From assembly GCA_021654635.1 (NCBI GenBank), contig AP025179.1, forward strand, positions 5,952,001-6,016,000: a stretch of 64,000 bases of DNA, given 5' to 3'. Numbering within the stretch: position 1 is the stretch's first letter; every line of letters begins with the position of its first letter. The notes under the pieces were generated by a model. The model saw only the letters and a list, made by a program, of their open reading frames with translations. It did no database searches and was not told the origin of the DNA. The DNA comes from Mycobacterium kiyosense (lineage in GTDB: Bacteria; Actinomycetota; Actinomycetes; Mycobacteriales; Mycobacteriaceae). Shown in pieces: positions 1 through 64,000 of this stretch. The translations under genes and the position numbers were made by a program.

Positions 1-492
1 CACCGTGAACTCGAGATCGCTGAGCACCTGCAGCCCCGACATGGTGGTCGGTCGTCCGGGGCCCGGCGGGCCGGCCACCTCGTCGAACCCGGCTATCGGA
101 CTGAAGAATTGTTGCTGCAGTTGGGCATTGGCACTCGCTGCCCCGTAGTTCCACGCGTCGACGAACGAGTGCGCCGTTACCGGAGACCCGTCGGTGAATT
201 TCCAGCCCGGTTTGAGCACCACCCGGTAGTTGACGTTATCGGTGGTCGCCACGGACTCGGCGACCTCCGGGGCCGGCCGGCCGGCGGCGTCATAGGACAT
301 CAGCCCGGCGAAGAGCCGGTCGATGATGCGACCGCCGTTGCTGTCGTTGGTGCCGGTCGGGATCAGCGGGTTGGGCGGCTCGCCGCCGTTGACGACCACC
401 AGATCGGGCGTCAGCACACCGCCGCCGCAACCGCACAGGCAACCGGCCAGCAGGGTGGCCACCAGCAGCACGGCCCCCATCCTCCGATGCAT
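1..492 (-). CDS. dppA: DppA-like dipeptide ABC transporter substrate-binding lipoprotein (5' part only)
   Basis: Extracytoplasmic solute receptor of a peptide ABC importer (SBP family 5); in M. tuberculosis the Dpp system also takes part in heme uptake. Only the first 164 residues lie in the window and the C terminus is beyond base 1. The frame opens with a short basic stretch, a hydrophobic segment and a lipobox ending LLAGC, so Cys18 should be the lipidated residue. The following VNGGEPPNPLIPT-type stretch is typical of the family start. A second ATG four codons downstream is possible. The gene is divergent from acs, matching the Rv3666c-Rv3667 order. It was identified by reading the minus strand, since the open frame runs off the edge. 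Confidence 0.88.
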   Translation of the reverse strand, partial: MHRRMGAVLLVATLLAGCLCGCGGGVLTPDLVVVNGGEPPNPLIPTGTNDSNGGRIIDRLFAGLMSYDAAGRPAPEVAESVATTDNVNYRVVLKPGWKFTDGSPVTAHSFVDAWNYGAASANAQLQQQFFSPIAGFDEVAGPPGPGRPTTMSGLQVLSDLEFTV

Positions 493-609
493 AACAGCGA
501 CCTTAAGGGGTGCGCCGCCCGAGCCCCGGTCGCGGCGGAAGATGTACGCCAGGTGACCGGGAATTGAAGGATGACCGCCGGTGCCGGGTGCGGTATTACG
601 CTCACACCC

Positions 610-2562
610 GTGACCACCACCGATGCCGAACACCCCACGGCCTATCCGCCCCCGACGCAGTTCGCCGAGCAGGCCAACGCCCGGGCCGCGCTCTACGACC
701 AGGCCGAGCAGGACCGCCTGGCGTTCTGGGCCGAACAAGCCGAGCGGCTGACCTGGGACACTCCCCACACCGAGGTGCTGGACTGGTCGGACGCGCCGTT
801 CGCCAAGTGGTTCGTCGGGGGAAAGCTCAACGTCGCTTACAACTGCGTGGACCGCCACGTCGAGGCCGGCAACGGGGATCGGGTCGCCATCCACTGGGTC
901 GGCGAGCCGGAGGGCCACGAGCGCACGCTGACCTACGCGGACCTGCAGCGGGAGGTCGCTAAGGCGGCCAACGCGCTGGCCGGCCTGGGCCTGGTCGCCG
1001 GGGACCGGGTGGCCATCTACCTACCGCTCATCCCGGAAGCCGTGATCGCGATGCTGGCCTGCGCCCGGCTGGGCATCATGCACACGGTGGTGTTCGGCGG
1101 CTTCACCGCGCACGCGCTGCGGGCCCGCATCGCCGACGCCCAGGCCAAGCTGCTGATCACCGCCGACGGTCAGTTCCGCCGCGGCCACCCGGCTCCGCTC
1201 AAGGAGGCCGCCGACGAGGCCGTCTCGGTCGAGGACAGTCCCGTCGAGAACGTGATCGTGGTGCGGCGCACCGGAATAGACGTGGAATGGAACGACGACC
1301 GCGACCTGTGGTGGCACGAGGTGGTCGACGAAGCGTCGCCCGAACACACCCCGGAGGCGTTCGACGCCGAGCAACCGCTGTTCCTGCTGTACACCTCCGG
1401 CACCACCGGAACGCCCAAGGGCATCGTGCACACCAGCGGCGGCTACCTGACCCAGTGCGCGTACACCATGCACGCCGTCTTCGACGTCAAACCGGAGCGT
1501 GACGTGTTCTGGTGCACGGCCGACATCGGCTGGGTCACCGGGCACACCTACGGCGTCTACGGTCCGCTGTCCAACGGCGTCACCGAGGTGCTCTACGAGG
1601 GCACCCCCAACACACCCAGCGAGCACCGGCATTTCGAGATCATCGAAAAGTACGGCGTCACAATCTATTACACAGCGCCGACGCTGATCCGTACGTTCAT
1701 GAAGTGGGGCCGGGAGATCCCCGACGCGCATGACCTGTCCAGCATCCGGCTGCTGGGTTCGGTCGGCGAGATCATCAACCCCGAAGCGTGGCGCTGGTAC
1801 CGCGACGTCATCGGCGGCGGACGCGTGCCCGTCGTCGACACCTGGTGGCAGACCGAGACGGGTGCGGCGATGATCTCCCCGCTGCCCGGTGTCAGCAAGG
1901 CCAAGCCCGGCTCGGCGATGACCCCGCTGCCGGGCATCTCGGCCAAAATCGTCGACGATCACGGCGAGCCGCTACCGCCGGACGAGGACGGCGAGACACA
2001 CGTCACCGGCTATCTCGTCCTGGATCAGCCGTGGCCGTCGATGCTGCGCGGCATCTGGGGCGACCCGGAGCGGTACCGCAGGACGTACTGGTCGAAGTAC
2101 CCCGAGCACGGCTATTACTTCGCCGGTGACGGCGCCCGGTTCGACCCCGACGGCGACATCTGGGTGCTGGGCCGCATCGACGACGTGATGAATATTTCCG
2201 GGCACCGCATCTCCACCGCCGAGGTGGAGTCCGCGCTGGTCGGGCACCCGGGGGTGGCCGAGGCGGCGGTGGTCGGGGTCACCGACGACACCACCGGCCA
2301 GGCAATCTGCGCGTTCGTGGTGTTGCGCGGCAACTACGAGGCCACCGACGGCACCGTCGAGGAACTGCGTGCCGAGGTCGCCCACGAGATCTCGCCGATC
2401 GCCAAGCCGCGCGAAGTCCATGTGGTGCCGGAGTTGCCGAAGACCCGCAGCGGCAAGATCATGCGCCGGTTGCTGCGCGACATCGCCGAGAACCGCGAGC
2501 TGGGCGACACCTCGACGCTGCTGGATCCCAATGTGTTCGACGCGATCCGCGAGGCCAAGTAA
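610..2562 (+). CDS. acs: Acetyl-CoA synthetase (AMP-forming)
   Basis: Activates acetate to acetyl-CoA through an acetyl-adenylate in the cytoplasm. About 650 residues, the normal length. The adenylate-forming P-loop TSGTTGTPKG is near residue 262, the TWWQTETG signature near 410, and the C-terminal KTRSGKIMRR with the regulatory acetylatable lysine near 615. The frame is open upstream to an ATG at 571. I prefer GTG 610 because homology with the M. tuberculosis protein begins just after it (YPPPTQFAEQANAR), but neither start has a well-spaced ribosome site. It is convergent with the protease gene, with only 5 bases between stop codons. Confidence 0.96.
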   Translation: MTTTDAEHPTAYPPPTQFAEQANARAALYDQAEQDRLAFWAEQAERLTWDTPHTEVLDWSDAPFAKWFVGGKLNVAYNCVDRHVEAGNGDRVAIHWVGEPEGHERTLTYADLQREVAKAANALAGLGLVAGDRVAIYLPLIPEAVIAMLACARLGIMHTVVFGGFTAHALRARIADAQAKLLITADGQFRRGHPAPLKEAADEAVSVEDSPVENVIVVRRTGIDVEWNDDRDLWWHEVVDEASPEHTPEAFDAEQPLFLLYTSGTTGTPKGIVHTSGGYLTQCAYTMHAVFDVKPERDVFWCTADIGWVTGHTYGVYGPLSNGVTEVLYEGTPNTPSEHRHFEIIEKYGVTIYYTAPTLIRTFMKWGREIPDAHDLSSIRLLGSVGEIINPEAWRWYRDVIGGGRVPVVDTWWQTETGAAMISPLPGVSKAKPGSAMTPLPGISAKIVDDHGEPLPPDEDGETHVTGYLVLDQPWPSMLRGIWGDPERYRRTYWSKYPEHGYYFAGDGARFDPDGDIWVLGRIDDVMNISGHRISTAEVESALVGHPGVAEAAVVGVTDDTTGQAICAFVVLRGNYEATDGTVEELRAEVAHEISPIAKPREVHVVPELPKTRSGKIMRRLLRDIAENRELGDTSTLLDPNVFDAIREAK

Positions 2563-2567
2563 GCGCG

Positions 2568-3272
2568 TCAGGAAATCGGCACGAAACCGGAGCCGGGCCG
2601 GTTCTTGGCGACGATGTCGGCCAGGTCGGCGTTGATCGACATCACCACCGCCGGCGTGTGCAGCGGAATGTATTTGGTGATGCAGCTGGGCAGGCTGTCG
2701 CTGAAGGCGCCGTGGATCATGCCGACCAGCTGGCTGTCCACCGTGACCGGCGCCCCGGAGTCGCCGGGCCCACCGCACACCTGCATCAGGATGGTGCCCG
2801 GGTCCTGGCCGGGTCCCCAGGTCACGCCGCACGAGTTACCGGTGGTGCGGCCCTGCTTGCAGGCGACCTGTCCGAACGTCGGGTCGGGTCCGATGCCGTT
2901 GATGGCGAAGCCGTTCAGGTTGGCCACCGGCGTCACCTTGGCCGGGTCGAACTTGATGACCGCGTAGTCGAGGCTGTCGTTGCCGGCGACCATGGTGCCC
3001 ACCGGACCCCGGTTCTCGGCGTCCTCGGCAGCGACGGGAGCGCCCGGGCCGCCGCAGTGCGCCGAGGTGAAACCGATCAGGTCACCACGATTGTCGTGGC
3101 CGATCGCGGTCAGCGTGCACAGCGTGCCGGTGTTGACGACGATGCCCGCGCCACCACCCAGCGGCACCTTCTCGTCGGCGTTGGCGGTGCCGGCCGGCGC
3201 CAGCAGCAGGCCCAGGAACACGGCCAGGACGGCCGCGATGGCGGGTACGGGGCCGCTAGGCGCCTTCGGCAA
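2568..3272 (-). CDS. Secreted trypsin-fold serine protease (Rv3668c-like)
   Basis: Predicted exported chymotrypsin-family (S1) protease of 234 residues. An N-terminal hydrophobic signal segment (about residues 10-32) ends in an Ala-rich cleavage-like site. The catalytic triad can be read as His72 in TSAHC, Asp102 in LDYAVIKFD and Ser172 in GDSGAP. The frame is open to 3347, but TTG 3272 has a GGGAG ribosome site seven bases upstream and gives the usual length, so the extra 25 residues are probably not translated. Orthologous by order and sequence to M. tuberculosis Rv3668c. Natural substrates are not known to me. Confidence 0.9.
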   Translation of the reverse strand: MPKAPSGPVPAIAAVLAVFLGLLLAPAGTANADEKVPLGGGAGIVVNTGTLCTLTAIGHDNRGDLIGFTSAHCGGPGAPVAAEDAENRGPVGTMVAGNDSLDYAVIKFDPAKVTPVANLNGFAINGIGPDPTFGQVACKQGRTTGNSCGVTWGPGQDPGTILMQVCGGPGDSGAPVTVDSQLVGMIHGAFSDSLPSCITKYIPLHTPAVVMSINADLADIVAKNRPGSGFVPIS

Positions 3273-3519
3273 AGTATTACTCCCGTCGGGATTTTGAACC
3301 TGGAGAAAGTTCGGAGACCAGTGCGTCAGTGTAGAGGATCGTCCCATGGCGGCCGGGGCCGTTCCGAGCAGCCGACAACCTCAGTTCGCGGGCCGATCCG
3401 GCGTCGTTCACGGACGGTTCGGCTGGCCTCGTCCGGCAACGGTTCACATGGCAACATAAGCGGCGACGCGGCGCGCCGGTGGGGCGCTGGACGAAGGCGT
3501 GAAACGGAGAGGACCGTCT

Positions 3520-4038
3520 GTGAGCAAACCCGATAAGAACGGTGTGCCCAACACGCTGACCACGATCCCGCTGGCCGACCCGCACGCCCGGGCCGGTGAG
3601 CCGACGGTGGGCGACCTGATCAAGGATGCGACCACGCAGATGTCGACGCTGGTGCGCGCCGAGGTCGAGTTGGCCCGCGCCGAGATCACCCGGGACGTGA
3701 AGAAAGGCCTGACCGGCAGCGTCTTCTTCATCTCCGCGCTGGTCGTCCTGTTCTACTCCACCTTCTTTCTGTTCTTCTTCCTGGCCGAACTGCTCGACAC
3801 CTGGCTGTGGCGCTGGGTGGCGTTCCTGATCGTCTTCGCGATCATGGTCGTGGTCACCGCGGTGCTGGCACTGCTGGGCTTCCTGAAGGTGCGCCGGATC
3901 CGGGGGCCGAGCAAGACCATCGAATCGGTGAAGGAATTGCCCAGCGCGTTCACGCCGGGTCACGACAAGACGCCGTCGACCTCGAACGTCCCGGCGATCA
4001 CCTCGGACAAGACACCCACCGATCCCTCGGGTTGGTAG
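3520..4038 (+). CDS. Actinobacterial holin-X-type membrane protein (Rv3669-like)
   Basis: Small integral membrane protein of about 172 residues. The N-terminal part is amphipathic and charged, with VRAEVELARAEITRDVKK resembling the phage-holin superfamily III start. Two long hydrophobic segments follow, around residues 65-90 and 97-120, and then a hydrophilic tail. GTG 3520 is chosen because GGAGAGG lies just upstream and the first residues match the M. tuberculosis protein; an ATG at 3499 is also in frame. Its stop is directly followed by the ATG of the next gene, so the two are likely co-transcribed. A holin-like name is by family only; no lysis role is implied. Confidence 0.85.
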   Translation: MSKPDKNGVPNTLTTIPLADPHARAGEPTVGDLIKDATTQMSTLVRAEVELARAEITRDVKKGLTGSVFFISALVVLFYSTFFLFFFLAELLDTWLWRWVAFLIVFAIMVVVTAVLALLGFLKVRRIRGPSKTIESVKELPSAFTPGHDKTPSTSNVPAITSDKTPTDPSGW

Positions 4039-4995
4039 ATGCCGGCTCCAGATCCGTCGATGGTCCGCATCGGCGGGCCTTGGCGCCATCTGGACGTGCA
4101 CGCCAACGGTATCCGGTTCCATGTCGTCGAGGCTGTTGCCGACGATGTGGAGGCTGGTGTGCCGGCCACCGCGCGGCCGCTGGTCATCCTGCTGCACGGG
4201 TTCGGCTCGTTCTGGTATTCCTGGCGCCACCAGTTGCGGGAGTTGCGCGGGGCCCGGGTGGTCGCGGTCGACCTGCGCGGCTACGGCGGCAGCGACAAAC
4301 CGCCGCGCGGCTATGACGGCTGGACGCTGGCCGGCGACACCGCCGGGTTGATCCGCGCGCTCGGGCATTCCTCGGCGACGCTGATCGGCCACGCCGACGG
4401 CGGGCTGGCCTGCTGGGCCACCGCGCTGCTGCATTCGCGGCTGGTCCGCGCCATCGCCCTGGTCAGTTCGCCGCACCCGGCCGCATTGCGGCGAGCCACG
4501 CTGACCCGCCGCGACCAGGGTCGCGCGCTGCTGCCCACACTGCTGCGTTACCAGACGCCGCTGTTTCCCGAGCGGCTACTGACCAGGAACAACGGCGCCG
4601 AGATCGAACGGCTGGTGCGTAGCCGCAGCAGTGCCAAATGGGTTGCCTCCGAGGATTTTTCGCAATCCGTCGACTACCTGCGCCAGGCCATCCGGATCCC
4701 GGGGGCCGCGCATTGTGCGCTGGAGTATCAGCGGTGGGCGGTGCGCAGCCAGCTGCGCACCGAAGGCCACCGTTTCATCAAGTCGACCGTGGCACCCCTC
4801 GGCGTGCCGCTGCTGCACATTCGCGGCGACGCCGACCCCTACGTGCTGGCCGCGCCCGTCGAGGGGACCCAGCGCTACGCGCCGCACGGACGCTATATAT
4901 CTGTGGCCGGCGCCGGGCATTTCAGCCACGAAGAGGCTCCGCAGGAGATCAACCGGCACCTGATGAGGTTCCTCGATCAGCAGCGGGTCAGGTGA
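4039..4995 (+). CDS. ephE: Alpha/beta-hydrolase, epoxide hydrolase EphE-like
   Basis: Soluble alpha/beta-hydrolase fold enzyme of 318 residues, annotated in M. tuberculosis as a possible epoxide hydrolase (Rv3670). Visible motifs are the oxyanion-hole LLHGFG, the strand DLRGYGGSDKP, and a nucleophile-elbow position reading GHADGG with Asp as nucleophile, as in epoxide hydrolases and haloalkane dehalogenases. The catalytic His lies in AGAGHFSHEEAP near the C terminus. ATG 4039 follows the previous stop without a gap. The 3' end overlaps the end of convergent marP by 8 bases. Confidence 0.87.
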   Translation: MPAPDPSMVRIGGPWRHLDVHANGIRFHVVEAVADDVEAGVPATARPLVILLHGFGSFWYSWRHQLRELRGARVVAVDLRGYGGSDKPPRGYDGWTLAGDTAGLIRALGHSSATLIGHADGGLACWATALLHSRLVRAIALVSSPHPAALRRATLTRRDQGRALLPTLLRYQTPLFPERLLTRNNGAEIERLVRSRSSAKWVASEDFSQSVDYLRQAIRIPGAAHCALEYQRWAVRSQLRTEGHRFIKSTVAPLGVPLLHIRGDADPYVLAAPVEGTQRYAPHGRYISVAGAGHFSHEEAPQEINRHLMRFLDQQRVR

Positions 4996-6190
4996 CGCAG
5001 GCGCCGGTGTTGACCTGCTGGGTGGCGCCGATCTTGGTCAGCTGACTGTTCACTTCCTCGGCGGTCAACACGAAGCCGGTGTCGGCGTCGTCGACCGCGG
5101 CGCCGAACACCACGCCGAGCACGCGACCGTTCAGGTCGATCAGCGGCCCGCCCGAATCTCCTTGTTCCACATTGGCTCTGATCGTGTAGACGTCGCGGGT
5201 CACCTGCTGCGGGCTGTGGTAGATGTCGGGTCCGCTGAGCTTGATGATCTCCCGGATCCGGGCCGGGGTGGCAGTGAAGTTGCCGCCGCCCGGGTAACCG
5301 AGGACAACCACGTCGGTGCCGGTCTTGGCCGGGGCGGTGGCGAACTCGAGTGGCGCCGACGGCAGTCCCGGCACGGCGAGTATGGCGATGTCCACCTGAG
5401 GGTCGTAGGACACCACGGTGGCGTTGTAATCCTTGCCCGCCACCTGCAGCGAGACATTGTTGGATCCGGCCACCACGTGCGCGTTAGTCATCACCCGCTC
5501 CGGAGCGATCACGAAGCCGGTGCCCTCCAAGATCTTCTGGCAGCTCGGCGCCATGCTGCGGATCTTGACGACGCTGGGCGCGACGGTGGCGACCACCGGG
5601 TTGTTGGCCAGCGCCGGATCCGGCGAAGCGACCGGAATGATCGGGGTTCGGCTGAACGGCGGCAGCACCGCCGGCAGACCGGAGATGTTGAGCAGCGCCG
5701 AAAGCCGCTTGGGCACCGTCTTCAGCCAGGTCGGGGCCACCTCGTTGACTTCGGCGAGCACCCGCGAGCCACGGACCGCGGCGGCCAGCTCCGGCTGATC
5801 TTTGGACTGGGTCAGCGGTGTCGCCAGCAGCCAGGCCGCCGTGAGCACCACCACGAGCTGCAGCCCCACCCCGATCACCGAGTCGACCAGGCGGACCGGC
5901 CGGTTGCGGATCGCACTGCGCACGGCCCGGCCCAGCACCACGCCGGCGACCTCGCCGACCACCACCAGGGCCAGGATCACGAACAGCGCGGCGAACAGTT
6001 TGGCGCGCGGCGCCGAGATGTGGCCGACCAGGTGCGGCACCAGCAACACCCCGGCCATACCGCCGAGCACCACCCCCGCGAACGACAGCATGGAACCCAG
6101 TGCGCCGGACCGCCATCCGGAGATCGCGGCGATGAAGGCCACCGCCAGCACCGCGATGTCGAGCCACTGCGACGGGGTCATCGAGTTCAT
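4988..6190 (-). CDS. marP: Membrane-anchored acid-resistance serine protease MarP
   Basis: Periplasmic protease tethered by four predicted N-terminal membrane helices (roughly residues 7-160, CvpA-like), followed by a trypsin-like domain. The triad matches the M. tuberculosis MarP residues: His in MTNAHVVAG, Asp in DPQVDIAILAVP, Ser in VEQGDSGGPL. MarP is required for intrabacterial pH homeostasis in acid. Length is 400 residues from ATG 6190, or 397 from the internal ATG 6181 that corresponds to the known start. ATG 6190 overlaps the stop of the upstream Nudix gene (ATGA), implying translational coupling. Confidence 0.95.
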   Translation of the reverse strand: MNSMTPSQWLDIAVLAVAFIAAISGWRSGALGSMLSFAGVVLGGMAGVLLVPHLVGHISAPRAKLFAALFVILALVVVGEVAGVVLGRAVRSAIRNRPVRLVDSVIGVGLQLVVVLTAAWLLATPLTQSKDQPELAAAVRGSRVLAEVNEVAPTWLKTVPKRLSALLNISGLPAVLPPFSRTPIIPVASPDPALANNPVVATVAPSVVKIRSMAPSCQKILEGTGFVIAPERVMTNAHVVAGSNNVSLQVAGKDYNATVVSYDPQVDIAILAVPGLPSAPLEFATAPAKTGTDVVVLGYPGGGNFTATPARIREIIKLSGPDIYHSPQQVTRDVYTIRANVEQGDSGGPLIDLNGRVLGVVFGAAVDDADTGFVLTAEEVNSQLTKIGATQQVNTGACVT

Positions 6191-6955
6191 CGGTCGTCAC
6201 CGACCAGCACCATCGCGTCATCCAGCTCGCGCAGGTCGTCGGTATCCCACGGCTGGGACCAGCCCGCGACGTCGAGCATCGCGGAGATCACCTGCCCGGT
6301 GAAGCCCCACACCAGCATCTGGTTCAGCAGAAACGCCGGCCCGGCCCAGCGCTTGCCCAACGTGCCGCGGTAGACCATCAGCCGATTCTCCGGGTTGATG
6401 AACGCGCGCACCGGGACCCGCGCCACGATCGCGGTCTCGGCGTCGTTGACAACGGTGACCGGCCCGGGATCCGGCGAGTACGCCAGCACCGGGACGACGT
6501 GGAAGTTCGACGGCGCGATGAACGTCCGTTCCATGGTGGCCAGCGCATGCAGTCGGGTGACGTCGATCCCGGTCTCCTCACGCGCTTCCCGCAGCGCGGT
6601 CGCGACGGGACCGTCGTCACCGGGATCCGATGCGCCGCCGGGGAAGGCCGCCTGCCCGGCGTGGTGGCGCAGCGTGGAGGCCCGCACGGTGAGCAGCAGG
6701 TCGGCGTCGTCGGGTACGCCGGTCTCGGCAGGGGTGTGGTGCGGTCCGGAGAAGAGCACCAGCACGGCGGCGTCCCGGCCGGTGCGGCGCAGCGACGACA
6801 CCGATCTGGCCGCGGTCACCATGGCGAGAACGTCGGCCGGCAGGCGGCGGCGGTACGCGTCGGGGATCTGGTCGACGTTGTCGACGAGGGGCCGAAGCCA
6901 CGGCGGGCCCACGTCCGGAGTCAGGGGAATCGCTGCGGTCACCGGCGCCTCCCTC

Positions 6956-6969
<14 letters not shown>
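6187..6969 (-). CDS. Nudix hydrolase, CoA pyrophosphatase-type (Rv3672c-like)
   Basis: Predicted Nudix pyrophosphohydrolase of 260 residues. The CoA-diphosphatase extension can be read as LTVRASTLRHHAGQAAFPGG, directly before a Nudix box ending ALREAREETGI. The box has Asp residues (DPGDD) where the first Glu of the canonical signature lies, as is common in this subfamily. The likely substrate is CoA or an oxidised or acylated CoA. It lies in a tight minus-strand operon (nth, TlpA-like, Nudix, marP) with overlaps of 14 bases upstream and 4 bases downstream. Confidence 0.88.
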
Positions 6970-8385
<1,416 letters not shown>

Positions 8386-8429
8386 CTACGACAGAGTACT
8401 GATTTCGTAATCTCGCTGAGACCTTCGCA

Positions 8430-8837
8430 GTGTTTACTCTCCTTGTGTTGTGGTTGCTGGTGGCCTGCATTCCGGGGTTGCTGATGCTCGCGACGCTCGG
8501 GCTCGGGCGCTTGGAGAAGATGCTCGCCGAGGGCAGCGTGACGGCCACCGACGTCGCCGATTTTCTGGACCAGGCAGACGCAGTCGACATGCGCACGCTG
8601 GCACGGGAGGGCATGCCCGAGGCGCTGGAGTACCTGCACCGCCGCCAGGCGCTGGGTTTGGCGGCGGCCCCGCGGCCCAAGCAGCTGACCGGTCGCCATC
8701 ACGCCGAGACATTGTTTGCCGTCGAATACGTCGGACGTATCGAATCGGGCGCGTCCGCCCGGCACGCGGCCGGCTTCGAGTCGATTTACCGGGCCAACGC
8801 ACAGGTTACGGTGACTCGACACGTCAATCGTGTGTAG
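8430..8837 (+). CDS. Small membrane-anchored protein of unknown function (Rv3675-like)
   Basis: A 135-residue protein with one N-terminal hydrophobic segment (residues 2-24) followed by a soluble alpha-helical part. It matches the position and sequence character of M. tuberculosis Rv3675. No catalytic motif is visible. The GTG at 8430 gives the full hydrophobic anchor; a GTG seven codons in is also possible. It sits between nth (divergent) and crp (same strand), about 100 bases upstream of crp and probably not co-transcribed with it. Confidence 0.75.
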   Translation: MFTLLVLWLLVACIPGLLMLATLGLGRLEKMLAEGSVTATDVADFLDQADAVDMRTLAREGMPEALEYLHRRQALGLAAAPRPKQLTGRHHAETLFAVEYVGRIESGASARHAAGFESIYRANAQVTVTRHVNRV

Positions 8838-8839
8838 CG

Positions 8840-8868
8840 TTGGCAGGTCGCGCCGTTTGGCCTACCTT
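8840..8868 (+). promoter_or_regulatory. Candidate SigA-type promoter of crp
   Basis: TTGGCA at 8840-8845 and TACCTT at 8863-8868 are separated by 17 bases, a plausible housekeeping -35/-10 pair about 75 bases upstream of the crp start. Called by inspection only. Confidence 0.35.
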
Positions 8869-8945
8869 TAGACTCGTGTCGACCGTCACAGGTTGGCCTG
8901 CCCATATCAACTTCGTTAGAACCTGAACAGGCAAGAAGAGGCAAC

Positions 8946-9620
8946 GTGGACGAGATCCTGGCAAGGGCAGGAATCTTCCAAGGGGTTGAACCCAGCGCAG
9001 TCGCTGCGTTGACCAAGCAGCTGCAGCCCGTTGATTTCCCCCGCGGACACACGGTTTTCGCTGAAGGCGAGCCGGGCGACCGGCTGTACATCATCGTCGC
9101 CGGCAAGGTGAAGATCGGTCGCCGCTCACCGGACGGCCGAGAGAACCTGCTCACCATCATGGGCCCGTCGGACATGTTCGGCGAGCTGTCCATCTTCGAC
9201 CCGGGTCCCCGGACGTCCAGCGCGACGACGATCACCGAGGTACGCGCGGTTTCGATGGACCGTGATGCGCTGCGGGCCTGGATCGCCGACCGCCCGGAGA
9301 TCGCCGAGCAGCTGTTACGCGTGCTGGCCCGCCGGCTGCGCCGTACCAACAACAACCTGGCTGACCTGATCTTCACCGACGTGCCGGGCCGGGTGGCCAA
9401 GCAGCTGTTGCAGCTCGCTCAGCGGTTCGGCACCCAGGAGGGTGGCGCGATGCGGGTGACCCACGACCTGACCCAGGAGGAGATCGCCCAGCTGGTGGGC
9501 GCGTCGCGGGAGACGGTGAACAAGGCGCTGGCCGACTTCGCGCACCGCGGCTGGATTCGCCTGGAGGGCAAGAGCGTGCTCATCTCGGACTCGGAGCGAC
9601 TGGCCCGCCGGGCTCGCTGA
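8946..9620 (+). CDS. crp: cAMP receptor protein Crp (Rv3676 orthologue)
   Basis: Global transcription factor binding cAMP and TGTGA-N6-TCACA-type operators. The 224 residues are nearly identical to M. tuberculosis Crp. The cyclic-nucleotide domain (about residues 1-115) carries the phosphate-binding cassette [16 protein letters not shown], a dimer helix follows, and the winged helix is near residues 170-210 with [15 protein letters not shown] as recognition helix. GTG 8946 is preceded by an AAGAAGAGG purine-rich ribosome site. Confidence 0.97.
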
Positions 9621-9635
9621 CCCGTCGAGCCCTGC

Positions 9636-10424
9636 TCAGCCGCGCAGGTGGTCCAGCTGCACCTGCACCGACCATTCGGCGGCGTCCCACAGTTTCTCGT
9701 CGACGTCGGTGTAGACGTGCTCGACCACCTGCCGCGCACCGGCGTCCTCGCCGAGTTCGCGCAGGGCGGCGCGCACCTGCTCCAGCCGCTCCTGCCGATG
9801 CGCCAGGTATCCCTGCGCGACGGCTTCCAGATCGGGCAGCTCCGGCCCGTGCCCGGGTAATACCGCTCGGGCGCCCAGCCCGCGCAACCGGTGCAGCGAT
9901 TCCAGATACGCGGTCAGGTTGCCGTCTTCTTTGTCCATCACGGTGGTGCCGCGACCCAGCACAGTGTCGGCGGTCAGGACCGCATCCTCGAGCACGAACG
10001 ACAACGAGTCGGCGGTGTGCCCGGGGGTGGACATCACCTTGATCTTCACTCCGGCGGCGTCGATCACTTCACCGTCGATCAGGTGGCCGCCGAGTCCGCG
10101 CAGGAAACCGCTGCCTGCCGAGCGCACCGTTGCCCCGGTCAAGTCGACCAGCTTGTCGATGCCGTCGGTGTGGTCGACGTGACGATGGCTGATCAGCACC
10201 AGGGTGATGCGGCCCAGCGCGGCAACCCGGGCAATGTGCTCGTCGTCGTCGGGGCCGGGATCCACGATCACCAGCTCGTCGCTGCGCGGGCCGCGCAACA
10301 CCCAGGTGTTGGTGCCCTCCAGCGTCATCAGCCCGGGGTTGTCGCACAGCAGCACCGAGACGGTGTCGGTGACGGGGCGCAGCTGACCGTAGGCGGGATG
10401 GGTGAGCGCTGTCGTGTCGGGCAT
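9636..10424 (-). CDS. Metallo-beta-lactamase-fold hydrolase (Rv3677c-like)
   Basis: Soluble 262-residue MBL-fold hydrolase. The metal motif HxHxDH reads SHRHVDHTDG, with later ligands in STPGHTADS and the DTVLGRGT region. The C-terminal helical domain resembles the LACTB2/glyoxalase II-like group, whose members include endoribonucleases and thioester hydrolases. The substrate cannot be set from sequence. It is the last gene of a short minus-strand operon with the RidA-type gene, six bases apart. Confidence 0.85.
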   Translation of the reverse strand: MPDTTALTHPAYGQLRPVTDTVSVLLCDNPGLMTLEGTNTWVLRGPRSDELVIVDPGPDDDEHIARVAALGRITLVLISHRHVDHTDGIDKLVDLTGATVRSAGSGFLRGLGGHLIDGEVIDAAGVKIKVMSTPGHTADSLSFVLEDAVLTADTVLGRGTTVMDKEDGNLTAYLESLHRLRGLGARAVLPGHGPELPDLEAVAQGYLAHRQERLEQVRAALRELGEDAGARQVVEHVYTDVDEKLWDAAEWSVQVQLDHLRG

Positions 10425-10430
10425 CGGCCG

Positions 10431-10886
10431 CTAACCGACCTCCACGATGAGCTCCACCTCCACCGGCGCGTCCAGCGGCAGTTCGGCCACACCGACGGCC
10501 GAGCGCGCGTGCTTGCCGGCGTCGCCGAACACTTCGGCCAGCAACTCGGAGGCCCCGTTGACGACGCCCGGCTGGCCGTGGAAGCCCGGCGCGGAGGCGA
10601 CGAATCCGACCACCTTGACCACTTGGGTCACCGCGTCGAGACCGACCAGCGCATCGACGGCGGCCAACGCGTTGAGCGCGCAGGTGCGTGCCAGCGACTT
10701 GCCGACATCGGGGGCCACGCCGGCGCCGACCTTGCCGGTGCCGGTCAGCTTGCCGTCCACGAACGGCAACTGGCCCGCGGTGTAGACGAGGTTGCCGGTG
10801 CGCACGGCGGGAACATAGGCCGCCAGCGGTGCGACCACCTGCGGCAGTTCCAGGCCGAGTTCGTGCAGCCGGGCTTTGGCGCTCAC
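10431..10886 (-). CDS. RidA/YjgF-family protein (Rv3678c-like)
   Basis: A 151-residue member of the YjgF/YER057c/UK114 family; true RidA proteins hydrolyse reactive enamine/imine intermediates formed by PLP enzymes. The sequence shows the family core (TAGQLPFVDGKLTGTGKVG). The family's arginine that would bind the 2-imino acid is not obvious to me, so this may be a non-canonical subgroup. The GTG start at 10886 overlaps the stop of the small gene upstream (GTGA). Confidence 0.85.
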   Translation of the reverse strand: MSAKARLHELGLELPQVVAPLAAYVPAVRTGNLVYTAGQLPFVDGKLTGTGKVGAGVAPDVGKSLARTCALNALAAVDALVGLDAVTQVVKVVGFVASAPGFHGQPGVVNGASELLAEVFGDAGKHARSAVGVAELPLDAPVEVELIVEVG

Positions 10887-11044
10887 TTAGGGCGCTTCAG
10901 ATAGGCGACGTGCTGTTCGCCGGTGGGTCCGGGCAGCACCGACACCAGTTCCCAGCCGTCGGCGCCCCACTGATCGAGGATCTGTTTGGTGGCGTGGGTG
11001 AGCAGCGGAACCGTGGCGTACTCCCATGTGGTGGGTTGGGTCAT
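10883..11044 (-). CDS. Small DUF4177-like protein (Rv3678A-like)
   Basis: A 53-residue protein read from ATG 11044. It begins MTQPTTWEYATVPLL and contains ILDQWGADGWELVSVLPG, a pattern shared with DUF4177 proteins, and ends in a basic tail. Its stop overlaps the GTG of the RidA-type gene, so the two are translationally coupled. It faces away from the Get3-like pair. No function is known to me. Confidence 0.8.
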   Translation of the reverse strand: MTQPTTWEYATVPLLTHATKQILDQWGADGWELVSVLPGPTGEQHVAYLKRPK

Positions 11045-11084
11045 GCCGCGAGCTTATCGGCCAAACCGGTAGGGCTAGCATGCG

Positions 11085-12107
11085 ATGGTGGCAAACACAT
11101 CGAGCGGCGGTAGCTCCGTCGGGTGGCCGTCGCGGTTGTCCAAGGCCCGCCTCCATTTCGTCACCGGCAAGGGCGGCACCGGGAAGTCGACGATCGCGGC
11201 AGCGCTGGCACTGACCCTGGCCGCGGGCGGCCGCAAGGTGTTGTTGGTGGAAGTCGAAGGGCGCCAAGGCATTGCGCAACTCTTCGACGTGCCGCCGCTG
11301 CCCTACCAGGAAGTCAAGATCGCCACGGCCGAACGCGGCGGCCAGGTCAACGCGCTGGCGATCGAGCTCGAGGCGGCATTCCTGGAGTACCTGGACATGT
11401 TCTACAACCTGGGCCTGGCGGGTCGCGCGATGCGCCGGATCGGCGCCATCGAGTTCGCGACGACGATCGCACCCGGCCTGCGTGACGTGCTGCTCACCGG
11501 CAAGATCAAGGAGACGGTGATCCGGCTCGACAAGAACAAACGGCCGCTGTACGACGCGATCGTCGTCGATGCGCCGCCCACCGGTCGCATCGCCAGGTTC
11601 CTGGATGTCACCAAAGCGGTTTCGGACCTGGCCAAAGGGGGCCCGGTGCACTCGCAGGCCGAGGGTGTGGTGAAGCTGCTGCACTCCGACCAGACCGCCA
11701 TCCACCTGGTGACGCTGCTGGAAGCGCTGCCGGTGCAGGAAACGCTGGAAGCCATCGAGGAACTCGCCGAGATGCAGCTGCCGATCGGGAGCGTGATCGT
11801 GAACCGCAACATTCCCGCGTTTCTCGACGCCGGGGACTTGGCCAAGGCCGCCGAGGGGGTCGTGGACGCGGACTCGGTGCGCGCCGGGCTGGCCACCGCC
11901 GGCATCGAACTCGACGACGACGATTTCGCCGGTCTGCTGACCGAGACCATCGAGCACGCCACCCGGATAGCTGCCCGCGCCGAGACCGCGCAACAGCTCG
12001 ACGCGCTGCAGGTGCCACGGCTGGAGTTGCCGACCATCGCCGACGGCGTCGACCTGGGCAGCCTGTATGAACTTTCCGAAGTGCTTGCACAGCAAGGGGT
12101 TCGATGA
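11085..12107 (+). CDS. Get3/ArsA-family ATPase, first of a pair (BagA-like, Rv3679)
   Basis: P-loop ATPase of 340 residues with a deviant Walker A ([10 protein letters not shown], signature lysine first) near residue 27, and switch-type VDAPPTGR. In M. tuberculosis Rv3679 and Rv3680 were characterised as Get3-like ATPases. ArsA-type arsenite cysteines are not evident, so an anion pump role is not supported. ATG 11085 and GTG 11088 are both usable starts. The stop overlaps the next gene's ATG by 4 bases, which fits a heteromeric complex. Confidence 0.9.
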
Positions 12108-13243
12108 ACATGACGCACCCGCATAAACCCGAAACCCTTGACATGGCAGCACTTCTGGCCGACACGTCCAATCGTGTGGTGGTGTGCTGCGGCGCGGGCG
12201 GCGTCGGTAAGACCACGACCGCGGCGGCGATCGCGCTGCGGGCGGCCGAATACGGCCGCACCGTGGTCGTTTTGACCATCGACCCGGCCAAGCGACTCGC
12301 ACAAGCGTTGGGCGTCAACGACCTTGGCAATACGCCACAACGGGTGCCGTTGGCTCCGGAGGTGCCCGGCGAGCTGCACGCGATGATGCTCGACATGCGC
12401 CGCACGTTCGACGAGATGGTGGTGCAGTACTCGGGATCCGATCGGGCGCAATCGATTCTGGACAATCAGTTCTATCAGACCGTCGCCACGTCACTGGCCG
12501 GCACGCAAGAGTACATGGCCATGGAGAAACTGGGGCAGTTGCTGGCTCAGGACCGCTGGGACCTGGTGGTGGTGGACACCCCGCCGTCGCGCAACGCGCT
12601 GGACTTCCTGGACGCTCCCAAACGGCTGGGCAGCTTCATGGACAGCCGGCTGTGGCGACTGCTGCTGGCGCCCGGCCGGGGCATCGGCCGCCTGGTGACC
12701 GGGGCGATGGGGTTGGCGATGAAGGCGATGTCGACAATTCTGGGCTCGCAGATGCTCGGCGACGCCGCGGCGTTCGTGCAGTCCCTGGACGCCACCTTCG
12801 GCGGCTTCCGCGAGAAGGCCGAACGCACCTACTCATTGCTCAAGCGCCGCGGCACCCAATTCGTGGTGGTGTCGGCCGCGGAGCCCGACGCGCTTCGCGA
12901 AGCGTCGTTCTTTGTCGACCGGCTGTCTCAGGAAGGTATGCCGCTGGCGGGACTGGTGCTGAACCGTACCCACCCGACGCTGTGCTCGTTGCCGGTCGAG
13001 CGGGCCATTGACGCCGTCGAGAAGCTGGAGGCCGACGATTCGGAGACGGCATCCTTGGCCGCCGCAGTGCTGCAGATCCATGCCGACCGCGCGCAGACAG
13101 CAAAGCGGGAGGTCCGGCTGTTGTCCCGGTTCACCGGCGCCAACCCGCACGTTCCCGTCATCGGCGTGCCGTCACTGCCGTTCGACGTGTCGGATCTGGA
13201 TGCGTTGCGCGCCCTGGCCGACCAGATCACGTCGGTCGGCTAA
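12104..13243 (+). CDS. Get3/ArsA-family ATPase, second of a pair (BagB-like, Rv3680)
   Basis: Partner of the preceding ATPase, 379 residues. Walker A reads [11 protein letters not shown] near residue 34; [18 protein letters not shown] is the switch II/Walker B-like region. A hydrophobic, Met-rich stretch around residues 190-225 ([19 protein letters not shown]) could be the client-binding groove or a membrane contact, as in Get3. ATG 12104 lies in an ATGA overlap with the upstream stop. Confidence 0.9.
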
Positions 13244-13286
13244 CTCCCGAAATCGGTTTCACCTGCGGTGATGGGTCTGACTACCC

Positions 13287-13422
13287 GCGTTATTTGACGC
13301 CGATGCAATGGTAACGGCCGTCGCCGTGCCCGTTCACCCCGGTAAATAGCGCCCTGACCTGCGTAAACAGCGGATCCCGGTTAGTTTGCTGGGCTATCGT
13401 GTAATAGAAATGTAATGATGAA
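13287..13422 (+). repeat. Module copy A of an imperfect direct duplication
   Basis: Begins GCGTTATTTGACGC (13287), contains GCGTAAACAGCG (13361) and ends GTAATAGAAATGTAATGATG plus AA (13401-13422). Each landmark recurs in copy B at an offset of 298-299 bases, so the module length is conserved while the intervening bases have diverged. Strand is arbitrary. Confidence 0.65.
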
Positions 13423-13584
13423 TACGCCAGGCCGAACGTCGTCCGACTCCGCTAGCTGAGCGCCCCGCCTAGGGTCGGCATCCTGCCGGGGACGGGCCTG
13501 ACCGGCCGAGCCGCGTTTCGTCGCCGCGGTCACGGGGAGCCGCTCCGCATACCCGGCGAGCTGCGACGATATGGCCTCACCGCA

Positions 13585-13721
13585 GCGTTATTCGACGCTG
13601 GTTCAACGGCGCCCAATAACGGCGCATCGGTCAGCAAGCCAAAAAATGCCTACTGAGCTGCGAAAACAGCGTCATAGCACGCCGACTCCGAGGCATGCTG
13701 TAACGGAAATGAAATGATGAA
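13585..13721 (+). repeat. Module copy B of an imperfect direct duplication
   Basis: Begins GCGTTATTCGACGC (13585), contains GCGAAAACAGCG (13660) and ends GTAACGGAAATGAAATGATG plus AA (13700-13721). Spacing of the three landmarks matches copy A to within one base. The terminal element resembles a GTnAC-N6-GaAAC GlnR-type half-site pair, but this is only a visual match. Confidence 0.65.
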
Positions 13722-13753
13722 CGGGGTTGCCCGCCGGGGGTTCAGACCGGTTG

Positions 13754-14104
13754 TCAGATGATGCTGCGCCGCTTGCGCTTGTCGAAGTAGTCCGACCACG
13801 AGACAACCTCGGGGTGCTGCTTGAGCAGAGCCCGGCGCTGACGCTCGGTCATCCCGCCCCAGACGCCGAATTCGACCTTGTTGTCCAGGGCGTCAGCACC
13901 GCATTCCTGCATGACCGGGCAGTGCCGGCAGATGACCGCGGCCTTGCGCTGCGCGGCGCCTCGTACGAAGAGTTCGTCGGGATCGGTCGTCCGGCACAAC
14001 GCCTGCGATACCCAGGCAATGCGGTCGTCCGCCTCGACGCTGCGCAGCAGGTTGCCGGTGGACGTTAAGTTCGTCTTGCGTGCGCCCGGGCTTGTTCCTG
14101 ACAC
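13754..14104 (-). CDS. whiB4: Redox-sensing WhiB-like regulator WhiB4
   Basis: [4Fe-4S] transcription factor linked in M. tuberculosis to oxidative stress and virulence. Four cluster cysteines are visible: one in QALCRTTDP and three in CRHCPVMQEC. The GVWGGMTERQRR turn and the basic C terminus (KRKRR) for DNA contact follow. 116 residues. GTG 14104 is preceded by AAGGAAGGG. It is divergent from ponA2, as in M. tuberculosis (Rv3681c). Confidence 0.96.
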   Translation of the reverse strand: MSGTSPGARKTNLTSTGNLLRSVEADDRIAWVSQALCRTTDPDELFVRGAAQRKAAVICRHCPVMQECGADALDNKVEFGVWGGMTERQRRALLKQHPEVVSWSDYFDKRKRRSII

Positions 14105-14463
14105 GAGCTGATCCCTTCCTTTCGGTCGCTAGCGGCGACCGCCCTCCTCGGGTACCAGCCAAGGTGCGATTTGAGACACTCCGCGCGCATCGCTGTTACC
14201 TGAATCTCACTGCGTATATAAGTTAGGTGGTCGAGCGCCAATTGCGCAACAGTACGATAACGCTTTTTCTGGCACAACCGTCCCGTCTTCGGTCGGCCAG
14301 CCGGGCAAAACGATCCAACTCGTCCCTTTTTGTGGCCCTGACCTGTGCCATCGGCGCGACCGCGACGACCACCTCGGCGGCAAACCTGTTCAACACCTGC
14401 TGAAGAATTTTTTTCCACCCGCGCGGCGTGGGCACGTGACGAAGGGCCGCTACTGTAGTACGC
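14105..14463. promoter_or_regulatory. Divergent whiB4-ponA2 promoter region
   Basis: A 359-base intergenic region serving both genes. On the minus strand TTGGCG (14241-14236) and TATACG (14218-14213), spaced 17 bases within an AT-rich TTATATAC stretch, form a candidate whiB4 promoter with a leader of about 100 bases. I could not single out a clear ponA2 promoter. An ORF overlaps the region on the minus strand but looks like a shadow. Confidence 0.4.
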
Positions 14464-16890
14464 ATGTCCGAGCGCCCCCCGGTCGCACTCACGCTGGCGA
14501 AGCTGGCAGGGTGCTGTCTGCTGGCCAGCGTCGTCGCCACCGCGCTGATGTTTCCATTTGCCGGCGGGGTGGGCTTGATGTCCAACCGGGCCTCCGAGGT
14601 CGTCGCCAACGGCTCGGCGCAGCTCCTCGAGGGCCAGGTCCCTGCCGTGTCGACGATGGTCGACGCCAAGGGCAACGTCATCGCCTGGCTGTACTCCCAG
14701 CGCCGCTTCGAAGTGCCGTCGGACAAGATCGCCAACACCATGAAGCTGGCGATCGTGTCCATCGAGGACAAGCGGTTCGCCGATCACAACGGCGTGGACT
14801 GGAAAGGCACGCTGACCGGGCTGGCCGGCTATGCGTCCGGCGACACCGGCACCCGCGGCGGCTCCACGATCGAGCAGCAGTACATCAAGAACTACCAACT
14901 GCTCGTCACCGCGCAGACCGACGCGGAGAAACGCGCGGCCGTGGAGACCACGCCCGCGCGTAAACTGCGCGAGATCCGGATGGCGCTCACGCTGGACAAA
15001 ACCTTCACCAAACCGGAGATCCTGACCCGCTACCTCAACCTGGTGTCCTTCGGCAACAACTCCTTCGGAATTCAGGACGCGGCGCAGACCTACTTCGGCG
15101 TCAACGCCATCGACCTGAACTGGCAGCAGGCCGCACTGCTGGCCGGCATGGTGCAGTCGACCAGCACCTTGAACCCGTACACCAACCCCGAAGGCGCGCT
15201 GGCCCGGCGCAACCTGGTGCTGGACACCATGATCGAGAACATCCCCGACCAGGCCGACGCGCTGCGGGCGGCCAAGGCCCAGCCGCTGGGGGTGCTGCCG
15301 CAGCCCAACGAGTTGCCCCGGGGCTGCATCGCGGCCGGCGATCGCGCGTTCTTCTGCGACTACGTCCAGGAGTACCTGTCGCGCGCCGGGATCAGTAAGG
15401 AGCAGGTGGCCAGGGGCGGCTACCTGATCCGCACCACGCTGGATCCCGACGTCCAGATTCCGGTGAAAGCGGCCATCGACAAGTTCGCCCCACCCACCCT
15501 GAGCGGCATCTCGAGCGTGATGAGCGTGATCCTGCCGGGCAAGACCTCGCACAAGGTGGTGGCGATGGCCAGCAACCGTAAATACGGTCTGGACACCGAG
15601 GCCGGCGAAACCATGCGCCCCCAGCCCTTCTCGCTGGTCGGCGACGGCGCCGGGTCCATCTTCAAGTTGTTCACCACGGCCGCGGCCATGGATATGGGGA
15701 TGGGCATCAACACCAACCTCGAAGTGCCCGGGCGGTTCCAGGCCAAGGGGCTGGGTAGCGGTGGCGCCAAAGGATGCCCGAAGGACACCTGGTGCGTGGT
15801 CAACGCCGGCAACTATCGCGGCTCGATGAACGTGACCGAGGCGCTGGCCACGTCGCCCAACACCGCGTTCGCCAAGCTGATCTCGCAGATCGGCGTATCG
15901 CCCGCGGTCGACATGGCCATCAAGCTGGGCCTGCGGTCCTACGCCAACCCCGGCACCGCACGCGACTACAACCCGGACAGCAACGAGAGCCTGGCCGACT
16001 TCGTCAAGCGCCAGAACATCGGCTCATTCACCCTGGGCCCCATCGAGGTCAACGCGCTGGAACTGTCCAACGTGGCAGCGACGCTGGCCTCCGGTGGCAT
16101 GTGGTGCCCGCCCAACCCGATCGACAAGCTGATCGACCGCAACGGCAACGAGGTGTCCGTCACCACCGAGACCTGCGAGCAGGTGGTGCCCGAGGGGCTG
16201 GCGAACACGCTGGCCAACGCGATGAGCAAGGACGCGGTGGGTGGTGGCACGGCGGCGGGCTCGGCCGGTGCGGCCGGCTGGAATCTGCCGATGTCCGGGA
16301 AGACGGGCACCACCGAGGCGCACCGCTCGTCGGGCTTCGTCGGATTCACCAACCGCTACGCGGCCGCCAACTACATCTACGACGACTCGCCGTCGCCGAC
16401 CGATCTGTGCTCCGCCCCGCTGCGGCACTGCGGCAGCGGCGACCTGTACGGCGGTAACGAGCCGGCGCGCACCTGGTTCACCGCGCTGCAGCCGATCGCG
16501 AACAACTTCGGTGAAGTCCACCTGCCGCCCACCGATCCGCGGTACGTGGAGGGTTCGCCGGCCGGCCGGGTGCCCAGCGTGGCCGGCCTCGACCTCGAGC
16601 AGGCCCGCCAGCGGCTGCGGGACGCCGGCTTCCGGGTCGCCGACCAGCCGAACTCGGTCAACAGCAGCGCCAAGTACGGCGAAGTCGTCGGGACCTCGCC
16701 CAGCGGCCAGACGATCCCCGGTTCGATCATCACCATCCAGATCAGCAACGGCATCCCGCCGCCACCGCCGCCACCGCCGGAGGGTCTGCCGCCGGAGGTG
16801 GTCGGATCGCAGGTCGTGGAGATACCCGGCCTGCCGCCCATCACCATTCCGCTGCTGGCCCCGCCGCCACCGGCGCCGCCGCCTCCGTAA
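14464..16890 (+). CDS. ponA2: Bifunctional class A penicillin-binding protein PonA2
   Basis: Peptidoglycan glycosyltransferase and transpeptidase of 808 residues. After one membrane anchor (about 15-38) comes the transglycosylase domain with SIEDKRFADHNGVD and GGSTIEQQYIKNY. The transpeptidase domain has SIFK (catalytic Ser), SPN and KTGT motifs. A single PASTA domain (about 700-760) and a proline-rich tail end the protein. Orthologue of Rv3682, important for survival of non-growing or stressed cells. It shares a divergent promoter region with whiB4. Confidence 0.96.
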   Translation: MSERPPVALTLAKLAGCCLLASVVATALMFPFAGGVGLMSNRASEVVANGSAQLLEGQVPAVSTMVDAKGNVIAWLYSQRRFEVPSDKIANTMKLAIVSIEDKRFADHNGVDWKGTLTGLAGYASGDTGTRGGSTIEQQYIKNYQLLVTAQTDAEKRAAVETTPARKLREIRMALTLDKTFTKPEILTRYLNLVSFGNNSFGIQDAAQTYFGVNAIDLNWQQAALLAGMVQSTSTLNPYTNPEGALARRNLVLDTMIENIPDQADALRAAKAQPLGVLPQPNELPRGCIAAGDRAFFCDYVQEYLSRAGISKEQVARGGYLIRTTLDPDVQIPVKAAIDKFAPPTLSGISSVMSVILPGKTSHKVVAMASNRKYGLDTEAGETMRPQPFSLVGDGAGSIFKLFTTAAAMDMGMGINTNLEVPGRFQAKGLGSGGAKGCPKDTWCVVNAGNYRGSMNVTEALATSPNTAFAKLISQIGVSPAVDMAIKLGLRSYANPGTARDYNPDSNESLADFVKRQNIGSFTLGPIEVNALELSNVAATLASGGMWCPPNPIDKLIDRNGNEVSVTTETCEQVVPEGLANTLANAMSKDAVGGGTAAGSAGAAGWNLPMSGKTGTTEAHRSSGFVGFTNRYAAANYIYDDSPSPTDLCSAPLRHCGSGDLYGGNEPARTWFTALQPIANNFGEVHLPPTDPRYVEGSPAGRVPSVAGLDLEQARQRLRDAGFRVADQPNSVNSSAKYGEVVGTSPSGQTIPGSIITIQISNGIPPPPPPPPEGLPPEVVGSQVVEIPGLPPITIPLLAPPPPAPPPP

Positions 16891-16947
16891 TCCCTGTTCG
16901 ACGCGGGAAACGCGCCTCGACGCGGTGACCGGCAGTATCCTGCCTGC

Positions 16948-17907
16948 ATGGCTGATGTACTGCCCGTCTTGTTACGCACCGGCGCCGCACTGGCCGGATC
17001 GGCGGTTGCCGGAATCGGTTACGCCTCGATAGTGGAGCGCAACGCGTTCGTGCTGCGCGAGGTGACGATCCCGGTCCTGAGCCCGGGTTCCACGCCACTG
17101 CGGGTGCTGCATGTCAGCGACCTGCACATGACGCCCAACCAGCGCCGGAAACAGGCCTGGTTGCGTGAGCTGGCCGGCTGGGAGCCCGATCTGGTGGTCA
17201 ACACCGGCGACAACCTGGCCCACCCCAAGGCGGTTCCCGCGGTGGTGCAGGCGCTGGGTGATCTGCTGTCCCGGCCCGGTGTGTTCGTCTTCGGCAGCAA
17301 CGACTACTTCGGCCCACGGCTGAAGAACCCGGCGAACTACCTGACCAACCCCGACCACCGGGTCAAGGGTGAGCCACTGCCCTGGCAGGACCTGCGGGCG
17401 GCATTCACCGAGCGCGGCTGGCTGGACATGACGCATACCCGGCGCGAGTTCGAGGTGGCCGGCCTGCACATCGCCGCGGCGGGCGTCGACGACCCACACA
17501 TCGACCGGGACCGCTACGACACCATCGCCGGCCCGGCCAGCCCCGCCGCCAACCTGAAGCTCGGGTTGGTGCACTCGCCCGAACCGCGGGTGCTGGACCG
17601 CTTCGCCGCCGACGGCTACCAGTTGGTGATGGCGGGGCACACCCACGGCGGGCAGCTGTGCCTGCCGTTCTACGGGGCGCTGGTGACCAATTGCGGCCTG
17701 GACCGTTCCCGGGCCAAGGGTCCGTCGCAGTGGGGTGCGAACATGCGGCTGCACGTCTCCGCCGGCCTCGGCACGTCACCGTTCGCCCCGGTGCGGTTCT
17801 GCTGCCGCCCCGAGGCCACCCTGCTGACGTTGATCGCCACCCCGATGGGTGGCCGGGACGCGACCAGCAACCTGGGGCGCTCGCAGCCCACCATGTCGGT
17901 GCGTTGA
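16948..17907 (+). CDS. Membrane-associated metallophosphoesterase (Rv3683-like)
   Basis: Calcineurin-like phosphoesterase of 319 residues with motifs in order: HVSDLHM, VVNTGDN, GSNDYFG, VHSPEP and AGHTHGGQ. It has a weakly hydrophobic N-terminal segment, so it may be membrane-associated. Relatives act on nucleotides or lipid-linked phosphates; the substrate is not defined. ATG 16948. The stop overlaps the TTG of cds1 (TTGA), making a two-gene unit. Confidence 0.88.
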
Positions 17908-19010
17908 CCGATCGGGCTCGGGTCGCGGTTCGCACTCGGTCCCGCGATTGGGCCGACAACGCGATTCGGCTGATCGAGGCGGACGCTCGGCGTAGCGCCG
18001 ACACCCATCTGCTGCGCTACCCGCTGCCCTCGGCGTGGGGTCACGACTGCGGAGTGGCGTTGTATCTCAAAGACGAGACGACGCATATCACCGGCAGTCT
18101 CAAGCACCGGCTGGCCCGGTCGCTGTTTCTGTACGCGCTGTGCAACGGGTGGATCGACGAGGGCACCACGGTGGTCGAGGCGTCTTCGGGTTCCACGGCG
18201 GTGTCCGAGGCTTATTTCGCGGCGCTGCTGGGTCTGCCGTTCGTCGCGGTGATGCCGTCGGCAACCAGCGCCGCCAAGGTCGGACTGATCGAATCCCAGG
18301 GCGGCCGTTGCCATTTCGTGGAGCACTCGGGCGAGGTCTACGCCGAGGCGGCGCGGGTCGCCGCGGAGACCGGCGGGCATTATCTGGACCAGTTCACCAA
18401 CGCCGAGCGCGCCACCGATTGGCGGGGCAACAACAACATCGCCGAGTCGATCTATCTGCAGATGCGCGACGAGACACATCCGATTCCGGCTTGGATCGTG
18501 GTGGGGGCGGGTACCGGCGGCACCAGCGCCACGATCGGCCGCTATATCCGCTACCGGCGGCACGCGACCCGGCTGTGCGTCGTCGACCCGGAGAATTCGG
18601 CGTTCTTTCCGGCGTTCGCCGAGGGGCGCTACGACATCGTCACCGGCGCGTCTTCGCGGATCGAGGGGATCGGCCGGCCGCGGGTCGAGCCGTCGTTCCT
18701 GCCGTCGGTGGTCGACAGGATGGTCTCGGTGCCCGACGCGGCCTCGATCGCGGCTTCCCGTCATGTCAGCGCGGTGCTGGGGCGCCGGGTGGGGCCGTCC
18801 ACCGGCACCAACCTGTGCGGCGCGTTCCAACTGCTCGCCGAGATGGTCGCCGACGGCCGTAGCGGATCGGTGGTGACGCTGCTGGCCGACAGCGGCGACC
18901 GCTACGCCGACACTTACTTCGACGACGACTGGGTGGCCGCCCAAGGCATCGATCCGAGCGGTCCGGCGCAGACACTGGCCGAGTTCGAGCGTTCCGGCCG
19001 CTGGGCATAG
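17904..19010 (+). CDS. cds1: PLP-dependent cysteine desulfhydrase Cds1 (Rv3684 orthologue)
   Basis: Cysteine synthase-fold PLP enzyme of 368 residues. In M. tuberculosis the orthologue degrades cysteine to H2S, pyruvate and ammonia. The PLP lysine is in [12 protein letters not shown], the substrate loop in [11 protein letters not shown], and the phosphate-binding [14 protein letters not shown] is near residue 210. The frame is open upstream to 17658 inside the phosphoesterase, but TTG 17904 overlaps its stop and the protein then matches the known N-terminal region. Confidence 0.9.
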
Positions 19011-19088
19011 CCCGTGCCCCCTCTCGCCCCCGGGACCACGCGTTTGGCGGCGCGCGGGGGCGGTGCGATACGCTGTCGAGGCTTCAAG

Positions 19089-19162
<74 letters not shown>

Positions 19163-19179
19163 CTCAGTTTCTCAGCAGG

Positions 19180-19431
19180 TCACAGCGCATGCCGCCAGAC
19201 CAGCACCGACAGCGCGGCCACCCAGGCCGCCGAGATCAGCAGGCCCGCGACGGCTTGGCCGCGCCCCTCGCCGGGATTCTTGATCTGGACCAGCGCGGTG
19301 ATCGCACAGATCACGCTGAGGCCGACCGCGCCGATCATGGAGAACACGAATGCCGTCGAGGCATAGATATTGGTCGCGGGTTCCGGCGTCGCTCCCGGGG
19401 CGGTCGGCGATCCGCTGATGGCTCTGGTCAT
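19180..19431 (-). CDS. Small DUF4190-like membrane protein
   Basis: An 83-residue protein with two predicted membrane helices (about 25-48 and 60-80) joined by a loop reading VQIKNPGEGRGQAVAG, the pattern of DUF4190 proteins. The Ala/Pro-rich N terminus is probably cytoplasmic. ATG 19431 has GGAAGGAA about ten bases upstream. The function is unknown. It ends just after tRNA-Pro on the opposite strand. Confidence 0.8.
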   Translation of the reverse strand: MTRAISGSPTAPGATPEPATNIYASTAFVFSMIGAVGLSVICAITALVQIKNPGEGRGQAVAGLLISAAWVAALSVLVWRHAL

Positions 19432-19521
19432 TTCGGCAATTTCCTTCCGTCAACAATTGACGGTCCCAACCGCCGCTTGGAAATCGCTCAAAGCTTTCTA
19501 AACGTACTCGCGATCGAAAAA

Positions 19522-19563
19522 GCCGATGCGGGCCGGGGGAGAAAACCCCCGGCCCGCATCGGC
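19522..19563 (-). terminator. Strong intrinsic terminator of the DUF6131 gene
   Basis: A perfect 18-bp stem (19522-19539 with 19546-19563) closes a 6-base loop. Read on the minus strand it is followed by TTTTTCGAT, a short U-tract. It begins 14 bases after the stop of the small minus-strand gene. Such canonical terminators are uncommon in mycobacteria. Confidence 0.85.
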
Positions 19564-19576
19564 CCTGCTAACAGCG

Positions 19577-19732
19577 CTAGTACCAGACCCTGCGACCGCC
19601 AACGGGGCGCCCGACCGCGCCCAGGATCCACAACACCACGCCGACGAGCAGCAGGATGCCACCAATCGTGTACAGAATGCTGATGCCGGTGAAATAGCCC
19701 ACCACCAGCAGAACAATGCCCAGGATAATCAC
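19577..19732 (-). CDS. Small DUF6131-like hydrophobic protein
   Basis: A 51-residue, almost wholly hydrophobic protein read on the minus strand. It starts VIILGIVLLVVGYFTGISIL and ends GRPVGGRRVWY. Two membrane segments are separated by YTIGG. GTG 19732 has AAGGGG seven bases upstream. The pattern matches a small protein family widespread in mycobacteria. GGGTAT about 60 bases upstream could be a SigF -10, but no good -35 is present. The gene ends in the strong terminator downstream. Confidence 0.85.
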   Translation of the reverse strand: MIILGIVLLVVGYFTGISILYTIGGILLLVGVVLWILGAVGRPVGGRRVWY

Positions 19733-19850
19733 GTCGCGCCCCTTCTGTTGAACGCTGTCGAATTGATCGAACGAGGTGTGAATACCCCACTGTTCGAAGC
19801 TCCAATCGCGAATTTTCGCGGCAGATTCTGCGAGGATCCGAGGCCGAGTT

Positions 19851-21192
19851 CTAGCTCGCCGCGCGCGGCCGGAACCGCACTCTGGTGCCGCGGCGCGGCG
19901 CCAGCATGATGGATCGCCGCACGATCCGCTCCGGCGCGGCGTCCACGGCGCTGAACTCGCCCTCGCGCAGCAGCACCTGCAGCACGGTGATCAGCTCACG
20001 CATCGAAAACGCCGCGCCCAGGCAGCGTTTGACGCCGCCGCCGAACGGTACCCAGGCGTAGCTCTGGGGTGCGGATCCCGAGAAAGCGCTCCGGCCGGAA
20101 CTCGAGCGGGCTCTGGTAGACGGCCGGGTTGCGGTTGATGGCGATGATGTGCACGACGATGCGCGTTCCGGCCGCGACCGTATATCCGCCGATCGGAAAG
20201 GGTTTCGCGGCAACCCGCGCTGTCAGCGGCGCCGGCGGACGCACCCGTAGCGTCTCGTCGATCACCGCGGTGGTGAACGCCTCGTCGCCGCTCAATGCCT
20301 CCTCGCGCACCCGCCGCAGCGCGTCGGGGTGATGCAGCAGCAGATCGAAGATCCAGGCCAGCGTGGTCGCGGTGGTCTCGTGACCGGCCAGCATCAGGGT
20401 GACCAGATCGTCGCGAATCTGGCTGTCCGACAACCCTTCTCCGTCTTCGCCGCGAGCGTTGACCAGCAGCGAGAGGATGTCGCGTCGCGATACCGGATCG
20501 GGGTCGCGGCGGCGCCGCGCGGCGATGAGCGGCAGCACGACGGCGTCGATTTCGCGGTTGGCCCGGGCGCGCGACGGCCACACCCGCAGGGTGCCGAGTC
20601 CGCGCAGCGCATAGCGAACCGTCAATTGCTCTGACACACCGAGGTTCAGCAGTCTTTCGAAGGGCTGCCCCAGCCGTCGTACTTCGTCGGGATCTTCGGC
20701 ACCGAAGGTCACCCGCACGATCACGTCGAGCATCAATGCCCTTGCCGCATGCAGCATTTCGAACGGGCGGTCGACGGGCCAGTCCCGCATCGCAGCCCGC
20801 GTGCACGCCTCGATGATCGGCACGTAGCCGTTGAGCGCGGTGCCGTGCAGCGGCGGCGTCAACAGTCGGCGACGCCGCAGGTGTTCGGGCTCCTCTTGCA
20901 CGAACATCGAGCCGGACCCGTAGATAGCGGCGGCCGGCCCCACCCCCTCGCCCCCGAGTAACACGTCGGTGGATGCGGTGAACACTTCCTTGGCCAGCGC
21001 CGGGTCCGAGACGATGGCGACGTCCCCCAAACTGAGGATCGGCATCGTCATGATCGGCCCGTACCGGCGGATCAGCCGCAACATTCGTCGCTCGCCACCC
21101 ACCAGGTAGGCGAGCGCGTAGGCGGCCGCGAAGAGGCTGCGCAGCCGGCGGGGAGCGGGTAACCCGGGTGGAGAAGCCGGCGGAGCTGCCAC
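19851..21192 (-). pseudogene. Cytochrome P450 (CYP137-like by position), frameshifted before the heme motif
   Basis: The N-terminal frame (21192 down to 19996) carries the I-helix LMLAGHETTATT, the ExxR motif ETLR and FRPERF. After RFLG it leaves frame. The heme-binding FGGGVKRCLGAAFS and C terminus are read in another frame ending at 19851. Removing one base from the CCC run at 20077-20079 joins them as RFLGSAPQSYAWVPFGGG, a normal P450 sequence. Position next to tRNA-Pro and cds1 suggests the CYP137 (Rv3685c) orthologue. Either a sequencing error or a recent inactivation: without repair the heme Cys is lost. GTG 21192 is the first usable start. Confidence 0.85.
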
Positions 21193-21253
21193 CCTCCCGA
21201 CCCAACACGGCCGGGCGGGTCAGGTCAACAACCGGCGGGCGTGCGGCGACCGA

Positions 21254-21553
21254 TCAGGCGCAGTCTGCGCAGATCTGGCGCCCGCCGCCGGAGACGCGCA
21301 GCCGGTTACGGTGCTGCACCAGGAAGCAGCACGAGCAGGTGAACTCGTCGGATCGCTGCGGAATCACCACCACCGACAGTTCCTCTCCGGACAGATCGGC
21401 GCCGGGCAGTTCGAAGAACGGAGATTCGTTGGGGTCATCGTCGATGACGGCGGTGGCCAGCTTCGGCAGCGGGCCCAGCTCGCGGAGGGCGCTTTTGTCT
21501 GCGGCGTCGGCCTCGGTCACCCGGCGGGCGTCGTAATCACTGACGGTCGGCAT
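21254..21553 (-). CDS. DUF4193 family zinc-ribbon-like protein
   Basis: A 99-residue acidic protein with the family core FELPGADLSGEELSVVVIP. Its C-terminal cysteine pairs (CSCC and CADC) look like a metal-binding knuckle. ATG 21553 has AAGGAA nine bases upstream, which sets the start inside a longer open frame (to 21589). The function is unknown. Confidence 0.85.
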   Translation of the reverse strand: MPTVSDYDARRVTEADAADKSALRELGPLPKLATAVIDDDPNESPFFELPGADLSGEELSVVVIPQRSDEFTCSCCFLVQHRNRLRVSGGGRQICADCA

Positions 21554-21664
21554 GGGGGTTCCTTCCTGCTGAGTGACCGGGTTACGCACCTCGCGGTGGC
21601 CCGTTGGCGCAGGAAGTACCCCGTTCGAAACCGAATCACACCCGGCAGATCGAACAATTCGCGA

Positions 21665-21940
21665 TTACCGCGCAGGAGCGTGCACGGCGGACCAGCCATT
21701 CGATTCGCGGCTGCGGCCGCGCGACACCCAAGCCATGCCGAACCATGGCGCCATGATGGCCAGCACCAGCGCGACGCCGGCCACCAGCAGGTGCCCGGTG
21801 AGCAACGCGACTACGCCGACTATCAAGCCGACGGCCCAGACCCCGGCCGCGGCGAGGCCGGGCAGCGTCACCGTCGGTACCTCGGATTCGCTGCTCGGGA
21901 CCGGCCCGTGGACGGCCGTGTCGGTTGCGATGTGTCCCAT
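21665..21940 (-). CDS. Small two-helix membrane protein, likely SigF-controlled
   Basis: A 91-residue protein with two predicted membrane helices (about 30-50 and 54-72) and charged termini (GRSRESNGWSAVHAP). I do not recognise a named family; the layout resembles small stress-induced membrane proteins such as UsfY. ATG 21940 is favoured by GGGGGAG upstream; a GTG two codons earlier is alternative. A good SigF-type promoter lies about 95 bases upstream. Confidence 0.7.
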   Translation of the reverse strand: MGHIATDTAVHGPVPSSESEVPTVTLPGLAAAGVWAVGLIVGVVALLTGHLLVAGVALVLAIMAPWFGMAWVSRGRSRESNGWSAVHAPAR

Positions 21941-22035
21941 TGTCACTCCCCCAGCGAACCCGTCATCAGCACCTGGCTACTGTAGCCTATGGATACTGTT
22001 GACTCACGCGGCAATTTGCTCGCGACCCGCTAGGG

Positions 22036-22063
22036 CTACCCGATTCATCGGACCGGTTAAACC
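22036..22063 (-). promoter_or_regulatory. Candidate SigF promoter for the 21665-21940 gene
   Basis: On the minus strand GGTTT (22063-22059) and GGGTAG (22041-22036) are separated by 17 bases. This is close to the mycobacterial SigF consensus GGTTT-N15-17-GGGTA. Confidence 0.6.
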
Positions 22064-22105
22064 CAGCCGCGATGAGACGGCGGATAGCGGGTATAGCTTC
22101 GTGCT

Positions 22106-22666
22106 GTGAGCGACACTGCGCTGCTAGTTATCGACATGTTCAACGATTACCGCCATGAGGACGCCGACGAGCTGGCCCACAGTGCGGCCCGCGTCATCGA
22201 CCCGCTGCTCGGGCTGATCGAGAACGCCAAGGACAATGCTGCCGTCGACCTCATCTACGTCAACGACAACCTCGGCGATTTCACCGCCGACCGTGGGGCC
22301 ATCATCGACAACGCCCTGCAGGGGAAGCACCCCGAGCTGATCGAACCACTGGTGCCCACGCCCGACTGCCCGCTCATCACCAAGGTCCGGCACAGCGTGT
22401 TCTACTCCACCGCGTTGGACTACCTGCTGCATCGTCTCGACACCAAGCGCATCGTGCTGGCCGGTCAGGTCACCGAGCAGTGCATCCTCTACAGCGCACT
22501 GGACGGTTATCTGCGTCACTACGAGGTCGTGGTCCCGCCCGACGCGGTCGCCCATATCGACGAGGAGCTGGGGTCGGCCGCACTGAAGATGATGGAACGC
22601 AACATGAGTGCGGAGTTGCTGCCCGCCGCCCGCTGCTTTGCGAAACAAGAAAGGCAACCCCGATGA
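22106..22666 (+). CDS. Isochorismatase-family cysteine hydrolase
   Basis: A 186-residue alpha/beta hydrolase of the isochorismatase/nicotinamidase superfamily. The triad can be read as Asp in LLVIDMFNDY near residue 10, Lys in PLITKVRHSVF, and Cys in GQVTEQCILYSALDG with the family's cis-peptide turn just before it. The substrate is unknown. GTG 22106 starts the protein. The stop overlaps the following small gene (ATGA). GGGTAT at 22089 could be a SigF -10, but no matching -35 was found. Confidence 0.85.
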   Translation: MSDTALLVIDMFNDYRHEDADELAHSAARVIDPLLGLIENAKDNAAVDLIYVNDNLGDFTADRGAIIDNALQGKHPELIEPLVPTPDCPLITKVRHSVFYSTALDYLLHRLDTKRIVLAGQVTEQCILYSALDGYLRHYEVVVPPDAVAHIDEELGSAALKMMERNMSAELLPAARCFAKQERQPR

Positions 22667-22827
22667 CCGAACGCAAGAAAGCCGAATCCGACGTGGAGGC
22701 CGACGAGCACACCGCCAACTCGCGCGCGGGCCGTGGCGACGACGGCGAATACGTGGGACGCACCGCGGCCGACGACGACTTCGACGCCGGCGAGACCGGC
22801 GCGGAGGCGCGCAGCAAGGATCGGTGA
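22663..22827 (+). CDS. Small acidic, probably disordered protein
   Basis: A 54-residue, highly charged protein rich in Asp, Glu, Ala and Arg, with no hydrophobic core and no recognised family. Support comes from the ATGA overlap with the isochorismatase stop and stress-protein-like composition. A spurious ORF cannot be excluded. Confidence 0.6.
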   Translation: MTERKKAESDVEADEHTANSRAGRGDDGEYVGRTAADDDFDAGETGAEARSKDR

Positions 22828-22842
22828 CCACCGCCCCGACGA

Positions 22843-23604
22843 CTACCGGCGCACCTCGGTGACCAGGGCCCGGTGATCGGAGATCGGCATCAACTCCGCG
22901 GTCGCGGCAACGCCGTGCAGATCCGGGTCGTCGGTCAGGATGTGATCGAGTTGCCGCTGGGGTGCGGCGGCCGGAAAGGTCGGCGCCGTGGCCAGCGCGC
23001 GCATCCCCGACCAGCGGTGCACCGCCGCGGGAGTGAGGTTGAGATCGCCGATCAGCAGTCGCGGCCCGGGCAGCCCGCGCAGGTCGCGGGTCAGGCGCCG
23101 CAGCTGGCGCAAATTCCAGCCGGGCACAAAGGACAGATGGGTGTTGGCCACGGTCAGCGGCCCCAACGGAGTCTGCAGCCGGGCGATCACCGCCGCCCGC
23201 GGCTCCTCGTCCACGATCAGCACCCTGTTCGGGCCGGGCAGATACATCGGAAACCGAATCGGGATCCGGGGGAACCGGACCACCTGCCAACTGGTCGCGG
23301 GGAACCGGGACAGCAACGCGATCCCGTAGGCGGCGGTCCCGGGTTGTTCGCGACCCGTCGCCGCCATCCAGGTGGCCCCCGGCGTGCCCGAGATCGCGGC
23401 CACGAACCGGTGCTCGACGGCGCCCATCGCTTCGGCTGCCGCCGCGGTCAAGTCCGCGTGCCCGGAGCGGGGCTGGTCGAGGTCGACCTCCTGCAGTGCC
23501 AGCACGTCGGGATCGAGTCGCCGCACGCAGTCGCGCAGCCGCTGCGGGTCGACTCCGTCGCCGACGGTGCGTCCGTGCAGGATGTTGAAGGTCGCCACTC
23601 GCAT
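22843..23604 (-). CDS. Endonuclease/exonuclease/phosphatase (EEP) family hydrolase
   Basis: A 253-residue DNase I-fold enzyme. Motifs in order: RVATFNILHG, LALQEVD (metal Glu), NTHLSFVPG, LIGDLNLTP (catalytic Asp-Asn) and PISDHRALV (catalytic His). The family includes nucleases, sphingomyelinases and inositol phosphatases; the substrate is not set. Two bases separate ATG 23604 from the stop of the methyltransferase gene, so it is the last gene of the five-gene minus-strand operon. Confidence 0.85.
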   Translation of the reverse strand: MRVATFNILHGRTVGDGVDPQRLRDCVRRLDPDVLALQEVDLDQPRSGHADLTAAAAEAMGAVEHRFVAAISGTPGATWMAATGREQPGTAAYGIALLSRFPATSWQVVRFPRIPIRFPMYLPGPNRVLIVDEEPRAAVIARLQTPLGPLTVANTHLSFVPGWNLRQLRRLTRDLRGLPGPRLLIGDLNLTPAAVHRWSGMRALATAPTFPAAAPQRQLDHILTDDPDLHGVAATAELMPISDHRALVTEVRR

Positions 23605-23606
23605 GG

Positions 23607-24245
23607 CTAGGCCCGCGCTCCCGGCACCTCTTCCCGCGCCGCCACCGACCTGGCGTCGCCGGTGTCGAACACCTCGATGACGACGTCGTCGTCGCGGTAA
23701 CAGCCCAGCGGCTCGAGCCCCGGTGTCGCCGCGATGACGGCGTGGGCGGCGTCACCGGTCAATGGATAGTCGGCGACGGGATGGCGCCAGTGCGCGGCGA
23801 TCACGGTGGCGCCCGGCGCCAACCGAGGGCACTCCCGGCGCAACACCGTCGCCAGGGTGTCGGCATTCAGGTAGTACGCGACCTCGCTGAGCACCACCAG
23901 GTCGAACGGGCCGGCCGGCCACCGCTCGTCCAGCGATCCGCGGGACAGGCTCACCCGGTCGCGGCAGCCGTGCTCGCGTAGCCGGGCGTCGGCACCGGTT
24001 ACGGCCGCCTCGGCCACGTCCACGGCGGTGATCCGCTCGCAGCGGGCGGCCAGCAGCGTGGTCAGCGCACCGATCGAGCAGCCCGGCTCGAAAGCGTGCC
24101 GGTACCGGCTGCGCGGTAGCAGGGCCACGGTGATCGCGTACTTGCGTTGCTCGTACCAACGCGAGGACAACTGCCACGGATCCTGGGCGTCGGCGTACAT
24201 CCTGTCGAAGTACGCATCTGGCAAACGCGGGGTGTGCGCAGTCAC
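23607..24245 (-). CDS. NodS-like SAM-dependent methyltransferase
   Basis: Class I methyltransferase of 212 residues. The N-terminal DPWQLSSRWYEQRKYA matches the NodS group, whose founding member N-methylates the deacetylated sugar of rhizobial Nod factors. The SAM site reads FEPGCSIGALTTLLA, with acidic DVAEAAV after it and LVVLSEVAYYL as motif IV. GTG 24245 overlaps the stop of the PIG-L gene (GTGA). In this operon an N-methylation after PIG-L deacetylation is a reasonable inference. Confidence 0.85.
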   Translation of the reverse strand: MTAHTPRLPDAYFDRMYADAQDPWQLSSRWYEQRKYAITVALLPRSRYRHAFEPGCSIGALTTLLAARCERITAVDVAEAAVTGADARLREHGCRDRVSLSRGSLDERWPAGPFDLVVLSEVAYYLNADTLATVLRRECPRLAPGATVIAAHWRHPVADYPLTGDAAHAVIAATPGLEPLGCYRDDDVVIEVFDTGDARSVAAREEVPGARA

Positions 24246-24992
24246 AGAAACACCATCTCCCCCACCGCCATAAGCCGCTCCAGCACGAAGGGCGGCAGCA
24301 CCGCGTCCGGTCCGTGCGGCTCGAACTGACTTCGAAAGCATTGTGCGGCTTGTCTTTTACGTTGCACGGCCCAGTCGTCGAGCGGCACCGTCCGGGGCCC
24401 GATGCCACGGCACGTCCGGGTCCCCCCGGAATTGCCCAGTGCCACATCCACACTGGGTATTCGATGAGTTCGACGCCGGTGCGTGCGCAGGCCGCGGCCG
24501 CGGCCCGCCCGACGGCTTCGTGATCGGGGTGGCCGTCGCCCCGCCAGGTCGCCGCACACCACGTTCCGGGCGGCCGACCGTCCAGGCACCGCGTCAGCAG
24601 CGCCGCCAGCCGATCCTCATGGTCGGTCAGCCGGCCGTCCGGCAGTCCGAGGCGCAGCGGGCTACCGACCTTTAAAATCTCTGCAGCACAGCGCAATTCG
24701 TCGCGCCGTCGCGCCTCCCAAAGTAAGCCGTTCGGCCGCCGACGCAGCCGGGTCCGCGCCACCCCCCGTCGCTGACCGCCACCAGTTGCACCGGCACGCC
24801 CGACGCGGCGAGCTGCGCGGCCGTCGCCCCGATGCCCAGAGTCTCGTCGTCGGGGTGCGGAGCGACCACCACCAGACCGGCGCACTCGTCCAGCTTCAGT
24901 GCCGGTGGCCGATCGGCCGCCAGCCAATCCTGCACGGCGGTACCGCCTCCGGCCAGCGGCCTGGCCGCAAACCGCGGCCCGTTGGTCTTCAA
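24242..24992 (-). pseudogene. PIG-L/LmbE-family deacetylase with four apparent +1 frameshifts
   Basis: Zinc-dependent N-acetylglucosaminyl deacetylase family. TTG 24992 (TTGA overlap with the upstream stop) begins a frame with VVVAPHPDDETLG, the AHPDDE zinc motif. The rest, including WRGDGHPDHEAVGRAA (zinc His), is split over three frames. Dropping one base in each of four runs restores a smooth family protein: C6 at 24762-24767, A3 at 24720-24722, C6 at 24422-24427 and G4 at 24394-24397. The corrected length is 747 bases, a whole 248 codons plus stop. All four are single-base gains in homopolymers, which points to read errors. Confidence 0.88.
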
Positions 24993-25936
24993 CGCCCGCG
25001 CCGCCCGGCCAACCGCCCCAGTTCGGCCAGGTCGCGTTCGGCGTGACTCTGGCGTATGTAGATGCTCAGGTCGGCGACCCGCTGGGCGTGCCGACCGTCC
25101 TGGCACAGCGGTCCGGGCCCCAGCGCCCGTCCGGTGCGCGAGATCGCCTCGTCGACGGCATGTTCCACCACCGCGCGGACCCGGCGCGCCAGTAGTTGCG
25201 CCGTGCCGGCTTTGTCGAAGGGATCCGCGTCGACCTGCCCGGCGGCCAGGGCCAACACCGCGTCGCCGGCGGTCAGCGCGGCGTCTACCGCCCCCAGATG
25301 CGCCAACGCGTATGCGTCGGCGGATTCGCTGCCCGCACTGCGATACAACGGCTCGGCCACCCGCCGCGCCCCACCCAGCCAGCAGGCGGCGACACCGATC
25401 GCGCCGTGCCAGAATCCGGCGCGGCTCAGGTACCCACCGGGCGCCCCGACCAGGACTGCGTGCACGTTGTTGAACTGCACCGACCGGGTGTCGCTGCCGG
25501 CCATCCCGGGATTCCACCAGGTACTGGGCAGCGGTTTGACCCCGGCATCGGTGAGTGTGACCGCGAACAACCCGCGGTCACCGCCCTCCATCCGAGCGGT
25601 GACCAGTGCATTCGTGCAGAACCCGGCACCCGAGCACCACACCTTGGTGCCGTTGAGGACGAACCCGTCACCGGCGACCTGGGTGGCGGTCAGGACCGCC
25701 TCCGACGCCTCGGCCGCCCAAACACCCCACAGCTGACCGGGTTCCGGTGGTTTGCCGCCCAGCTCGTGCAGGATCGCGACGGCGTCGACGTGCGCCTCGG
25801 CGATCCGGGCGGCGGCGATGTCTTCCTCGGCCAGTCGGCCCAGGCGCTGCCAGCGTTCCGCGGTGCAGCCCGAGCCCGGCAGCGGCAATTCCAGCCGCCC
25901 GGTTTCCAGCCAGTGCCGGACCAGCCCCGCCGTCAT
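24989..25936 (-). CDS. Acyl-CoA dehydrogenase-like flavoprotein, short form
   Basis: A 315-residue relative of acyl-CoA dehydrogenases (usual length ~380). It shows the middle-domain pattern GFVLNGTKVWCSGAGFCTNAL and the C-terminal helical bundle, but lacks the first part of the usual N-terminal domain. I cannot place a catalytic Glu. It may act on a non-CoA substrate or serve as an oxygenase or an inactive partner. ATG 25936 overlaps the GT2 stop (ATGA), and its own stop overlaps the PIG-L TTG. Confidence 0.8.
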   Translation of the reverse strand: MTAGLVRHWLETGRLELPLPGSGCTAERWQRLGRLAEEDIAAARIAEAHVDAVAILHELGGKPPEPGQLWGVWAAEASEAVLTATQVAGDGFVLNGTKVWCSGAGFCTNALVTARMEGGDRGLFAVTLTDAGVKPLPSTWWNPGMAGSDTRSVQFNNVHAVLVGAPGGYLSRAGFWHGAIGVAACWLGGARRVAEPLYRSAGSESADAYALAHLGAVDAALTAGDAVLALAAGQVDADPFDKAGTAQLLARRVRAVVEHAVDEAISRTGRALGPGPLCQDGRHAQRVADLSIYIRQSHAERDLAELGRLAGRRGR

Positions 25937-26673
25937 GCGGGCTCCCCCGCCTTGGGGTGCACCGCAGTCCCCCGCCCCGCGCTGGTCAGGGAACGCAGAT
26001 GACGGGCGAATCCGCGGGGTGCCCGCCCTTTGGTGCGCGCCGAGGTGACGACCGATTGCGCGGTGTCCCGGTGAATGCGGTAACCGGCCGTCTCGAACCG
26101 CGCCACCAGGTCCACGTCCTCGTCGGAGGAAAGTGAACGGAATCCCCCGACGGCCCAATAGGCGCGGGAGCTGAAACCCATGTTCGCGCCGTGCACGTGG
26201 TCGTGGCCGCCGTCCACCCGCTTGTTGTAGGCCTCCAGATACCGGCGCACCACGTCCAACCCGTGCGGCCGCCAATCGGCGACCCGCACCAGGCCAAGGA
26301 ACATCTCTGCGCCACAACCCAATTGGCGGCTCAGCCAATCCGGTTCCACGGTGCTGTCCGCGTCGGTGGTGGCATACCAGGCGGCGAGGTCGGTCCCGCA
26401 CAGGGTGCGGGCGTAATCGAAGCCGGCCGCGCGGGCGGCACCGACGTTGCGCGCGTCGATGCGGACGAAATGCACATCCGGCCCGTACCGGCCGGCGAGG
26501 TCGGAACTGTCGTCGTCGCTGGCGTCGAGCACCACCACGATGGTCACCGGAGCGTGTACGCACAGGGCCGCGGTGACCATGGCGCGCAGACAACCCGGCA
26601 AACTCGCGCGTTCGTTGTGGGCGGGTATCACCACGGCCACCTGCTCGTAGGTAGGCGGCATAGCGGTGGGCAT
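25933..26673 (-). CDS. Family 2 glycosyltransferase
   Basis: Inverting GT-A glycosyltransferase of 246 residues and first gene of the operon. The nucleotide-sugar fold starts VAVVIPAHNERASLPGCL, the metal-binding DxD-like motif is TTDADS, and the acceptor region reads GGFRSLSSDEDVDL. No membrane helix is evident, so it is cytoplasmic or peripheral. ATG 26673 lies only 10 bases from a SigF-like -10, so the transcript may be nearly leaderless; an in-frame ATG at 26661 is the alternative. Confidence 0.88.
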   Translation of the reverse strand: MPTAMPPTYEQVAVVIPAHNERASLPGCLRAMVTAALCVHAPVTIVVVLDASDDDSSDLAGRYGPDVHFVRIDARNVGAARAAGFDYARTLCGTDLAAWYATTDADSTVEPDWLSRQLGCGAEMFLGLVRVADWRPHGLDVVRRYLEAYNKRVDGGHDHVHGANMGFSSRAYWAVGGFRSLSSDEDVDLVARFETAGYRIHRDTAQSVVTSARTKGRAPRGFARHLRSLTSAGRGTAVHPKAGEPA

Positions 26674-26683
26674 GGTTCGCTAA

Positions 26684-26709
26684 TTTCCCGTTTCGATACC
26701 GGTTAAACC
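26684..26709 (-). promoter_or_regulatory. Candidate SigF promoter of the GT2 operon
   Basis: GGTTT (26709-26705), 15 bases, then GGGAAA (26689-26684), on the minus strand. One mismatch to the GGGTAA-type -10. It is close to the start codon at 26673. Confidence 0.5.
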
Positions 26710-26728
26710 GTTGCCGGACAGCATCACA

Positions 26729-26754
26729 GGTTGCCGGACGCGTCGGCGGGGTAT
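26729..26754 (+). promoter_or_regulatory. Candidate SigF promoter of the nucleotidyltransferase gene
   Basis: GGTTG (26729-26733), 15 bases, GGGTAT (26749-26754). The start codon at 26766 follows 11 bases after the -10, suggesting a leaderless or near-leaderless transcript. Confidence 0.5.
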
Positions 26755-26765
26755 CCGTCACCATC

Positions 26766-27323
26766 ATGTCCGACACCCCGCCAGAGGCCGTTGCGCTACG
26801 CGACGCACTTCGGTGCGCGGCGTCGGCGCTCAAGGAGCACGGGCCGCCCTTCACCCTGGCCGGGGGCTACGCGTTATGGGCTTACGGTGCACCCGAACCG
26901 ACGCACGACGTCGACCTGATGGTCTGCGAGGACGACGTTCCCGCTGCGGCGACCACGCTCGGCAAGGCCGGTTTCCGGATCGAACGACCACCCGAGGATT
27001 GGCTGTTCAAAGCGCATCTCGGCGATGCGATGGTCGACGTGCTGCACTGCGTCAACGGCAGGACGGTGACGCCGCAAGTATTGGGCGCAGCGGAACAGCG
27101 TGTGGTGCTGGCCATTTCGATGCCGGTGTTACCTCCCACCGAGGTGTTCATCCAGAAACTGCGCGCCCTGACCGAACACCACTGCGATTTCGCATCGTTG
27201 CTGCCGGCGGCGCGGGCGGTTCGGGAAAAGCTGGACTGGCCCCGGATCGAGGCCGAGACAGCCGACAATGCCTTCGCTGCCGCTTTTCTGATGCTGGTCG
27301 AACGTCTCGGCCTGCGCGACTGA
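26766..27323 (+). CDS. Minimal nucleotidyltransferase-fold protein (AbiEii/MNT-like)
   Basis: A 185-residue protein. Its N-terminal pol-beta-type motif reads LAGGYALWAYGAPEPTHDVDLMV, here split as GGYALW and HDVDL, giving the GG...DxD signature with a third acidic residue near MVDVL. Relatives are aminoglycoside or tRNA nucleotidyltransferases and toxins of type IV systems. No antitoxin is next to it, so a toxin role is not supported. ATG 26766. Confidence 0.78.
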   Translation: MSDTPPEAVALRDALRCAASALKEHGPPFTLAGGYALWAYGAPEPTHDVDLMVCEDDVPAAATTLGKAGFRIERPPEDWLFKAHLGDAMVDVLHCVNGRTVTPQVLGAAEQRVVLAISMPVLPPTEVFIQKLRALTEHHCDFASLLPAARAVREKLDWPRIEAETADNAFAAAFLMLVERLGLRD

Positions 27324-27343
27324 GCGGCGCACGGCACCAAGGC

Positions 27344-27601
27344 TCAGTGGTTGCGTAGTTTCGCGACCAGCTTGTCCTTGGTCAGACTTGAGTAGCCGGT
27401 TACGCCAAGCTCTTTGGCCCGCTTCTTCAGCTCCGGCACGGTCCAGTCGTCGTAAGAGCCGGCCTTGCCGCCTTTGCGGGCAACTTTCGACTTCCCCTGT
27501 CCGGCGGCCGCGTTGGAGATCCTCGCGGCCTTCTCCTTCGAGTCGCCCTTCTTGCGTAAGTCTTCGTAGAGCTTTTCGTTCTTGATCGACGAGTTCGGCA
27601 T
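27344..27601 (-). CDS. Small basic protein with Rho-N/SAP-like C-terminal domain
   Basis: An 85-residue Lys-rich protein. The N-terminal part (KLYEDLRKKGDSKEKAARI) is helical and the C-terminal part (WTVPELKKRAKELGVTGYSS) has the SAP/Rho N-terminal helix-turn-helix pattern, suggesting nucleic-acid binding. ATG 27601 has a GGAGG ribosome site. A SigF-like promoter lies upstream. It is a recurrent small stress protein family in actinobacteria; the role is unproven. Confidence 0.85.
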   Translation of the reverse strand: MPNSSIKNEKLYEDLRKKGDSKEKAARISNAAAGQGKSKVARKGGKAGSYDDWTVPELKKRAKELGVTGYSSLTKDKLVAKLRNH

Positions 27602-27644
27602 GAGAAGTAACCTCCTGCGCACTTTTTTTGATACCGCAGGCAGG

Positions 27645-27670
27645 ATGCCCCGTCCGGGGCCGGTCAAACC
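27645..27670 (-). promoter_or_regulatory. Candidate SigF promoter of the Rho-N-like gene
   Basis: GGTTT (27670-27666), 15 bases, GGGCAT (27650-27645), on the minus strand. The same -10 variant is seen at 40095. Confidence 0.5.
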
Positions 27671-27821
27671 GCGGCAAACCGCCTTGCGCCGACAGGACAC
27701 CACGCGACGGACTAGCCAATTAACGAACCGTTTGGCCAGCGCCGATTATCGGCGATATCAGGCCGGGTACCCGCAGAACTTGAAAACTTTGCCTCAACAT
27801 TCCGCACGTAATGGTGACCAG

Positions 27822-28925
27822 ATGCAGATCGCGATCGTCTGCGGCGATGACGAAACCGCCGTTGGTGGCGGGTTCGGCGGCTCTGAGCTGGCCGAATTCG
27901 GCGCCGCGCTCGCGGCGCAGCACCACACGATCAACGCATACCGGCCGCACGCCGAAGTTCCAGCCGAGCCGTCGGCGCCGACTCTGGTGCTTCCCCACCT
28001 CGGCGCGTGGGCCGACCAACTCGACCGCGCGTGGGCGGCGAATCCGCCCGACGTCGTACACGCCTTCGGATGGCTGGGTGGCTTGGCGGCTCAACTGGCC
28101 GCTCGCCGACACGAACTGCCCCTGGTGCAGAGCTTCCACGGTCTGGCCGAGTCGAGCATCCCGGGTGAACGGGTGCGCCTGGAGCCGCTGCTCGTCCGCA
28201 ACGCGAACTGGGTGACCGGTGGCAGCAGCGCCGAGGTCGACGCGCTGGCGCGACTGCGCCGCAGCCGCGCCCAGCTCTCGGTGCTGTCCAGCGGAGTCGA
28301 TGTGGATCGGTTCGCTCCCGCCGATCCGTCGGCCGCCGACGGGCCGGTCCGCATTCTGCAGGTGGAGCCGAATGCTCTGCCGCAGCACGGCTTCGACAAA
28401 GTGATTCGGATTCTGCCGATCCTGCCCGGCGTGGAACTCGTCCTGGCCGAGACCGACGCCGGCGACCCTCGCCATGACCGGGAACGCACCGCGCTCAACC
28501 GTCTGGCCACCGGGTTGGGAGTGCAGGATCGCGTTCGGTTCGCGGGTTCGGTTGCCGCCGAGGAACTTCCGGCGCTGGTGCGCTCTGCCGATGTGGTGGT
28601 GTGCGCAGCACGGCACGCTCCGCAGGCGACAACCGCGCTGCGGGCGATGGCCAGTGGCGTGGTGGTGGTGGCGACCGCTGTCGGCGCACTCACCGACACC
28701 GTCATCAATGGTGTCACCGGCCTGCTGGTCTCCCCGGCCAAGCCGTACGAACTGACCGCGGCCCTGAAATCGCTGCACGGTCAGCGATTTCAGCGTCAAA
28801 GCATGGGCGCGGCCGGCCGGGCTCGGGCGATATCACGCTTCACCTGGGATCGAATCGCCCTCGACGCGCTCGGCGTCTACCAGCGGGCGACCGCCGACCG
28901 CACGAAGTCCAGCGCGATAGCTTAG
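27822..28925 (+). CDS. Family 4 glycosyltransferase (GT-B fold)
   Basis: A 367-residue retaining glycosyltransferase candidate. The N-terminal GGFGGSELAEFGAALA is the acceptor-side glycine loop. VLSSGVDVDRFAPAD and VRFAGSVAAEELPALVRSADVVV are typical GT4 C-domain landmarks. The E-x7-E donor motif is weak: the expected region reads TTALRAMASGVVVVAT, lacking the usual Glu. ATG 27822 is the first good start; the longer open frame to 27582 overlaps the Rho-N-like gene on the other strand. The substrate is unknown. Confidence 0.82.
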   Translation: MQIAIVCGDDETAVGGGFGGSELAEFGAALAAQHHTINAYRPHAEVPAEPSAPTLVLPHLGAWADQLDRAWAANPPDVVHAFGWLGGLAAQLAARRHELPLVQSFHGLAESSIPGERVRLEPLLVRNANWVTGGSSAEVDALARLRRSRAQLSVLSSGVDVDRFAPADPSAADGPVRILQVEPNALPQHGFDKVIRILPILPGVELVLAETDAGDPRHDRERTALNRLATGLGVQDRVRFAGSVAAEELPALVRSADVVVCAARHAPQATTALRAMASGVVVVATAVGALTDTVINGVTGLLVSPAKPYELTAALKSLHGQRFQRQSMGAAGRARAISRFTWDRIALDALGVYQRATADRTKSSAIA

Positions 28926-28937
28926 GCCGCGTCGCCC

Positions 28938-29903
28938 GTGTCGATTACGACCGCCGGCGATGCGATCCGCTACGAGGAGTTCCGCACCGCTGACACCGCC
29001 GCGATGCGACGATTCTTCGCGGACGCCTACCCGCCTAGCTGGCGGGTCGGCGCCGTGTCCGACGGTGCGCAGCTGACCCACCGGCGCTTCGCGACGGATT
29101 CGGTGACGCTGAACGAAGTGCTGATCGACGGCCGGCTGAGCTGCGAAATCGAGGCTTTCGACACGGTGCTGGCAATCCATCCGCTGTCAGGTTCCATGGC
29201 GGTGACGGCTGAACCGAAGCGTGGGCTGGAGACTGTGGTCATCGCCGCCGACGCTCTGCCGTGCGCGATCGATGTCGAGGACGCGCGGTTTCGGGTCGTG
29301 GGCCTGGGTATGAGAGAGCTGAGCAGGGTCGCGTCGGAGGGGAAAAGCATTCCGCCCCAACATGTTCGGTTCCTGGACTATAAACCGCGATCGGCCGCCG
29401 CCGCGAACAGCTGGACCAGGGCGCTGGACTACGTCGTCACCAGCTTCGGCGACGTGGATAGCGCGCGTCAGCCGTTGCTGGTCGGGGCGGCCGCGCACCT
29501 GCTGAGCGCCGCCCTACTGGACTGCTTCCCCAACAACGCCGGCACCGGGCAGGATTTGCTGAGCGAGCCGGACCTGCCGCCGGCGTTGAAAGGGGCGATC
29601 TCGTTCATTCACCGCCACTGCGCGGACGGCATCGGCGTCAACGACGTCGCCGACTCGCTGCGAATGACGCCGCGCGCGGTGCAGTACCTGTTCCGGCGCC
29701 ACCTGGCCACCACGCCTACGGAGTATCTGCGCCGCGTGCGCCTGCACCACGCCCATCAGGAGCTGCGGGCCGGTGATCGATCGACGGCGACGGTGGGTGA
29801 GATAGCCCAACGCTGGGGTTTCAGCCACACCGGCCGATTCGCCGCGCTGTATCGCCGCAGCTACGGCCAGAGTCCGCAGGCCACCCTGCATCAGCAGGGC
29901 TAG
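28938..29903 (+). CDS. AraC-family transcriptional regulator
   Basis: A 321-residue regulator with an N-terminal ligand or dimer domain and a C-terminal double helix-turn-helix (about residues 220-318). VNDVADSLRMTPRAVQYLFRR is split as VNDVADSLRM and RAVQYLFRR for the first HTH, and GEIAQRWGFSHTGRF forms the second. It follows GT4 by 12 bases and may be co-transcribed. It ends flush against the convergent ANTAR gene. Confidence 0.9.
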   Translation: MSITTAGDAIRYEEFRTADTAAMRRFFADAYPPSWRVGAVSDGAQLTHRRFATDSVTLNEVLIDGRLSCEIEAFDTVLAIHPLSGSMAVTAEPKRGLETVVIAADALPCAIDVEDARFRVVGLGMRELSRVASEGKSIPPQHVRFLDYKPRSAAAANSWTRALDYVVTSFGDVDSARQPLLVGAAAHLLSAALLDCFPNNAGTGQDLLSEPDLPPALKGAISFIHRHCADGIGVNDVADSLRMTPRAVQYLFRRHLATTPTEYLRRVRLHHAHQELRAGDRSTATVGEIAQRWGFSHTGRFAALYRRSYGQSPQATLHQQG

Positions 29904-30545
29904 TCAGCGCACCTCGCGCGGGGTGCGCACCAACCGATCTAATCGGAACGCCGCGTCTTCGTCGTGGTCGCCGTTCCCGGCGATCTCGGCGACCACGAGT
30001 TCGGCGATGTTGCGCAACTTGACGTTTGATTCCTGCGACATCTTCACCAACCGTTCGAATGCCGCATCGGAGTCGATGCCGTACCTCAGCATCAGGATGC
30101 CCATCGCCTGGTTGATCACCGCGCGTCGGGAATCCACGGCCAGCAGCGCCTCGCTGAGGTGCTTTTGCAGGTCAGCGTCGTACTGCTCGGTGATGTCGAT
30201 GTAGTAACCGCCGATTCCGAGCAGCCGTCCATCCGGCCCCGGGAACCGGTCCCCGACCACCACCACGACGTGCGTTTCGCCGCGGGTGTCGACGATGCGG
30301 TGCCGGCTGCTGAATGCGGTGCCGTGCCGGCGTACCTGCTCGATCAGTTCGGCGACGCTCGGTTTGTCATCCGGGTGCTTATGTTTGAGCAGTAGTTGGG
30401 TGGTGGGCGTCACGCTGCGCGGTTCGTAACCGTGCATGCGGGCAACTTCTTCGGACCATTCCCACCGGTCTTCACGCGTCAGGTACCGGAAGCGCCCCAC
30501 CGGCGGCCACCGCCGGCCCCTCTTTCGCCGCGAATCTGCGCACAC
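29904..30545 (-). CDS. PAS-ANTAR antitermination regulator
   Basis: A 213-residue signalling protein. A PAS-like sensor (about 20-120) ends with GGYYIDITEQYDADLQ, and the ANTAR RNA-binding three-helix domain (about 135-190) has AVINQAMGILMLRYGIDSDAAFERL. ANTAR proteins bind paired hairpins to prevent termination; no such tandem hairpins were recognised next to it. The target is unknown. The GTG or later start is uncertain. Confidence 0.88.
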   Translation of the reverse strand: MCADSRRKRGRRWPPVGRFRYLTREDRWEWSEEVARMHGYEPRSVTPTTQLLLKHKHPDDKPSVAELIEQVRRHGTAFSSRHRIVDTRGETHVVVVVGDRFPGPDGRLLGIGGYYIDITEQYDADLQKHLSEALLAVDSRRAVINQAMGILMLRYGIDSDAAFERLVKMSQESNVKLRNIAELVVAEIAGNGDHDEDAAFRLDRLVRTPREVR

Positions 30546-30622
30546 CAGCTCAATAGTATTCGGACCTGCTGGTGCTGCGGTGTGAATGCAGAGAACCGAG
30601 TCCCCCGACCAGCCGGTGGAAG

Positions 30623-31678
30623 TCAGGCCGTCTTTGCCAGAGCGGACGGGCGGGATACCTTGTCATCCTTCGCGATTCGCTGAATCATCGCGCGGGTGGC
30701 TTTCTCCAGCACCTGTTGCGCCGCCGCCGGACGACGGGCCCGGCGGGCGCGCTGCGCCGCCGCAGCGATCGTGACGCCCTGCCGGTACGCACTGACCACT
30801 CGGGGATCCACATACGAGCTTCGCGCCACCGCGGGTGTGTTGCCGAGCTCCGCGGATACCTCGCGCATGACGGCGGCCTCGACTCGCTTGGCCACCCGCT
30901 GCGAGACGGCCGGGTCCGCATCGACGAAGGCGGCCGCGGCCAACACGGTGCCGTGCCAGGTGCGCAGGTCCTTGACGCTGTAGCCGTCGCCGAGGAGTTC
31001 CTTGAACCGCGTGTTGAGGTCGTCGGCCCGGACTTCCACCCAGTCGGAACCGTTGCGCCACACCAACAATCGGTCGGTGCCGCCAGTTCTGCGTAGCAGT
31101 GCCCGCACCGCGCGGACCACCTCGGCATCCTTGATCTCATAGGTGCGCTGGACTCCGCTCTTGGCGGGGTAGTCGAAGGCGACCGCGTCGCGGCGCACGC
31201 TCACGTGCTCACGCAGCAGGGTGGCCAGGCCGTACGACTCGTTCTCCTCGACGTATCGTTCGCCGCCGGCCCGGAAGTAGCCGAGATCCAGCAGATGCAG
31301 GCCGAGCGCCAGGACGCGTTCCCGGGACATGCCGCGGCCCTTGAGGTCACGCGCGATCCGCTCGCGCCACGCCGGCAACTCCGTGGACAGCTCGAGCACC
31401 CGGTCGAACTTCTCCTCGGCCCGTTCCTGCTGCCAGCTCTGGTGGTAGAGGTACTGGCGCCGACCGGCCGCGTCGGTGCCGACGGCCTGGATGTGCCCAT
31501 TGGGAAACGGCGATATCCACACTTTGCGCCAGGCGGGCGGAATGACGAGGTCTTTGATGCGTTGTACCGCGTCCGGATCGGTGAGCAGGTCACCGTCGGG
31601 GCCGTAGTAGGCGAAGCCCTTGCCGCGGCGCTTGCGCGTAATCCCCGGCTTGTCCAGCACGCTGCGGCGTAGCCGCAT
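30623..31678 (-). CDS. Type IB DNA topoisomerase
   Basis: Eukaryote/poxvirus-type topoisomerase of 351 residues relaxing supercoils through a 3'-phosphotyrosine. It has the N-terminal DNA-clamp part (GFAYYGPDGDLL, IPPAWRKVWI), catalytic-domain motifs KDLRTWHGT and VAKRVEAAVMREV, and the active Tyr near residue 288 in SYVDPRVV. ATG 31678 has GGAGG upstream. Absent from M. tuberculosis at this locus; present in several other mycobacteria. A possible SigF promoter lies upstream. Confidence 0.92.
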   Translation of the reverse strand: MRLRRSVLDKPGITRKRRGKGFAYYGPDGDLLTDPDAVQRIKDLVIPPAWRKVWISPFPNGHIQAVGTDAAGRRQYLYHQSWQQERAEEKFDRVLELSTELPAWRERIARDLKGRGMSRERVLALGLHLLDLGYFRAGGERYVEENESYGLATLLREHVSVRRDAVAFDYPAKSGVQRTYEIKDAEVVRAVRALLRRTGGTDRLLVWRNGSDWVEVRADDLNTRFKELLGDGYSVKDLRTWHGTVLAAAAFVDADPAVSQRVAKRVEAAVMREVSAELGNTPAVARSSYVDPRVVSAYRQGVTIAAAAQRARRARRPAAAQQVLEKATRAMIQRIAKDDKVSRPSALAKTA

Positions 31679-31723
31679 CTTGGTCCTCCGCGCGTTCCCG
31701 ACTCGAGTCGGCTGCAAGCTGAG

Positions 31724-31749
31724 TTACCCGCGCGGCCGACGGCTACACC
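31724..31749 (-). promoter_or_regulatory. Weak candidate SigF promoter of topoisomerase IB
   Basis: GGTGT (31749-31745), 15 bases, GGGTAA (31729-31724), on the minus strand. The -35 has one mismatch. The site overlaps the 3' end of the upstream gene. Confidence 0.4.
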
Positions 31750-32267
31750 TGCCGGCGTCCGGACTCTGGCAGGTCGCGGGTGCGCAACAACAGCGGCACC
31801 ACCAGCCAGGAGAACCCGAACAGTGCCAGCGCACACGCCCCGGCGACCAGACCCGCGGCGGTGCCGGCTACCGAATCGAAGATGATGACGGTCACCCCGG
31901 TCAGCGCCAAGCCCAGCAGCACCAGCCCGCCGTAGGCGCACCGGTGCGCCGCCGACACCAGCACCGAGATCCGATGTCGCCGAAACAGCAACCGGTGCAA
32001 GCCCACTGGTGCGATCAGGAACACCGTCGCGGCCACCGAACAACCGACGGTGACCAGGTAAACCGCTCGCATGTCGTCGCCCAGCACGTCGAACCGGGCC
32101 TGGAACGGCAGAGTCAGCAGGAACCCGGTGAGCAACTGCACGCCGGTCTGCACCACCCGCAACTCTTGCAGCAGGCTGTTCCAATTTCGGTCCAGCCGTT
32201 CGACTTCGGTCTCGCCGCGCTCCCGGTGGTCCCAGCCCTGGTCTTCCTCGGGATGATCGACATCCAT
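31743..32267 (-). CDS. DUF6328-type four-helix membrane protein
   Basis: A 174-residue integral membrane protein. The hydrophilic N terminus (about 1-30) is followed by four predicted helices, the first reading LLTGFLLTLPF and the last FSWLVVPLLL. The conserved ELRVVQTGVQLLTGFLL-type start fits DUF6328. The function is unknown. ATG 32267 is close behind the hairpin that ends the hemophore-like gene. Confidence 0.85.
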   Translation of the reverse strand: MDVDHPEEDQGWDHRERGETEVERLDRNWNSLLQELRVVQTGVQLLTGFLLTLPFQARFDVLGDDMRAVYLVTVGCSVAATVFLIAPVGLHRLLFRRHRISVLVSAAHRCAYGGLVLLGLALTGVTVIIFDSVAGTAAGLVAGACALALFGFSWLVVPLLLRTRDLPESGRRQV

Positions 32268-32280
32268 GGCCTGATAATGC

Positions 32281-32316
32281 CGAACGACCCGCCACTGCGC
32301 TGTGGCGGGTCGTTCG
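32281..32316 (-). terminator. Perfect 15-bp hairpin after the hemophore-like gene
   Basis: Arms at 32281-32295 and 32302-32316 with a 6-base loop. No U-tract follows on either strand, so it is either a U-less terminator or an RNA stability element. It starts 17 bases after the hemophore-like stop on the minus strand. Confidence 0.65.
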
Positions 32317-32333
32317 CGGGTTGTTGCGGGAGA

Positions 32334-32732
32334 TCAGCCGGCCATGAACTCGTGGTAAGCCGATTCCAGGTGCGGCGGCAGCGCCGACACGTTGCATTGC
32401 TGTTCGGTGTCGCCGATCGGCGCCAGAATCCCACGCAGATCGTGGTATTCGTTCGGGTGCGCGGTGAAGTAGGCCCGAATGTTGGCGGCCGCGTCGCCGC
32501 GGGGCTGGCCGTAGGCGGCCATGACCACCTGGTTGGCGCCCGGGTGACCGGCCAGGTACTGCTGCGCCGCGCCCTGCACCGACGACACCGTCGCGTTGAC
32601 ACCTTCGGGGCTGCAGTCGGGTGCCGCCGCAGCCGACGGCGCACCGGCGATCCCGACCGCGATTCCCCCGAGCAGGCAGCCGGCGCTGATGCCGGCAATT
32701 CGCCGACGCGCGACAATACTGCTGATTTTCAT
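32334..32732 (-). CDS. Secreted hemophore-related protein (MHB family)
   Basis: A 132-residue exported protein. A Sec signal (about 1-37) ends in SAAAAP; the mature part has two Cys (DCSPEG and EQQCNVSA) likely forming a disulfide, and a helical pattern (QYLAGHPGANQVVMAAYG, FTAHPNEYHDLRGIL) seen in the mycobacterial heme-binding/hemophore-related family. Heme binding is inferred, since His and Tyr are present but no ligand can be assigned. ATG 32732 has GGAGGAA upstream. Confidence 0.82.
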   Translation of the reverse strand: MKISSIVARRRIAGISAGCLLGGIAVGIAGAPSAAAAPDCSPEGVNATVSSVQGAAQQYLAGHPGANQVVMAAYGQPRGDAAANIRAYFTAHPNEYHDLRGILAPIGDTEQQCNVSALPPHLESAYHEFMAG

Positions 32733-32950
32733 GATGATTTGTTCCTCCGAATGAGTGAACCGATTTCGTGGAGCGCCCGAGTCCCCTGAATCCAAAGTAA
32801 CCACGCGGGAACCGATGCGGCCGCTCTGTTCGCCGACGACGAACGTGCGTTTGAAACTGCCGCTGACGCTTATGTGACGCAACGCAACCTAAGTGGCGGA
32901 AAACGCTAAGCAAACTGGCAAATTTACGCCGGAGAATTGAGAATCCTTAA

Positions 32951-32976
32951 AGACCGCGAAGAATTCTTAACGGTCT
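32951..32976. promoter_or_regulatory. 26-bp interrupted palindrome in an AT-rich patch
   Basis: AGACCG, two bases, AAGAATTCTT, two bases, CGGTCT: 22 of 26 positions are symmetric. It lies between the rsfB 3' end and the hemophore-like gene start. A possible operator for the latter; an RNA hairpin is also possible. Confidence 0.4.
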
Positions 32977-33012
32977 GTGACCTTTATTCGTGACCCAACC
33001 GTGACGTCGGCC

Positions 33013-33381
33013 TCACCGGTTGAGCTTGCCTTCACGCACGCCGGTCAACCCGTCCTCCAGCGTCGGATACAGCGGAAAGGTCTTGTCCAGGCCGGTTAGG
33101 TGAATCGGACGTCGGGTCGCCGGGCCGCGTGCCACCACGCCGAACTCGGCGCCGTCCCCGAGTTTCTCGTAGGTGGACGCCAGAATTTTCAGCCCTACCG
33201 AGCCCAGGAAGTCAACCCCGGACAGGTCGATGATCAGCGCACCCGGATTGTCGGCAATCACGCCGCCGATTGCCTCTTCCAGGGCCGGCGCGGTGACCAG
33301 GTCGATTTCGCCGCCGATGCTGAGCACCACTACCCCGTCATGGTCGGAGACCGTGGCGGTGATCGAATCAGGAGCTGACAA
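33013..33381 (-). CDS. rsfB: Anti-anti-sigma factor RsfB (Rv3687c orthologue)
   Basis: STAS-domain protein of 122 residues. In M. tuberculosis RsfB binds the anti-sigma factor UsfX/RsbW and so frees SigF. The phospho-acceptor is Ser61 in VDFLGSVGLKIL. TTG 33381 is chosen because AAAGGA lies upstream and the protein then begins SAPDSITA, as in M. tuberculosis; the open frame continues to 33474. It is divergent from rsbR, placing the SigF output directly beside the stressosome genes. Confidence 0.93.
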   Translation of the reverse strand: MSAPDSITATVSDHDGVVVLSIGGEIDLVTAPALEEAIGGVIADNPGALIIDLSGVDFLGSVGLKILASTYEKLGDGAEFGVVARGPATRRPIHLTGLDKTFPLYPTLEDGLTGVREGKLNR

Positions 33382-33550
33382 TGGCGATCCTTTGTCCGGG
33401 TCTTCGGTGTGCTGCCAGCCTAACGTGCGGCGCTTACCGCGAGAAGAAGAAGACCTCAACACGCCCGAGGTCACACCCCCAAGCTAGTCTCGCCATAGCG
33501 CGACCACTGGGTAGAGCTTTTCGCACGCGCCAGAGGGCTTGGAGGGACGG

Positions 33551-34436
33551 ATGTCCGATTCGCCGACAGATCTCAGCACCGCCAGTACCACGGCCGGCGT
33601 CTCCAGCGAGGGTTTGCTGCCCCAGCTGGTCCAGCATCTGCGTCGAAACCGGACCGCCCTGCGCGAGGAGTGGGCCCGCCGGATCACCGAGGCCGAACTG
33701 CTCACCGCGATGACCCCGGAGGAGATCTTCTCCGAGGCCACCGCCGTCTACGACAACTATGTCGAGGTGCTCGAGACTGGCAGCGTCGAAGCCCTGCAGG
33801 ACTATGCGCGCGATCTCTCTTGAGCGCATCATTCCCCGCGGCGTGGAAACCGACGAGGTGCTGGGCATCGTGCTGTTGCTGCGCGACGTGCTGGCGCGCT
33901 CGTTGTTCGAGAAATACCAGGCCGAGTTCGACATGCTCAACCGCGTCCTGGACGCCTACGAGCCGGCTGCCAACCGGATCGCCAACACCGTGGGCGTCAG
34001 CTTCGTCCAGGAACGCGAGCGCATCATCCGCCAGCAGCAGGAAGCGATCCGCGAGCTGTCCACGCCCGTGCTTCAGGTCCGCGAACAGCTGCTCATCCTG
34101 CCGATCATCGGTGTGCTGGACAGCCAGCGCGCCCGGCAGGTCACCGAGCAGCTGCTGCGCGCCATCCGCGCCAACCGCGCCAAGGTGGTGGTCATCGACA
34201 TCACCGGTGTGCCCACCATCGACTCGACGGTGGCCAACCACCTGGTACAGACGGTCGACGCGTCCGGGCTGATGGGTGCCAGTGTCATCATCACCGGACT
34301 GTCCTCGGAAATCGCCCTGACCTTGGTGACGATCGGTCTCGACCTGTCCAAGATGAACGCCGTCGGCGACTTGCAGGGCGGTATCGAGGAAGCCGAACGC
34401 CTGCTGGGTTACGAAGTCACCCGCACCGGCGAGTAA
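33551..34436 (+). CDS. RsbR-like stressosome protein, frameshifted near codon 90
   Basis: N-terminal sensor-type helical domain plus C-terminal STAS domain. ATG 33551 (GGAGG upstream) opens a frame ending at a TGA at 33821. The remainder (RGVETDEVLGIVLLLRDVL onward) continues in the next frame to 34436. Deleting one T at 33820-33821 gives ARDLSERIIPRGVE, the normal family sequence, for a protein of about 294 residues. STAS phospho-sites appear as TIDSTVANHL and ALTLVTIGLDL. Probably a read error, since the adjoining genes are intact. Confidence 0.85.
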
Positions 34437-34454
34437 CGGCCCCGAAAACAGCCC

Positions 34455-34844
34455 ATGCCAGTACCGATCTTGAAACAGGGCGCGATCCTGATCGCCACGG
34501 TGCAGGCCGCGCTGACCGACTCCGACACCGAGCGGCTGCGCGAAGACCTGATGGAACGGGTCAGCCGGTTCCGCGCGCAGGGCATTGTCGTCGACGTCAC
34601 CGCGATCGACGTGATGGATTCCTTTGCGGCGCGGTCGCTGCGCACCATCGCGCACATGACCCGGCTGCGCGGGGCCACCACCGTGATCGTCGGTCTGCAG
34701 CCGGAGGTGGCCTTTGCCATGGTGCAGCTCGGGCTGGCCTTCGACGACATGAGCACCGCGCTCGACCTCGAAGAAGGCATCGCGCTGCTGCACAAACGTC
34801 TGGGACTGAACAGATCGACGATCGGGCGCGACGGTGGCGGGTGA
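34455..34844 (+). CDS. RsbS-like stressosome scaffold (STAS protein)
   Basis: A 129-residue single STAS domain. In Bacillus RsbS co-assembles with RsbR and holds the kinase RsbT until Ser59 is phosphorylated. The equivalent is Ser56 in IDVMDSFAARSL. ATG 34455 lies 18 bases after rsbR; the 3' end overlaps rsbT by 11 bases. Confidence 0.92.
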   Translation: MPVPILKQGAILIATVQAALTDSDTERLREDLMERVSRFRAQGIVVDVTAIDVMDSFAARSLRTIAHMTRLRGATTVIVGLQPEVAFAMVQLGLAFDDMSTALDLEEGIALLHKRLGLNRSTIGRDGGG

Positions 34845-35244
34845 GACAGTGGTCGCCATCAACACCTCCGACGACATCGTCGCCGCCCGCAAAGCCGGGC
34901 ACCAACTGGCGCTCGATCTGGGTTTCTCGCTTACCGACGTCACCATGATCGCGACCGCGATCTCCGAAATAGCCCGCAACATCACCAGCTATGCCGGTCG
35001 CGGCCAGGTTCGGGTGGCGGTGGCCGAGCGGGAGGGCCGCAAGGCGCTGGTGGTGCGGGCCGAAGACGACGGCCCCGGCATCGCCGACATCGACCGCGCC
35101 ATGGAAGACGGCTACACCACCGGCCGTGGTCTGGGCATGGGCCTGCCCGGGGCCCGCCGGCTGATGGACCGGTTGATCGTGGAGTCCGCGCTGGGCCGCG
35201 GCACGGTCGTCGAAATGTGGAAATGGGTTCCGGCCCGTGGGTGA
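34834..35244 (+). CDS. RsbT-like serine kinase/switch protein
   Basis: GHKL-type ATPase of 136 residues. ATP-site boxes: N-box SEIARNITSYAG, G1 EDDGPGI, G2 GRGLGMGLPGARRLMD. It phosphorylates RsbS/RsbR on stress and then activates an RsbU-type phosphatase. GTG 34834 lies inside the end of rsbS and its stop lies inside the next gene, so the set is translationally coupled. Confidence 0.92.
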   Translation: MAGETVVAINTSDDIVAARKAGHQLALDLGFSLTDVTMIATAISEIARNITSYAGRGQVRVAVAEREGRKALVVRAEDDGPGIADIDRAMEDGYTTGRGLGMGLPGARRLMDRLIVESALGRGTVVEMWKWVPARG

Positions 35245-35905
35245 CCCAGTCCGATCCGCGGGCCGCTTCGGGCCCATCGAGTGGGCGATCGCGAGTCGCT
35301 CGCGTCCCGGGGAGCAGTACTGCGGCGATCAGGCGATCGCGGCGGCCATCGACGGCGACACCGACAGCCCCCCGAACCCGAGCCCGGTCGCGGCTCTGTT
35401 CGGCGTCATGGACGGCCTCGGCCACGGCCCGGACGCCGCCCGCGCCGCCGAAACCGCCGCCGAGGCTCTGGCCGGAGCCCGCGGCGAGCGACTCGAGGTG
35501 CTGATCGAGCTGTGCCACCGCGTGTTGGGCGGCACCCGCGGGGTCGCCATGACGCTGGCACGGATCGACTTTCAGACCGGCCAGATGAGCTGGACCGGCG
35601 TCGGCAACGTCAGCGCCCATCTGGTCGCCAAAACCGTCAGCGGTGTCCAGAGCCGCGCCAGCGCGCGCCTGGTCGGCGGCATCGTCGGCTATCGGATACC
35701 GGAAACCCGCCCCGCACAAGTGGTTTCGATTCGGACCGGGGACCTGCTGGTGATCACCAGCGACGGTATCGCCGACGATCACCTGGAGCACCTGGATTTC
35801 GCCGCGTCGGCCAAAGACATCGTCGAACAGATACTCACCAAGCACGCCAAGGAAACCGACGACGCCATGGTGCTGGCCGCCCGCCACCGGGGGATCACGA
35901 CATGA
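35237..35905 (+). CDS. RsbX-like PP2C phosphatase
   Basis: A 222-residue SpoIIE/PP2C-type phosphatase domain with GVMDGLGHGPDAA (metal Asp) and LVITSDGIADDH. In Bacillus RsbX resets the stressosome by dephosphorylating RsbR/RsbS. GTG 35237 overlaps the rsbT end; the stop overlaps the next gene's ATG at 35902. Confidence 0.9.
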   Translation: MGDPVRSAGRFGPIEWAIASRSRPGEQYCGDQAIAAAIDGDTDSPPNPSPVAALFGVMDGLGHGPDAARAAETAAEALAGARGERLEVLIELCHRVLGGTRGVAMTLARIDFQTGQMSWTGVGNVSAHLVAKTVSGVQSRASARLVGGIVGYRIPETRPAQVVSIRTGDLLVITSDGIADDHLEHLDFAASAKDIVEQILTKHAKETDDAMVLAARHRGITT

Positions 35906-38136
35906 GCGCGGCGGCGGATTTCCACACCCAGTACCGGGACACTCTGCGCAGCTACCTCGACACCCGCGACGAGAATTTGCTGGCCGCCGGGCACGAACTG
36001 GGGCGCCGGGCGCTGCAGGAACAGATCAGCATGCTCGGCATCGTGGAGAGCACATTCCGGCTGCTCAACGAGCTGTCCAAGACCGGCCCCGCCGACCGGG
36101 CCGCCGCCGTCGAGTTCCTGCTGCAGACGTTGGCCCCGCTCGATGTCGCGACCCGCGGATTCTTGGATGGCGCAAAGCGTTTCGCGCAGGAGCGCGCTCG
36201 TGCCGAAGACCTGGCCGACCGCGACAAGTTCCGCACCGCACTGGTCAACTCGCTGCAGGAGGGCTTCTTCGTCGCCGACCGCAACGGCGCGGTGATCGAG
36301 ATCAACAACGCCTTCGCCGAGATCCTCGGGTACGGCGCAGCGGGTCTGCCCTATCCGTGGCCGCAAGCCTGGCTGGTCGACACGGAGCGCACCTATCAGG
36401 AGCAACAGCGGCTGCGTACCGAGGGCAGCGCCGAGTACGAGATCCCGGTCCGGCACCGCGACGGGCGCCTGGCCTGGGCGGCGGTCAGCATCAACGCCGT
36501 CCGCGGCCCCGGCGACGAGGGCGATGTCTACGTGGGCACCGTCCGCGATGTCACCGCCGAACGCGCGTTCGCTGCACGGGAGAGCGCGGTGCTGCGCCTG
36601 GCCACCTCGGTAGCGGTGGCCAAGAGTGTGGCCGAGGTGCTCGCGATCACCCTCGACGAGTGCCGGGCCGCGGTGGACGTGCAGCGGGTGGTCGCGGTGA
36701 TGTGGCCGGCCGGCGAAGGCGAGCCAACCGTCCAGGTCGCCGGTGATCCGCCCGAATCAGGTTGGCGCACCATGGATCCCACGCTGCGGCAGACGTTCAT
36801 GGACGCCCGCCACCAGTTGCCGCTGACCGCGAAGACCGTCGAGTGGCCGGACATGCCCGGCAAGACCCGCGGCATGGTCGCCATGCTCTCGGGCACCGGG
36901 GACGTGGCGCTGTGGCTGGAGCTGGGCACGCCGCGCTGGGTCAGTGCCGAGGATCGGCTGCTGGTCACGGTCCTGATCGGTCACCTCAGTCTCGCCATCG
37001 GGCATGTCCGCCAGTTCGAGATCGCCCGCGAAACGTCACTGACGTTGCAGCGGGCGATGCAACCGCCGATGAAGCCGCCGCCGGGCTTCGCCGTTCGCTA
37101 CGAACCCGCGGTGCTGCCATTGGAGATCAGCGGCGACTGGTACGACGTGCAGCCCATCGATGAGCGTCGTATCGGCATCGTCGTCGGGGACTGCGTAGGG
37201 CGCGGTTTGCCGGCCGCCGCGATCATGGGGCAGCTGCGCAGCTCGTCGCGGGCGCTGCTGCTCACCGGCGCCCGACCGGCCGTCCTGCTCGAGCAACTCG
37301 ACGCGGCGGCATCCACCATCCCGGACGCCTACTGCACGACGGTGTTCCTGGCGATTCTGGACGTCGAATCCGGGGTGCTGGAATACAGCAACGCCGGCCA
37401 CATGCCGGCAGTACTGGTCCGAACACAACCGGGGCCCCAAACGGTGACCACCATGCTGACCGACGCCCGTTCGGTTCCACTTGCGGTGCGCCGCAACGAA
37501 ACTCGACCGCAGGCCGCCGAAGTTCTGGGGCCCGGTTCGACGCTGATGCTGTTCACCGACGGTTTGGTCGAGCGGCGACACGAGTCGATCGACGAGGGTC
37601 TGGCCCGGGTCGCGGACGTCCTGACGGATTCGGCGCACCTGCCGATCGACGCCGTCGCCGACGCCGTGCTCGAACAGCTGGCGCCGGAAGCCGGCTACGA
37701 CGACGACGTCGCGATGGTGGTGTATCGCCACCAGCTGCCGCCGCTGCGCATCGAAACCGAGGCGACGGCTGACCGATTGGCCGCGATACGGCGTCAGCTG
37801 ACGCCCTGGCTGGAAACGACGAACGTCTCCGAGGAGCAGGCCTCCGACATCGTGCTGGTGGTCTGCGAGGCGGCCACCAACTGTGTCGAGCACGCCTACG
37901 CCGGCCAGGACGCCGGGAAGATGCTGCTCGAGATGGAGGCCACCGACGGTGCGATCCACGCCCGTATCACCGACTTCGGCTCCTGGAAGACGCCGGCCGC
38001 CGACCCGGGCAACAGCGGCCGGGGCCTGGTGCTGATGCGGGCCATGAGCGAGTCGATGGATGTAGTGCAGGGACCGGACGGCACCACCGTGGACATCGTC
38101 TTCCGTTTGCCCGGCCCGCAGACGGGTAAAGCATGA
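35902..38136 (+). CDS. Multidomain RsbU-type phosphatase fused to an RsbW-like ATPase
   Basis: A 744-residue signalling protein. An N-terminal helical domain (about 1-100, RsbU/RsbR-like) is followed by a PAS sensor (about 110-230, FFVADRNGAVIEIN), a GAF-like region (about 240-375), a PP2C phosphatase (about 395-605, ISGDWYDV, VVGDCVGRGLPAA, LFTDGLVERR) and a GHKL ATPase (about 615-740, VCEAATNCVEHAYAG, GRGLVLMRAMSE). Presumed to be switched on by RsbT and to dephosphorylate a STAS antagonist, with RsfB the obvious nearby candidate. ATG 35902 is in an ATGA overlap. Confidence 0.92.
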   Translation: MSAAADFHTQYRDTLRSYLDTRDENLLAAGHELGRRALQEQISMLGIVESTFRLLNELSKTGPADRAAAVEFLLQTLAPLDVATRGFLDGAKRFAQERARAEDLADRDKFRTALVNSLQEGFFVADRNGAVIEINNAFAEILGYGAAGLPYPWPQAWLVDTERTYQEQQRLRTEGSAEYEIPVRHRDGRLAWAAVSINAVRGPGDEGDVYVGTVRDVTAERAFAARESAVLRLATSVAVAKSVAEVLAITLDECRAAVDVQRVVAVMWPAGEGEPTVQVAGDPPESGWRTMDPTLRQTFMDARHQLPLTAKTVEWPDMPGKTRGMVAMLSGTGDVALWLELGTPRWVSAEDRLLVTVLIGHLSLAIGHVRQFEIARETSLTLQRAMQPPMKPPPGFAVRYEPAVLPLEISGDWYDVQPIDERRIGIVVGDCVGRGLPAAAIMGQLRSSSRALLLTGARPAVLLEQLDAAASTIPDAYCTTVFLAILDVESGVLEYSNAGHMPAVLVRTQPGPQTVTTMLTDARSVPLAVRRNETRPQAAEVLGPGSTLMLFTDGLVERRHESIDEGLARVADVLTDSAHLPIDAVADAVLEQLAPEAGYDDDVAMVVYRHQLPPLRIETEATADRLAAIRRQLTPWLETTNVSEEQASDIVLVVCEAATNCVEHAYAGQDAGKMLLEMEATDGAIHARITDFGSWKTPAADPGNSGRGLVLMRAMSESMDVVQGPDGTTVDIVFRLPGPQTGKA

Positions 38137-39158
38137 GTGTGAATCCCACGTCGATCGCCGTCGAACCCGCCCTGCCGGCGGCGCACGGTCCGTTGTCGAC
38201 GACGGTGCGCCGCACTCTGACCGCACCGGCCGCCCGCGAGCAGTCCGGCCGGATCAGCGCCGCGGTGCGCGACGCCGACCCCTACGGCCTGGACCTGCAG
38301 CTGGCCTTATATATGTGCTACGAGCTGCACTACCGGGGCTTCGCCTCGGTTGATCCGGACTGGGAGTGGAACCCCACCTTGCTGGCATTTCGTGCCGAGC
38401 TGGAGCGGGCATTCCTGGCCGGCGTGCGCCGCGACGTGGGTCCGATCGAACCCGGGCACACCGCGGCGGCCGAGATGGACGCGATCGCCGTGGAACCGAA
38501 AGACGGCAGCGGACCCTCCTACTTCCTCCGTGACCACGGCACCTGGGAGCAGATGCGCGAGTACTTCGTGCACCGCTCGCTGTATCACCTGAAAGAGGCG
38601 GATCCGCACGCATTTGCCATCCCCCGGCTGACCGGTACCGCCAAGGCGGCTTTCGTGGCCGTCGAGTTCGACGAGTACGGGGCCGGGCAGGGCAGGCGGA
38701 TGCACCAGCAGCTGTTCGCGGACCTGATGGATGCCGCCGACCTGGATTCGACGTATCTGCGCTACCTGGACGTGGTGCCCGCCGAAACGCTGGCGGCGGT
38801 GAACTTGATGTCACTGTTCGGCCTGCACAGAAAGCTGCGCGGCGCGGCCGTTGGGCATTTCGCTTCCACCGAGATCACCTCACCGCCGGGCTCACGGCGG
38901 ATGGTGCAGGCGCTGCAGCGGATGCAGGCCCCCGAGGCGTGCGTCGAGTTCTACCGCGAGCACGTGGAGGCCGACGCGGTACACGAACACGTGGTACGCC
39001 GAGACGTGGTGGGCGATCTGGTGACGCGCGAACCGCAGTTGGACGGCGACATCGTGTTCGGCATTCGGGCGCACGCCCTGGTGGAGGATCGGTTGGCCGA
39101 CGTGCTGATGGCCGCGTGGGCGCGCGGCGAAAGTTCGCTGCGGCGTCCGCTCAGCTGA
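38133..39158 (+). CDS. Iron-containing redox enzyme family protein (heme-oxygenase-like fold)
   Basis: A 341-residue all-helical protein of the heme-oxygenase-like diiron/iron oxidase superfamily. Candidate metal ligands occur in EQMREYFVHRSLYHLKEADPH, here EYFVHRSLYHLKE, and in VEFDEYGAGQGRRMHQQLF, the paired Glu/His pattern of this group. Members cleave fatty acids or amino acids or fragment small metabolites; the substrate is unknown. ATGA overlap with the RsbU-type gene makes it the last gene of the stressosome operon. It overlaps the convergent CDGSH gene by 8 bases. Confidence 0.85.
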   Translation: MSVNPTSIAVEPALPAAHGPLSTTVRRTLTAPAAREQSGRISAAVRDADPYGLDLQLALYMCYELHYRGFASVDPDWEWNPTLLAFRAELERAFLAGVRRDVGPIEPGHTAAAEMDAIAVEPKDGSGPSYFLRDHGTWEQMREYFVHRSLYHLKEADPHAFAIPRLTGTAKAAFVAVEFDEYGAGQGRRMHQQLFADLMDAADLDSTYLRYLDVVPAETLAAVNLMSLFGLHRKLRGAAVGHFASTEITSPPGSRRMVQALQRMQAPEACVEFYREHVEADAVHEHVVRRDVVGDLVTREPQLDGDIVFGIRAHALVEDRLADVLMAAWARGESSLRRPLS

Positions 39159-39357
39159 GCATTTCTTTGACCTTGGCGCTGCGGCATCTGCGGTGGCTGG
39201 TGTCGCACAACGGGTAGTCCTGGCTGCGCCGGCAGGTGCAGATCGCCACCATGAACCGGTCGGATTCGACGACACCGCCGTCGGGCATCTCGATACGCAC
39301 CGGGCCGGAAACCAGCACCGGCCCGTTCGGCACCACCTGTACCCGGGTGGTACTCAC
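39151..39357 (-). CDS. Small CDGSH-type iron-sulfur protein
   Basis: A 68-residue protein with the 3-Cys/1-His [2Fe-2S] signature CTCRRSQDYPLCDTSH. The canonical Gly of CDGSH is Thr here. Such proteins transfer electrons or clusters and sense redox state. GTG 39357 overlaps the stop of the upstream methyltransferase (GTGA). Confidence 0.9.
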   Translation of the reverse strand: MSTTRVQVVPNGPVLVSGPVRIEMPDGGVVESDRFMVAICTCRRSQDYPLCDTSHRRCRSAKVKEMLS

Positions 39358-40079
39358 GGCTTGTCGGCCCTGATCACCACGAGTTCTTCGGTGCGGCAAC
39401 CGGATTCGATCTGACCGGTCTCCTCCAGCCAGGCGGCCCGCGCCGTCAGGACCGGACCGAACGGAATCAGCCGCCGGGCCACCACATCGGCTTGCATACC
39501 GGCGGCGCGCAGCGCATCCAGCGTCCGCTGCACTCCGGCCAGCGCGGAGTGCACCAGGAGTGCGGATCCGCCCCGCCGCAACAGTTTCGGCGCGGCCGCA
39601 CACAGCGGGTCCAAGATGCTTCGGCCGTCGGGCCCGGCGTTCCACGCCCATGAGGGTCCCGCCGACGCCGGAATCAGGTCCGAGTCGTCCACCGGCGGAG
39701 TGGGCACATAAGGCGGATTGGAGACCACCACGTCGAACGGACCCTGCTCGATGGCGAGTGCCCAAGAGCCGTGCCGCACATCGACTTCCACTCCGGCCTG
39801 TGCGGCGTTGCCGCGCGAGTGACGCACGGCGTGCGGGCAGATGTCCAGTGCGGTCACACTCGCGCAACCCATCTCGGCGGCGGCGATCGCGACGAACCCG
39901 GTGCCGGTGCACAGGTCGATGACGTGGCGCCCCGCGATCACGCCGGTGCGGCGCATCGTGTCGACGAGTAGGTGGGAATCGTGCTGCGGCTGGTACACCG
40001 GTTCGGCGACCAGTGAGTCTCCCGGCGCAGGGTACGTGATCGTCACGGAAAGCCTCTCTGCCTTTGCCGTGGCGGTCAC
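39354..40079 (-). CDS. HemK2/Mtq2-like SAM methyltransferase
   Basis: Class I methyltransferase of 241 residues. SAM motif IDLCTGTGFVAIAAAE, acidic DICPHAV, and the amide-methylating motif VVSNPPYVPTPP. The NPPY motif places it with HemK/PrmC/Mtq2-type N-methyltransferases, although the PrmC N-terminal domain is absent. The target protein or metabolite is not known. GTG 40079 has a SigF-like promoter just upstream. First gene of a two-gene operon with the CDGSH protein. Confidence 0.87.
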   Translation of the reverse strand: MTATAKAERLSVTITYPAPGDSLVAEPVYQPQHDSHLLVDTMRRTGVIAGRHVIDLCTGTGFVAIAAAEMGCASVTALDICPHAVRHSRGNAAQAGVEVDVRHGSWALAIEQGPFDVVVSNPPYVPTPPVDDSDLIPASAGPSWAWNAGPDGRSILDPLCAAAPKLLRRGGSALLVHSALAGVQRTLDALRAAGMQADVVARRLIPFGPVLTARAAWLEETGQIESGCRTEELVVIRADKP

Positions 40080-40094
40080 GGCCCTGCCGTTTTA

Positions 40095-40120
40095 ATGCCC
40101 GATTATCAACGGGTTAAACC
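40095..40120 (-). promoter_or_regulatory. Candidate SigF promoter of the methyltransferase-CDGSH operon
   Basis: GGTTT (40120-40116), 15 bases, GGGCAT (40100-40095), on the minus strand, 15 bases before the start codon at 40079. One mismatch to GGGTAT. Confidence 0.5.
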
Positions 40121-40149
40121 GGACGCGGGACGCTGCACCGGCTGCGGCA

Positions 40150-40713
40150 CTACTGCGACGAAGTCGCTTCTGCCTGCGTCAATTGCCGAAGAAGTGCCGA
40201 GCAGAACGCGTCCAGATCTTTCGGGGAGCGACTGGTGATCAGGTTGCCGTCCACCACTACTTCCTCGTCGAGGACTCGGGCGCCGGCGTTGCGGAGGTCG
40301 GTGCGGATACTCGGGTACGAGGTGAGACTACGGCCCGCGACCACACCGGCTTCGACCAGCGTCCACGGGCCGTGGCAGATCGCCGCCACCGGCTTGCCGG
40401 ATTCGACGAACTGCCGCACGAACGCGACCGCGGAGTCGTCGAGTCGCAGCTTGTCCGGATTGACGGTGCCGCCGGGCAGCACCAGCCCGTCATAGTCGCT
40501 CACCGATGCGTCCGCGACCGTGCGGTCGACTGGAACCGTTCCGGCCGGCTCCAGGTCGTGATTACGTGCCTGGATCTCGCCGTCCTGCAGCGACACCAAC
40601 TCGACCTGCGCGCCGGACTTGGTCAGCTCCTCGCGCGGCCGCTCCAGTTCGATCTTCTCCACGCCGTCGGCGGCCAGAATCGCAATCTTCTTGCCGTGTA
40701 GGTCATTTGACAT
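40150..40713 (-). CDS. DJ-1/PfpI-family protein
   Basis: A 187-residue class I glutamine-amidotransferase-like protein. The nucleophile elbow reads AAICHGPWTLVEA (Cys near 112), with Glu in VEKIELERP. Relatives act as chaperones, glyoxalases or deglycases. ATG 40713 has GAGGAG upstream; the ORF is open further but without support. Fourteen bases after the alcohol dehydrogenase stop, so likely in one operon with it. Confidence 0.9.
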   Translation of the reverse strand: MSNDLHGKKIAILAADGVEKIELERPREELTKSGAQVELVSLQDGEIQARNHDLEPAGTVPVDRTVADASVSDYDGLVLPGGTVNPDKLRLDDSAVAFVRQFVESGKPVAAICHGPWTLVEAGVVAGRSLTSYPSIRTDLRNAGARVLDEEVVVDGNLITSRSPKDLDAFCSALLRQLTQAEATSSQ

Positions 40714-40727
40714 GGTTTTGTGCTCCT

Positions 40728-41897
40728 CTAGGGATTCAGCACCACCTTGGTGCAACTGTCCTGCTTGTGTTTGAAGATCTCGTATCCGTGCGGGGCCTGG
40801 TCGAGTCGCAGATGATGGCTGATGATCACTGCGGGGTCGATCTCACCATTGCGGATTCGCTCCAGCAGCGGCCGCATGTAGCGGTGCACATGGCACTGCC
40901 CCGTTCGGATGGTCAACGAGCGGTTCATCACCGCACCGATCGGGAACTTGTCCATCAGGCCGCCGTACACCCCGAGGATCGAGATCGTGCCGCCGTTGCG
41001 GCAACTCATCACCGCTTCCCGAAGTGCATGTGGCCGTTCGGTTTCCAACCGGACCGCCTGCTTGACGCGGTCGTAGGCGTCGATCGCCGACGAACCGTTG
41101 CGGGCTTCCATACCGACGGCGTCAATGCATTTGTCGGGTCCGCGCCCGGCGGTCAGTTCCCGCAGTTCTTCGAGCACCGAGGTTTCGGCGAAGTTCAGCG
41201 GCGTCGCGCCCAGGCGCTGCGCGAGCTCCAGCCGGTACGGCACCCGATCGATGGCGATCACCTGCCCGGCGCCCAACAGCAGGGCACTGACGATCGCGAA
41301 CAGGCCGACCGGCCCGGCGCCCCACACCGCCACCACCTCGCCCGGCGCGATGTCGCACATCTCTGCCCCCATGTAGCCGGTCGGCAGAATGTCGGACAGA
41401 AACAGCGCCTGGTCGTCGGTGAGGTCGTCGTCGATCTTCAGCGGCCCCACATCCGCGAACGGCACCCGTACGTATTCCGCTTGCCCCCCGGCGAATCCGC
41501 CCAGCATGTGCGAGTAGCCGTACAGGCCGGCCGGTGAATGGCCCATCAGTTTCTCGGCGATTCCCGCGTTCGGGTTGGAGTTCTCACACAGTGAATACAG
41601 TTTGCGCTGGCACGCCGAACACGCCCCGCAGGCGATGGGGAACGGGACGACCACCCGGTCGCCGACGGCCAGGTTGTCCACTCCCTTGCCCACCTCGACC
41701 ACTTCGCCCATGAATTCGTGACCCAGCACGTCGCCGTGCTTGACGGTGGGAATGTAGCCGTCGTAGAGATGCAGATCCGAACCGCAGATGGCGGTCGAGG
41801 TGACCCGCACGATGGCGTCTCGGTCGTTGAGAATCTTGGGGTCCGGAACCGATTGCACCTCAACGCTATTGCGTCCCGCCCAGATGGTGGCTTTCAT
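40728..41897 (-). CDS. Zinc-dependent alcohol/formaldehyde dehydrogenase
   Basis: MDR-family dehydrogenase of 389 residues. Catalytic zinc ligands: Cys in [15 protein letters not shown] and GHE in GHEFMGEV. Structural zinc cysteines: [15 protein letters not shown]. The NAD-binding loop reads [12 protein letters not shown], followed by acidic AIDRVPYR, favouring NAD. It resembles glutathione-independent formaldehyde dehydrogenase-like enzymes. ATG 41897. Confidence 0.9.
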
Positions 41898-41899
41898 CA

Positions 41900-42832
41900 C
41901 TACCCTTCCCGGCCGACCGGCTGAGCGGCCTGCTGATGCATTTGCCGGAACGCAACGGTGCCGTCCGGGGATCCGTCGGAACGCATCACCTGACCCGTTT
42001 CCAGGATCTGCTTGAACCGCCGCAGATCGTCGTTGACTTGCTGGTCCGGCGACTCCCCGAGCAATGTCGCCACCGCCTTGCCCAGCGCCCCACCCGGCAA
42101 CTGATATCCGATGGTGACGCGGACCTCGGTGCCGTTGCCCGAATTGTCGGGGGAAAATTCGACACTTCCGCTGTTGGCGATGCCCGAACCGGGCAGTGAC
42201 TGCCAGGCGATGCGTTTGCCGGGCTGATCTTCGACGATCTGTGCATCCCATTGCACCGGCTGCCCGATCGGTGCGTTGGCTACCCAATGCGTCCGGCCGT
42301 CGGGGTCCTCGGTCACCGACTCGAGGTGATACATGAAGCGGGGCAGGTTGGCGAGGTCGCGCCAGAACCGGTAAACGTCATCAGGGGAACGCATTACGGT
42401 GACGGCCGCGCGCAACGAATAGTGCCGTTGGCTGCCGGCGTGACGGGGCTGCTCGTCGCCGCGGGAGGTGCACAGCGCGGCGTACAGATCGACACCGCCG
42501 ATGGCCGCGAGCGCGATTGCGGTGACGGCACCGCGACGACGTGTTCCCGGTGCACGACGGGCAACACCGACCGCGAGCACCGCGAGGTCCAGGACGTCGC
42601 CGGCGACCCGGGTCCACACCGTCTGCGGCGGGCCGACCAGAAGTGCTGCGCCATGGCCGCATTCGCGCACCCCGAGTGCTCGGATGACCGCCCTTGACCG
42701 CCGGGTGTCCTCGACGCCCGCGACGGCCGCTACGCCCGAGGGCGCCAGGATTTCGGACAGGCCCAACACCCAACTGGCTACTCCGAGGCCCTTTACCAGG
42801 GTTGCGGTCCGGTCCGTTGTGGAATCAGTCAT
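41900..42832 (-). CDS. Membrane protein with C-terminal SRPBCC (cyclase-like) domain
   Basis: About 310 residues. The N-terminal half has about four hydrophobic segments (15-130); the C-terminal half from about 140 is a START/Coq10-like domain ([30 protein letters not shown]). Domain fusion of membrane and lipid-binding parts suggests hydrophobic ligand handling. ATG 42832 or TTG 42838. Two bases separate its stop from the dehydrogenase ATG. Confidence 0.82.
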
Positions 42833-42875
42833 CGCCAAGCGATACCCGCGCGTTGGTCGCCCAAACTCGCGCTCC

Positions 42876-43862
42876 TCAGTTCGACGCGCTTCGGAGCGCG
42901 TCGAGCAGGGGCTCGGCGGCTTCCTTCAAGAACAATTCCTGGTGTTGGCCGCCGATCTGAATGAGCGCTATATCGCTGAAGCCGGCCTCCCAGTAGGGCT
43001 TTACCGCTTCGACGATCGCGTCCAGGTCCGGGCCACAGGGAATGCTGTCCGCGACGTCCTCGGGGCGCACGAATTGGGTCGCCCCGGCGAACCCTGCTGG
43101 GGTGGGCAGGTCGGCGTTGACCGTCCAGCCGCCGGCGAACCAGCGGAATTGCTCGTGCGCGCGCTCGATCGCGGCCTCGCGGTCGGGGTCCCAGCAGACC
43201 GGTATCTGGCCCACTACCCGTCCGGCGCCGGGCCATCCGGTCCCTTGGCGCGCCACATGCCAGGAGTCGACCAGTTCTTTGTCGGGCTGCACCGCGACCA
43301 GATGGTCTGCGAGCTTGCCGAATTTCTCCACGCCCTTGTCGCCCGCCATGGCCACGGCGATGCCGGGTGGCACCTCGGGCAGATCCCACAGGCGGGCGGA
43401 ATCCACCTGGAAGTACTCGCCGCGCCAGTTCACCAGTTCGCCGCCGAACAGCTCGCGGATGATCTTGATGGCTTCGCGCAGCATGTCCTGCCGGCGCTCG
43501 ATGGCGGGCCAGCCCTTGCCGACCACGTGTTCGTTGAGGTTTTCACCGCTGCCCAGACCGAGGGTGAACCGCCCGTCAGCCAGGATCTGCACGGTGGCCG
43601 CCTGCTGCGCGACGACCGCCGGGTGGTACCGCATCGTCGGACAGGTGACATAGGAGTAGAGGTCCACCCGCTCCGTCGCGTGCGCCACCGCACCCAACAC
43701 GGCCCACGCATTGGGCGCGTGGCCCTGCGAGGTCAGCCAGGGTGAGAAGTGATCGCTGCAAACCTCGAAGTCGAAGCCGCGCTGCTCAGCCGTAACAGCA
43801 TCGCGCACAAGGTCTTTCGGGCCGCATTGCTCCGTCATCAGGGTATAGCCGAACCGTGCCAT
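42876..43862 (-). CDS. F420-dependent oxidoreductase (luciferase-like, G6PDH-type)
   Basis: A 328-residue TIM-barrel flavin/F420 enzyme of the TIGR03557-like group. Landmarks are FEVCSDHFSPWLTSQGHAP, RFTLGLGSGENLNEHVVG and VAMAGDKGVEKFGK. It is similar to the F420-dependent glucose-6-phosphate dehydrogenase family, but the substrate differs between members. ATG 43862 follows just after the HNH gene region. Confidence 0.88.
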   Translation of the reverse strand: MARFGYTLMTEQCGPKDLVRDAVTAEQRGFDFEVCSDHFSPWLTSQGHAPNAWAVLGAVAHATERVDLYSYVTCPTMRYHPAVVAQQAATVQILADGRFTLGLGSGENLNEHVVGKGWPAIERRQDMLREAIKIIRELFGGELVNWRGEYFQVDSARLWDLPEVPPGIAVAMAGDKGVEKFGKLADHLVAVQPDKELVDSWHVARQGTGWPGAGRVVGQIPVCWDPDREAAIERAHEQFRWFAGGWTVNADLPTPAGFAGATQFVRPEDVADSIPCGPDLDAIVEAVKPYWEAGFSDIALIQIGGQHQELFLKEAAEPLLDALRSASN

Positions 43863-43905
43863 CTTTCTCGGGTACCCCGGGCAGCGGGGCGCAAACGGCT
43901 GTGCG

Positions 43906-45456
43906 TCAGAAGGGTGGTGGTTCGTCGTCGGGCGGGGCGGGGCCGGCGTGGCTGAGGTAGCCGACGTCTCCGGCGGTGCGGGTGGCGAGGCGGGCTTGGC
44001 GGTTGTGGCGGCGTTCGGCGGCGATGCGTGCCGCGCGGTCTTGGGCGCGGGTGCGCCGGCGCTTGGGCATCATGGCGGTGCGCTCGGCGCAGTAGTCCGC
44101 CGGTAGTGGGGTGTCGGTCTCGGGGCTGGGCATCCCGCCGACGGCGGCGCACAGGCTGGGGAACAGCAGGGCGCTGCCCGGCGTGGTGACGTGAGTGTCG
44201 CCGGCCGGGGAGGTCAGGATCAGGGTGCCGTCGGCGAGTTGTTTCTCCCGCCAACCCCAGAAGGTCTTCACCAAATGATGTGTGCGGCAATAACATTTGA
44301 GGTTCCCGGCGTGGGTGGGCCCACCCTGGGCATACGGGATGGTGTGGTCCACATCGCAGCGGGTCGCCGGCACATCGCAGCCCGGCCAGCGGCACGTCAA
44401 GTCCCGGCACCGCACGAAATCGGCCAGCGCCTTCGACGGCACATGCCCCGGCTCCGGGGGCCGGTAGCCGGGGTGGATCAGCGGTACCTGGGTGGCGCCC
44501 GCGGCCAGCTCGGCCAGAATTTCGGGGGTGATCAGCCCCTCGGCGCACACGTGAGTGACGAGCCCGGGCCTGCCGTCCAGCGCGGCCTGCTCGGCGATGA
44601 CGTGAATGACCGTCGGTGCGGCCGCGGTGCGCTTCCCCGCGGTGCACTCGGTGCGCCCGCAGCGACACCCCAACCGATCCGCCCCGCCGGCCAGCGCCCC
44701 CAGGGCATCCGCGCGTCGCTGATCGGGGCTGCGCGGATCCTGCGGGCACACCGTGGCCGCCAACGCGCTCAACCGCTCCTCCAACGCCCGCGCATCCGGG
44801 GTGAACAACGCGCCCTCGACATAGGTGACGCCGTCATGATCGGCGGTGAACTCGACCCGACGGCCCGCCGCGCGCTCCTGGCGCCGGCGCACCGCATCAG
44901 CGTCGACCTGGGCCACGATCGAATCCACCTTGCCGCCCAACCGCCCCGCGGTCAACGACGGCCAGCGGGTCAGATTGGCCGCGATCAGCCCGTCCACCCG
45001 GGCCAGCACCTCGGGATCGGTGAGCAACTCGGTGCGCGAGACCACCGTGGCGAACGCACAGAAATCGATCTCCCCCGCCGCGAACAACGCACCCACCTTC
45101 GGCACCCGCTCGCGCATCGCACGCGCCCAGTGCAACTTGGTCTGCGCACGGCGCTGGCTGATCCGCAACCCCGCCGCCACCTCCGCAGCCACGGCCTCCA
45201 TGGTGTCGATGGCCCAATCCTCGGTCTCCGCCGAGCGCGCCAACCGATCCGCGAACAACCCACCGATCGCCACCAACTGCGCCGCCGCCGCCTGATTCTC
45301 CACCCGCCCGGCCGCACAGATCCCCGCCATCCAGCCCCGAGTCTGCTCCGTCTGACCCGCCAGCGCCTCACGATGATCCATCACGCCGTCCATATAGGCG
45401 CGAAACCGCGCCAACTGCTCCTCGGAGTCGGCACTCCCCGAGATTGACTCGAACAT
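43906..45456 (-). CDS. REP13E12-type DUF222/HNH endonuclease domain protein
   Basis: A 516-residue member of the 13E12 repeat family. DUF222 helical region (about 20-320), then HNH motif: CRWPGCDVPATRCDVDHTIPY, here CRWPGC and RCDVDHTIPY, with HAGNLKCYCRTHHLVKTFWG. Family copies are repeated across mycobacterial genomes, and some in M. tuberculosis belong to the LexA regulon. ATG 45456 lies inside an SOS box and 7 bases after a TACAAT, so it is likely read from a leaderless transcript. Whether it has nuclease activity is unknown. Confidence 0.92.
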   Translation of the reverse strand: MFESISGSADSEEQLARFRAYMDGVMDHREALAGQTEQTRGWMAGICAAGRVENQAAAAQLVAIGGLFADRLARSAETEDWAIDTMEAVAAEVAAGLRISQRRAQTKLHWARAMRERVPKVGALFAAGEIDFCAFATVVSRTELLTDPEVLARVDGLIAANLTRWPSLTAGRLGGKVDSIVAQVDADAVRRRQERAAGRRVEFTADHDGVTYVEGALFTPDARALEERLSALAATVCPQDPRSPDQRRADALGALAGGADRLGCRCGRTECTAGKRTAAAPTVIHVIAEQAALDGRPGLVTHVCAEGLITPEILAELAAGATQVPLIHPGYRPPEPGHVPSKALADFVRCRDLTCRWPGCDVPATRCDVDHTIPYAQGGPTHAGNLKCYCRTHHLVKTFWGWREKQLADGTLILTSPAGDTHVTTPGSALLFPSLCAAVGGMPSPETDTPLPADYCAERTAMMPKRRRTRAQDRAARIAAERRHNRQARLATRTAGDVGYLSHAGPAPPDDEPPPF

Positions 45457-45469
45457 GTGTTCGATTGTA
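45449..45469 (-). promoter_or_regulatory. LexA SOS box overlapping a -10 element and the start codon
   Basis: TCGAACATGTGTTCGA (45449-45464, + strand) fits the mycobacterial SOS box TCGAAC-N4-GTTCGA exactly. On the minus strand TACAAT (45469-45464) overlaps its edge, and the gene's ATG (45456) lies in the box. LexA bound here would block the promoter directly. Confidence 0.88.
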
Positions 45470-45514
45470 GCAGAATCCGCCGACCACGCTCAGCGGCCCA
45501 GACGTAACCCCAGA

Positions 45515-45979
45515 TCAGAGCCGGTCTTTGACTGCCGACGACAACCGTGAACCGTCAGCCTTCCCCTCGGCGATCCCGGTGGCGACCTTCATCACCTGGC
45601 CCATCTGCTTCATGGTGGGCCGATGCCCAAGCGTCTCGGCCACCTGGGCGATCGCGGTCTCCACGACGTCGACCACCTCGGCGTCGGTCAGCGGCGTCGG
45701 CAGATATGCATCGATGATGCGCGCCTCGGCGTGCTCGTTGGCGGCCAACTCACCGCGCCCGTTCTGGGTGTAGATCTCGGCCGCCTCGCCGCGCTTGCGG
45801 GACTCCTTGGCCAGCACCTTGAGCACGTCGTCGTCGCTGAGTTCTTTGGCCTGCTTACCCGAGACCTCCTCGGTCTGGATCGCGGCCAGCACCATGCGCA
45901 ACGTCGCCGTGCGCAACTTGTCCTGCGTCTTCATCGCTTCGGTCAGGTCCGCCCGAAGCCGGGCTTTCAGTTCCGCCAT
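45515..45979 (-). CDS. GatB/YqeY domain protein (Rv3688c-like)
   Basis: A 154-residue YqeY-family protein resembling the tail domain of GatB, the amidotransferase subunit that makes Gln-tRNA/Asn-tRNA. The core reads MRKEL-type replaced by RKRGEAAEIYTQNGR, with HRPTMKQMGQVMKVA near the end. The longer open frame to 46120 overlaps the next gene's start; ATG 45979 gives the known length. Confidence 0.88.
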   Translation of the reverse strand: MAELKARLRADLTEAMKTQDKLRTATLRMVLAAIQTEEVSGKQAKELSDDDVLKVLAKESRKRGEAAEIYTQNGRGELAANEHAEARIIDAYLPTPLTDAEVVDVVETAIAQVAETLGHRPTMKQMGQVMKVATGIAEGKADGSRLSSAVKDRL

Positions 45980-46065
45980 ACCTGAGACGCTAGACCTACG
46001 TTGAGAAATGCAGCGACCGCCTACAGGATGGACCCCATGACGAACGACGACAGCCGCTTCCTGCA

Positions 46066-47235
46066 GTGAGCACGCTGCCGCCTGGTTCCCCGGGAGGACC
46101 CCCGCCCGCCTACGGGCCACCGCCCGCCTACGGCCCGTCCCCGGCCTATGGCCCGCCCCCGGTTACGGCCCGCCCCCCACCTACCTACGGCCCACCGCCG
46201 GGCTACGCCACCCCGCCACCGGGCTACCAAGTCCCGCCGTTCGGCTACGGCCCACCACTCATCCCCGGTGCCGTCAAACCCGGCATCATCCCGCTGCGCC
46301 CCCTGACGCTCAGCGACATCTTCAACGGCGCCGTCGGGTACATCCGCGCCAACCCCAAGCCCACGCTGGGGCTGACCGCGGCAGTGGTGGTCGTCGTCCA
46401 GGTCATCTCGCTGCTCGCTACCCTCGGGCCGCTGACGGCCATCAACGACTTCGGATCCGGCCGATCCGAGGCGAAGACGGCCGTACTGGTCGCATACCTG
46501 GGCACGGTGGCCGGCAGCGCCCTGGTCGCCTGGCTGGGCGGCATCCTGCTCAGCGGAATGCTGACCGTGGTCGTCGGACGGGCGGTATTCGGATCCCCGA
46601 TCACCGTCGGGGAGGCCTGGGCCAAGGTGCGTGGTCGCCTGCTCGCGCTGCTCGGACTGGCTCTGCTGGAGGCCGCCGGGATGGCGGTCGTCGTCGGGCT
46701 GGTGGTGGTGATCCTGGTCGGGGTCGGGGTGGCCGCCAATGCCGGCGTGGCCGTCCTGCTCGGCTTCCCACTGCTGCTACTGGTGCTGGTGTTGCTCGTC
46801 TACGCCTATACCGTGCTGATGTTCGCCCCGGTGCTGATCGTGCTGGAAAGAATGCCGGTGTTCGACGCCATCACCCGATCGTTCGCGCTGGTGCGCAACG
46901 GCTTCTGGCGGGTCCTGGGCATTCGTCTGCTGGCGAGCCTGGCGGTGGGCCTGATCGGCGGCGCCATCTCAGCGCCGTTCAGCATCGTCGGCGAGATCTT
47001 GACGATGGGCGGCACCGGCGTCACCGCACTTCTCGCCGGCACCACGCTGACCAGCATCGGCAGCGCCATCAGCCAGATCGTGACCGATCCGTTCCTGGCC
47101 GGCGTGGTGGTGTTGCTCTACACCGACCGGCGGATTCGTGCCGAGGCGTTCGACCTGGTACTGCAGTCGGGCGCCGCTGGTGGACCCGCCGCGGGGGCAT
47201 CCACCGACAACCTGTGGCTGACCCGGCCGTTCTGA
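46066..47235 (+). CDS. Proline-rich multispan membrane protein (Rv3689-like)
   Basis: A 389-residue protein. The cytoplasmic N terminus (about 1-70) is built of PPAYGPPP-type repeats; about six membrane helices follow (from about 100 onward), and the C terminus is hydrophilic. GTG 46066. First gene of the run Rv3689-Rv3693 with the MoxR ATPase. The pattern suits a glycerophosphoryl diester phosphodiesterase-membrane-domain-like protein; the function is unknown. Confidence 0.8.
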   Translation: MSTLPPGSPGGPPPAYGPPPAYGPSPAYGPPPVTARPPPTYGPPPGYATPPPGYQVPPFGYGPPLIPGAVKPGIIPLRPLTLSDIFNGAVGYIRANPKPTLGLTAAVVVVVQVISLLATLGPLTAINDFGSGRSEAKTAVLVAYLGTVAGSALVAWLGGILLSGMLTVVVGRAVFGSPITVGEAWAKVRGRLLALLGLALLEAAGMAVVVGLVVVILVGVGVAANAGVAVLLGFPLLLLVLVLLVYAYTVLMFAPVLIVLERMPVFDAITRSFALVRNGFWRVLGIRLLASLAVGLIGGAISAPFSIVGEILTMGGTGVTALLAGTTLTSIGSAISQIVTDPFLAGVVVLLYTDRRIRAEAFDLVLQSGAAGGPAAGASTDNLWLTRPF

Positions 47236-47247
47236 CGAGAGCCAACC

Positions 47248-47898
47248 GTGCCCGCCATAGACATCGACCGCGATGCCGCCCACGAGGCAGCCCAACGCGA
47301 ACTGAGCAAGCCGATCTACCCCAAGCACTCGCTCACCCAGGAGATCTTCGCCAAGATCACCGAGTTTTTGTTCCGGGTGTTGCAGAGGACGTCGTCGGTA
47401 CCGGGCGGCTGGTTCACCGTCACCGTGTTGTCCATCCTGGTGGCGGCCGGCGTCGCCGCGGCGATTTACGTCGCGCGACGCACCATCCGCACCAAGCGGG
47501 GCGGTGACTACGAGCTATTCGATGCCGGTCAGCTGACCGCAGCGCAACACCGAGCCACCGCGGAAAGCTTTGCGGCCGAAGGAAATTGGACCGCAGCGAT
47601 ACGGCATCGGCTGCGCGCGGTGGCCCGCGAACTCGAAGAGACCGGGGTGCTCACCGCGGTTCCCGGCCGCACCGCCAACGAACTGGCTACCGACGCCGCC
47701 GCGGCGCTCCCCCGCCTGTCGGGCGAATTATCGCAGGCGGCAACCGCTTTCAACGACGTGACCTACGGTGAACGACCGGGCACCCAGGCGGCGTACCAGA
47801 TGATCGCCGACCTCGACGACCACCTGCGCTCGCGCTCGGCCGTGAGCTCGACGGTGCAACAACCCGCGGCAACGAACTCGTGGGCGCAGATCCGATGA
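47248..47898 (+). CDS. DUF4129 membrane protein (Rv3690-like)
   Basis: A 216-residue protein with one central membrane helix (about 52-75) and a C-terminal DUF4129 domain (FAAEGNWTAAIRHRLRAVARELEE, here IRHRLRAVARELEE). DUF4129 proteins often travel with MoxR/DUF58 clusters. GTG 47248; the stop overlaps the next ATG (47895). Confidence 0.87.
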   Translation: MPAIDIDRDAAHEAAQRELSKPIYPKHSLTQEIFAKITEFLFRVLQRTSSVPGGWFTVTVLSILVAAGVAAAIYVARRTIRTKRGGDYELFDAGQLTAAQHRATAESFAAEGNWTAAIRHRLRAVARELEETGVLTAVPGRTANELATDAAAALPRLSGELSQAATAFNDVTYGERPGTQAAYQMIADLDDHLRSRSAVSSTVQQPAATNSWAQIR

Positions 47899-49033
47899 CC
47901 GGGTCACCTCGCGGCGCGCCGGCCGACGCCACGCAAACACGACGCCCGTGGCGCGCAATCCTGCTGGGGCTGACCGCCATCGCGATCGTTGCCGCGATCA
48001 CCACTTATCTCACGGCGCCCCGTCCGGGCGGCACGATGGACCCGGAAGCCACCAGCTCGTCCGGTGCCCACGCACTGGTGACACTGTTGCGCGACAACGG
48101 CGTCGAGGTCGTCGTCGCCGAAACCGTCGCCGACGTCGAACATGCGGCACGCCCCGACACGCTGTTGCTGATCGCCCAAACCCACTATTTGAGCGACAAC
48201 GCCCTACTGGCCCGGCTGGCCAAAGTTCCTGGCGACCTGCTGCTGGTCGACCCCACCACGCGCGCCCGCACGGCGTTGACGCCGCAGTTACGCGCCGGTG
48301 GCGCGGACAAGTTCGCCACCGAACCCAATTGCACTTTGCCGCAAGCTAATCGAGCCGGATCGGTGAATTTCGGATCGAGTAACGGCTACCGGGCCCGAGG
48401 CCAACTGGACCTGGTCAGCTGCTACGGCGGAGCGTTGGTCAGCTACCGAGACGGCAACCGGACCGTGACGGTGGTGGGCAGCAGCCAATTCATGACCAAC
48501 GACGGACTGCTCGAAGAAGGCAACGCCGCGTTGGCGATGAACCTGGCCGGCATGCGTCCCCGCGTCATCTGGTTCGCACCCCAGCACGCGGAAGGCCACA
48601 CGTCGGCGCACGGCTCGATCATGGATCTCATCCCGGACAACGTGACGTGGATCGTCTGGCAGCTGTGGCTGGTGGTCGCGCTGGTGGCGGTGTGGAAAGG
48701 CCGGCGGGTGGGCCCGCTGGTCGCCGAGGAGCTGCCGGTCGTGGTTCGCGCGTCGGAGACCGTCGAGGGACGGGGCCGGCTGTACCGATCCCGGCGGGCC
48801 CGGGACCGCGCCGCGGAAGCCCTGCGCACCGCGACCCTGCAACGTCTGGTGCCGCGACTCGGATTGGGCCCCAACGCGACTCCGCCGGCGGTGGTGACCA
48901 CGGTGGCACAGCGCAGCGGGGCGGACCCGGATTTCGTCCAGTACCACCTGTACGGCCCACCACCGAACAGCGACAGCGACCTCAGACATCTCGCTCTCGC
49001 GCTCGACGACATCGAAAGGCAGGTCACCCACTC

Positions 49034-49037
<4 letters not shown>
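47895..49037 (+). CDS. DUF4350 membrane protein (Rv3691-like)
   Basis: A 380-residue protein with an N-terminal anchor (about 20-42), an extracytoplasmic DUF4350 domain (ARPDTLLLIAQTHYLSDN region) and a second helix near 258-280 (IVWQLWLVVALVAVW), followed by a cytoplasmic tail. ATG 47895 in an ATGA overlap. Probable component of a MoxR-linked envelope complex. Confidence 0.87.
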
Positions 49038-49987
<950 letters not shown>

Positions 49988-49997
49988 TGCGGCCACG

Positions 49998-51320
49998 ATG
50001 ATCCTGACCGGGCGCACCGGCCTGCTGGCGCTGATCTGCATCTTGCCGATCGCTGTAGCGCCTTGGCCGGCAACGGCTTTCGCTGTCCTGTTGGCGGTGC
50101 TGGCCCTCGTGGTGCTGTTCGATGTGCTGCTGGCGGCCAGCCCCCGCCGCCTGCGCTACCACCGATCACCGAACAGTTCGGTCCGGCTCGGCCAACCGGC
50201 ACAAGCCGGCCTGTTGATCCACAACGACGGCAGCCGCCGTTTTCGCGGTGTGGTTCGCGACGCGTGGCCGCCCAGCGCGCGGGCGAACCCGCGGGTGCAC
50301 CGACTCTCGATCGCGGCGGGCCAGCATCAGCAGGTGAGTACCGAACTGCGTCCCGTTCGTCGCGGCGACCAGCGTGCGACGGTGGTGACGGCACGGTCGA
50401 TCGGACCGCTCGGCCTGGCCGGACGGCAGAGCTCGCAGCCGGCGCCGGGCCACGTCCGGGTACTACCGCCGTTCCTGTCCCGCAAGCATCTGCCCGCGCG
50501 CCTGGCCAGATTGCGCGAGATCGACGGACTGCTACCCACCCTGATCCGTGGGCAGGGAACCGAATTCGACTCGCTGCGTGAGTATGTCGTCGGCGACGAC
50601 GTCCGCTCCATCGATTGGCGGGCCAGCGCCCGGCGCACCGACGTGATGGTCCGCACCTGGCGGCCGGAGCGGGACCGCCGCGTCGTCATCGTGCTCGACA
50701 CCGGCCGGATGGCGGCGGGACGGGTGGGGGTCGACCCGACCGCGGGCGATCCGGCCGGCTGGCCCCGATTGGACTGGGCAATGGACGCCGCACTCCTGTT
50801 GGCGGCGTTGGCATCTCGCGCCGGCGACCATGTCGACTTCCTGGCCCACGACCGAGTCAGCCGAGCCGCGGTGTTCGGCGCGTCGCGCACCGAACTACTG
50901 GCTCAGCTGGTCGACGCGATGGCTCCGCTGCAACCCGCCCTCATCGAATCCGATTGGCGGGCAATGGTTGCCACCATATTGCGCAGGACCCGTCGGCGGT
51001 CGCTGGTGGTGCTGCTGACCGACCTGAACGCGACCGCCCTCGACGAGGGGTTGTTGCCGGTGCTGCCGCAACTGTCGGCCAGGCACCATGTGCTGGTCGC
51101 CGCGGTCGCCGACCCTCGCGTCGACCAGTTGGCGGCCGGGCGTTCCGACGCCGCCGCGGTGTATGACGCGGCGGCGGCCGAACGGTCCCGCAACGAACGG
51201 CGGGCCATCGCCTCCAGGCTGCGCCGCAACGGGGTGGAAGTGGTCGACGCGCCGCCGGCGGAGATCGCTCCCGGACTGGCGGACCGCTATCTGGCCATGA
51301 AGGCCACCGGGCAGCTCTAA
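49998..51320 (+). CDS. DUF58 membrane protein (Rv3693-like)
   Basis: A 440-residue protein with two N-terminal hydrophobic helices (about 8-48), followed by the DUF58 motif GTEFDSLREYVVGDDVRSIDW, here EYVVGDDVRSIDWRASAR, and a VWA-like C-terminal region (RVVIVLDTGRMAAG). ATG 49998 gives the same length as the M. tuberculosis protein. Partner of the MoxR ATPase upstream; its stop overlaps the convergent SpoIIM gene by 4 bases. Confidence 0.9.
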   Translation: MILTGRTGLLALICILPIAVAPWPATAFAVLLAVLALVVLFDVLLAASPRRLRYHRSPNSSVRLGQPAQAGLLIHNDGSRRFRGVVRDAWPPSARANPRVHRLSIAAGQHQQVSTELRPVRRGDQRATVVTARSIGPLGLAGRQSSQPAPGHVRVLPPFLSRKHLPARLARLREIDGLLPTLIRGQGTEFDSLREYVVGDDVRSIDWRASARRTDVMVRTWRPERDRRVVIVLDTGRMAAGRVGVDPTAGDPAGWPRLDWAMDAALLLAALASRAGDHVDFLAHDRVSRAAVFGASRTELLAQLVDAMAPLQPALIESDWRAMVATILRRTRRRSLVVLLTDLNATALDEGLLPVLPQLSARHHVLVAAVADPRVDQLAAGRSDAAAVYDAAAAERSRNERRAIASRLRRNGVEVVDAPPAEIAPGLADRYLAMKATGQL

Positions 51321-52327
51321 CCGGTGGGGACGACGTCGGGAGCGTCCTCGATGTCCCCCGTCTCTCCGGCGGCCACACCGCGGCGGCCGAAATAAACCAC
51401 GTAGGACAGAAACGCCAGCTCGGCCAGCGCGCCGATACCGATGCGCACGAACGTCGGCAGCGGCGACGGCGTCACTAATGCCTCGATCAGGCCGGACACC
51501 AGCAGCACTCCCACCAGTCCGACGGCCACCGAGACGATCCCGCGTCCCTGCTCGGCGAGCACCTGTCCGCGCGGCCGATCCCCCGGCGAGATCACCGACC
51601 AGCCCAGCCGCATCCCGGCCCCGGCGGCCAGGAACACGGCCGTGAGCTCGAGCAACCCGTGCGGAAGCAGCAGACCCAGCAACAGTCCGCCCTTGCCGGC
51701 CGGGAACATCAGGCCGGCGATCACCCCGACATTCGCGGCGTTCTCGAAGATGATGAACGGGATCGGGAGACCCAACACGACCGACATCGCGATGCACTTG
51801 GCGGCCACCCAGGAGTTGTTCACCCAGACCTGCAGGGCGAACGCCGCGGCGGGGTGGTCGCTGTAGTAGGACTCGACGTCGTGGTTGATCAGTTCGTTGA
51901 TCTCGGCCGGCGTCCCGACCACGGACTGCACCTCCGGGCTTGCAGCCACCCACCAGCCCATCACGATGGCGACGACGAAGAACCCCACCGCGCTGGCCAG
52001 CCACCAACGCCAGGAACGGTAGGCCACCACCGGAAACGACACCGTCCAGAACCGAACGAACGTACTGCTCATCGGAGCGTGGGCGCCCGTGACCGCGGAC
52101 CGGGCGCGGGCGACCAGGCTGGACAGTCGACCGGTCACCACGGAGTCCGAGGACACCGACCGCAGAATGGAAAGGTGCGTGGAAACCCTTTGGTAGAGCT
52201 CGACGAGTTCGTCGATCTCAGCGCCGGTCAGCGAACGGCGACGCTTGATCAACTGGTCGAGCCGGTTCCAGGTGCCCTGGTGGGTCAGCAAGAACGCGTC
52301 GACGTCCACCCTGGGCAGCCTACCCAT
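51317..52327 (-). CDS. Stage II sporulation protein M-family membrane protein (Rv3694c-like)
   Basis: A 336-residue SpoIIM/DUF95 protein with a soluble helical N-terminal part (about 1-95) and about five or six membrane helices. SpoIIM helps peptidoglycan remodelling in sporulating firmicutes; mycobacterial members are of unknown role and sit with RDD and MoxR genes. Divergent from the RDD gene, sharing a 44-base promoter region. Confidence 0.9.
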   Translation of the reverse strand: MGRLPRVDVDAFLLTHQGTWNRLDQLIKRRRSLTGAEIDELVELYQRVSTHLSILRSVSSDSVVTGRLSSLVARARSAVTGAHAPMSSTFVRFWTVSFPVVAYRSWRWWLASAVGFFVVAIVMGWWVAASPEVQSVVGTPAEINELINHDVESYYSDHPAAAFALQVWVNNSWVAAKCIAMSVVLGLPIPFIIFENAANVGVIAGLMFPAGKGGLLLGLLLPHGLLELTAVFLAAGAGMRLGWSVISPGDRPRGQVLAEQGRGIVSVAVGLVGVLLVSGLIEALVTPSPLPTFVRIGIGALAELAFLSYVVYFGRRGVAAGETGDIEDAPDVVPTG

Positions 52328-52371
52328 CGACGGCCGCAGGCCGACCGACGAAGCCTGTAGCGTTCCGTGTT

Positions 52372-53281
52372 ATGTCGGAGGTGGTGACCGGGGACGCCGT
52401 GGTACTCGACGTCCAGATCGCACAGCTGCCGGTGCGCGCACTGAGCGCGATCCTCGACATCCTCGTGGTGGCTTTCGTCTACTTCGTCGGCTTGATGCTG
52501 GCCGCAGCCGCGATGTCGCAGCTGGACGAGGCCTGGATCGTGGCGTTCATCATCATCTTCACGGTGCTGGCCATGGTCGGCTATCCGGTCATCATCGAGA
52601 CCCTGACCCGGGGCCGTTCGCTGGGCAAGATGGCGTTGGGGCTGCGCGTCGTTTCCGACGACGGCGGCCCGGAGCGGTTCCGGCAGGCGCTGTTCCGGGC
52701 GCTCGCCGCGGTGGTCGAGATCTGGGTGCTGCTCGGCAGCCCTGCGGTCATCTGCAGCTTGTTCTCGTCGAAGGGAAAGCGGGTCGGTGACTTGTTCGCC
52801 GGCACCGTGGTGGTCAGCGAACGGGGTCCACGGCTGGCGCCGCCGCCCATGATGCCGCCCCAGCTCGCGGGCTGGGCGGCGTCGTTGCAGCAGCTGTCCG
52901 GGCTCAGTGCCGGTCAAGCCGAGGTTGCGCGTCAATTCCTTTCTCGCGCAATGCAACTCGATCCACAGCTGCGGGCGCGGATGGCGTATCGGATCGCCGC
53001 CGACGTGGTTTCGTGCATCGCGCCGCCGCCCCCACCCGGCGTGCCGCCCCAGCTGGTGCTGGCCGCGGTTCTGGCCGAACGGCACCGGCGCGAGCTGGCC
53101 CGGATGCAACCGGTCGCGGGGCCACAATTCGCGCCACAGCAATTCGCGCCACAGCAATTCGCGCCGCAGCAATTCGGGGGGCCGCAATTCGCGCCGCAGC
53201 CGCAGGCCACCGCCCCCCCGGCCCGAGCCGCAGGCGCCGCCTACCGAACCGGACGGCGGCGGGTTCGCCGCGCCGAGCTGA
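52372..53281 (+). CDS. RDD-family membrane protein (Rv3695-like), C terminus frameshifted
   Basis: About 300 residues, RDD domain (three helices, first residues near LPVRALSAILDILVVAF, then GRSLGKMALGLRVVSDDGG) with a Pro/Gln-rich tail. The literal frame runs to 53313 with an Arg-rich ending. Removing one C from the seven-C run at 53213-53219 gives an ending PRPEPQAPPTEPDGGGFAAPS with a stop at 53279-53281, which fits the low-complexity tail far better. The tail also holds 15-base repeats. Confidence 0.85.
53125..53199 (+). repeat. Five 15-base tandem units coding QFAPQ-type repeats
   Basis: Units start CAATTC at 53125, 53140, 53155, 53170 and 53185. Four encode QFAPQ and one QFGGP. Copy number is likely to vary by slippage between strains. 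Confidence 0.85.
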
Positions 53282-53293
53282 ACCTACGCGAAG

Positions 53294-53677
53294 CTAGAAC
53301 TGCGCCACGCTGACCGCAAGATAGGCGACGTCGGCGACCAACAGCGCCAATCCGCCGAGCGGCACCACTACTCCTGCGCGCCGTTTGGCAGTGAACACCG
53401 AGGCGACGATCACCAGCAACGCCACCAAGGGTGGCCCGTAGAAAGCGGCGTCGAAGTTCAACCCGGCACCCAGATGCGGGCAGCGGCTCTCAGTGCAGGA
53501 ATCGGTGCTCATCACCGCCCCCAGCGCGAACAGCATCACTATGGCGGCAGCAGGCACCGTGAGTAGGGCCAACACCCAGTTGACCCGGGTGCGGGCCTTG
53601 CCGGCGTCCCCGCCGGCCGGATCGGTGCCGCGGCTGGGACCGCGCTGCGTCGCCAGATCGCGATTGTTCCCAGTCAT
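53294..53677 (-). CDS. Small three-helix membrane protein, likely SigF-controlled
   Basis: A 127-residue protein with a hydrophilic N terminus and three predicted helices (about 34-56, 78-95, 102-122). A Cys pair in STDSCTESRCPHL lies in the first extracytoplasmic loop and could form a disulfide. I recognise no named family. ATG 53677 lies 10 bases from a SigF-type -10. Absent at this place in M. tuberculosis. Confidence 0.75.
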   Translation of the reverse strand: MTGNNRDLATQRGPSRGTDPAGGDAGKARTRVNWVLALLTVPAAAIVMLFALGAVMSTDSCTESRCPHLGAGLNFDAAFYGPPLVALLVIVASVFTAKRRAGVVVPLGGLALLVADVAYLAVSVAQF

Positions 53678-53687
53678 GGGTCAGGTG

Positions 53688-53713
53688 CTACCCATTGCGG
53701 GGGGATGCAAACT
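53688..53713 (-). promoter_or_regulatory. Candidate SigF promoter of the 53294-53677 gene
   Basis: AGTTT (53713-53709), 15 bases, GGGTAG (53693-53688), on the minus strand: GTTT-N15-GGGTA matches the SigF consensus. The rest of the 53678-53981 gap holds only the PadR operator candidates and no gene I can support. Confidence 0.6.
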
Positions 53714-53883
53714 CGGCCTCGGGTGTGAAGTGAGCGCGTCGGCCGTGAACCCCGGGCGAGAAGACTCCATAAATCCCCTGGCCGCCCCACCCAACGCGGC
53801 AGCTACCCGCTCAACGCCACAACTTCATCACGCAACCCCGAGTCGCGCCGAACACGACAAACCGCGACGATGCAGCACCACCT

Positions 53884-53918
53884 GCGATGTTGCATCGCGT
53901 TAGTTTACGATATATCGT
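53884..53918 (+). promoter_or_regulatory. Inverted repeats upstream of padR, candidate autoregulatory operator
   Basis: GCGATG-TTG-CATCGC (53884-53898) and the perfect 12-base palindrome ACGATATATCGT (53907-53918) lie about 65-95 bases before the PadR start. PadR repressors commonly bind ATAT-centred dyads at their own promoters. Confidence 0.6.
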
Positions 53919-53981
53919 GATAGTCACCAACACATCGGAGTCGCCTCCCGCGCCTCCGCGCAACTTAGAAGGACTACCAAC

Positions 53982-54692
53982 ATGAACACCCCATTCACTC
54001 CTCCCTCCGGACCGTTCGGCACACCAGGATTCGGCTTCGGTGCCGGCCCCGCGCAGCGCCGCGCATTTCACGGCGCCCGACGACAGGCCCGGCGGGAATT
54101 CATCGAAAACCTCCGGGAAAACGCCGGCGGCCACGACGGGCCCTTCGGACCCGGCTTCGGCGGCCCCGGTTTCGGTCCCGGCTTCGGCGGCCCCGGCTTC
54201 GGCTTCGGCCGTCCTGGCTTCGGCGGCCCGCGTGGCGGCGGGCGCCGCGGTGGCCGCGGTCGCCGGGGCGACGTACGCGCGGCGATCCTGGTGCTGCTCG
54301 CCGAACGGCCCATGCACGGTTACGAGATGATCCAGCAGATCGCCGAACGCAGCAACGGAATCTGGAAGCCCAGCCCCGGCTCGGTGTACCCGACGCTGCA
54401 ACTGCTCGACGACGAGGGACTGATCACCGCCAACGAAACCGACGGCAGCAAGAAGCTTTTCGAGCTCACCGACGAGGGCCGCGCCGCCGCGGAAAAGGTC
54501 GAGACACCGCCGTGGGACGAGATCGCCGAAGGCGTGGACCCGGCGCACCTCAACCTGCGCACCGCCGCGCGCCAGCTGTTCGGAGCCGTCGGGCAGTCGG
54601 CTCAGGCGGCAAGCACCGAGCAGCAGCAGCGCATCGTCGACGTGCTCAACAACGCCCGCCGCGAGATCTACGGAATCCTCGGCGAGGACTGA
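53982..54692 (+). CDS. PadR-family transcriptional regulator with Gly/Phe-rich N terminus
   Basis: A 236-residue regulator. The first ~100 residues are low-complexity (repeats of GPGFGG, then an Arg/Gly tract). The PadR winged helix follows (about 103-175: ILVLLAERPMHGYEMIQQIAERS and GSVYPTLQLLDDEGLI), then a C-terminal helical dimer region. The RG-rich stretch may add nucleic-acid contact. ATG 53982 has AGAAGGA upstream. No cognate transporter gene lies beside it. Confidence 0.9.
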   Translation: MNTPFTPPSGPFGTPGFGFGAGPAQRRAFHGARRQARREFIENLRENAGGHDGPFGPGFGGPGFGPGFGGPGFGFGRPGFGGPRGGGRRGGRGRRGDVRAAILVLLAERPMHGYEMIQQIAERSNGIWKPSPGSVYPTLQLLDDEGLITANETDGSKKLFELTDEGRAAAEKVETPPWDEIAEGVDPAHLNLRTAARQLFGAVGQSAQAASTEQQQRIVDVLNNARREIYGILGED

Positions 54693-54730
54693 GTCCCGCA
54701 GCGAACAGCGGACCCTGGACCACGACGAAC

Positions 54731-56257
54731 TCAGGACACGTCGACCCAGTTCAGGGTCCGCTGCACCGCTTTGCGCCAGCCGGCGTACCCCTCGGCGCGT
54801 TGCTCGTCGTCCCAGTTGGGCGTCCAGCGCCGGTCCTCTCGCCAGTTGGCGCGCAACTCCTGCGGACCACTCCAGAAGCCGACCGCCAGGCCAGCCGCGT
54901 ACGCGGCGCCCAGCGCGGTCGTCTCGGCAACCACCGGACGCACCACGTCCACCCCCAGCACGTCGGACTGGATCTGCATGCACAGGTCATTGGCGGTGAT
55001 GCCGCCGTCGACCTTCAAGATCTCAAGGCGCACACCGGAATCGGCCGCCATGGCGTCCACCACGTCGCGGCTCTGGTAGCAGATCGCCTCCAGCGTCGCG
55101 CGGGCCAGATGCGCGTTGGTGTTGAACCGCGACAGGCCGACGATCGCGCCGCGCGCATCGGATCTCCAATACGGCGCGAACAGGCCGGAGAACGCCGGCA
55201 CGAAATACACCCCACCGTTGTCGGCGACCTGCCGTGCCAGGGACTCGCTCTGCGCTGCGCCGCTGATGATGCCCAGCTGGTCACGCAGCCACTGCACCGC
55301 CGATCCGGTCACCGCGATCGAACCCTCAAGCGCGTAAACGGGTTTGGCGTCGCCGAACTGATAGCAGACAGTGGTCAACAACCCGTTCTCGGATCGCACG
55401 ATCGTCTCGCCGGTGTTCAGCAGCAGGAAATTGCCGGTGCCGTAGGTGTTCTTGGCCTCACCGGACTCCAGACACACCTGCCCGACCATCGCCGCATGCT
55501 GATCGCCGAGAACACCCGCGATGGGCACCTCGCCACCGATCGGACCGGTGTCCGCGGTGACACCGAACGGCTGCAGCGGAGACGACGGCCCGATCGTCGG
55601 CAGCATCTCGCGCGGGATATCGAACAGCAACAGCAGTTCGTCGTCCCAATCCAGCGTCTCCAGGTTCATCAGCATGGTCCGGCTGGCGTTGGTGACGTCG
55701 GTGGCATGCACGCCGCCCCGTGGGCCGCCGGTCAGGTTCCACAGCACCCAACTGTCCGCGGTGCCGAACAACGCCTCGCCACGTTGCGCGGCCTCGCGCA
55801 CGCCGTCGACGTTCTCCAAAATCCACTGCAACTTCCCGGCCGAGAAGTAGGTCGCCGGCGGCAGCCCCGCCTTGCGGCGGATCACCGCACCGCGTCCGTC
55901 GCGGTCCAGCGCGGTGGCGATGCGGTCGGTGCGGGTGTCCTGCCACACGATCGCGTTGTAGTAGGGCCGGCCGGTCTTGCGATTCCACACCAACGTTGTC
56001 TCGCGCTGATTTGTAATACCCAGTGCTGCAATGTCTTTCGCGGTGATACCGGACGAGTTCAATACCGTCATCAACACCGAGACGGTGCGTTCCCAGATCT
56101 CGACCGGGTTGTGTTCGACCCAGCCGGCGCGGGGCAGGATCTGGTCGTGCTCGAGCTGGTGGCGCGCCACCTCGGCGCCGTCGTGATCGAAGATCATGCA
56201 GCGGGTGCTGGTGGTGCCCTGATCGATGGCTGCGATGAAGTCGGCGGACTCGGCCAA
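54731..56257 (-). CDS. glpK: Glycerol kinase
   Basis: FGGY-family kinase making glycerol-3-phosphate from glycerol. N-terminal ATP loop [15 protein letters not shown]; signatures [11 protein letters not shown] and [16 protein letters not shown], here [11 protein letters not shown]. 508 residues from TTG 56257, which has AGGAG seven bases upstream; ATGs at 56305 and 56293 are alternatives that would run into the divergent gene's start. The homopolymer that causes reversible glpK frameshifts in M. tuberculosis is interrupted here (see findings). Orthologue of Rv3696c. Confidence 0.95.
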
Positions 56258-56303
56258 CGAAAGTCTCCTAGGGGCTGGCGGGCGGCGCTGCATGTAATCG
56301 TCC

Positions 56304-57110
56304 ATGATTGCTCATGTGGCCATAGACATCGAGGGTGACATCGAGCGGATGCCACGCGGGGGACCCGGCGCGTCGTGGCTGGACCGGCGGCTGGAGACCG
56401 ATCGGCTGGAGTACATCGACCGCGACGACGTGGACCGCAAGAAGCGCGCCGCGATCCGCTCACTGGACCGGGTGGGACGACTGTTCGGCCTGCACAAGAC
56501 CGTCGCACGAATCGTGCTCGACGAAGTCCGCGACGTTGCGGCGCCGCGGATCCTCGAACTCGGCTCCGGTCACGGCGCGTTGTCGCGGACGTTGCTGGCA
56601 ATGCACCCCGAGACGCAACTGACCATCACCGATGTCGATCCCTCGCTGGTGGCCGCGATCGCCGCCGGGGACCTGGGCTCGCATCCGCGCGCCACCGTCC
56701 GCACCATGGACGCCACCGCCATCGACGCGCCCGACGGCAGTTACGACCTCGCGGTCTTTGCCTTGTCGTTCCATCACCTGCCGCCGGGGCGGGCGTCCCG
56801 GGTGTTTGCCGAAGGGACCCGCGTCGCGGACAAATTGGTAATCATCGATCTGCCCCGGCCGTCGCCGATCCTGCATATCGTGCGGTTGGCGCACATGCTG
56901 CCGCTGATGATGTTCCCGATGCCGCACGACGGCGTGATCAGCTCGCTGCGGTCCTACAGCCCGTCGGCGCTGCTGGCGCTGGCTCGGCACGCGGACCCAG
57001 CGATCGATGTCACACTGCGCGGCGGAAAAGTGTTCAACAGCACGCATCGCCCGCTACCACAGATCGTGATCGCCACCCGCGGACCCGGCCGGTTGCGCAG
57101 CGACCGGTAA
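56304..57110 (+). CDS. SAM-dependent methyltransferase (Rv3699-like)
   Basis: Class I methyltransferase of 268 residues with an N-terminal helical extension (about 1-75). SAM motif [17 protein letters not shown], acidic [10 protein letters not shown], and motif [19 protein letters not shown] (FHHL) as in UbiE/class I small-molecule enzymes. ATG 56304 or 56349. Nineteen bases before the GCS2-like gene, and probably one unit with it. Confidence 0.85.
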
Positions 57111-57128
57111 ACCTGTTGCATCGGCGGT

Positions 57129-58613
57129 GTGGGCGAGGAGATCAAACGCACCACGTATGGCCGCGAGCATCGGCGGGCATACCGGCGCAAGGTGCAACTG
57201 TGTCTGGATGTCTTCGAGACGATGCTCGCCCGGACCCCCTTCGATTTCGAGCACCCGCTCACCGGCATGGAGATCGAGTGCAATCTGGTGGATGCCGCCT
57301 ACCAGCCCGCGATGTCGAACCGGATCGTGCTGGACGCGATCTCCGACCCGGCCTACCAAAGCGAATTAGGCGCCTACAACATCGAATTCAATGTCCCACC
57401 GCGGGTGCTGCGGGGACACACCGGGCTGGATCTGGAAGCCGAGGTCCGGGCCAGCCTCAACGACGCCGAGACCAAGGCCAACGCCGGCGGCTCGCACATC
57501 GTGATGATCGGGATCCTGCCTACGCTGATGCCCCAGCACCTGCACGACAACTGGATGAGCGAATCCAGACGTTACACCGCCCTCAACGAGTCGATTTTCA
57601 GCGCGCGCGGCGAGGACATCCCGATCAACATCGCCGGACCGGAACCGCTGAGCTGGCGGGCGGCCTCGATTGCACCCGAATCCGCTTGCACCAGCACGCA
57701 ATTGCACCTGCAGCTGGCCCCGGACGACTTCGCCGCAAACTGGAACGCCGCCCAGGTGCTGGCCGGTCCTCAGCTCGCGCTGGGCGCCAACTCGCCGTAC
57801 TTCTTCGGGCATCGGCTCTGGTCGGAGACTCGCATCGAACTGTTCGCGCAATCCACCGATACCCGGCCCGAAGAGCTGAAAACCCAGGGCGTGCGGCCGC
57901 GGGTGTGGTTCGGCGAACGCTGGATCACCTCGGTCACCGATTTGTACAAGGAGAACATCCGCTACTTCCCGCCGTTGCTGCCCGAGCTTTCCGACGAGGA
58001 TCCGGTCGCCGAACTGAGTGCCGGGCGATGCCCGCGACTGTCGGAGCTGCGACTGCACAACGGCACCGTCTACCGGTGGAACCGGCCGGTGTATGACGTG
58101 GTGGGGGGCCGGCCGCACCTTCGGCTGGAAAACCGCGTCCTGCCTGCGGGCCCGAGCGTGGTTGACATGCTTGCGAATTCGGCGTTCTACTATGGTGCGC
58201 TGCGAACCATGTCCGAGGCCGCGCAACCGGTCTGGTCGCAACTCAGTTTCGCTGCGGCACAACATAATTTCCTGGAGGCCGCCCGGCGCGGCATCGAAGC
58301 CCGGCTGAGTTGGCCGGGTGTCGGGGAGGTCGGCGCCCGCGAACTCGTGTTGGACGTTCTGCTGCCGATGGCCCAGGAAGGACTTCGGCGGTGGGGTGTC
58401 GACGCGGAGGTGCGCGATCGCTTCCTCGGTGTGATCGAGGGACGGGCCAAGACCGGACGCAACGGAGCGAGCTGGCAGGTGTCCACCGTCGCTGCGCTGG
58501 AAGACGGCGGGATGACCCGGCCGCGGGCGCTGGCCGAGATGCTGCGCCGCTACTGCGAGCACATGCACGCCAACGAGCCGGTCCACACCTGGGATACTCA
58601 GCGGCTCAGCTGA
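57129..58613 (+). CDS. Glutamate-cysteine ligase (GCS2)-like protein (Rv3698-like)
   Basis: A 494-residue ATP-dependent carboxylate-amine ligase relative. GMEIECNLVD and ELGAYNIEFNVPP are the acidic metal/ATP-binding stretches of the GCS2 fold; RLENRVLPAGPSVVDMLAN is a second landmark. The peptide product is unknown; it differs from EgtA, which makes gamma-glutamylcysteine for ergothioneine, although the ergothioneine cluster lies 4 kb away. GTG 57129. Confidence 0.85.
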   Translation: MGEEIKRTTYGREHRRAYRRKVQLCLDVFETMLARTPFDFEHPLTGMEIECNLVDAAYQPAMSNRIVLDAISDPAYQSELGAYNIEFNVPPRVLRGHTGLDLEAEVRASLNDAETKANAGGSHIVMIGILPTLMPQHLHDNWMSESRRYTALNESIFSARGEDIPINIAGPEPLSWRAASIAPESACTSTQLHLQLAPDDFAANWNAAQVLAGPQLALGANSPYFFGHRLWSETRIELFAQSTDTRPEELKTQGVRPRVWFGERWITSVTDLYKENIRYFPPLLPELSDEDPVAELSAGRCPRLSELRLHNGTVYRWNRPVYDVVGGRPHLRLENRVLPAGPSVVDMLANSAFYYGALRTMSEAAQPVWSQLSFAAAQHNFLEAARRGIEARLSWPGVGEVGARELVLDVLLPMAQEGLRRWGVDAEVRDRFLGVIEGRAKTGRNGASWQVSTVAALEDGGMTRPRALAEMLRRYCEHMHANEPVHTWDTQRLS

Positions 58614-58633
58614 ATTCAGACGGCCAACTCGGC

Positions 58634-61600
58634 TCAGTAGTTCTGCAGCAGAATCCCGGCGAGATCGGAACCGATGTTGTCCAGCCCTGAGACAAAGTTG
58701 GCCACGGCGGCCCCCAAGAAGCCGATGTTGTTCAGGCCCGAAACCGCGCCGCCCAAGACCGTTATGCCTGAGGAATTCTCGCCGAAAACGTTGTAGCCCG
58801 ACACTCCGGCAAGGCCCAACGGGTTACCTGTGAAGATGCCCGAGACATTGGAGCCGTTGTTGAAGAAGCCGGAGACGTTGCCACTCCCAGTGTTGAAGAA
58901 GCCAGAGCTGGTGACGATGCTGTCGGTCGTGTTACCGAAGCCCGGAGCCGGCGGAATCTCGAACTCGAAGAGCTTCTGGCTGGAGATGTGGATGGGCGGG
59001 ATGTAGATGTCAGGCAGGTTGAAGGCGCCAACTCCAATGGGCGGCACCACGATGTCCGGCAACTGGAACGCCTGGGTAATGAGCTGCGGCAGGGTGAACT
59101 GGCCGAGCGCGATGGGCGGGATCCCGATCTGCGGCAGCGAGAACGCCTGGGTAAGCAGCTGCGGCAGGGTGAACTGGCCGAGCGCGATGGGCGGAATGCC
59201 GATCTGCGGCAGCGAGAACGGGGACGAAGTGAACTGCGGCAGGCTGAACTGCCCGATGCCGATCGGCGGGATGGTTACCGACGGTGTCTGGAACTGCGGC
59301 CAGCTGATCTGCGGCAGATCGAACGAGCCGAGTTGGATCGGCGGGATGGTCAGCGCCGGAGTCGAGAACTGCGGCCAGCCGACCTGCGGCAGGTTGAACG
59401 AGCCGAGTTGGATCGGCGGGATGGTCAGCGCCGGAGTCGAGAACTGCGGCCAGCCGACCTGCGGCAGGTTGAACGTGCCGAGCTGGATCGGCGGGATGGT
59501 CAGCGCCGGAGTCGAGAACTGCGGCCAGCCGACCTGAGGCAGATCGAAACCGCTCAGGCTGATCGGATTGATGGTGATCGACGGGATGTTGAAGCCGGAC
59601 AGCCCGATGGACGGGATGATGTAGTTGCCGCCATTGTTGCTGATGTTGATGGTCGGCAACGTCATCGCCCCGATACCGATGCTCGGGAAGTTGAACGCGC
59701 CGATGGAGCCTCCGCCGATGCCCGTGGAGAAACTGAACGACTGGAGCTTGATGTCGTAGTTCGGGGCCAGGAAGTTTCCGGTGTCGAGGCTGAGCAGCGT
59801 TTGACCACCAGCAGTGCTGAACGGACTGATCGAGATCGACGGAATATTGAACCCTGGAACAGTTATCGTCGGCAGGCTCCACCCGGTGATAGTGACCAGA
59901 GGCGTTTGAATCGGCGGGATGATGATCTCCGGTAATTGAATGCCCGGAATCGCGATGGTCGGCGTGGTGATCGCCGGCAGGTTGAACCCACCGACGTGAA
60001 TTCCTGCCGGCGAGGTGTAGGCCGGAACGGTGATCGACGGAATACCGATCGACGGCAGCCCGAAGCTGCCGATATTCACATTCGCCGGCGTCGTATAGGC
60101 CGGAATCGTGATCGACGGAATACCGATCGACGGCAGCCCGAAGGCGCCGATGTTGATGTTCGCCGGCGAGGTGTAGGCCGGAACCGTGATCGACGGAATA
60201 CCGATCGACGGCAGCCCGAAGCTGCCGATATTCACATGCGCCGGCGTCGTGTACGCCGGGATGGTAATCGAGGGGATGGTGATCGCGGGTAGGTTGAACG
60301 CGCTCAATGCGGCGTTCACCGGAGAGGTAAACGCACCGATGTTGATCGGTGGAATGGTGATCTGCGGCAGGTTGAACGCCGTGAGCAAGCCCTGCGGCGA
60401 CGTGAACGCACCGATGCTGATCGGCGGGACGGTGATCTGCGGCAGGTTGAACGCCGTAAGCAAGCCTTGAGGCGACGTGAACGGCCCGATGCCGATAGGC
60501 GGGACATGGACCTGGGGCAGATCGAAAGCCCCCAGCTGGATTGGGGAGAGGTGGATCGCAGGCAGAGTGATATCGGGCGTGGTGACGGCGACATAGACCC
60601 CGCCCTGCCGCACGCCAGTCCAGAAGAACCCGTTGTTCTGTTCACCGGTGTTGAACGCACCGGTGTTGTAATCGCCCCAGTTGGAATAGCCGGTGTTGGT
60701 GTTACCGATATTGAAGCTACCGGTGTTGTACGATCCCGGGTTGAAGTCGCCGCTGTTGTAATTGCCGGTGTTGTAGGTCCCGGTATTGCCGATGCCGGCG
60801 TTGAACGCTCCGGTATTGATGCTGCCCGAGCTGATAAATCCGGTGTTGGCCAGGCCTGAGTTACCGATGCCGGTGTTGAAGCTTCCCGAATTGAAGAGAC
60901 CGACGTTCCCGTTTCCTGAATTGAAGAAGCCGATGTTGTTGGTGCCGGAGTTGCCGAAGCCGATATTGCCGGTACCGGAATTAAAGGCATTGAAGTGGAA
61001 CTGGCCGGTCGACGTGTCGTAGTAGGCATTACCCAGACCCACCAAGTTGTTGCCGGAGAGGCCGAAGCCGATATTGAAGTTGCCGTTGTTGCCGAAGCCC
61101 TTGTTACCGGAACCGAAGTTCCCGTAGCCGATGTTGGACGTGCCCAAGTTGCCGGAGCCGACGTTCCAGCTACCCAAGTTGGCGCTACCGAAGTTGGACT
61201 GGCCGAGGTTTCCGTTGCCGATGTTGCCGTTGCCGAGGTTGCCCAAGCCGAGGTCGAACCCGCCGAAGTTCGCCCAGCCGAAGCTTGTCTGCAGCGACTC
61301 AGCCGCGGCCGGCAATGCTGCGACCGCAGCCGGCGCGGCGGACAGTTGAGTGGCGATACCCCCCACCAGACCCTGCAGCGACTGGGTGAACGGCGCCAAT
61401 GCGGCGACCGCGGCCGACGCGCCGGCGTGATAGCCGAACATCGCGGCCACATCCTGCGCCCACATCGACTCGTAGGCGGCTTCGGCCGCCGCAATGGCAG
61501 GCGCGTTCTGCCCGAACAGGTTGGAGAGGACCAATTGCACGAAACCCGAACGGTTGGCCGCCACGGCCAGTGGATGCACCGTCGCGGCCACCGCCGACTC

Positions 61601-61891
61601 GAAAACACTGACCACCGCTTTGGCCTGGGCTGCCGCGCCGGAGGCCTGGGTGGCCGCCGCGCTCAGCCACCCCGCGTACGGTAGCGCCGCCGACGCCATC
61701 GCCGCGGACGCCGGCCCCTGCCAGGCCTGACCCGCCAGACCCGACGTCACCGACGTGAATGATTCAGCGGCAGTGGACAATTCGGCGGCAAGGCCATCCC
61801 AGGCCGACGCGGCCTCCAACAGCGGGCCGGCCCCGGCGCCGGTGAACAGGCGCAGCGAGTTGATTTCGGGTGGCAACACTGAGAAGTTCAT
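58634..61891 (-). CDS. PPE-MPTR family protein
   Basis: A 1085-residue PPE protein. The N-terminal PPE domain (about 1-180) starts [18 protein letters not shown]. Then come pentapeptide-type MPTR repeats (about 195-450) of the NxGxGN class, followed by a long beta-type repeat region (about 460-1000) alternating LPxIxIPxI and IGAF/SPA units, then a short MPTR-like end. Surface or secreted by a type VII system (usually ESX-5) is known for the family; no PE partner is adjacent. ATG 61891 has AAGGTG upstream. Not present here in M. tuberculosis. Confidence 0.95.
59331..59555 (-). repeat. Three 75-base tandem units in the PPE gene
   Basis: Landmark AGYTGGATCG occurs at 59331, 59406 and 59481, and a degenerate copy follows at 59556. 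Each codes for a 25-residue unit with [16 protein letters not shown] and STPALT segments. The near-identical units suggest recent duplication or slippage. Confidence 0.85.
60045..60278 (-). repeat. Three 78-base tandem units in the PPE gene
   Basis: CCGATCGACGGCAGCCCGAA recurs at 60045, 60123 and 60201. Each codes for a 26-residue unit with [15 protein letters not shown] and an AYTTPA or AYTSPA end. Confidence 0.8.
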
Positions 61892-62082
61892 CGAGCACCT
61901 TCCACCGGAGTCCTGGCGTCCTGCCAATACGACAAGGAGGTGGAGCGTGAGGCGCCCGTCCCTCCACTCCAATCCGTACCGAGCGAAAAGTTACTCCACA
62001 CACGCCCAATATGACAGTAGTTAGAAGCGGTTTTTAAAACTTTCCGTACGGAACCTGTGCTCCAAACCGGGTGACGGTTTCG

Positions 62083-63192
62083 TCAATTAGCGACGGTGGC
62101 CGCTGTCGCTTCGATCAGCGCTTCGGCGAACATCTCCAAATCCGCGGCGGTGGTATCGACGTGCGGAGAGATGCGCAGCACGGGCGCAGTCAACTCGAGC
62201 GGCGCCCGCGGTATTCCGGCGAAAGTGGTCAGAATGCCGCGTTCGGCCAGCAACCAGGACCGCACCCCGTCGGGATCCGCGCCGTTTAGCGGCGCCAAAG
62301 TTGTTATAGCGCTAGGCTCTTCGACCTCCTCGACCACCGCCCAGCCCGGCACATCGGCCAGCAGCCGGCGCGCCAGCGCACCCAACTCGGCCAGCCGAGC
62401 CTGCACCGACTCCGGGCCGCCCGCCAGATACTCCCCTACTGCCACCGAAAACCCCACTCGCGCAGCGACATTGGCTTCACCGAAGCCGAACGGCACCGGC
62501 AACCGCGGCGTCAGCCCCGCCATCAGCTCGACCCGCCCCACCAACACCCCCACCCCGCGGGGCCCGGCGAGCCACTTACGCGAGGACGAATAGGTGACGT
62601 CGGCGCCCACCGCGCAATCGATCTGACCCAACGCCTGGGCGGCGTCCACCACCAGCGGCACGCCGATCTCGCGGCACAGCTCCGCCACCATCGCCAACGG
62701 TTGCACGGTGCCACGATGACTGGCCACCGGCGTCAAATGCACCAGGTCGGGCGGATTCTCCTGCAACTGCAGCGCGGCGTCGTCGAGCGCCAGCCGGCCG
62801 TCACCGAGTGTCGGCAGCCGGCGCACCTCGAACCCGTGCGCGCCCATCACGGTCAGGTTGGGACCGTACTCACCGGGTAGGCAGGCCAGCGTCCGCCGGT
62901 CGGCCGGCCAACTGCCCAGCAACAGATCCAGCGCATGCAACGATCCGGTGGTGAACACGACGGTGGCGTCCGGCAGGCCGCACAGGGATGCCACCGCGGC
63001 ACAGCCCGCATCCAGGACCGACGCGGCCGCCTCGGCAGCCACGTAGCCGCCAACCTCCGCTTCGTGCACGGCGTGCCGGGCCGCCGCATCCAGCGCGGCG
63101 AAGCTCTGCCTCGAGCAGGCCGCGTTGTCCAGGTGCAGGCCGGCGAACTGCGGTCGAGCATCCCGCCATCGCTCGGCCAGCGGCGCACTCAT
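62083..63192 (-). CDS. egtE: Ergothioneine biosynthesis PLP C-S lyase EgtE
   Basis: Final step of ergothioneine synthesis, cleaving hercynylcysteine sulfoxide to ergothioneine. A 369-residue aminotransferase-V-fold protein with the PLP Lys in [15 protein letters not shown] and [10 protein letters not shown] before it. ATG 63192 overlaps the egtD stop (ATGA); the frame continues open upstream without meaning. Last gene of the egt operon (Rv3700c). Confidence 0.93.
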
Positions 63193-64000
63193 TTCGCAGC
63201 CAGCGAAAGACCGAAGTCCCCGGCTTCGTCGGTCCACCACCGGGTCGCCTGCAGACCCACCTCGGCCAGTTCGGCGCGGACCGCGTCCGGCCGGAACTTG
63301 CAGGACACCTCGGTCAGCATCTCCTCGCCGGCCTCGAAGTCGACGGTCAAATCGAGCGCAGCGACCCGCACCCGCTGAGCGCGAACCGAGCGCAACCACA
63401 TCTCGATGCGTTCCTCCACGGCGTTCCACCGGGCCACATGCTGGTAGGCGTCGACGTCGAAGTCGCCGTCGAGTTGGCGGTTGATCACCGCCAGCACGTT
63501 GCGGTTGAACCGTGCCGTCACACCGGCGGCGTCGTCGTAGGCCCGGACCAACCGTTCGGCGTCCTTGACCAGGTCGGTGCCCAGCAGCAGGCTGTCCCCC
63601 GGTCGCATCACGTCCGACAGCGTTGACAGGAACTCCGCACGCGGGCCGGGAGTCAGATTGCCTATGGTGGAGCCCAGGAACACGAACAGCCGGCGCCCGG
63701 CGCCGGGAATCTCGGCCAGGTGTTCCTCGAAATCGCCACAGACAGCCCGGATTTCGATGCCGGGGTATTCGCGCTGAATGGCCGCCGCGGCCGCGGCCAA
63801 CACGCCGGCGTCGACGTCGAACGGCACGAATCCGCGCAGCGCCCCGCGGTCGCGCAGCGCGTCGAGCAGCAGCCGGGTCTTCTCCGAGGTGCCGCTACCC
63901 AACTCGACCAGGGTGTCGGCCCGGCTGGCCGCCGCGATCTCGGCGGAACGGGCTCGCAGTATGGCGGCCTCGGTGCGCGTCGGGTAGTACTCCGGCAACC
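63189..64000 (-). CDS. egtD: Histidine N-alpha-methyltransferase EgtD (3' part)
   Basis: Makes hercynine (trimethyl-histidine), the first committed step of ergothioneine synthesis. About 270 C-terminal residues are in the window; the 5' end lies beyond 64000. SAM site [18 protein letters not shown], then [13 protein letters not shown] and [18 protein letters not shown], here [17 protein letters not shown] region, all match EgtD. It ends MTATE-type replaced by DFGLSLAAK. Coupled to egtE by an ATGA overlap. Confidence 0.95.

What the first reader, a model, noticed from the sequence alone, without database searches (positions are those of the whole stretch)
33013..38136. Complete stressosome module placed back-to-back with the SigF antagonist rsfB
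Seen: RsbR, RsbS, RsbT and RsbX homologues and a multidomain RsbU-type phosphatase, all overlapping, are divergent from rsfB. No sigma or anti-sigma gene is in the cluster. Known: in Bacillus the stressosome releases RsbT to activate RsbU, which dephosphorylates the STAS antagonist of the anti-sigma factor; in M. tuberculosis RsfB antagonises the SigF anti-sigma factor. Inference: here the stressosome output is dephosphorylation of RsfB Ser61, giving a sensory input to SigF that M. tuberculosis has lost while keeping rsfB.
Basis: partly seen in the sequence, partly recalled or inferred. Interest (0 to 1): 0.85.

Follow-up and report, generated by a model that had tools for sequence, protein, structure and literature searches.

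The report
Mycobacterial stressosome wired to RsfB
This is the known mycobacterial version of a stress-sensing protein machine, here with its sensor gene split by a frame break, and comparison with relatives that have lost parts of it supports the idea that it controls the neighbouring gene rsfB and through that the stress factor SigF.

Summary
The cluster is real: rsfB divergent from rsbR-rsbS-rsbT-rsbX-rsbUW. It is not intact in this assembly: rsbR lies in two frames, broken near 33,820, while 78 of 80 relatives read through (assembly error or recent lesion). Mycobacterial stressosomes and a proposed route to SigF are published (PMC8115616).

What I add is comparative evidence on wiring. Of 248 Mycobacterium genomes, all 93 with RsbT carry rsfB divergent beside it. 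In 21 of 22 RsbT-less loci with an RsbUW orthologue, rsfB is divergent beside RsbUW (the exception is a decayed contig end). The RsbT-docking domain RsbU_N is in all 93 RsbT genomes. Of the 21 RsbT-less loci, 12 lack it and 8 have it weak, with dN/dS 2.2-4.6 times the rest of the protein in one clade. Six genomes, in four tree lineages, lack RsbR, RsbS and RsbX but keep RsbT and rsfB; RsbT stays constrained (dN/dS 0.08-0.18), RsbU_N only partly. Seventeen loci of six other genera hold the full cluster, 13 with an rsfB-like gene nearby, favouring repeated loss over late gain.

RsfB is the likely output: inference, not biochemistry.

The parts
33013..33381 (-). rsfB: STAS anti-anti-sigma factor (RsbV type), 122 aa from TTG; phospho-acceptor Ser at residue 61
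   Evidence: STAS E 3.4e-21; TTG codon before the 121-aa core and Ser at core position 60; TIGR00377 over cut-off
33551..33823 (+). rsbR, N-terminal piece (residues 1-90); its frame ends in a stop here
   Evidence: 87-90% identical to L009, L010, L012, L013, L015 and L016 over residues 1-90
33822..34436 (+). rsbR, C-terminal piece in another frame (204 residues, STAS domain; open from ATG 33759). Phospho-sites: Ser at the position of Thr171, and Thr205 (site names of B. subtilis recalled)
   Evidence: both residues invariant in 101 of 101; dN 0.000, dS 0.462 against L016
34455..34844 (+). rsbS: STAS stressosome scaffold, phospho-Ser at residue 56
   Evidence: PDB RsbS 6qcm 1.2e-25, collinear; Ser 101 of 101
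34834..35244 (+). rsbT: switch kinase (GHKL ATPase)
   Evidence: HATPase_c 2.7e-11; SpoIIAB 1til 4.5e-7; E45, N49, G80, G99, G101, G103 invariant in 101 of 101
35237..35905 (+). rsbX: single-domain PP2C feedback phosphatase
   Evidence: SpoIIE 3.7e-11
35902..38136 (+). rsbUW: RsbU_N - PAS - (unassigned stretch) - SpoIIE phosphatase - HATPase_c_2 (RsbW-like) fusion, 744 aa; proposed RsbT-activated phosphatase (and perhaps kinase) for RsfB
   Evidence: Pfam; Rv1364c structure 3ke6 5.2e-45 over the phosphatase-kinase part
38133..39158 (+). haem-oxygenase-like protein overlapping the end of rsbUW by 4 bp; probable operon member, role unknown
   Evidence: PF14518 2.2e-58; found (over 150 bits) in 72 of 79 RsbUW-bearing relative loci, in some of them more than 1 kb away

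Best explanation
This is a member of the published mycobacterial stressosome (rsbRSTX-rsbUW), most likely acting on the divergently encoded RsfB. Unstressed, RsbR/RsbS hold RsbT. On stress RsbT phosphorylates RsbS/RsbR and is released, binds the RsbU_N domain of RsbUW and switches on its PP2C domain, which dephosphorylates RsfB Ser61. Free RsfB then takes the anti-sigma factor RsbW/UsfX off SigF. RsbX resets RsbR/RsbS, and the HATPase domain of RsbUW (or another RsbW) re-phosphorylates RsfB. Shown by sequence: the parts, catalytic and phospho-residues, linkage to rsfB, loss of RsbU_N where RsbT is gone, and joint absence of RsbR, RsbS and RsbX. Inferred: every biochemical step here. In this assembly rsbR is frame-broken, so the sensor is either misread or newly lost.
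For: Linkage: rsfB divergent and under 3 kb from rsbT in 93 of 93 RsbT genomes out of 248; RsbUW is on the same strand downstream of rsbT in all 91 genomes where both are on one contig (92 have both, one on another contig). Without RsbT, rsfB is divergent beside RsbUW in 21 of 22 loci. In other genera an rsfB-like gene is near in 13 of 17 loci, 10 of them downstream on the same strand. RsbT acts through RsbU_N: RsbU_N is in all 93 RsbT genomes (50.6-85.4 bits); the ten RsbU_N-bearing genomes without RsbT score 26.4-64.2 (median 43.1); 12 of 21 RsbT-less RsbUW lack it. dN/dS of RsbU_N over that of the rest of RsbUW: 2.2-4.6 in five RsbT-less pairs, 0.6-1.5 in seven pairs with full stressosomes, 0.8-2.2 in six pairs that include RsbT-only genomes. 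RsbX goes with RsbR/RsbS: six RsbT-only genomes have no match to any of the three genome-wide, control genome G104 positive each time. Precedent: RsfR and RsbW2, coded near rsfB, dephosphorylate and phosphorylate RsfB in M. smegmatis (PMC10950880, PMC7693655; passages read); [quoted passage not shown] subtilis (PMC12143880; passages).
Against: No biochemical test. rsbR is broken here. The genome has many other partner-switching proteins, including other phosphatase-kinase fusions. Four of 17 other-genus loci show no rsfB-like gene within the fetched stretch. G088 (L169), a 3.2-Mb RsbT-less genome with a decayed RsbUW in pieces, shows no rsfB in the stretch before its contig end. G198 (L117) has no RsbT but a sound RsbU_N (64.2 bits), read as a recent loss; three L117 pairs give U_N 0.20-0.32 against 0.15-0.20. 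The five RsbT-less pairs lie in one clade, share branches, and align over only 69-80 codons; three pairs of that clade's RsbT-bearing member L149 with RsbT-less ones are also raised (0.23-0.42 against 0.12-0.21). RsbU_N is partly relaxed in RsbT-only pairs too (L131-L132: 0.39 against 0.18). Strict SigF-type promoter pattern in the rsfB-rsbR gap: 0 of 81 loci, so no sign of feedback on the operon.
Confidence: 0.72

Rival explanations
1. The stressosome of this strain is dead or stuck: rsbR carries a true, recent frameshift, so RsbT is poorly held and the RsfB/SigF route is constitutively on or rewired, a first step towards the RsbT-only state seen in relatives.
For: rsbR is in two frames; no second RsbR match in the genome. 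Two of 80 relatives are also broken in the same part of rsbR: L073 between residues 81 and 91, L025 between residues 90 and 116. RsbR/RsbS presence needs 7 changes on the rooted RsbUW tree.
Against: The C-terminal piece has dN 0.000-0.002 against dS 0.46-0.56 to four relatives. A second conserved gene in the window, a P450, is frame-broken near 20,080 when compared with G006, and completeness is 98.51 against 99-100 (rounded) for the other single-contig RsbT genomes listed, as expected if indel errors remain.
Confidence: 0.35
2. The rsbR break is a sequencing or assembly error and the operon is intact in the living strain.
For: Strong conservation of the piece behind the break; second break in the window; 78 of 80 relatives continuous.
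Against: Not a long homopolymer; two relatives are also broken in this stretch.
Confidence: 0.6
3. RsbUW is the stressosome output but its main substrate is another STAS protein, and rsfB is a neighbour by descent.
For: 18 STAS matches in the genome; 4 of 17 other-genus loci without an rsfB-like neighbour.
Against: Linkage persists in different arrangements and where the stressosome is absent.
Confidence: 0.15
4. RsbUW mainly phosphorylates RsfB through its HATPase domain, so stressosome output would turn SigF down.
For: The HATPase_c_2 domain is kept in RsbUW with and without RsbT; M. smegmatis uses an RsbW-type kinase coded in an operon with rsfB.
Against: RsbT activates the phosphatase of RsbU in B. 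subtilis; the SpoIIE domain scores strongly.
Confidence: 0.1

Closest known systems
Mycobacterium marinum stressosome (rsbV, rsbRSTX, rsbUW; PMC8115616; the earlier work cited there as ref. 22 was not seen)
   Same: Same gene set; the authors propose RsbRST, RsbUW, RsbUVW and RsbV as the pathway to RsbW and SigF; present in slow growers with named exceptions, the M. tuberculosis complex among those lacking it (sections 3, 5, 10 read).
   Different: Here rsbR is frame-broken. Full clusters in 17 loci of six other genera and RsbT-only loci favour old presence with repeated loss over the later acquisition proposed there. The main text does not use the name RsfB (0 occurrences).
Bacillus subtilis RsbRSTUVW-SigB-RsbX
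   Same: RsbR/RsbS STAS core, RsbT kinase, RsbX, RsbU_N-bearing phosphatase, STAS antagonist (B. subtilis order from PMC9237108 passages).
   Different: No sigma or stand-alone anti-sigma gene in the cluster; the phosphatase carries a PAS domain and an RsbW-like domain; RsbX follows RsbT directly.
RsfSR - RsbW2 - RsfB of M. smegmatis (PMC10950880, PMC7693655; passages)
   Same: Phosphatase and kinase coded near rsfB set its phosphorylation and so SigF activity (shown there).
   Different: Two-component input instead of a stressosome. In 7 of 21 RsbT-less RsbUW loci an RsfSR-like pair flanks rsfB on the other side (in one, L140, only part is visible at a contig end).
Rv1364c (PDB 3ke6)
   Same: SpoIIE and HATPase parts align, 5.2e-45; PAS, PP2C and kinase order as described in PMC10950880.
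   Different: Rv1364c also has a STAS domain; Pfam finds none in RsbUW, which has RsbU_N.

Membership tests
Stressosome (RsbRST core with RsbX) | RsbR with C-terminal STAS and its two phospho-sites | tested here: inconclusive
   STAS piece and both sites present but rsbR is in two frames
Stressosome (RsbRST core with RsbX) | RsbS with phospho-serine | tested here: met
   collinear with 6qcm RsbS; Ser 101 of 101
Stressosome (RsbRST core with RsbX) | RsbT with ATP-binding motifs | tested here: met
Stressosome (RsbRST core with RsbX) | RsbX single-domain PP2C | tested here: met
Stressosome (RsbRST core with RsbX) | Assembly into a megadalton RsbR-RsbS-RsbT particle | not testable with these tools
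   needs purified proteins
RsbU-type RsbT-activated phosphatase | RsbU_N domain plus PP2C domain | tested here: met
   RsbU_N 4.1e-17, SpoIIE 6.7e-40
RsbU-type RsbT-activated phosphatase | Binding of and activation by RsbT | not testable with these tools
   indirect only: RsbU_N presence and conservation follow RsbT
RsfB (SigF anti-anti-sigma factor) | STAS domain with Ser at residue 61 | tested here: met
   Ser 133 of 133
RsfB (SigF anti-anti-sigma factor) | Binds the SigF anti-sigma factor when unphosphorylated | not testable with these tools
   shown for M. smegmatis RsfB in PMC7693655 (passages)

The most novel reading that the evidence does not exclude
Some mycobacteria run a stressosome-free RsbT circuit. 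RsbR, RsbS and RsbX are gone in four tree lineages while RsbT, an RsbU_N-bearing RsbUW and divergent rsfB are kept, RsbT with dN/dS of 0.08-0.18, so RsbT has become a standing subunit or expression-set activator of RsbUW and sensing has moved to the PAS part of RsbUW or to other inputs. rsfB is a hub onto which stressosome and two-component inputs are plugged and unplugged, and the window's broken rsbR may be the first step of the same decay.
Probability: 0.5. Interest if true: 0.6.

Novelty: new member of a known kind. Interest (0 to 1): 0.45.

Why it matters
What the mycobacterial stressosome acts on, and how it evolved, was left open in the papers I saw. The genus offers a natural deletion series (full; RsbT-only; RsbUW with weak RsbU_N; RsbUW without it) in which rsfB stays linked. 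That makes the question 'does the stressosome act on RsfB and SigF' testable by a short list of assays, favours repeated loss over late gain, and points to RsbT working without a stressosome core, which I did not find described in seven searches.

Tried and rejected
Considered and dropped. (1) A programmed frameshift in rsbR: 78 of 80 relatives are continuous. (2) A second RsbR elsewhere in the genome: no match at E 1e-4 beyond rsbR and rsbS themselves. (3) A SigF-type promoter between rsfB and rsbR as a sign of feedback: strict pattern 0 of 81 on either strand; relaxed pattern 0 towards rsbR and 1 towards rsfB of 81, shuffled mean 1.6. (4) Late acquisition of the module within the genus: disfavoured by full clusters in 17 of 17 fetched loci of six other genera and an rsbR remnant in L135; horizontal transfer is not excluded.

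Errors and limits. In one search the rsbR N-terminal query was taken in a wrong frame; redone. In one search one RsbT column (79) was placed one residue off and is not used. The audit of frame breaks covered 54 query ORFs of G006 with a hit, 45 intact by its rule, five flagged; I judged two true (rsbR, P450) and three likely non-coding, antisense or gene-fusion effects, by eye. The RsfB row list was cut by the tool; I carried its best 119 rows into. Matches of 437-469 bits (40-44% identity, frames of about 1,400 aa) were taken as paralogues and left out of the RsbUW count. The loci L009-L088 and those from numbered genomes overlap, so counts of 101 and 133 include some genomes twice. The rooted tree used 77 rows: the RsbT-only and RsbT-less rows that were long enough, one in four of the full rows among L009-L088, the other full rows, and 15 of 17 outgroup loci (two too short). 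Three RsbUW fragments (L143, L169, L174) were left out of both trees. L130 sits on a long branch beside L144 and its RsbUW is fast-evolving, so 'four' RsbT-only lineages is three without it. The dN/dS pairs were picked by me from the tree and share branches. Structure prediction, the large protein search and the phage, plasmid, E. coli and viral collections were not used.
Full report
WHAT IS THERE. The window lies at 5,952,001-6,016,000 of a one-contig 6.35-Mb genome whose nearest named relatives by RsbT are M. asiaticum and M. gordonae strains (94-96% identity for the best five). Around 33-39 kb it codes rsfB on the minus strand and, divergently, rsbR, rsbS, rsbT, rsbX, a 744-residue RsbU_N-PAS-SpoIIE-HATPase protein (I take it to be the RsbUW of PMC8115616) and a haem-oxygenase-like protein. 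rsbS/rsbT, rsbT/rsbX, rsbX/rsbUW and rsbUW/haem-oxygenase-like overlap by a few bases; rsbR and rsbS are 18 bp apart. A SigB/F/G-family sigma gene (TIGR02980, 311.8 bits, over cut-off; I take it as sigF) with an HATPase_c_2 match just upstream is at 1.313 Mb.

THE rsbR BREAK. rsbR is not one gene in this assembly. Residues 1-90 end at a stop at 33821-33823, and the other 204 residues follow in another frame. Of 80 relatives fetched by RsbT, 78 have one continuous frame; L025 (M. genavense) and L073 do not, and both are broken in the same part of the gene, between residues 81 and 116. The downstream piece in the window has dN 0.000-0.002 against dS 0.46-0.56 to four relatives, so a break, if real, is recent. 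A P450 gene near 20,080 is also frame-broken against G006, and the genome's completeness is 98.51 against 99-100 (rounded) for the other single-contig RsbT genomes listed. I lean to an assembly error (0.6), without proof. No second RsbR match exists in the genome at E 1e-4.

RESIDUES. Ser61 of RsfB is invariant in 133 of 133 sequences. RsbS Ser56, RsbR Ser (at the Thr171 position) and Thr (at the Thr205 position), and six RsbT motif residues are invariant in 101 of 101 full loci, the window included (some genomes are in the set twice; B. subtilis site names recalled). RsbR's C-terminal piece and RsbS align with RsbR and RsbS chains of solved stressosomes (7b0u, 6qcm).

LINKAGE TO rsfB. In the 80 relatives, order and strands are as in the window in 80 of 80, one contig ending before RsbUW. 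In 248 Mycobacterium genomes (drawn by the tool, one per species), RsbT is in 93 (E 1e-25). In 93 of 93 an rsfB gene is divergent and under 3 kb upstream of rsbT: 87 at 1,429-1,545 bp and six at 249-422 bp. RsbUW orthologues (750 bits or more) are in 112 genomes: 92 with RsbT and 20 without. The ninety-third RsbT genome, G005, has RsbUW in parts on other contigs. With the partial G030, 21 RsbT-less RsbUW loci were examined; rsfB is divergent beside RsbUW in 21 of 21. A twenty-second, G088 (L169; 3.2 Mb, 92% complete), came up through RsbU_N alone. Its RsbUW is in pieces, an RsbX remnant and an intact haem-oxygenase-like gene remain, and no rsbT or rsfB is seen before the contig end. So rsfB and RsbUW form the lasting unit and the stressosome the optional part. 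The converse is not strict: in L118, L168, L171, L177 and L178 rsfB-like genes stand without RsbUW, and in L172 a contig edge hides the neighbour.

RsbU_N FOLLOWS RsbT. RsbU_N (PF08673) is found in 103 of 248 genomes, including all 93 with RsbT (50.6-85.4 bits, median 68.6). The ten without RsbT score 26.4-64.2 (median 43.1; Mann-Whitney 9e-7, not corrected for relatedness). Of the 21 RsbT-less RsbUW loci, 12 start after RsbU_N altogether and have no RsbU_N match in their genomes, 8 have it below the lowest RsbT-bearing score, and one (L117) is sound. dN/dS of RsbU_N against the rest of RsbUW: five RsbT-less pairs of one clade, 0.36-0.82 against 0.10-0.20 (ratios 2.2-4.6); seven pairs with full stressosomes, 0.09-0.21 against 0.07-0.24 (0.6-1.5); six pairs including RsbT-only genomes, 0.12-0.44 against 0.14-0.51 (0.8-2.2). 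Pairs of L149 (RsbT present, same clade as the RsbT-less ones) with RsbT-less rows: 0.23-0.42 against 0.12-0.21; pairs of L117: 0.20-0.32 against 0.15-0.20. The pairs share branches and RsbU_N gives only 62-85 codons, so this is indicative.

RsbT WITHOUT A STRESSOSOME. Six genomes (G182, G207, G231, G124, G067, G169; L130-L135) have rsfB, then rsbT, then RsbUW 10-81 bp downstream. Searches of the six whole genomes with RsbS, the RsbR C-terminal piece and RsbX found none at E 1e-4; control genome G104 was positive each time. Four of the six are single-contig assemblies. L135 keeps a short rsbR N-terminal remnant between rsfB and rsbT. Their RsbT keeps the N-box and glycine motifs. RsbT dN/dS is 0.13-0.18 within the L131/L132/L134 clade, 0.08-0.13 in four comparisons with L133 or L135, and 0.17 for L130-L144. 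That is purifying selection, but looser than the 0.02-0.06 of seven full-full comparisons. RsbU_N is held in some pairs (0.14 for L131-L134) and partly relaxed in others (0.39 for L131-L132). rsfB gives 0.06-0.23, and 0.44 for L130-L144, whose RsbUW is fast-evolving throughout. On the RsbUW trees the six need four changes; L130 is on a long branch. In B. subtilis, overexpressing rsbT beyond the capacity of the stressosome switches SigB on (PMC12143880 passage), so a free RsbT should keep RsbUW active. That is inference.

DIRECTION OF CHANGE. In the family, RsbT (E 1e-15) is in 75 of 401 genomes and 7 of 31 genera. [quoted passage not shown] An rsfB-like STAS gene (44-48% identity to the window's RsfB or to L142's) is near in 13: ten downstream on the same strand, one downstream on the other strand, two upstream and divergent; four show none within the fetched stretch. 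Rooted on 15 of these, the RsbUW tree needs 7 changes for RsbR/RsbS and 4 for RsbT. Repeated loss from an old full cluster is the simpler reading; PMC8115616 instead proposes gain after most slow growers diverged from fast growers. A regain is possible for L149.

A SWITCHABLE INPUT. In 7 of the 21 RsbT-less loci a receiver-PP2C protein and a CHASE3 histidine kinase (Pfam for L142), the domain make-up of M. smegmatis RsfR/RsfS, flank rsfB on its other side (in L140 only part of the first is seen, at a contig end). L149 has both this pair and the full stressosome, in a genome listed as 7% contaminated but on one contig. None of L009-L088 nor the window showed the pair within the fetched stretch. 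Since RsfR and RsbW2 act on RsfB in M. smegmatis (PMC10950880, PMC7693655; passages), enzymes coded near rsfB acting on it has an experimental precedent.

WHAT IS KNOWN. PMC8115616 (abstract, sections 3, 5, 10 and passages read) describes these genes, their interactions and localisation in M. marinum, their distribution over 244 genomes and the proposed route to SigF. PMC9237108 (passages) describes rsbRSTX modules with varied outputs. I found no report of RsbT-only loci or of RsbU_N decay in seven searches of an open-access library, judged from listings and the passages named here. The supplements of PMC8115616 could not be read, so this is weak.

VERDICT. The finding is a correct sighting of a known system, over-stated as complete and as new. 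Its inference about RsfB is well supported by comparative evidence but unproven.

Noticed in passing
window 19,850-21,290 (-): A cytochrome P450-like gene is frame-broken near 20,080: the conserved C-terminal stretch lies in another frame than the rest, unlike in G006 (L159).
   Followed up: partly
rsbR in the window, L025 and L073: Three of 81 rsbR genes are frame-broken, all between residues 81 and 116; the remnant in L135 also ends near residue 87. Possible mutational or sequencing weak spot. In L025 the rsbS match is partial too.
   Followed up: partly
window 38133-39158: A haem-oxygenase-like (PF14518) gene overlaps rsbUW by 4 bp and is present in 72 of 79 relative loci; possible sensor, effector or unrelated operon member.
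   Followed up: no
L149 (G111): One contig carries both a full stressosome-RsbUW cluster and an RsfSR-like two-component pair on the two sides of the same rsfB.
   Followed up: partly
L169 (G088): A 3.2-Mb genome with a decayed stressosome locus: RsbX remnant, RsbUW in pieces, intact haem-oxygenase-like gene.
   Followed up: partly
L216 7304-7660 and L218 7273-7620: In two other-genus loci an RsbW-like HATPase match lies just upstream of rsbR, perhaps a stand-alone kinase.
   Followed up: no
window 29904-30545 (-): A PAS-ANTAR protein (putative RNA-binding antiterminator) about 2.5 kb beyond rsfB.
   Followed up: no
G000:C1 near 775, 1506, 2280 and 4246 kb: Four further SpoIIE-HATPase fusion frames, three of them followed by STAS matches: a large partner-switching network.
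   Followed up: no
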